From a bacterium (GTDB lineage: Bacteria; JALSQH01), in NCBI GenBank assembly GCA_026985515.1, contig JALSQH010000223.1, positions 1 to 26,880 of the forward strand: a DNA stretch of 26,880 bases. The letters are read 5' to 3'. The translations under genes and the position numbers were made by a program. The notes under the pieces are model-generated. The model was not told where the DNA came from. It made no database searches and worked only from the letters and a program-made list of their open reading frames with translations. Each line of letters starts with the position of its first letter. Positions within the stretch are counted from its first letter, which is position 1. Shown one piece after another: positions 1 through 26,880 of this stretch.

Positions 1-935
1 AGAAAATGTATCATTCGCCCCAGTATCTTGGAGGTAATTACTTTGTCCTCGCAGCGATGAAGGAGAGTCTTGGTTATGATAGGGAAGCGGAAAAGTATTA
101 CAAAAAAGCCTTTTCTCTATACCCATTACTGAAAGAGAGACCAAGACCAATCGATGTTGATGCTATGATAGAATTGGCAATCTTCCTTAAAGATAGCAAT
201 AAGCTTGATATTGCTGAGAAAAAGGTAAAAGAGGTATTGAAGATTGATCCCCGGAATCCTCTGGCTTATTCAATTCTTGGGGATATTTATTATCTGAAGG
301 GAGAAATGGGCAATATCAGAAAGAGGCAGGATTACTATGGTAAAGCCATAAAAAGCTACCTCAAATCTCTTGATCTTGATCCACAGCAACCAGATGTGTA
401 TGTGAAACTTGGTAACATATATTTTTCTCAGGGTAATCTTGAAGTAGTGTATTACAGGCAGGGAAAATATCACCAGGCGTTTCTGAACTTCAAAAAAGCT
501 CTCGAACTTGATCCTGCCAATCCTTCCGCTCATCTCTCTCTCGGGATGCTTTATCTGGCACAGGGAGACTATGCTGAAGCTGACACAACTGTGAGTAAAA
601 CCGATTATTACAGACGAGCAATAACTGAATTGACCATTGCCGCAAGTAATGGACTGGGTAACTTTTATGTTTACTATCTCCTTGCTCTCGCATACAGAAA
701 GATAGGAGGAGAAAAGAATCTCAGAGTGGCTGAATACTTCGTCAGAAAAAGTATTAAAATGAATCCAGAATGGAATTCACCTCGATATCTTCTAGCATCA
801 ATACTGGAGGAGACTAACAGAAAAGAGGAGGCAGACAGGACCCTCGCATCAATAAAACCCGGCGGTGAAATTGGAGAAAAGGATATTTTAAGTTACATTT
901 TAATTCTCACACAGAGGGGAGGTGGGAAAGGATGA
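1..935 (+). CDS. TPR-repeat protein, 5' end cut by window start
   Basis: The first visible ATG is at 6, but the frame is open to base 1 and no ribosome binding site can be seen, so the gene probably begins outside the window. The 309 visible residues are a chain of tetratricopeptide repeats. They show the usual pattern of aromatic/Gly/Ala positions followed by LELDP- or LDLDP-type helix ends (for example KIDPRNPLAYSILGDIYY and ALELDPANPSAHLSLGMLY). Two repeats carry inserts with Tyr pairs (residues about 97-108 and 192-201). No signal peptide or enzyme motif is visible. TPR arrays are protein-binding scaffolds. The stop overlaps the next gene as ATGA, so the two are translationally coupled and probably act together in the cell envelope or a secretion/motility apparatus. 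That role is inference from the neighbours. Confidence 0.75.
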   Translation, partial: KMYHSPQYLGGNYFVLAAMKESLGYDREAEKYYKKAFSLYPLLKERPRPIDVDAMIELAIFLKDSNKLDIAEKKVKEVLKIDPRNPLAYSILGDIYYLKGEMGNIRKRQDYYGKAIKSYLKSLDLDPQQPDVYVKLGNIYFSQGNLEVVYYRQGKYHQAFLNFKKALELDPANPSAHLSLGMLYLAQGDYAEADTTVSKTDYYRRAITELTIAASNGLGNFYVYYLLALAYRKIGGEKNLRVAEYFVRKSIKMNPEWNSPRYLLASILEETNRKEEADRTLASIKPGGEIGEKDILSYILILTQRGGGKG

Positions 936-2194
936 AGAAAAGACTTGGGACAATACTGCTTGAAGAGGGACTTATTGATAAGGCTCAGCTTGAGGATGCT
1001 TTGAGAATTCAGAGAGAAAGAGGCGGCAGGCTTGGAAGTATTTTAATTCAACTGGGTTATATCGATGCTGATACCCTTGCCAGGATATTGAAGGAACAGC
1101 TGAATATAGAAACCGTTTCCCCAGAAGAGATAGAGCATCTCGATTACAGTGTGATCAATTCTATACCCAGGGACCTTGTGGAGGAATATCAGGTTTTACC
1201 GGTTAGGGTAAAGGATGGTGAAATTGAAGTGGCCATGCTTGATCCCAGAAATACTCGGGTTCTGTCGGAGTTGGGCTTTTTCCTTGATAAGGAGGTAGTC
1301 CCGCTTATAATACCGGAAGGTTTGTTGTACAGGGCTCTCAAAAAGTACTACAATCTTGATGTTGAACCGGAAGAGGAAATTATTGAGGAAGTGGTCGCTT
1401 CCGGAGTATCTTCTCATCAGGAAGTCGCGGCGCCGCCTGAATATGAAGAAGTGGTGGAAGAAGTTATTTCTCCTCCTTCAGAAGCTAAAAGATCCGAAGT
1501 CTCAGAAGCTGGGCCTGCTACTGCAGAATCTGAACCGGAAGTTGTGGAGGAGGTTAAATTTGAAGAAGTTTCCCGGCCAGAAGAAATTAAAGTGTCAGAT
1601 GGAGTGACTGAGGAGGAGGTAGTGCCTCCTCCGGTAGAAGAGATTTCTCCTCCAGCGGAAAGTGTGTATGAGGAGTGGACGGAAACTCCTGTAAAGGTAG
1701 AAGAGGTAACTGAAGATACTCTTCGATCCGCCAGAAGTATGGATGACCTTGTTTATTATCTTTCCAGGCTTCTTGAAAAAAAGAGTGCCAGACATGTTAT
1801 TTTTAAGGTTCAAAAAGGGGTGGCTTTTGGATGGGTTGCAAAGGGAGAGGATATTTCCCCGGGCTACATAGATTTAATGATGATTCCTCTGTGTGCTCCA
1901 TCTATGTTTAAAACCTCAGATGAAACAGGAGAGACCTTTTTTGGTCCACCACCAATGGACAATCCAGTTGTGGAGAGATTTATGAAGATTCTGAATTCTC
2001 ATCTTGAGCCTCCCAGAAATTTTATTCTTACTCCAGTTAAAGTTCAGGGTAAAACGGTTTTGTTCATCTATCTTGATAACGGTAAAGGGAAAGGGATTGA
2101 TGATCTTAAGCTTCTGCCAGAGATCAACAGAATCGCCTCCACACTCTCTGAAGCAATAGAGAGAATTATTGCCAGGAAGAAAAGGGGAAGTTAG
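932..2194 (+). CDS. MshEN-domain protein (predicted c-di-GMP receptor) lacking an ATPase domain
   Basis: 420 aa. Residues 4-27 and 33-56 are two copies of the 24-residue motif RLGxxLxxxGxIxxxxLxxxLxxQ separated by a 5-residue spacer, which is the signature of the cyclic-di-GMP-binding MshEN (GspE N-terminal) domain. The rest of that domain runs to about residue 145 (PRDLVEEYQVLPVRVKDGEI, then AMLDPRN). Residues about 150-265 are a Glu/Val/Pro-rich linker. Residues about 270-415 form a compact mixed alpha/beta domain ending in an ILPEINRIAS-like helix (LLPEINRIASTLSEAIERI) that recalls GAF-like folds, but I cannot assign it. No Walker A or B box of GspE/PilB ATPases is present, so this is a stand-alone sensor or adaptor. 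It starts inside the upstream TPR gene (4-nt overlap), with GGGAGGTGGG as its Shine-Dalgarno region. Its stop overlaps the stop of the convergent lipoprotein gene. Similar ATPase-less MshEN proteins are known from Deltaproteobacteria. Confidence 0.8.
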   Translation: MKKRLGTILLEEGLIDKAQLEDALRIQRERGGRLGSILIQLGYIDADTLARILKEQLNIETVSPEEIEHLDYSVINSIPRDLVEEYQVLPVRVKDGEIEVAMLDPRNTRVLSELGFFLDKEVVPLIIPEGLLYRALKKYYNLDVEPEEEIIEEVVASGVSSHQEVAAPPEYEEVVEEVISPPSEAKRSEVSEAGPATAESEPEVVEEVKFEEVSRPEEIKVSDGVTEEEVVPPPVEEISPPAESVYEEWTETPVKVEEVTEDTLRSARSMDDLVYYLSRLLEKKSARHVIFKVQKGVAFGWVAKGEDISPGYIDLMMIPLCAPSMFKTSDETGETFFGPPPMDNPVVERFMKILNSHLEPPRNFILTPVKVQGKTVLFIYLDNGKGKGIDDLKLLPEINRIASTLSEAIERIIARKKRGS

Positions 2195-4323
2195 CCTCCT
2201 CCCATAAAAATGAATGGAAAGATAACAGTAACGGATCCACCCATTGGTCTTGGAAATGTCCAGTTTTTAACCTTGAAAAGAATACAGCTTTCCACTTCCA
2301 TGTTGTTAAGGGTGGATTCTTCAATGCTGGCAGCTGATACATGTCCATCTGAACCAATGGTGAATTTCACTTCGATTTTACCTTCAAGATTGGGATTTAT
2401 CTTGAGCTGTTTTTCGTAGCAGTATCTCACTTCACCGTAATGTGAGGCAATAACTGTTGATATTACCTTCGGGTCAAGCCTTCCACTTTTCTGCTCGCTG
2501 GAGAGTTTGATCTGGGCCTCAATCTTTTTTATGTTCTTTTTCAAACTCACCTTTTTAACTTCCCCCACGTTAATATCAATATCCACATTTCTCACTTTTC
2601 CTCTTCTTCTTACCCCTGCAATAATAATTTCCTGCTTTTTAACCTGGCTGTTCTGTTCGGAGAGGAGCTTATCAATGTCACCCAGATTGATTCCTCCACC
2701 AATTGAAGTTCCAAAGAAGCTTTTTTTCCTGGTTTTTCTTATGTTTGAAGAAATCGTTTTTCTTTTTTCTGATCTGGAACTACTCTCTTTTTCAGGGGTA
2801 CCCGGTGCAGATTTTTTTATCACTTCATTTTTGCTTGCTGGTATTCTTTCCGGGGTTTTCCCCTCAACGGGAAGAGACTGTGAAATTATAGCTACTTTTT
2901 TCGTCTTTTCAGGTGTCGAAAGTTCACCAGTGGAGACGGTTTTCTTCTGATTTACCATCACTTTCCTGTTGCTTGCCAGCTCTTTTTTTGAACCTTCTCC
3001 GGGTGGTAAAGATTTATTTCCAGTTTTTTCAGCACTGGCCTCCTCTTTGCTCAGATTTTTTTCAGTGGAAACTTTTTCTTTTCCGGGAAGGTTAACAGTT
3101 TCCGGTTTTTTTTCTTCAACACTAATGGAAGCCTCAACTTCCCCCTTTTCCATCTTCTCAGTGGTAATTTCTGGCTCAGGTGGAGGAGTCTGTGGAGTTA
3201 TGCTTTCAATTTTTGGAGAGGAAATTTTCATTGCCACCTGGGATTTGAGTTTTGCATAGAGATTTTTGCATATTGAGCTTGTTTCCCTTTCCATTTCAAA
3301 ACCATATATATCCTGAGAACCTCCTCTGCAGCACATTGAAAGTTTTTTATAAGCTTCATCATTATTACCCATATACCAGTAAAGCTCCCCAATTTTGCAT
3401 CTAACGTGCTTATATGCAGGATCAATTGCTTCCACATTTGAGTACATATACAGGGCGAGTTTAAGCGTACTGGATGAATTGGTACTCTTTCCTATGCTTT
3501 CATAGAGATATCCGAGATCAAAGAATGCTTCTTTCTGAACAGATACCTCTCCAGATTTACTTGCCTTCAGTGCAGCCAGCCTGAAGTAATTTGTAGCGTC
3601 GCTGATTCTTCCAAGCCACCAGTAAAGCCTTGCGAGATTGAGGTAGTAAACTGCTTCATCGGGAGATAGATTTATTGCTTTGAGATAGTAATTTTCTGCC
3701 ATCGACGCCTGATTATCAGAACTATCATAGTTACCTCTTGACCATGCGATTTTTGATAATTTTTCAGAAATAAGAGCCAGTCTTTCATATATTTCTGCCT
3801 TGAAAGTTCTTATTTCTATTTCGCTTTTCCCTTTTTGCTTGCAGGTGAGAGCCTTTTTGTAGAAGGCAATGGCTGCAGGATATCTCTCCATTATTTCAAA
3901 GATTGAGCCTATTATTTTGAATATTTCAGGAATGCATAATTTTTCCTCTTCCGCCTGCGTGTATGCCTTTTCAAGTTCTGTTCGGGCAGAATCGTAATCA
4001 CCTGTTCTATAATAAATCAATCCAAGATAGTAGTGTGGAAGGTAGGATTTTGACCCGAGATTAATGGCATTTTCAAGTTCATCTTTAGCTTCGTCCCACC
4101 TGTTCTGATAGTAGTAAACAATACCGAGATAAGTGTGTATCTCTGGATTGTCAGGATAGCTTATTTCATTTCGCAGTAATATTTGTTCTGCTCTTTTGAG
4201 GTCTTCTATGCCTCCACTTTTGATGAGATTTTGTGCCCTGAATAGAGAACTTTTGAGCTGAAAGGAGGCACACCCCGCTACCCATAGTGCTATAAAAAAC
4301 AGTACAAAGTTTCTTTTCATCAT
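2191..4323 (-). CDS. TPR lipoprotein with AgmX/PglI-type C-terminal domain
   Basis: 710 aa. The N-terminus is a lipoprotein signal (hydrophobic 6-15, lipobox VAGC with Cys18; the +2 residue is Ala, so outer-membrane sorting is likely by the E. coli rule). Residues about 25-350 are TPR repeats. Residues about 370-520 are a low-complexity Lys/Glu/Ser/Pro linker. Residues 614-710 match the AgmX/PglI (myxobacterial 'SS tail') domain, a TonB-C-like fold: CYEKQLKINP, then G.I.VKF.I..DG.V, ESC, and W.FPRPMGG.V.V.FPF. Its two characteristic cysteines are Cys635 and Cys680. AgmX belongs to the adventurous gliding machinery of Myxococcus; PglI is related. Two ATGs are adjacent (4321-4323 and 4318-4320), with AAAGGGAAG upstream. 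It probably has its own promoter in the gap shared with tldD. A structural or coupling role between envelope layers is inferred. Confidence 0.82.
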   Translation of the reverse strand: MMKRNFVLFFIALWVAGCASFQLKSSLFRAQNLIKSGGIEDLKRAEQILLRNEISYPDNPEIHTYLGIVYYYQNRWDEAKDELENAINLGSKSYLPHYYLGLIYYRTGDYDSARTELEKAYTQAEEEKLCIPEIFKIIGSIFEIMERYPAAIAFYKKALTCKQKGKSEIEIRTFKAEIYERLALISEKLSKIAWSRGNYDSSDNQASMAENYYLKAINLSPDEAVYYLNLARLYWWLGRISDATNYFRLAALKASKSGEVSVQKEAFFDLGYLYESIGKSTNSSSTLKLALYMYSNVEAIDPAYKHVRCKIGELYWYMGNNDEAYKKLSMCCRGGSQDIYGFEMERETSSICKNLYAKLKSQVAMKISSPKIESITPQTPPPEPEITTEKMEKGEVEASISVEEKKPETVNLPGKEKVSTEKNLSKEEASAEKTGNKSLPPGEGSKKELASNRKVMVNQKKTVSTGELSTPEKTKKVAIISQSLPVEGKTPERIPASKNEVIKKSAPGTPEKESSSRSEKRKTISSNIRKTRKKSFFGTSIGGGINLGDIDKLLSEQNSQVKKQEIIIAGVRRRGKVRNVDIDINVGEVKKVSLKKNIKKIEAQIKLSSEQKSGRLDPKVISTVIASHYGEVRYCYEKQLKINPNLEGKIEVKFTIGSDGHVSAASIEESTLNNMEVESCILFKVKNWTFPRPMGGSVTVIFPFIFMGGG

Positions 4324-4352
4324 AAATCTTCCCTTTACCGGTAGTTTTTTAT

Positions 4353-4381
4353 ATGATAACTCTTAGCCTCAAAAAAATCAA
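4353..4381 (-). promoter_or_regulatory. Candidate sigma70-type promoter for the AgmX-tail lipoprotein
   Basis: Read on the minus strand: -35 TTGATT (4381-4376), 17-nt spacer, -10 TATCAT (4358-4353), about 30 nt before the lipoprotein start. It lies in the 92-bp gap shared with divergent tldD. I see no equally good promoter for tldD on the plus strand. Confidence 0.45.
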
Positions 4382-4415
4382 TCCTGCTTTTCACCGGAAT
4401 CGGACAGGAGTAGTT

Positions 4416-5813
4416 ATGAAGAAACTTTCATTGTATGTTAAAATATTTTCCAGAACGGAGTCGACAATGATAGAAAATTTCAATCCTTCTCTTTTATCAG
4501 GTAAAAAATGGAAGGAGATCTTCGCTGAAAGGAAAAGAGAATTGATCATAGTTATGGAACAGGGAGAGATAGAAAAGTTATGGGAGGTTGAAGACGCAGG
4601 GGCGGGGCTGAGGATAAGAGATGGAGAGCGTTTTCATTACAGATATGTTACATCTCTTGATGGCAGGAAGATTTCGGAGATGATAAGAGATGTTGAATCG
4701 GGAGAATGGAAAAGAATTGAAAGAGAATCCAGTTACAGATGCGAGGTCAGGAAGCCCTTTAATTCGGTGGAAATTGCAAGAAAAATTGACATTCTGAAAT
4801 CGGCTGATTCCTTTATTTCCCGCTATGGCTCCATTGTATCTTTCAGGAAAGTGGTTTACAAAGAAAGTCTCAGAGAAATAGAGGTAATAAATTCTGAAGG
4901 CGTACACGTTTATGATATTCAGCCGCAGGTGGTATTCTATGTGCAGGTTGCTGTCAGTGACCCTGAAAGAGGAATGGAAACCGGCTATGAACCTGTAGGA
5001 AGATCGGGTGGATTTGAAGTAATAGAAGAGATTTCCCCTGAAAATATTGCAAAAATAGCAGTTGAAAGGGCCCTGAAAAATCTCAAGTCTGACTGGGCTC
5101 CTGCAGGCAGAATGCCCGTTGTAATATCCTCTGAAGCGGGAGGGACAATCATTCATGAAGCGGTGGGGCATGGCCTTGAGGGGGATCTTGTATTCAACAA
5201 TCTTTCTGTATATGCGGGGAAACTGGGAGAGCAGGTTGCTTCTGAGAAAGTAACCATCATTGATGATGCCACACTACCCTGCTACAGAGGTTCCTTTGCC
5301 TATGATGATGAAGGAATCCCTTCCTCAAGGAGTGTACTGATAGAAAAGGGGGTTCTGAAAGGATATATGAGTGACCTTTTTTACGCAGAAAAACTGGGAG
5401 TTGAGCCAACGGGAAATGGACGCAGAGAATCCTACCGGTTTATGCCGGTGGTGAGGATGAGCAACACATTCATGTTGCCTGGTAAAGACAGTGTCGATGA
5501 CATTGTAAGTTCTGTGGATTATGGTCTCTTTGTTAAAAAAATGGGAGGGGGTGAAGTGAACACGGTGAGCGGAGATTTTGTGTTTGAGGTTCTTGAGGCA
5601 CATCTCATAAAAAATGGAAGAATCGCAGAACCTGTCAGAGGAGCAACCCTGATAGGGAATGGTCCCGAGATTCTCAAAAAGGTGGATATGGTGGGGAATG
5701 ACCTGGGTTTTGCCATTGGCACCTGCGGAAAGGAGGGTCAGGGAGTACCTGTAACTGATGGTATGCCCACCATTAGAGTTCCCGAGCTAACGGTGGGAGG
5801 AAGAGTTAAATAA
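4416..5813 (+). CDS. tldD: Metalloprotease TldD
   Basis: 465 aa from the chosen start, in the normal TldD range. The metal-binding HExxxH motif is HEAVGH (residues 247-252), inside TIIHEAVGHGLEGD. The C-terminal metal-ligand Cys is in IGTCGKEGQGVPV (Cys437), followed by the family's PTIRV and VGG signature. TldD works with TldE/PmbA as a heterodimer that trims unfolded peptides and processes some RiPP precursors; no tldE is in this window. The frame is open further upstream to an ATG at 4353, but GGACAGGAG sits 5 nt before the ATG at 4416, so that start is preferred. A second possible start (4467, with CGGAG upstream) cannot be excluded. It is followed after 13 nt by a nicotinamidase gene, so the three plus-strand genes 4416-7519 form a likely operon. 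Cytoplasmic. Confidence 0.93.
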   Translation: MKKLSLYVKIFSRTESTMIENFNPSLLSGKKWKEIFAERKRELIIVMEQGEIEKLWEVEDAGAGLRIRDGERFHYRYVTSLDGRKISEMIRDVESGEWKRIERESSYRCEVRKPFNSVEIARKIDILKSADSFISRYGSIVSFRKVVYKESLREIEVINSEGVHVYDIQPQVVFYVQVAVSDPERGMETGYEPVGRSGGFEVIEEISPENIAKIAVERALKNLKSDWAPAGRMPVVISSEAGGTIIHEAVGHGLEGDLVFNNLSVYAGKLGEQVASEKVTIIDDATLPCYRGSFAYDDEGIPSSRSVLIEKGVLKGYMSDLFYAEKLGVEPTGNGRRESYRFMPVVRMSNTFMLPGKDSVDDIVSSVDYGLFVKKMGGGEVNTVSGDFVFEVLEAHLIKNGRIAEPVRGATLIGNGPEILKKVDMVGNDLGFAIGTCGKEGQGVPVTDGMPTIRVPELTVGGRVK

Positions 5814-5826
5814 AAAGGAGGTTAAA

Positions 5827-6345
5827 ATGGGAAGGGAAGCTCTTCTTGTTATTGATATGCTTAATGATTTTGTGAGGGAAGGAGCGCCTCTGGAGGTTCC
5901 TTCAACCAGAAAAGTAATTCCGGTGATTCAGGAGGAGATAAGGAAATTCAGAGAGAAGGGGGATCCTGTAATTTATATCTGCGATGCTCATGATCCAGAT
6001 GATCCTGAGTTTAAAATCTGGCCGCCACATGCTGTAAAGGGTACAGAAGGGGCTAAAATCATTGATGAACTTGCACCGCAGGAAGGAGACATAATTGTTG
6101 AGAAAACAACCTACAACGGATTTTATAAAACTAACCTTGAAGAGATCCTCAGAAAGTTAGGCGTTGATACCGTGAGACTTACTGGCTGTGTAACTCACAT
6201 ATGTGTTCTCTACACAGCTGCTGGAGCCAGAGTAAGGGGGTTTAATGTGAAGGTTGTTGAGAAAGGTGTAGCCCCACTCTCTCTGGAGGATCATGAGTGT
6301 GCATTGAGGCAGATGAGAGAAGTTTTGAAGGCAGAGATAATTTAG
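5827..6345 (+). CDS. pncA: Nicotinamidase (cysteine hydrolase, isochorismatase fold)
   Basis: 172 aa. The catalytic triad of the family is visible: Asp10 (VIDMLNDF), Lys93 (VEKTTYNGF) and Cys126 (HICVLYTA). The metal ligands expected of nicotinamidases fit Asp53, His55 (CDAHDP) and His68 (WPPHAVKGT). It would hydrolyse nicotinamide to nicotinate and ammonia. It lies 13 nt upstream of nicotinate phosphoribosyltransferase, the next enzyme of the pathway, and this is the strongest argument for nicotinamidase over a generic isochorismatase-like hydrolase. AAAAGGAGG precedes the ATG. The family is hard to subdivide, so substrate specificity rests on the metal ligands and the neighbour. Confidence 0.87.
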   Translation: MGREALLVIDMLNDFVREGAPLEVPSTRKVIPVIQEEIRKFREKGDPVIYICDAHDPDDPEFKIWPPHAVKGTEGAKIIDELAPQEGDIIVEKTTYNGFYKTNLEEILRKLGVDTVRLTGCVTHICVLYTAAGARVRGFNVKVVEKGVAPLSLEDHECALRQMREVLKAEII

Positions 6346-6358
6346 AAGGAGAGAGAAG

Positions 6359-7519
6359 ATGTTTTACCTTGCTGATGAAAAGCAGATAAAGGCCAGTAGA
6401 ACCACAGATGTTTATTTTCTCCGGACTGTCCAGATACTTCAGGCAAAAGGCATCAACAAAAGAGTAAAGATGGAGGTTTTCCTTAAAAATCTGCCTGATT
6501 CATATAAATGGGGTATTTTTGCAGGGCTGGAGGATTTACTTAGATTGTTTGAGGGTGATCCTGTTGATATTTACGCTATTCCAGAAGGTAGTGTTTTTTA
6601 TGAGGGTGAGCCTGTTCTCACCATTGAGGGGATTTACAAAGACTTTGCTCCAAGAGAAACTGCAATGCTTGGTTTTATCTGCCAGGCTTCAGGAATTGCC
6701 ACAAAGGCGGCAAGAATAAAAAAGCTGGCAGGAAGTAAAAGTGTGGTTCATTTTGGTGCGAGGAGGATGCATCCTGCCATTACCCCCATGATAGAAAGAT
6801 CAGCTTATATTGGTGGCATGGATGGTGTGGCAACTGTTGCTGGAGCGGAGGCTATTGGAAAGAATCCTGTGGGTACCATGCCACATGCTCTTATGCTTGT
6901 AGTTGGAGATACTGTGAAAGCGGCAAAGATGTTTGATGAAGTGATCTCTGAAGAGGTTCCCAGAATTGTTTTGATTGATACTTTTATGGATGAAAAATTT
7001 GAAACCATCCGGGTTGCGGAGGAATTGGGAGAGAAGTTAAGCGGAGTGCGGCTGGATACCCCTTCAAGCAGGAGAGGAAATTTCAGAAAAATTATTGAGG
7101 AAGTGAGATGGGAACTTGATATAAGAGGTTACAGACATGTGAAAATATTTGTAAGTGGAGGAATAGACGAAGATTCGGTAAGAGATCTGGCAGATGTGGT
7201 TGATTCTTTTGGCGTGGGAACTTCAGTGAGCAATGCGAAGACTTTTGATTTTTCTGCAGATATTGTGGAAGTGGAGGGTAAGCCTCTTGCCAAGAGGGGG
7301 AAATGTTCGGGTGCAAAAAAGTTGTGGGTTTGTGATAATTGCGGGAACAGAAAAGTTACTCTTATGAAAGAGGAAAAGAGCATGTGTGAAAGGTGCGGTT
7401 CCCCGATGCGACCACTGACAGTTAAGTATATGGAGAATGGAAAAATAATAAGAGATCTTCCTTCTGCTGAAGAGATAAGGGAGTATGTATTGAACCAGGT
7501 GAAAGATTTATCAGTGTAG
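6359..7519 (+). CDS. pncB: Nicotinate phosphoribosyltransferase, archaeal-type with zinc ribbon
   Basis: 386 aa. It converts nicotinate plus PRPP to nicotinate mononucleotide. Visible family hallmarks are the N-terminal ADEKQIKASRTTDVYF segment, VHFGARRMHPA (substrate/phosphate binding), GTMPHALML, VRLDTPSSRRG and the phosphate-site KIFVSGGIDE. Near the C-terminus a four-cysteine zinc-ribbon-like element is present: Cys325-x2-Cys328 and Cys343-x2-Cys346. From family knowledge, the short enzyme with a C-terminal zinc module resembles the Thermoplasma-type NAPRTase found in archaea and some bacteria, rather than E. coli PncB. The AAGGAGAGAGAAG ribosome site fits the ATG. It is last in the tldD-pncA-pncB unit and ends 2 nt from the convergent PAP2 gene, leaving no room for an intergenic terminator. 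Confidence 0.92.
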   Translation: MFYLADEKQIKASRTTDVYFLRTVQILQAKGINKRVKMEVFLKNLPDSYKWGIFAGLEDLLRLFEGDPVDIYAIPEGSVFYEGEPVLTIEGIYKDFAPRETAMLGFICQASGIATKAARIKKLAGSKSVVHFGARRMHPAITPMIERSAYIGGMDGVATVAGAEAIGKNPVGTMPHALMLVVGDTVKAAKMFDEVISEEVPRIVLIDTFMDEKFETIRVAEELGEKLSGVRLDTPSSRRGNFRKIIEEVRWELDIRGYRHVKIFVSGGIDEDSVRDLADVVDSFGVGTSVSNAKTFDFSADIVEVEGKPLAKRGKCSGAKKLWVCDNCGNRKVTLMKEEKSMCERCGSPMRPLTVKYMENGKIIRDLPSAEEIREYVLNQVKDLSV

Positions 7520-7521
7520 CG

Positions 7522-8055
7522 TTACTTAAGCGAGAGAGAAACACCGAGCCAGATTATACCGAGCACTATTCCTCCAATCACGTCACTGAGCCAGTGTACA
7601 TTAAAATAGATTCTGCTGAAACTGATAAGCAGGATTGCCCCAGCAATTAAAAGGAAAAATATTATTCTCAGTAATGTTTTTTTGATATTCTCTGTAAAAG
7701 CCACAAGGATAAAAAGGAGAATAATGGTTGACATCATTGCATGTCCACTTGGAAAGCTGTACCCTGTAACGTGAAAAGCTGCATCTGGAGGTCTTTCTCT
7801 GCCAAATAGATACTTGAGCAGATTCATCAGGCCAAATCCTCCAGGAATTGCCACAAAATAAGGAGCAATAAAGTTTCTCCTTTTTAGCAGTATGAGAAGA
7901 AGAAAAATCAGAATGGATAGTATGGTCATTGGAAGAAATTCACCGGCAGATGTTGCAAGAAACATAATCTTATCGAGAAGTGGAGTATGTATTGTAGAGG
8001 CCCACTGATTTACCATTCTGTCAATATTTTCAATGTGAATAAGAAGCGAATCCAT
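7522..8055 (-). CDS. PAP2-family membrane phosphatase
   Basis: 177 aa, with about five hydrophobic segments. The three phosphatidic-acid-phosphatase motifs are intact: Lys81..Arg88-Pro89 (KYLFGRERP), Pro102-Ser-Gly-His105 and Ser147-Arg148..His154..Asp158 (SRIYFNVHWLSD). These form the acid-phosphatase active site on the outer face of the inner membrane. Such enzymes dephosphorylate lipid phosphates such as undecaprenyl pyrophosphate or phosphatidate; the true substrate cannot be told from sequence. AGAGGTAATGAA precedes the ATG. It is monocistronic and convergent with pncB. Its promoter must lie in the 77-bp gap it shares with the divergent lipoprotein gene; a weak candidate on the minus strand is TTCACC-17-TAGAAT (8112 to 8084). 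Confidence 0.9.
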   Translation of the reverse strand: MDSLLIHIENIDRMVNQWASTIHTPLLDKIMFLATSAGEFLPMTILSILIFLLLILLKRRNFIAPYFVAIPGGFGLMNLLKYLFGRERPPDAAFHVTGYSFPSGHAMMSTIILLFILVAFTENIKKTLLRIIFFLLIAGAILLISFSRIYFNVHWLSDVIGGIVLGIIWLGVSLSLK

Positions 8056-8069
8056 TTCATTACCTCTGT

Positions 8070-8098
8070 TTGACTTCTCCTACATTCTATCTTAAAAT
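8070..8098 (+). promoter_or_regulatory. Probable sigma70-type promoter of the lipoprotein-smc-ftsY unit
   Basis: TTGACT (8070-8075), 17-nt spacer, TAAAAT (8093-8098): five of six matches in each box with ideal spacing. It is 34 nt upstream of the lipoprotein ATG. It is the best promoter-like match I found in the window. Confidence 0.6.
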
Positions 8099-8132
8099 AA
8101 AACTCAGGTGAAGTAAAAGGGGGTTTTTTGTA

Positions 8133-10982
8133 ATGAGGAAAGTGGGTGTGGTATTTGTGTTAATTTTCATAACCTTTCTTGTCTCCTGCAGTGGTGCTGG
8201 TGGAACGAATACAGGAGTGGGAGTTTCTCATGCTCTTATTATTGAGAACAGTGATCAGTTGATAGGTGGTCCCGTTGCTGAAGGAGAGGAGGGGGATATC
8301 CTCATCTACAATAATCTGTCGAGATTTATCATTAAGGTAAGCGATTATCCCTATCCGGTGCCTCTCAGAGGGATGGTTGTTGATGGGGATATTAGAAGAT
8401 TTCCTGGAGAAAGAGGTGAGGATATCATACCAGGTGTGATTTTTTATTATCTCCCCGGTCATTTTGTGAGACCCGCACAGATTGTTGAGTCTTTACCAGA
8501 AATATCTATCCAGGATGATGGTAATTTTTCAGGAGTGGCTGCAGTAAAAGTAACAGGTAAAGATAGATTTTATCCTGATAGTGTAACAGTTTATCCTGAA
8601 AGTATTTCATCCGCAATAAAAAGAGATTTACCTCTTGAGTTCACAGTGGATTACTTTCTTCCACCTGATTCTCCCTGCCTGAGAGTGCTTGTTACTGTTA
8701 AGAATAAAGCTGAAAATGACATCACAATTTATCCTGGAATTCTCCTTCCCCCAGGTCCCGGAAAATCCTTTGCTGGAAATTATGGTTTTACAGGGTACAG
8801 GGTTCCACAGATTATTGATGGGATTTCATACATTGCAAAGGAATTTCAGGGAATAACATTTGGAGTTTATTCTGGTGGAATGGAGAAGGAGCCCTTATCT
8901 CCTGCTTTTGCTCTCACTGAGAACTCCGGGTATTCTTTACTCACAAAGAAGTCTCCATCTGATGTGGTCCCCGCCGGAGAAAGGAGGGCATACTCCTTTG
9001 CTGTCTGCGTTGTTAAAGGATACACTGGGGAACTTTACTCTTTTCTGACAAAAATGGAAGGTGTTGATAGAACCACTGTTTCAGGTTATACATGTTACAC
9101 TTCCGGGAATGATAAAGTTGTGCAGAGTGGGGGAACTTCCAGAAAAGTTTGTGTTACAGAAGAGGAAAGTGAGGAAAATGGGAAAACTTCAAATTCACCC
9201 ATTGATGGTGTGGATATATTTCTTTTAAATAACAGTGGTGAGGTTCTTGCCCACACCCGGAGCGGCAACGATTCGGAAGTTTACTATCAGGCACTTGAAA
9301 CACTTGACAAAACCAGATTATACAGGAAAAGTGAGTGGAAAGGTAAGTATAAATTCACTCTCCCGGGAAATAGGTACAGAATCTGGGCTGTGAGAAATGG
9401 TTTTGAACTTGCAGATACAAATTACCTCAACATTTTTCCTCCTCCCGGTACCCCCGCTGATGAAGGAATTATTGTTGAGCATGCAGATTTTGTTTTTCCG
9501 TGGCCCGTGACACTTGATGTTTTTGCGAAACTTGTCCCTGCTTCACCCACTTCTGCCAGGTTGATTCTGAAGGGAGAGAATCTTTATCCTGTGACAATAA
9601 CAAAGTATCTTGATAGATTCGGATACTCTTACCGGATAAGTGGTGAAAATCTCCGGGTTTTTTACATTGGTCCCGATGGGTATTTGCCAGTTGAGCTTTC
9701 CCCGGGTAAATATACCTATTTTGCTGATAAGGGTATCTTCTATAACACAGTTACAGGGAGCGTGAATATCATTTCAGGTAGTAAGACCCTTCTTTTAAAG
9801 TTCAAGAGAGTTGTCGATTCTCTTAATTATGTTGCAACAGATCCTTTCATAGAGAACCTGTCATGGGGAAACGAATTTGATGAGGAAAGCAGGACAGAAT
9901 CAGTAATTTCTTCCTCCATAGATGGAGGTGTCATTTTTGATTACAACATTTCTCCTGTGACATTTTCCACTGAGCTCCCTGTCCTGTATGGTGATTTCCT
10001 GTACACGCCTTATGGAAATTTCTTTGCATTTCCTCTCTTTGAAGGAGAATTATCTCCAGATTTTATGAGCAATCCAGAGTCCCTCTTTAAACACAGGTCT
10101 TACACTGTTCTTTATGATCTCTCAGATTCATCCTCATACTTTGTAAGGGAAGGTGTGCATATAGACTTCAATACCGGTAAGATTAAGCCCGATGATTTCA
10201 AGAACGATTTTGACATGATGCAGATTTTACCTGTTAAGGATTTGAAAAAGGTTATTCTTGAATGGTTCAGATTACTTCAGGTTTCTCCAGATGGTAAGGA
10301 TGAAAATTTCATTTTTCATCCACTTATTGGAGGTTCCATGAGTTCCTCACCTCTCTTTTCACCTCCTGGACTGGTTGAAACATATATTTACAGTGGTCCT
10401 ACAACTTCTGCAACCCTCGTTAACCAGGAGGAATGCAGGAAATTTAAGGAACTTGACGAAGATATTAATGATTCCCTCTGCATGATGTGGAAGGGGAACT
10501 CGGTGGTAGGAAGGTTTGTTTTCTTCTCATTTTATGTGACGACCTCGGCAGGCAAAAGGGGATTTCCAGGAGAATACGTTGCCGCTTCCTCCGGTGACAG
10601 GATTTATCTCAACTTAACAATTGAAAGTCCAGCGTGGGCTAAATTTGATAAGATTTACATCTTTGATGGGTTACAGGATTATGGATACAGTGTAACTGAT
10701 CCTTTCAGTAAAGCTGTAACTGTGGCTGTTTCTCCTCAAATAGTTCAGGTAGGGTATGAGAATTCAATGAAAAGATATGAATGGAGCGGGGTTATTGAAT
10801 ATCCATTTGCCCTTAACAGTAATGCCGATTCCTGGGTAGTGATCGCTGTAGTGGGAGATAATCCGGCATCCTATTATCCATCTTTAAAACCCTTTGCAAT
10901 ATCCAACCCCGTTTTTATTGATACAGATCTTCAGAGGGGTTACAATCCACCCTGTCCTGGAATGGCCTGTCCCAGCCGGTAG
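8133..10982 (+). CDS. Large lipoprotein, CehA/McbA-like architecture with no recognisable PHP metal site
   Basis: 949 aa. Lipoprotein signal: hydrophobic residues 4-17 and lipobox LVSC with Cys19 (+2 Ser). Its order of segments recalls CehA/McbA-family metallohydrolases: an N-terminal beta domain (GDILIYNNLSRFIIK, VTGKD), a carboxypeptidase-regulatory-like region near 340-420, a middle region, and a C-terminal beta module (PAWAKFDKIYIFDG and PFAISNPVFIDTD at 920-932). In the middle, YVATDPF (566-572), YGNFFAFPL (627-635), FDMMQIL (693-699) and EWFRLL (710-715) sit where PHP domains have VATDH, YGHFNAFPL, FDAIEVLNG and DWFALL. The metal motifs (HxH, TDH, SDSH) are not seen. This alignment is from memory, so the assignment is tentative. 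Catalysis is doubtful; a surface binding or structural role is possible. AAAGGGGG is about 9 nt before the ATG. smc starts 2 nt after the stop. Confidence 0.72.
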   Translation: MRKVGVVFVLIFITFLVSCSGAGGTNTGVGVSHALIIENSDQLIGGPVAEGEEGDILIYNNLSRFIIKVSDYPYPVPLRGMVVDGDIRRFPGERGEDIIPGVIFYYLPGHFVRPAQIVESLPEISIQDDGNFSGVAAVKVTGKDRFYPDSVTVYPESISSAIKRDLPLEFTVDYFLPPDSPCLRVLVTVKNKAENDITIYPGILLPPGPGKSFAGNYGFTGYRVPQIIDGISYIAKEFQGITFGVYSGGMEKEPLSPAFALTENSGYSLLTKKSPSDVVPAGERRAYSFAVCVVKGYTGELYSFLTKMEGVDRTTVSGYTCYTSGNDKVVQSGGTSRKVCVTEEESEENGKTSNSPIDGVDIFLLNNSGEVLAHTRSGNDSEVYYQALETLDKTRLYRKSEWKGKYKFTLPGNRYRIWAVRNGFELADTNYLNIFPPPGTPADEGIIVEHADFVFPWPVTLDVFAKLVPASPTSARLILKGENLYPVTITKYLDRFGYSYRISGENLRVFYIGPDGYLPVELSPGKYTYFADKGIFYNTVTGSVNIISGSKTLLLKFKRVVDSLNYVATDPFIENLSWGNEFDEESRTESVISSSIDGGVIFDYNISPVTFSTELPVLYGDFLYTPYGNFFAFPLFEGELSPDFMSNPESLFKHRSYTVLYDLSDSSSYFVREGVHIDFNTGKIKPDDFKNDFDMMQILPVKDLKKVILEWFRLLQVSPDGKDENFIFHPLIGGSMSSSPLFSPPGLVETYIYSGPTTSATLVNQEECRKFKELDEDINDSLCMMWKGNSVVGRFVFFSFYVTTSAGKRGFPGEYVAASSGDRIYLNLTIESPAWAKFDKIYIFDGLQDYGYSVTDPFSKAVTVAVSPQIVQVGYENSMKRYEWSGVIEYPFALNSNADSWVVIAVVGDNPASYYPSLKPFAISNPVFIDTDLQRGYNPPCPGMACPSR

Positions 10983-10984
10983 AG

Positions 10985-13900
10985 ATGAGACTGACAAGAT
11001 TGTTAATAGACGGTTTTAAATCTTTTGCTGATCGCACTGAGATTATATTTGAACCAGGTATCACTGCCATAGTGGGTCCCAATGGCAGTGGTAAGAGTAA
11101 CATTGTGGATGCAATCAAGTGGTTGATGGGTGAGAGGAGTGTGAAAAATCTTAGGGGAGGAGTAAGTGATGACCTCATATTTGCCGGCAGCAAGGAAAGA
11201 AAAAGGTCCAATATTGCCATTGTTTCCATGGTGATTGAGGATGGTGAGGGAATTGAAGTTCCAGGTAAGGGACTCTACAGAAGCGTAGAAGTGAAACGGG
11301 TGTTCACAAGGGGTGAGAGGAGTGTCTTTTACATAAACAATGTAAGGGCATTTGAGAGGGAAGTTGAGCAATTCTTTTCGTCATCGGTGAGGTTATCAAG
11401 AAGGTATGCAATTATTGAGCAGAGTGCAGTAGAGGACCTTGCAACCATGACCTCAAGGGATCTTGCAAGGGTAATTGGTGATGCAGCGGACATTGGTGTG
11501 TTTCTTGCAAATAAGGTGAACGCTCAGGCAGAACTGGCTGAGGCGGAAAGCGAACTTGAAAAGATAGAACCTGTTTTGGAAGAGTGGAAGGAGAGAGCGA
11601 GGAGTCTTGCAAGAGAGGTGGAATTGAAGAAAAGGTATCAGGAACTTTCAATTGAACTCAGGAGATTGAAAGTAGGAGTTCTTCTGGAGGAGTATCGAGC
11701 GGTTAAGGGAAATCTGGAAAGGGAGGAGAAGTTTGTTAATGAACTCAGAGGGGAAAAAGATAATCTGAAACTTCTCTATGAAACTCTCCTGGAGGAAAAT
11801 GAAGAGCTTGAAATGAAATTTCGTGAAGTTATCAGAGAGTATGAAGAAGTTGAGGAACAACTTAAAGATGTCAATAACGCGCTTGTTCAGAGGACCACAG
11901 GGGAGAAGCTTGTTGAATCAAAATTAGATACTATTGAAAAAGAGCTTCGAACTACATCTGAAGCCATTGAGAGAATTGCTTCTTCAATTGAAAAAAAGAT
12001 AAGAGATGGGAATAGGATCTCTTCAGAGATAGATGATCTTGGAAAATTTATTGAAAACAGAGAGAAGGAATTAGCAGCGAAAAGGAAAATCCTCGAAAAT
12101 TTGAAAAATGAGATAGATGCAATAGATACAGCAAAGGAAAGAATGCTCGAGTCAATCTATGAGGTGAAGAGGGAGATCGCCCGTCTTGAGGATACTCTTT
12201 ATGGCATGAAAGAGCGAGAGGGGCAATTGAGAAAAGAGAAGAAGAGAAAAGAAGATAAACTCTCGTCTCTGAAGAGTGAAAGGGAAGAATTTAAAAACAG
12301 AATAGAGAAACTTAAACAAGATATTGAGGAGGCAGAAGCAGAAAGGGAGAATCTGGAGGAAGAACTTGGAGTTCTTAAAAAGGAGATAGAGTCGGTTAGA
12401 AAGATTTTGGCTGAAAGGGAAAAGGAGTATTCTGAAAAAGAAATTACCCTCAGAAAAATTGAACTTGAGATTGAGAGGATAAAAAGTGAGGTGGATAATT
12501 ATCAGGATCTCGGTGAGAGTACCGCTGAATTCATAAAATTTGCACGTGATAAGGGATTTGAAGTGATACCAGTGGCAGATTTATTCCCAGGAGAGGAAGA
12601 AAGAGATATTACCTCTTTTTTTGATGTTTCAGATGCAGTGGTGGTCAGGAACATTTCACCATCATTGCTTGTGGATTGGATGAACAGAGATGGAGGCAGA
12701 GTTAAAATTATACAGAATGAAAATGATTTCCTCAGGAGTGAAAGGAATTTCAAACATTTTCAGACAGTGGAAGAGTTTCTGGAGAGCGACGAGGATGGGT
12801 ACACCTCAACGGGCTTCCTTAGAAAGGATGGAATAATATTTCTTGGAGTAAATATTGAAAGCAGTGTGAGGCCTTTCAATCTACGTAGAAGAATAAAAGA
12901 GCTTGAAGTGGAATTGAATCGGGTGAAGAAGGAGCACACTGTTTTGAAGGGAGAGGTAGAAGATTTGAGAGAGAGGCTGGAAAAGAAGATAAAGTCTTAC
13001 GAGAAAACAAAGGAAATGCTGGATACACAAATTCAATCATTAACTGAAATGAGAAGTGCACTGGAGAGGTATGAAGGGAAACTGAACGATGTATCTGCTG
13101 AACTTGAGGCTGTTGAATTCGAAATGGGTGAAATAGAGGAGGAAATAGAGAAGATAGGGAGGAAAAAACTGGAAATTGAGGGGAAACTTGGAAAGGAAAA
13201 GGAAAAACTTGTGGCTCACCGGTCAGACCTTGAGGTTTTAAATGCTGAATTTGAAAAAAAGGAAAAGGAATTCAAAAAGTTGTCTGAAGAGTACAACGAG
13301 GAAAGAATTGCAATTGAAAGAAAGAAGGTTGAGTTAAAAAATTTAAAGGAAAAATATAACGAAACCATGAGGACTCTTGATAGGGATAAAAGAAGGAAGG
13401 AGGAACTTGTAAAAGAAGTTGAGAAACTTGAGAATCAGAGGAGGGAGCTCGAGAAAAAGAAAGAAGAAACAACTCTGGAGATCAGAAAACTGATCAAAAA
13501 GAGGGATGGCATAACTGCAGAAGTGGAAAATCTCAGAGAGAAAAGAAATTCAATAGAGGATGAGCTTAAGAAGAAAAAATCAAAATTAAACAGAGTGCAG
13601 AAGAAGTTGAGTGCTGTGGAGAAGGAACTTGAGGAAAAAAGAAGCAGGCTGGAGGAATTGAATATTTCCCTGAATTCTGTACTTACCAGAATCCAGGATG
13701 AAAGTGGTAAACTGATTGGTGAGGTAATAGATGCTCCTGAGTATCAGCTGGAGATTGAGAAAAATCTGGCTTTAAAGAGAATTGAGGAAATAGAAAGAGA
13801 AATTGAATCACTTGGACCCATCAACAATAAGGCTCCAGATGAGTATGAAAAACTCATGAAGGAAATATCTGAACTGGAAGAAAAGAGAAGAGATGTTGTT

Positions 13901-14401
13901 GCTGCCATTGAGAAACATCAGATGACCATTCAGGAGGTGGAAAGTCAGGCCAGAAAGAAATTTTTCGATGTGATGAAGGAGCTTGAAAAGAATTTCAATG
14001 ACCTTTACTGGTATCTGACCGGTGGAAGTGCCAATTTCATTGCCAGTGAGGCTTCCTCTCTGGAAAATATTGGCGTGGACATAAAACTTTTTCTTCCAGA
14101 CAAAAATATAAGAAGTATTTTTTCCCTTTCGGGGGGAGAAAAGGCTCTCATGTCTATAGCCCTTATCCTGTCAATTTTTAAATACAAAAAGGCACCCTTC
14201 TGCATTCTTGATGAGGTGGATGCACCCCTCGATGCGGCAAATACAGAGAGATTTGGTATTCTTCTCAGAGAACTGTCGAAACAAACGCAATTCATTGTGG
14301 TGACCCACAACCACAAAACCATGGAAATGGCTGATCGTCTTTACGGAGTTTCTATGGAAGATGGAGCTTCAAAGGTTGTATCTGTTTCCCTGAAAAGTTA
14401 A
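10985..14401 (+). CDS. smc: Chromosome segregation ATPase SMC
   Basis: 1138 aa, near the usual 1150-1200. Head: Walker A GPNGSGKS (31-38), followed by IKWLMGE. C-terminal half-head: ABC signature LSGGEKA (from 1048), Walker B FCILDEVDAPLD with Asp1076 and Glu1077, and a D-loop. Two very long Lys/Glu-rich coiled coils (about 165-510 and 640-985) flank a hinge at about 515-635. The hinge (VIPVADLFPGEE, DAVVVRN, GGRVKII) is recognisable but divergent, and the conserved glycine-rich dimer motif is poor. The protein forms the ring of condensin with ScpA/ScpB, which are not in the window. The start is 2 nt after the lipoprotein stop with no good Shine-Dalgarno, suggesting translational coupling. 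ftsY follows after 14 nt, a widespread smc-ftsY arrangement. Confidence 0.96.
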   Translation: MRLTRLLIDGFKSFADRTEIIFEPGITAIVGPNGSGKSNIVDAIKWLMGERSVKNLRGGVSDDLIFAGSKERKRSNIAIVSMVIEDGEGIEVPGKGLYRSVEVKRVFTRGERSVFYINNVRAFEREVEQFFSSSVRLSRRYAIIEQSAVEDLATMTSRDLARVIGDAADIGVFLANKVNAQAELAEAESELEKIEPVLEEWKERARSLAREVELKKRYQELSIELRRLKVGVLLEEYRAVKGNLEREEKFVNELRGEKDNLKLLYETLLEENEELEMKFREVIREYEEVEEQLKDVNNALVQRTTGEKLVESKLDTIEKELRTTSEAIERIASSIEKKIRDGNRISSEIDDLGKFIENREKELAAKRKILENLKNEIDAIDTAKERMLESIYEVKREIARLEDTLYGMKEREGQLRKEKKRKEDKLSSLKSEREEFKNRIEKLKQDIEEAEAERENLEEELGVLKKEIESVRKILAEREKEYSEKEITLRKIELEIERIKSEVDNYQDLGESTAEFIKFARDKGFEVIPVADLFPGEEERDITSFFDVSDAVVVRNISPSLLVDWMNRDGGRVKIIQNENDFLRSERNFKHFQTVEEFLESDEDGYTSTGFLRKDGIIFLGVNIESSVRPFNLRRRIKELEVELNRVKKEHTVLKGEVEDLRERLEKKIKSYEKTKEMLDTQIQSLTEMRSALERYEGKLNDVSAELEAVEFEMGEIEEEIEKIGRKKLEIEGKLGKEKEKLVAHRSDLEVLNAEFEKKEKEFKKLSEEYNEERIAIERKKVELKNLKEKYNETMRTLDRDKRRKEELVKEVEKLENQRRELEKKKEETTLEIRKLIKKRDGITAEVENLREKRNSIEDELKKKKSKLNRVQKKLSAVEKELEEKRSRLEELNISLNSVLTRIQDESGKLIGEVIDAPEYQLEIEKNLALKRIEEIEREIESLGPINNKAPDEYEKLMKEISELEEKRRDVVAAIEKHQMTIQEVESQARKKFFDVMKELEKNFNDLYWYLTGGSANFIASEASSLENIGVDIKLFLPDKNIRSIFSLSGGEKALMSIALILSIFKYKKAPFCILDEVDAPLDAANTERFGILLRELSKQTQFIVVTHNHKTMEMADRLYGVSMEDGASKVVSVSLKS

Positions 14402-14415
14402 TACTGGAGGTAAGT

Positions 14416-15519
14416 GTGAAGGAACTTAATTTTCTTGCAGGTGATCCCCTTTACCTTTATTCGGCGGCAGGGGTACTTGTTCTTATTTTAATCCTGATTT
14501 TGATTTTTCTGAGAGTCAGGAGAAAAAAGAAGAAGTTACCTGAAGAACAGAAGGCTGAATTGGAACAACCTGTTACCGAGGTTGAAGAGCGCAGGGTTGA
14601 AGAGAAAGTTGAAGAGGTAAAGCCACGAACAATTAAGGAAGGGCTGGAAAAAACGAGAAGCTCCTTTTTGAGCAGGTTAAACCAGCTTCTCAGGGGAGAA
14701 AAAATTTCTCCTGAAATTTATGAGGAGCTCGAAGCTATTCTCATCACCGCTGATTTTGGAGTGAAAACAACTCAAAAACTCCTTTCCCGTGTTAGAGTTG
14801 AGGCAAAAGAGCGGGGAATAAGTGACCCTGCAGCCCTGAAGAACCTGCTGAAAGAGAAGATCCTTGAAATTTTAAAGTCAGTTCCTCCCCATTCTCTTCC
14901 CGATGTGAAACCTCTTGTGATAATGGTGGTGGGCGTCAATGGTACGGGGAAGACGACCTCAATAGGGAAGCTCGGGAAATACTTCATTGATCAGGGGAAA
15001 AGGGTTGTCTTCGCAGCTGGAGATACCTTCAGAGCTGCTGCCATTGAACAACTTGAAATATGGGCTGAAAGGGTGGGTGCCAGGATTGTTAAGCATCAGG
15101 AAGGAAGTGATGCAGCGGCTGTGTTTTATGATGCCATTGAATCTGCAATCCATCGAGGTGATGATGTTGTGATAGGTGATACTGCAGGGAGACTCCACAC
15201 AAAGGTTAACCTGATGGATGAACTCAGGAAAGTGAAAAGAGTGTCCTCCAGAGCAATGGAGGGGGCTCCTCATGAAATATGGCTTGTTATTGATGCTGTA
15301 ACGGGTCAGAATGCACTGAGGCAGGCTCAGGAGTTCAACAAAACTCTGGGACTTACCGGCATAATTCTCACCAAACTTGATGGTACCGCCAAAGGAGGTA
15401 TTGTGGTGGCAATTGCCGATGAACTCAAGATTCCCATTCTCTATGTGGGGGTTGGAGAGGGGATCGGGGATCTTAAACCCTTTTCCCCTGAAGAATTTGT
15501 GGAAGGATTATTTGAATGA
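14416..15519 (+). CDS. ftsY: Signal recognition particle receptor FtsY
   Basis: 367 aa, beginning with GTG; CTGGAGG lies 5 nt upstream. Residues about 12-34 are a strong transmembrane helix (AAGVLVLILILILIFL) followed by a basic stretch RVRRKKKK, so this receptor is membrane-anchored. A short charged linker leads to the NG domain: four-helix N domain about 75-160, then G1 GVNGTGKTT (173-181), GDTFRAAAIEQL, G3 DTAGRLH (255-261), G4 TKLDGTAKGG (319-328) and GVGEGIGDL at the end. It is the GTPase that docks SRP-ribosome complexes at the inner membrane via Ffh. It is last in the lipoprotein-smc-ftsY unit and ends 4 nt from the stop of convergent rpoZ. Confidence 0.97.
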   Translation: MKELNFLAGDPLYLYSAAGVLVLILILILIFLRVRRKKKKLPEEQKAELEQPVTEVEERRVEEKVEEVKPRTIKEGLEKTRSSFLSRLNQLLRGEKISPEIYEELEAILITADFGVKTTQKLLSRVRVEAKERGISDPAALKNLLKEKILEILKSVPPHSLPDVKPLVIMVVGVNGTGKTTSIGKLGKYFIDQGKRVVFAAGDTFRAAAIEQLEIWAERVGARIVKHQEGSDAAAVFYDAIESAIHRGDDVVIGDTAGRLHTKVNLMDELRKVKRVSSRAMEGAPHEIWLVIDAVTGQNALRQAQEFNKTLGLTGIILTKLDGTAKGGIVVAIADELKIPILYVGVGEGIGDLKPFSPEEFVEGLFE

Positions 15520-15523
15520 GCGA

Positions 15524-15772
15524 TTACTTCCCTGCCGGATTTTTCTGGAATTTCTCTCCCTCAACACTCTCTCTACAGATTTCATCGAAATTTTCGTAGG
15601 TTACTTTTCCTGCGGCTATTTCTCTGAGAGCTGTGACAATATATTTATTGTCAGTCTTTACAAGTGGTTTGGCACCTTCAAGAAGTTGTCTTGCTCTTTT
15701 GGCGGCCAGAATTGTCAGAGCAAATCTATTACTTACCGTCCTGAGAGAATCTTCAACAGTTATTCTTGCCAT
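15524..15772 (-). CDS. rpoZ: DNA-directed RNA polymerase omega subunit
   Basis: 82 aa, the normal omega length. Diagnostic features are [10 protein letters not shown] at the start, [16 protein letters not shown] (the conserved helix that clamps the beta' tail) and the [15 protein letters not shown] segment. It helps assemble and stabilise the beta' subunit and, in many bacteria, contributes to ppGpp binding. AAAAGGAGGAC lies just before the ATG on the minus strand. It is transcribed alone, against both ftsY and the rimP operon, rather than in the common gmk-rpoZ arrangement. Confidence 0.93.
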
Positions 15773-15795
15773 TTTTGTCCTCCTTTTCGCAAAAC

Positions 15796-15823
15796 ATTTT
15801 ACAGAATTTCATGAAGAATACAA
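15796..15823 (-). promoter_or_regulatory. Candidate promoter for rpoZ
   Basis: Read on the minus strand: TTGTAT (15823-15818), 16-nt spacer, TAAAAT (15801-15796), about 24 nt before the rpoZ ATG. The -10 box is good, the -35 box is weak. Confidence 0.35.
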
Positions 15824-15842
15824 GATGGTATCTGAAATTCCC

Positions 15843-15877
15843 TTGAAAAAAGAGGAAAAATCTGATATCTTTATAAT
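15843..15877 (+). promoter_or_regulatory. Candidate promoter region of the rimP-nusA-infB operon
   Basis: TTGAAA (15843-15848) followed after 17 nt by TATCTT (15866-15871). A perfect TATAAT (15872-15877) overlaps its end but has no -35 box at normal spacing. This is the only promoter-like sequence I see upstream of rimP. It lies immediately before the hairpin at 15886. Confidence 0.35.
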
Positions 15878-15885
15878 TGCCACTT

Positions 15886-15916
15886 AAAGGTGGACTCTCG
15901 TAGTCCACCTTTTTTT
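15886..15916 (+). terminator. Intrinsic-terminator-like hairpin upstream of rimP
   Basis: AAAGGTGGACT (15886-15896), loop CTCGT, and AGTCCACCTTT (15902-15912) form a perfect 11-bp stem running into seven T (15910-15916). The T tract follows the hairpin only on the plus strand. No plus-strand gene ends just before it: ftsY ends 367 nt upstream with antisense rpoZ between. It lies 13 nt before the ATG at 15930. It may stop ftsY read-through, or act as an attenuator in the rimP-nusA leader. Confidence 0.75.
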
Positions 15917-15935
15917 ATATGATGAGGTAATGCAG

Positions 15936-16418
15936 GTGAGTGAGTTGAAAAAACAGATTGAAGAGAGAGCCTGGGAAGTGGTGGAACCACCCCTTGAAAA
16001 AATGGGGTATGAACTGGTTGATATTGAGTTTTCAAAAGAGGGGAGGAGGAGTTTTCTGAGGATCTTCATAGACAAAAAGGGGGGTGTGACCCTTGATGAT
16101 TGTGTGAATGTGACGAAGTTTATCTCTCCCCTGCTGGAGGTTGAAAATGTTGAGGATCTGATCCCCGGAAGCTACAATCTTGAGGTTTCGTCACCAGGGC
16201 TTTTCAGAGAGCTCAAGCGAGAGAGAGACTATGAGAGATCCATAGGTAAGAGGGTAAAAATTGTAACAGGTGAAAAGATAGAAAACTCCAATACCTTCGT
16301 AGGAATACTTGAGAGAAATGAGGAGGAATATTTTATTTTGAATGTGAAGGGAAAAGAACTGGAGATACCGAAATCGATTGTGGTGAAAATAAATCTTGAA
16401 CCAGATTTAAAAATTTGA
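15936..16418 (+). CDS. rimP: Ribosome maturation factor RimP
   Basis: 160 aa from GTG 15936 (162 aa if the ATG at 15930 is used). The only Shine-Dalgarno, GAGGT at 15924-15928, is about 1-2 nt from the ATG but 7-8 nt from the in-frame GTG, so the GTG is preferred. Family hallmarks: MGYELVDIEFSKEG..SFLRIFIDKKGGVTLDDCV in the N-terminal alpha/beta domain, YNLEVSSPGLFREL, the signature of the family, and a C-terminal SH3-like barrel with FVGILERNEEEYF. It is needed for 30S subunit maturation. It is the first gene of the rimP-nusA-infB operon, found in this order in most bacteria. Confidence 0.93.
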   Translation: MSELKKQIEERAWEVVEPPLEKMGYELVDIEFSKEGRRSFLRIFIDKKGGVTLDDCVNVTKFISPLLEVENVEDLIPGSYNLEVSSPGLFRELKRERDYERSIGKRVKIVTGEKIENSNTFVGILERNEEEYFILNVKGKELEIPKSIVVKINLEPDLKI

Positions 16419-16434
16419 TTGTCAGGAGGAAGTT

Positions 16435-17742
16435 ATGGGAAGTGAATTTCTAACCGAGATTTCGAGAGTTGCCAAGGAAAAGGGTGTAGATAAAAAAAAG
16501 ATACTGGAAGCCTTTGTTGATGCTATACGAGCAACTTTAAAAAAGAAGTATGGTTATGATGAGGAGGATGTTGAGATTGAGGTCAATGAAGAGACAGGTG
16601 ACATTGAGATAGGTGTTTACAAAGAAGTGGTTGAAAAGGTTACTGATCCCTCAAAAGAAGTGTCACTGGAGGAAGCAAGGAAAATATTTGGAGAGGATGA
16701 GGAAATTGAAGTTGGAGACGAGGTGCTGATACCGATAAGTTTTGAAGACTTTTCGAGAGTTGCCATACAGACTTTAAAGCAGATCTTTGCGCAGAAATTG
16801 AGAGAAGCAGAAGTTGAAGCCATAATGGCAGAATTCAAGGATAGGAAAGGCCAGCTTGTTACTGGATATGTGAGGAGAATCGAGAAGAGAAAGGGGAGAA
16901 AGGGTGGAAATATCATAGTTAACCTTGGAAAGGTTGAAGCTGAGGGTATTCTTCCCGAATCGGAACAGATTCCAAAGGAAGTTTATCAACCCGGTGATAA
17001 AATTAAAGTTCTTTTAAAGGAAATAGATACCAATCCCAGAACAGGGGCACCGAAACTTATCCTTTCCCGTGCTGACCCGGATTTCCTGAAGGAGCTTTTC
17101 AGACTGGAAGTACCTGAAGTTTATGAAGGAATAGTGGAAATAAAGGCTGTTGCAAGGGATGTTGGTGTGAGAGCCAAGGTTGCTGTAAAGAGCAATGATC
17201 CTGATGTTGACCCTGTTGGTGCATGTGTAGGAGTGAGGGGTGCCAGAATTCAGAACATAGTTCAGGAGCTTTCTGGAGAGAAAATTGATATAGTTCTGTG
17301 GTCTGAAGATCCTGCCCAGTTCATAGAAAATGCCCTTGCTCCGGCAGAGATTGTCCAGGTTATAATCGATGAAGAGTCTCATTCAATTGAGGTGGTGGTA
17401 CCTGATGATCAACTATCCCTTGCAATTGGTAGCAAAGGTAGAAATGTGAAACTTGCATCTGAACTGACGGGATGGAATATTGACATAAAGAGTGAGTCTG
17501 AGTATCTTGAAAATGCCAAAAAAGTTAAGGAGGCTTTGAGACAGATAGAGGGGATAACCGATTTTGATGTTGAGTTGCTGTTTCACAGTGGTTATTTCTC
17601 AATAAGCGATGTGGCGAGGTCTGAACCGGAAGAGATTGAGAAAACAACAGGCATAGAGCTTGAGAAGGCAAAGAAATATGTTGAATCTGCTAAAAAACTG
17701 CTGGAATCTGGCGAAAAAGTTGAAGAAAAGCAGGAGGAATAA
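16435..17742 (+). CDS. nusA: Transcription termination/antitermination factor NusA
   Basis: 435 aa. Domain order: N-terminal RNA-polymerase-binding domain (1-130, including AFVDAIRATLKKKYG), S1 domain (about 135-205; QLVTGYVRRIEKRKGRKGGNIIVNL), KH1 (about 230-280; ARDVGVRAKVAV then DPVGACVGVRGARIQNIVQEL), KH2 (about 305-370; LAIGSKGRNVKLASELTGW) and one helix-hairpin-helix-like C-terminal unit (about 375-425). It modulates pausing, Rho-independent termination and antitermination. GGAGGAAG precedes the ATG. Its stop overlaps the infB start as TAATG. Confidence 0.97.
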   Translation: MGSEFLTEISRVAKEKGVDKKKILEAFVDAIRATLKKKYGYDEEDVEIEVNEETGDIEIGVYKEVVEKVTDPSKEVSLEEARKIFGEDEEIEVGDEVLIPISFEDFSRVAIQTLKQIFAQKLREAEVEAIMAEFKDRKGQLVTGYVRRIEKRKGRKGGNIIVNLGKVEAEGILPESEQIPKEVYQPGDKIKVLLKEIDTNPRTGAPKLILSRADPDFLKELFRLEVPEVYEGIVEIKAVARDVGVRAKVAVKSNDPDVDPVGACVGVRGARIQNIVQELSGEKIDIVLWSEDPAQFIENALAPAEIVQVIIDEESHSIEVVVPDDQLSLAIGSKGRNVKLASELTGWNIDIKSESEYLENAKKVKEALRQIEGITDFDVELLFHSGYFSISDVARSEPEEIEKTTGIELEKAKKYVESAKKLLESGEKVEEKQEE

Positions 17743-20258
17743 TGGCCAGTAAGAAATTATCTCAGGTTGCCAGTGAACTTGGCGTGAAGCCCAGAGAATT
17801 ACTGGAGTTTGCTCGAAAACATAAATTTCAGGTTGCCACCATTCAGAGTTATATGGATGAGGTGGACATAAGGAAACTGAAAACATTGTTCAAGGAAGAA
17901 AGGGAAGGGAAAAAGGAATCAAAACCCACCCTGAAAAAGAGGGTAAGAAAGAGGGAGAGAAAAGAGGAGAAAGTCGAAAGGGTAGAAGAAGCAGTTGCTC
18001 CAGCTACTGTTGAAGAGAAGGTGGCTGAGAGACCTGAGGCAGTTTCACCTCCTGCTGCTGAAGATAAAGCATTTGAGCAGAAGGAAGTGTCTCCTTCAGT
18101 GGAAGAAAAGAAGGAGGAAGTCGAAGTAGAAACGAAAGTGGAGGAGGGAAAGGAGAAACCAGAGGTAGAAAAGGTTGAGGAACCGGGAAAGGGAGGAGTG
18201 GAGGAAAAGAAAGAGGAAGTTAAAGCTCTTGATGAGGAAAAGATAAAGGAGGAGCTGGAAAAGATAAAGAAAAAAGTGGCTGGAAAAATTGAAGAGGAGG
18301 AGGAAGAAGAGGAAGAGAAGTTTCATCCCCGCAGAAGAATTGTAATGAAGCGAAAGCGGAAAAAGAGGCCCAGGAGAGAGGAAGAGGAATTACTCAGAGA
18401 ACTTGAGGAAGAGGAGCCAGAATTAAAAATATCCGAGGAAGAGGAAAAACAGGAAAAGGTAAAAAAAGAGCCCAGAAGGCCTTCCACACTTCCTCCCAAA
18501 AAGAACATCAAGATTAAAATTGGCAATGAGATTGAGATTAATGAACTCGCCAAAAGTATGAGTGTCAAGATCAGAGATGTCATGAGAAAATTGAAAGAAC
18601 TCGGGATGGATGATCTTGAGGAAACAGACACAATAGATTTTGAAACTGCATCAATAATAGCCACAGAATTTGGCGTCGAGGTTCAGAAAGCTGGCTACAC
18701 TGAGGAAGAACTGCTTGATATACAGCCAGACAAACCTGAGGATCTGGTTCCGAGACCTCCTGTGGTCACAGTTATGGGGCATGTTGATCATGGGAAGACG
18801 ACTCTTCTAGATACTATCAGACAGACCCGTGTGGCTGAGAGGGAGGCAGGCGGGATTACTCAGCACATAGGTGCATCTGTGGTGGAGCTTAAAGGGAAGG
18901 GTACAATAGTCTTCATAGATACTCCCGGTCATGAAGCCTTTACACAGATGAGGGCGAGAGGTGCCCAGGTAACAGATATTGTTGTACTTGTGGTTGCCGC
19001 TGATGACGGTGTTATGCCTCAAACAGAGGAAGCGATAAGCCATGCGAGAGCTGCAGGTGTTCCAATAGTTGTGGCCATAAACAAAATTGATGTTCCAAAT
19101 GCCAATCCAGACAGGGTGAAGAAAGAGCTTGCTGAAAGGGGACTCATACCGGAGGAGTGGGGCGGAGATACATTGATGGTTGAGGTCTCAGCCAGGCAGA
19201 AGATTGGCATTGAAGATCTGCTTGAAATGATCATTTTGCAGGCAGAAATGCTGGAACTCAAAGCCAATCCGAAGAAAAGGGCAGAGGCAGTTGTTATTGA
19301 ATCGAGGCTTGACAAGCATAGAGGTCCTCTTGCCACTGTAATAGTGAAAAATGGGACTCTTCATGTGGGCGATTATGTTGTGGCTGGAATCAACTATGGT
19401 AAGGTCAGGGCTCTTATAAATGATGTGGGGAAGAATGTTAAAAGTGTGGGTCCCTCCTTTCCAGCTGAGGTTATGGGACTTGATGGTGTGGCTCCTGCAG
19501 GAGAGAAACTCTATGCGTTAAAAAATGAAGATGTTGCAAAGAAAATAGTGGAATTGAGGAAAAACAGGCTGAAGAAGGAAAGTGAAGCGGCACCGAAGAG
19601 TGTTTCTCTTGAAGATCTCTTCAGGCTTGCCCAGGAAGGTGATGTAAAGGAACTTAACATAGTTTTGAAAACAGATGTTCAGGGTACAGCAGAAGCGGTC
19701 AAACAGGCTCTGGAGAAGCTTTCCACAGATGAAGTAAAGGTCAGAGTTGTCCATACAGGAGTTGGAGGAATAACAGAAAGTGATGTTATGCTTGCTTCTG
19801 CATCAAAGGGAATAATCATCGGATTTAATGTGAGGCCTGACAATAAAGCGATGAAACTGGCAAAAACTGAAGGTGTGGAAATCTACACCAGTAGAGTGAT
19901 ATATGAACTTGTTGATCTGATTAAAAAATCCCTTGAAGGGATGCTTGCTCCTGAGGAGAAGGAGGTCTATCACGGCAGGGCTGAAGTGAGGCAAACCTTC
20001 AATATTCCAAAAGTGGGAACTGTTGCAGGGTGTTACGTTGTTGATGGTTTCATCCGTAGAAGTGATAATGTCAGGGTAATAAGGGAAGGGAAGATTATTT
20101 TTGAGAGCAGGATAGCTTCCCTGAAGAGATTTAAAGAAGATGTAACTGAGGTGAAAGAGGGTTACGAGTGCGGTGTGGGTATTGAGGGTTTCAACGACAT
20201 AAAAGTGGGAGATATTCTGGAAGCCTTTGAAATTGAAAAAGTTAAAAAAACTCTCTGA
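17742..20258 (+). CDS. infB: Translation initiation factor IF-2
   Basis: 838 aa. A first IF2-N module (1-50, LSQVASELGVKPRELLEFAR) is followed by about 190 residues of Lys/Glu/Val-rich low complexity with a run of nine Glu near residues 185-193. A second IF2-N module (about 258-310) comes next. GTPase: G1 GHVDHGKT (346-353), GGITQHIGA, G3 DTPGHEAFTQMRARGA, G4 NKIDVP, then domains II, III and IV, with IF2-C ending near residue 835. It places initiator tRNA on the 30S subunit and drives subunit joining. The GGAGG inside the end of nusA serves as ribosome site; 1-nt overlap with nusA. In-frame internal starts giving shorter IF2 forms, as in E. coli, cannot be judged here. Confidence 0.97.
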   Translation: MASKKLSQVASELGVKPRELLEFARKHKFQVATIQSYMDEVDIRKLKTLFKEEREGKKESKPTLKKRVRKRERKEEKVERVEEAVAPATVEEKVAERPEAVSPPAAEDKAFEQKEVSPSVEEKKEEVEVETKVEEGKEKPEVEKVEEPGKGGVEEKKEEVKALDEEKIKEELEKIKKKVAGKIEEEEEEEEEKFHPRRRIVMKRKRKKRPRREEEELLRELEEEEPELKISEEEEKQEKVKKEPRRPSTLPPKKNIKIKIGNEIEINELAKSMSVKIRDVMRKLKELGMDDLEETDTIDFETASIIATEFGVEVQKAGYTEEELLDIQPDKPEDLVPRPPVVTVMGHVDHGKTTLLDTIRQTRVAEREAGGITQHIGASVVELKGKGTIVFIDTPGHEAFTQMRARGAQVTDIVVLVVAADDGVMPQTEEAISHARAAGVPIVVAINKIDVPNANPDRVKKELAERGLIPEEWGGDTLMVEVSARQKIGIEDLLEMIILQAEMLELKANPKKRAEAVVIESRLDKHRGPLATVIVKNGTLHVGDYVVAGINYGKVRALINDVGKNVKSVGPSFPAEVMGLDGVAPAGEKLYALKNEDVAKKIVELRKNRLKKESEAAPKSVSLEDLFRLAQEGDVKELNIVLKTDVQGTAEAVKQALEKLSTDEVKVRVVHTGVGGITESDVMLASASKGIIIGFNVRPDNKAMKLAKTEGVEIYTSRVIYELVDLIKKSLEGMLAPEEKEVYHGRAEVRQTFNIPKVGTVAGCYVVDGFIRRSDNVRVIREGKIIFESRIASLKRFKEDVTEVKEGYECGVGIEGFNDIKVGDILEAFEIEKVKKTL

Positions 20259-20267
20259 TATATTTCC

Positions 20268-20555
20268 ATGTACGTGGGAGTTTACAAATTGACCCTCTAT
20301 ATTTATGGGGTGGCGTCGCTCAAGGAGAAAAGAAGAGTATTGCAGAAAATAAAGGATCGTTTCAGGAACAAGTTTCACTTTCCCCTTGTTGAGGTTGAGG
20401 ATCAGGATTTGTGGCAGAAGGCTGTCCTCGGCGGTTCAACCGTTAGCGCAGATGACAGGTATCTTGAAGTCGTGTTTGAAAAAATGAAGGACTTCCTTGA
20501 AACTTTCCCGGAAGTTGAACTGATAGACAGCGAAAGAGAAATTTTTACCTATTGA
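20268..20555 (+). CDS. DUF503 / YlxP-like protein
   Basis: 95 aa, ferredoxin-like DUF503 family: MYVGVYKLTLYIYGVASLKEKRRV, a basic RFRNKFHF segment, VEVEDQDLWQKAVLGGS and a C-terminal helix. YlxP occupies the same place between infB and rbfA in Bacillus and many other bacteria, where it has been linked to ribosome assembly; its exact biochemical role is poorly defined. The ATG is 9 nt after the infB stop and no Shine-Dalgarno is visible, so it is probably translated by coupling to infB. rbfA follows after 6 nt. Confidence 0.92.
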   Translation: MYVGVYKLTLYIYGVASLKEKRRVLQKIKDRFRNKFHFPLVEVEDQDLWQKAVLGGSTVSADDRYLEVVFEKMKDFLETFPEVELIDSEREIFTY

Positions 20556-20561
20556 GGAAAG

Positions 20562-20915
20562 ATGAAGGGGTACAGAAGAGAAGACAGAGTTGCTGAATTG
20601 CTGCTGGAAGAAATATCTGCAATTGTAATGAGAGAGCTTAAAGATCCCCGGGTGTCTGGTGTGACCATCACTGGAGTTAAAGTTTCTCCTGACCTTGGAT
20701 ACGCTAAAGTTTTTTACATTTCCACATTTGGAAATAATGATGAGGCGGGGGAAGGATTGAGACATTCTGCTGGATTTATAAGGTATGAGTTAAAAAAGAG
20801 ATTGAGTCTGAGACACATACCGCAGCTTAACTTTATTTACGACGATAGTTTTGACTATGGGGAGAGAATTGACAGGCTTATTGAGGAAATAGAAGAGGGG
20901 GAAGGGGATGAGTGA
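20562..20915 (+). CDS. rbfA: 30S ribosome-binding factor RbfA
   Basis: 117 aa. KH-like RbfA fold: YRREDRVAELLLEEISAIVMRELKDPRV, SGVTITGVKVSPDLGYAKVFY, HSAGFIRYELKKRLSLRHIPQLNF and DDSFDYGERIDRLI, all conserved family blocks. It aids late 30S maturation, partnering with RimP and IF-2, which are encoded in the same operon. GAGGAAAG precedes the ATG. The acidic tail overlaps the nrnA start by 8 nt. Confidence 0.96.
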   Translation: MKGYRREDRVAELLLEEISAIVMRELKDPRVSGVTITGVKVSPDLGYAKVFYISTFGNNDEAGEGLRHSAGFIRYELKKRLSLRHIPQLNFIYDDSFDYGERIDRLIEEIEEGEGDE

Positions 20916-21882
20916 GTTGCCGTACGCCGAAGCTATTGAGCTCCTTTCCATGTCAGATTCATTCTTCATAGCTACCCACAGTAATCCTGATGGAGATACG
21001 ATCGGTTCAGCACTGGCACTCTGGAATTACCTTTCAAATGCGGGTAAAAAGGACCTCTTCCTGTATAATGAGGGCAAGATTCCCTATTACCTTGAATTTC
21101 TGAAGGGACACGAAAATTTCAGCACCGGTGTGCCTGATAGAGAATTTGATGTTGCTGTGTTAATAGATGTAGGTGATCTTGAGAGGGTAAATGAGGATCT
21201 TGGAAAGAAATTAAAATTCAGGCATTCCCTTGTAATTGATCATCACCTTACAGTTACTGGATTTGGCGATATTAAGTTGATAGATTCAGATGCAGCAGCA
21301 ACTGGAGTGATTCTCTACAGATTGATGAAAAAGTGGAAAGAGGAATGGATCAGTGTTGATGCCGCAGAGGCAATTTACACAGCTATATTCACAGATACAG
21401 GATCTTTCAGATTTTCCAATACAGATTCAGAATCTCTGCACATCGCCGCTGAGCTTGTGAGGAAAGGGGTTGACCCTTCCCGGGTTGCTTCGAATGTTTA
21501 TGAAAATTATCCTTTTTCCAAACTGCATCTTTTATCAGCGGTGCTCTCCACCCTCACCCGTGATATAAAGGGCAGGTGGGCATACATTGTTGTAACCAGA
21601 GATATGTTTGCAAGAACAGGGGCCACACCAGATATGCTTGAGGAAGTGATAAATTATGTCAGGGGTATAAGGGGGGTTGAAGTGGCCATTCAGTTCAGAG
21701 AGATTGAGGAGAATGTTTACAAAGTTGGATTCAGATCAAAAAGAGTTGATGTGGAAAGAATAGCAAGAAAATTTGGTGGTGGTGGTCACAAAAATGCTTC
21801 CGGTTGCAAGATTACAGGTCCCTATGAAAAAATTGTTTCTGATGTGGTGAGGGAAGTGGAAAGGAGTCTTCAGAATGGGTGA
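20908..21882 (+). CDS. nrnA: DHH/DHHA1 phosphoesterase, NrnA-type nanoRNase/pAp phosphatase
   Basis: 324 aa. DHH domain: NPDGDTIGS (26-34) with Asp28 and Asp30, VLIDVGD, the DHH triad at 111-113 (VIDHH) and FTDTGSFRF. DHHA1 substrate-binding domain: KVGFRSK..VDVERIARKFGGGGH (glycines 290-293, His294) then KNASGC. It would degrade 2-5 nt RNAs to mononucleotides and may hydrolyse 3'-phosphoadenosine 5'-phosphate. The position between rbfA and truB is shared by many bacteria and fits NrnA rather than RecJ, which is longer. Start ATG lies inside rbfA (8-nt overlap) after GAAGGGG. Confidence 0.93.
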   Translation: MSELPYAEAIELLSMSDSFFIATHSNPDGDTIGSALALWNYLSNAGKKDLFLYNEGKIPYYLEFLKGHENFSTGVPDREFDVAVLIDVGDLERVNEDLGKKLKFRHSLVIDHHLTVTGFGDIKLIDSDAAATGVILYRLMKKWKEEWISVDAAEAIYTAIFTDTGSFRFSNTDSESLHIAAELVRKGVDPSRVASNVYENYPFSKLHLLSAVLSTLTRDIKGRWAYIVVTRDMFARTGATPDMLEEVINYVRGIRGVEVAIQFREIEENVYKVGFRSKRVDVERIARKFGGGGHKNASGCKITGPYEKIVSDVVREVERSLQNG

Positions 21883-22780
21883 AATAGAAGGTGTGATAAA
21901 TATCAATAAGCCACCAGGGATTTCCAGCAGGGAGACGGGAGAGAAGGTTAAAGAGATTCTGAAGGTTAAGAAAGTGGGACATGCAGGTACCCTTGATCCA
22001 ATGGCGAGGGGGGTTTTGCTGATTCTTGTTGGAAACGCGAGCAAGTTAAGCCAGTTCCTGACGGCACTTGATAAGGTTTATCTCTTCAGGATGAAACTGG
22101 GGGAAAGGAGACTTACGGGGGATGCTACAGGTGAAGTGATTGAGAGAAAACCGGTTCCAGAACTTTCAAGGGAGAGGATCGAGGAAGTTCTGCAAAAATT
22201 CAGGGGAGAAATCCTTCAGAGTCCTCACCCGTTTTCTGCGGTTAAGTACAGGGGAAGGCCCCTTTACAAGTATGCGAGGGAGGGAAATTTGATCAAACTT
22301 GAACCAAGAAAGGTGTACATCAGGGAAATTGAGCTTGTTGATTTTACTGAGGATGAAATTGCAGTAAAAGTTACAACTTCAAGTGGCGTATATATCAGAA
22401 CCCTAGCAGAAGAAATTGGCAGAGAGCTTGGTAGTGTTGCATACTTGAGTTATTTAAACAGGCTCAGGGTTGGAAGATTTCAGCTGGAAGATTCGGTAAC
22501 CCTTGAAGCTCTGGAGGAAAGTGTAAAAAGGGGAGATGTGTTTAAACATATCATACCTATGGTTGAAGTAATTGATATGAGGAAAATAAAGGTTAACAGA
22601 CAGGTGGCCTCTCTTGTATTAAGGGGAGTTCCAATTAGTCAGATTCTTGGTGCCAGGTTTGAGATAATTGAGCCGGGAGAGAAATTTGCAATAATAAGTG
22701 AAAATGGAAAGAAATTGTATGCCATTGCTGAAAAGGGGAGGAACGGAACATTCAGATATGTAAGGGTCTTCACAGGGTAG
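21875..22780 (+). CDS. truB: tRNA pseudouridine-55 synthase TruB
   Basis: 301 aa. GVININKPPGISS at the start, catalytic Asp41 in HAGTLDPMARGVL, SAVKYRGRPLYKYAREG (motif with the active-site Tyr) and SSGVYIRTLAEEIGRELG, followed by LRRL-like LNRLRVGRF. The C-terminal segment from about residue 230 is a PUA-like RNA-binding domain. It makes pseudouridine 55 in the T loop of tRNAs. AAGGAG lies 8 nt before the ATG; 8-nt overlap with nrnA, the same geometry as rbfA/nrnA. Confidence 0.96.
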   Translation: MGEIEGVININKPPGISSRETGEKVKEILKVKKVGHAGTLDPMARGVLLILVGNASKLSQFLTALDKVYLFRMKLGERRLTGDATGEVIERKPVPELSRERIEEVLQKFRGEILQSPHPFSAVKYRGRPLYKYAREGNLIKLEPRKVYIREIELVDFTEDEIAVKVTTSSGVYIRTLAEEIGRELGSVAYLSYLNRLRVGRFQLEDSVTLEALEESVKRGDVFKHIIPMVEVIDMRKIKVNRQVASLVLRGVPISQILGARFEIIEPGEKFAIISENGKKLYAIAEKGRNGTFRYVRVFTG

Positions 22781-22812
22781 TTGAAATAAAAATGGATTTG
22801 TCATAATATAAT
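22781..22812 (+). promoter_or_regulatory. Probable internal promoter for rpsO-pnp
   Basis: TTGAAA (22781-22786) begins one base after the truB stop. After 17 nt comes TAATAT (22804-22809), overlapping a perfect TATAAT (22807-22812, spacing 20). The short AT-rich gap before rpsO is otherwise empty. The predicted leader is only about 25 nt. Confidence 0.5.
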
Positions 22813-22841
22813 ATACCAAAAAAACAAGGGGGAAAATTCAG

Positions 22842-23111
22842 ATGGCTCTTACGAAGGAAGAAAAAAAGATGATTATTAACAACTTCAGAATTCATGAAAA
22901 TGATACAGGTTCTGTGGAGGTACAGATAGCCCTTCTCACAGAAAGGATAAACTACATTACGGAGCATCTTAAAGTTCACAAAAAGGATAAGCATTCCAGA
23001 CTGGGGCTTATAAAACTTGTTTCAAAGCGCAAGAAATTGTTAAAGTATCTCATGAGAGAAAATCCACAGAAGTACTTTGAAATTACCAGGAAACTTGGCA
23101 TAAGAAGATAG
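22842..23111 (+). CDS. rpsO: 30S ribosomal protein S15
   Basis: 89 aa, the standard S15 length. Conserved blocks: [42 protein letters not shown] and [11 protein letters not shown], ending near [12 protein letters not shown]. It is a primary binder of the central domain of 16S rRNA. AAGGGGGA precedes the ATG. It is followed after 10 nt by pnp, the very widely conserved rpsO-pnp pair. The short leader leaves little room for the pseudoknot used for S15 autoregulation in E. coli. Confidence 0.98.
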
Positions 23112-23121
23112 AGGAGAGAAA

Positions 23122-25221
23122 ATGGATCCAGTAGTAGTTTCCACTGAAGTAGGCGGAAGAGTATTATCAATTGAAACGGGAAGAGTTGCAAAGCAGGCAA
23201 ATGGTTCTGTACTTGTGAGGTATGGTGATACGGTGGTCCTCGTGACCGCTGTAATGTCCAGGAAGGAGATGGAAGATATTGATTTTCTTCCTCTCACTGT
23301 CAATTATCAAGAACAGTTTTATGCCGTGGGAAAAATACCTGGCGGATTCATAAAGAGAGAGGGGAAACCCTCAGATCATGAAGTTCTTGTATCAAGGGTA
23401 ATTGATAGATCGATAAGACCTCTTTTCCCCGAAGGTTACAAGTATGATACCCAGGTAATAGCAATGGTTTTATCCTTTGACAAGGATAATGATCCGACAC
23501 CTCTTGCGATAATTGGTGCATCTGCGGCTCTTTACATTTCTGATATACCTTATGAAGTACCCATTGCCGCAGCTATTGTGGGAAGAGTGGATGGCCAATA
23601 TGTCATAAATCCGACACAGGAACAGGAAGAGAAAAGCGACCTCAATATTACAGTCTCTTCTTCCAGTGACAGCATTGTTATGGTAGAGGGTGGAGCAAAA
23701 TTTGTTCCAGAAAAGGATATTCTGGGTGCCCTTGATTTTGGATTTAAAGAGGTTCAGAAGATAATAGAGATTCAGAAGGAACTGAGGGAGAAGGCTGGAA
23801 AAGAAAAAATAAAAATTGAAGTGAAGAAACTGGATGAAGAAACGACAAGACTTATTGAGGAGAAATACGCAGGCAGATTAAATGAAGCAATAAGAATAAA
23901 GGAGAAGCTCAAGAGATACAGGGCCATTGATGAAATACTGGAAGATGTTATTTCAGAATTTGGTAACGATGATCCTGAGAGAATTCTTCTTATCAAGAAC
24001 GCCTTTGATGAGTTAAAGAAGAAGCTTGTCAGGAATCTGATCAAAAGTGGTGTTAGAATTGATGGAAGAAAGTATGACGAAATAAGACCTATTTCCATTG
24101 AAGTGGGAGTTTTGCCCAGAGCTCACGGCTCTGCTCTCTTTACCAGAGGTGAAACTCAGGCTCTCGTTGCAACAACTCTCGGCACACACGAAGATGAACA
24201 GATGGTTGACACAATTGAGGGAGAAAGTTTTAAGAAATTTATGCTTCACTATAATTTCCCACCCTTCAGTGTTGGAGAGGTGAGGCCACTGCGAGCTCCC
24301 GGAAGAAGAGAGATCGGTCACGGTGCTCTTGCTGAGAGAGCCATTCAGCCAGCCATGCCTTCTGAGGAAGAGTTTCCTTATACCATAAGAGTTGTATCAG
24401 ATATTATGGAATCCAATGGTTCTTCCTCAATGGCAACTGTGTGCGGTGCTTCTCTTTCGCTTATGGATGCAGGAGTACCCATAAAAACGGATGTGGCTGG
24501 AATCGCAATGGGACTTTTGAAGGAAGGTGACCAGTTTATAATTTTGAGTGACATTCTTGGGGATGAGGATCACCTTGGAGATATGGATTTTAAAGTGGCT
24601 GGAAATGACAGAGGGATATCCGCCATCCAGATGGATATAAAAATCAAAGGTATTGGAATGGATATCCTTGAAAAGGCCCTTGAACAGGCGAGAAAGGGAA
24701 GGCTCTATATTCTTTCAAAGATGAGAGAGGTGATAAGCAAACCAAGAGATGAAATAAGCAAGTTTGCTCCGAGATACTACACCATGAATATCAATCCTGA
24801 ACGAATAAGGGATTTAATTGGACCCGGTGGGAAAACGATAAAACGAATAATTGGGGATACAGGAGTCACCATTGATATTCAGGAGGATGGAAGGGTTGTG
24901 ATATATGCACCTTCACTGACAAGCCTGAATGAGGCCATTGAGAAAATAAAGGAAGTTACCAGAGAGATAGAGGTTGGGAAAATTTATCAGGGCGTTGTTA
25001 AGAGAATTGCTCCCTATGGTGCCTTTGTAGAAATATTACCTGGTGTGGAAGGGTTGCTTCACATTTCACAACTGGAAAACAGAAAAGTTAACAGAGTTGA
25101 GGATGTGGTGAATGTGGGAGATGTGGTGCCGGTAAAGGTGATAGAACTTGATGAACTTGGAAGACCAAGATTAAGCAGAAAAGAAGCACTCAAAGAGATT
25201 CAGAACTCTTCTGATAAGTGA
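23122..25221 (+). CDS. pnp: Polyribonucleotide nucleotidyltransferase (PNPase)
   Basis: 699 aa, full length. First RNase-PH-like domain about 10-215 ([26 protein letters not shown]), alpha-helical linker about 220-310, second RNase-PH domain about 315-545 ([44 protein letters not shown] with the phosphate site), KH domain about 555-615 ([17 protein letters not shown]) and S1 domain about 620-690 ([28 protein letters not shown]). It performs phosphorolytic 3'-5' RNA decay as a trimer, in the cytoplasm. GAGGAGAG precedes the ATG; 4-nt overlap with dut. Confidence 0.98.
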
Positions 25222-25679
25222 AGTTGGAAACTGTACCTGTAAAGATCAAAATCCTTGATGACAGGGTGAGGAAGCTCAATCTTCTCCCCCGCTACATGAC
25301 AAAATTTTCAAGTGGAATGGATCTTCATGCTCTGCCGGAGGAGGAAGTTACCGTTAAGCCTGGAAAAATAGCTCTTATTCCAACAGGTATTGCTGTGGCA
25401 ATACCTCCCGGGTATGAGATTCAACTCAGACCACGCAGTGGACTGGCTTTTCGTTATGGGGTTACACTTCCCAATACTCCAGGAACAATTGATTCTGATT
25501 ACAGGGGTGAAATAAAGGTCATAATTATAAATCTGGGAGAGAAAGACTTTGTTATTCGCCCTGGAGATAGAATCGCGCAGATGGTCCTCGTGCCCGTGTG
25601 CAGGATAGAATGGGAAGAGGTTGAAGAACTACCTTCCACAGAAAGGGGAGACGGGGGTTTTGGTCACACAGGTTTTTAG
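25218..25679 (+). CDS. dut: Deoxyuridine 5'-triphosphate nucleotidohydrolase
   Basis: 153 aa. All five dUTPase motifs are present: [44 protein letters not shown] and [14 protein letters not shown], whose Phe stacks on the uracil. It hydrolyses dUTP to dUMP and pyrophosphate, as a trimer. The start is GTG inside the pnp stop (GTGA, 4-nt overlap) with no Shine-Dalgarno, so translation most likely depends on coupling with pnp. The stop shares the TTAG sequence with the convergent LarE-like gene. Confidence 0.96.
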
Positions 25680-26407
25680 AATTTTCTCAATTTTATCTTA
25701 ATTTTCTCAAGAATGTTACTTTCCAGAATTCCGGGTAGCTTAACCAGGTCTTCTTCCTTTATTTCGAGAGTGAGATTTCCATCACGTGATAATCTCAATC
25801 GTGAAGGATTTCCAGTTGCATGGAAGATTTTTGATTCAATTCTGTCAATAAGTTTTATCTTTTCTACATCAGGTTCAGAGAATAAGGGAAAGCGTGTGGC
25901 AAGGCAGGTATTGTTCTCCATAAAAGGAAAGGCGGATTTTTTGAGGAATTTGATTATATGAGTTCTATCAACACAGTATTTTTTAAGCGGAGAAAATATC
26001 TCCATTTCGGTAAGTGCCATTTCTCCCGGTCTCTCTCCTTCTTCGTAGCAACTGCTTCCCTCAATGATGGTGTGATTTGGAAAATTTTCCCTTGCAAGAG
26101 ATAACATTTTCCTTTTGCAGAAGTAACATCGGGAAGGCAGGTTTTTTTTCATAGCGTAGATTTCTTTAAAGTCAAAGGAGAGTATCACTGCTTCTGCACC
26201 TGACTTTTGTAAGGATTGCTTAATGAAATCAATTTGATACGATGGTATAAGACCGTTGTCTATTGTAACTATCTGAAAGTCAATGGTGTTTTCCAGAAGA
26301 ATTTTAAGAAGAAAACTGCTTTCCACCCCACCGCTGTACATGAGTACAACAGGTTGTTTTTCTTCTAATTCCCGGCTTATTGCATCTACAGTTTTTTTCA
26401 GATCCAT
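25676..26407 (-). CDS. LarE-like PP-loop ATP-dependent sulfurtransferase
   Basis: 243 aa. PP-loop SGGVESS (25-31), followed by an alpha-hinge ATPase fold; CYFCKRK (Cys94, Cys97) corresponds to the LarE block [29 protein letters not shown] matches the DYRPGLRAL.E..V.SPL region; NTCLATRFP places Cys168 at the position of the sacrificial sulfur-donor Cys of LarE (CLASR). LarE adenylates and sulfurates pyridine dicarboxylate in nickel-pincer cofactor synthesis. The usual PP-loop Asp is replaced by Glu29. No larA, larB or larC gene is in the window, so the physiological product is uncertain; it could be another ExsB/LarE-family thiolase. The start overlaps the end of aroB by 10 nt, so the two are co-transcribed. 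Confidence 0.8.
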
Positions 26408-26880
26408 CCTTCAAGGAAATGGTTGATGGACTCAAGAATAATCTGATCTTCAACTGGAATGGTGATATCTTCTATAACTTTACCAATTTCCCTGAGAAGA
26501 ACATACTCAGGTTTTCCGCCTCTGACTTTTTTATCATATCTGACTGCTCTGATAATCTTTTCTGGATAAATCAAAGGAGTCCTGCGAATGTGAGAGAGGA
26601 CAAGATTTTTTATCGTTTTTCCAATTTCCTCTACTGTCTCTCTATCAATAAGGCCCAGTTTCCAGGATATTATTGATTCAATAATCATTCCAGTTGCCAC
26701 GGCCGTTCCATGTTTTACCATAAAGTCATTTGTAACTTCAATTGCATGACCTATTGTGTGTCCAAAGTTAAGAATTTTCCTCAGTCCCGATTCTCTCTCG
26801 TCTTTCACAACTATTTCTACCTTGTTGAGACAGCTTCTGTAAATCATGAATTCCAGGGCGTCAGGGTTTCTTCTTCAATT
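26398..26880 (-). CDS. aroB: 3-dehydroquinate synthase, C-terminal part, cut by window end and frame-broken
   Basis: From the first ATG (26847) the product is 149 aa, which is only the C-terminal 40% or so of AroB (about 350 aa). Clear AroB blocks: RKILNFGHTIGHAIE (zinc-binding His), KHGTAVATGM, and YDKKVRGGKPEYVLLREIG. It catalyses the second step of the shikimate pathway. Homology-like sequence extends upstream of that ATG (RRNPDALEF) but meets an in-frame TGA at 26875-26877. The neighbouring frame reads LKKKP there, so a single-base frameshift is likely; the rest is outside the window. Whether this is a sequencing error or a true pseudogene cannot be told. It overlaps the LarE-like gene by 10 nt. 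Confidence 0.85.

Follow-up and report, generated by a model that had tools for sequence, protein, structure and literature searches.

A predicted lipoprotein encoded ahead of smc and ftsY appears to be a CehA/McbA homologue that has lost the PHP metal site

The window, i.e. the whole stretch of 26,880 nucleotides of bacterial DNA analysed here, carries on its forward strand an open reading frame of 949 codons (8133–10982) that contains no internal stops and is therefore regarded as real. Its product is a lipoprotein, and the gene forms with smc and ftsY a nearly gapless run over 8133–15519, in which the adjacency to smc is kept in two genera. On the 5' side lie genes for a phosphoribosyltransferase of the QRPTase/NAPRTase type and a PAP2 phosphatase. 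An orthologue of 961 residues (sequence identity, 45%) is encoded in one other genome of the phylum, where its gene likewise stands between those for a phosphoribosyltransferase and smc, separated by a few bases; a search of the genome contigs with a two-sequence profile returned this known orthologue as the sole match. The genome of the window protein contains no second CehA/McbA protein, the other matches being beta-domain repeats and other PHP proteins, so that the activity is not supplied by another copy and an active paralogue as a partner is ruled out. Elsewhere in the window, the minus-strand gene at 2191–4323 encodes what we take to be a TPR protein of 710 residues with a lipobox-like N-terminus, its C-terminal part presumably resembling an AgmX/TonB-like domain. 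The features of the locus and the domains of the lipoprotein are as follows.

8070..8098, + strand: promoter-like site TTGACT-17-TAAAAT, 5' of the lipoprotein gene, with 10/12 matches to the consensus; the regional excess of such sites over chance is modest
8133..10982, + strand: whole gene for the 949-residue lipoprotein, a long-form CehA/McbA metallohydrolase homologue
8133..8189, + strand: signal peptide and lipobox LVSC (residues 1–19), recognised from the sequence and present in the orthologue too
8232..9062, + strand: N-terminal domain (residues 34–310), common to long-form CehA/McbA proteins; its wider-family profile resembles the YidC periplasmic domain
9120..9572, + strand: divergent middle region (residues 330–480), where relatives have a CarboxypepD_reg-like (transthyretin-like) domain; the evidence is weak
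9645..9818, + strand: beta domain directly preceding the PHP region (residues 505–562)
9819..10112, + strand: first half of the former PHP domain (residues 563–660), with the lowest orthologue conservation (27%)
10113..10412, + strand: second half of the former PHP domain (residues 661–760)
10500..10979, + strand: C-terminal beta domain (residues 790–949), with the family signature SNPVFID at its end
10985..14401, + strand: smc, starting 2 bases past the lipoprotein stop codon; adjacency kept in the genome of the orthologue
14416..15519, + strand: ftsY (SRP54-type GTPase), the next gene in the same direction

By pattern, the window protein and the orthologue both begin with a lipoprotein signal peptide and lipobox (RKVGVVFVLIFITFLVSC in the window protein), the box being L16-V-S-C19 with Cys19 as the expected lipidation residue. 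All eight non-lipid cysteines (8/8) are common to the two proteins, which fits an exported protein with disulfides. The order of the domains, namely the lipid anchor, N-terminal domain, beta domains, PHP region, and C-terminal domain, is that of the multidomain CehA/McbA hydrolases. The middle region (residues 330–480), at the place of which the relatives match CarboxypepD_reg, gave a weak match to NOMO_3rd (E-value, 0.094) and weak profile scores of 28.8–32.6, with shuffles reaching about 25. The former PHP region is of near-normal length, with 180 residues as compared with 193–294 in intact proteins.

Searches of Pfam, NCBIfam, and the PDB with the window protein alone yielded no useful match, and none to a PHP or CehA entry; PF02811 was unmatched, and NF038032 was matched neither by the window protein at E-values up to 10 nor by the orthologue. 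In a BLASTP genome search, a 1093-residue protein from genome G091, which scores 138 bits against the NCBIfam CehA/McbA metallohydrolase model (cut-off, 80), was aligned with the N-terminal domain at 29% identity (E-value, 7e-15) and, in a second alignment (E-value, 2e-8), with residues 481–605, running continuously from the preceding beta domain across the HxH and TDH motifs. With an HMM built from 20 intact relatives, the window protein scored 169.9 bits over its whole length (E-value, 4e-51), the maximum for 1000 shuffles being 1.4 bits, and a whole-length profile–profile alignment against intact CehA/McbA by hhalign gave an E-value of 5e-44 over 789 columns. The PHP stretch alone (residues 564–760) was aligned with the intact profile over 185 columns with a score of 55.0 (E-value, 7e-7), whereas 40 column shuffles of the same stretch averaged 14.6 and did not exceed 19.5; residues 590–760 alone scored 51. 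Since residues 570–668 are unrecognised by the intact-family HMM in HMMER, the homology in this part rests on the profile–profile and BLASTP alignments. No intact relative was found in the viral contigs scanned.

The sequence-only reading had proposed that the N-terminus and the segments 566–572, 627–635, 693–715, and 920–932 line up in order with CehA/McbA proteins, and the profile–profile comparison that it recommended bears this out, both over the whole length and for the PHP stretch alone. Segment 566–572 corresponds to strand 1; MGHFNGWPL of CehA/McbA is found as YGNFFAFPL at 627–635, FDGIEVLNG...DWFNLL as FDMMQILPV...EWFRLL at 693–715, and TNPIWID as SNPVFID at 920–932. Altogether, the sequence comparisons support the descent of the window lipoprotein from CehA/McbA-type metal-dependent hydrolases.

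The nine metal ligands of PHP domains are H, H, D/H, H, E, H, C/H, D/N, and H (Barros et al. 2013, PMC3666897), and His313, His315, His453, and His495 are needed for hydrolysis in CehA (review, PMC8292978). All nine positions could be located in the CehA/McbA alignment, in which the intact relatives (n = 25) have 9/9 ligands. Canonical ligands number 0/9 in the window protein and 0/9 in the orthologue. The window protein has F572, E574, G579, Y604, F622, N629, D662, M736, and S738 at these positions, the register at G579 and D662, with no His nearby, being less certain than at the others; the orthologue has F, T, V, N, V, T, D, F, and N, and the two proteins differ at seven of the nine. The former motifs are located as follows.

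9846..9854, + strand: former HxH (ligands 1 and 2), now F572-I573-E574
9936..9944, + strand: former TDH (its His being ligand 4), now F602-D603-Y604
9996..10019, + strand: former Glu (ligand 5), now F622, and former His of GH (ligand 6), now N629
10116..10118, + strand: former His of NHP (ligand 7), now about D662; the local alignment is less certain
10338..10346, + strand: former Asp and His of SDSH (ligands 8 and 9), now M736-S737-S738

The counterpart of SDSH as a whole is S735-M736-S737-S738. That HxH, TDH, and SDSH are gone agrees with the sequence-only reading, which had, however, placed the replacement of TDH at TDP (569–571); this tripeptide precedes HxH, D570 being the Asp of GDxHxH, and the HxH pair therefore corresponds to F572/E574. 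Intact ligands at shifted positions, which that reading had named as evidence to the contrary, were not found. In the whole PHP region, H729 is the only His common to both orthologues, which excludes a PHP site re-formed elsewhere in the region. The loss of the PHP metal site in the window protein is thus supported at the sequence level, and the earlier suggestion of a pseudoenzyme is now backed by statistics for both the CehA/McbA descent and the metal-site loss, with the 25 intact relatives for comparison. As judged from its sequence, the lipoprotein is a pseudoenzyme of the CehA/McbA lineage that lies outside the metallohydrolase family by the enzymatic definition of the latter.

The pattern of conservation also differs from that of intact proteins. 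Between the window protein and its orthologue, i.e. in one orthologue pair, the N-terminal domain is 53% identical, residues 563–660 are 27%, residues 661–760 45%, and the C-terminal domain 55% identical. The equivalent of 563–660 is the most conserved segment (52–78%) in the closer intact pairs (L069–L071, L062–L063, L068–L065, and L077–L078), and is mid-ranking but never the lowest in three more distant ones. Such an inversion is as the loss of catalysis predicts, and speaks against a new active site in 563–660. In this orthologue pair, constraint is concentrated on the two end domains and is weakest in the half that formerly bound the metal.

Degenerate homologues are also found in two further phyla. 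In the phylum of G013, 36 of 40 genomes, and all 20 near-complete ones (20/20), encode a homologue with the architecture of the window protein; those aligned (n = 30, L091–L120) have 0–3 of the nine ligands left, with frequent Arg/Lys at ligand positions 2, 5, 7, and 9 (26/30 at ligand 5 and 22/30 at ligand 7), and constitute their own tree branch with full support. Unlike in the window protein, their cleft half is conserved as well as the rest of the protein. The gene neighbourhoods in this phylum are unconserved outside groups of close relatives and offer no clue to function. In the phylum of G403, a homologue of the same architecture occurs in 7/7 genomes with 1–4 of the nine ligands left, the losses being of varying extent; L198 still has the HxH together with the Asp and Glu. 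The three proteins of this phylum that were scanned exceed the cut-off of NF038032, whereas the window protein has no match to it. L156, L157, and L160 (G403, G237, and G099) keep only 1–2 of the nine ligands yet score 131, 104, and 96 bits, respectively, where the NF038032 cut-off is 80; automatic annotation would therefore name them metallohydrolases. The best tree requires three ligand losses. A single ancestral loss for all three groups is disfavoured though not rejected (p-AU, 0.098), and one for the window protein and the G013 phylum is not rejected (p-AU, 0.30); the HxH still present in L198 argues that the loss in the G403 phylum, at least, was separate.

When 386 genomes were searched with the N-terminal domain only, with no selection for the state of the PHP domain, this domain was found in 27, being combined with an intact PHP domain in 14, a degenerate one in 8, and a calcineurin-like phosphoesterase instead in 5. 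In L009, L153, L154, L155, and L158, the N-terminal and CarboxypepD_reg-like domains are followed by the calcineurin-like phosphoesterase, with no PHP domain. By sequence, the N-terminal domain has no confident relative in Pfam or the PDB. At the profile level, the N-termini of the G013 phylum matched YidC periplasmic domains with a score of 61 over 215 columns (shuffle maximum, 18), and those of the whole family set scored 57 (shuffle maximum across these two profiles, 16–18); the intact set alone gave a weak score of 33, and the profile of the window pair alone gave no meaningful match. The wider-family N-terminal domain thus resembles the periplasmic (P1) domain of YidC over about 215 columns, while the insertase part of YidC is absent from the lipoprotein. 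Because P1, which is similar to galactose mutarotase, held an extended ligand in its cleft in a crystal (review, PMC8669966), a binding role of the N-terminal domain may be considered a lead, not a result.

The window protein is probably an exported lipoprotein pseudoenzyme with an inert PHP core, the end domains of which bind an envelope polymer or a partner. In such a protein, the PHP region would be retained as an inert structural core, the hydrophobic side chains of F572, F622, M736, and Y604 at the places of the ligands would fill the cleft, and the N- and C-terminal domains would engage the polymer or partner of the cell envelope. The PHP region may have been kept for binding or structure, as the sequence-only reading put it. 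The in-order alignment of all segments and the near-normal length suggest that the barrel scaffold is retained. AlphaFold2 with a two-sequence alignment gave mean pLDDT values of 29.8 for the full length and 29.6 for residues 556–800, and with values of about 30 it is the alignment from which we infer the barrel.

Several other explanations deserve consideration. The PHP region might have turned into a catalytic site built from other residues and with a different chemistry, the protein still being an enzyme, and the polar residues D570, D597, N605, D662, H729, and S735 common to both orthologues would suit such a site; with the half containing most of the cleft residues being the least conserved segment (27%) and the orthologues differing at seven of nine former ligand positions, we regard this as unlikely. 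It is also rather doubtful that the former cleft serves as a metal-free pocket through which the PHP region itself binds a ligand as a receptor. The homologues of the G013 phylum lend this idea some substance, because their Arg/Lys residues at ligand positions 5 and 7 (26/30 and 22/30) resemble the Arg substitutions described for variant PHP domains and their cleft half is conserved, but the window protein has no Arg/Lys at its ligand positions, with four hydrophobic residues instead, and the region is poorly conserved.

Replacement of the PHP domain by an unrelated stretch of like size, with only the flanking domains being homologous, would explain why 570–668 is missed by the intact-family HMM and why Pfam and NCBIfam give no PHP or CehA match. 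It is nevertheless very improbable in view of the alignment of 564–760 alone (185 columns; E-value, 7e-7; score, 55 versus a shuffle maximum of 19.5), the score of 51 for 590–760, and the BLASTP alignment, which passes from the preceding domain across HxH and TDH without a break. The total loss of the ligands might even point to a decaying or misassembled gene without function, which is scarcely credible for open frames of 949 and 961 residues that persist in two genera, being 45% identical overall and 53–55% identical in the end domains, with all eight Cys kept and adjacency to smc conserved.

Compared with the long-form CehA/McbA proteins of NF038032, which have the N-terminal and CarboxypepD_reg-like domains, the window lipoprotein has its domains in the same order and is homologous throughout, but none of the nine PHP ligands remains in it and it matches neither NF038032 nor PF02811. 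A precedent is provided by the PHP domain of E. coli DNA polymerase III, which has lost metal ligands while its structural role persists (PMC3666897), stabilising the polymerase; in that different protein context, 5/9 positions are changed as compared with 9/9 in the window protein. Arg is the common replacement there (PMC3666897), and several ligand positions in the G013 phylum have Arg/Lys, whereas hydrophobic and small polar residues are found in the window protein, an exported, non-polymerase addition to the known cases of PHP metal-site loss. The losses across two other phyla suggest that the architecture can do without its enzymatic portion, the remainder being retained, and their occurrence in most of the examined genomes of those phyla points to a selected, non-enzymatic role. 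More tentatively, and short of an even chance in our estimate, the long-form CehA/McbA proteins may be primarily envelope-binding or architectural modules with a dispensable hydrolase core. This core would have been shut down by independent events in two phyla at least, and most simply in three, the silent state then being maintained phylum-wide, and the N-terminal module is elsewhere joined to a calcineurin-like phosphoesterase; the window protein, a conserved pseudoenzyme at the head of the smc–ftsY cluster, would then be the most extreme case. The CehA/McbA-type long-form design is widespread but unstudied, and, because the ligand state can be read from the sequence, a function of the scaffold alone would be testable through natural intact versus dead homologues.
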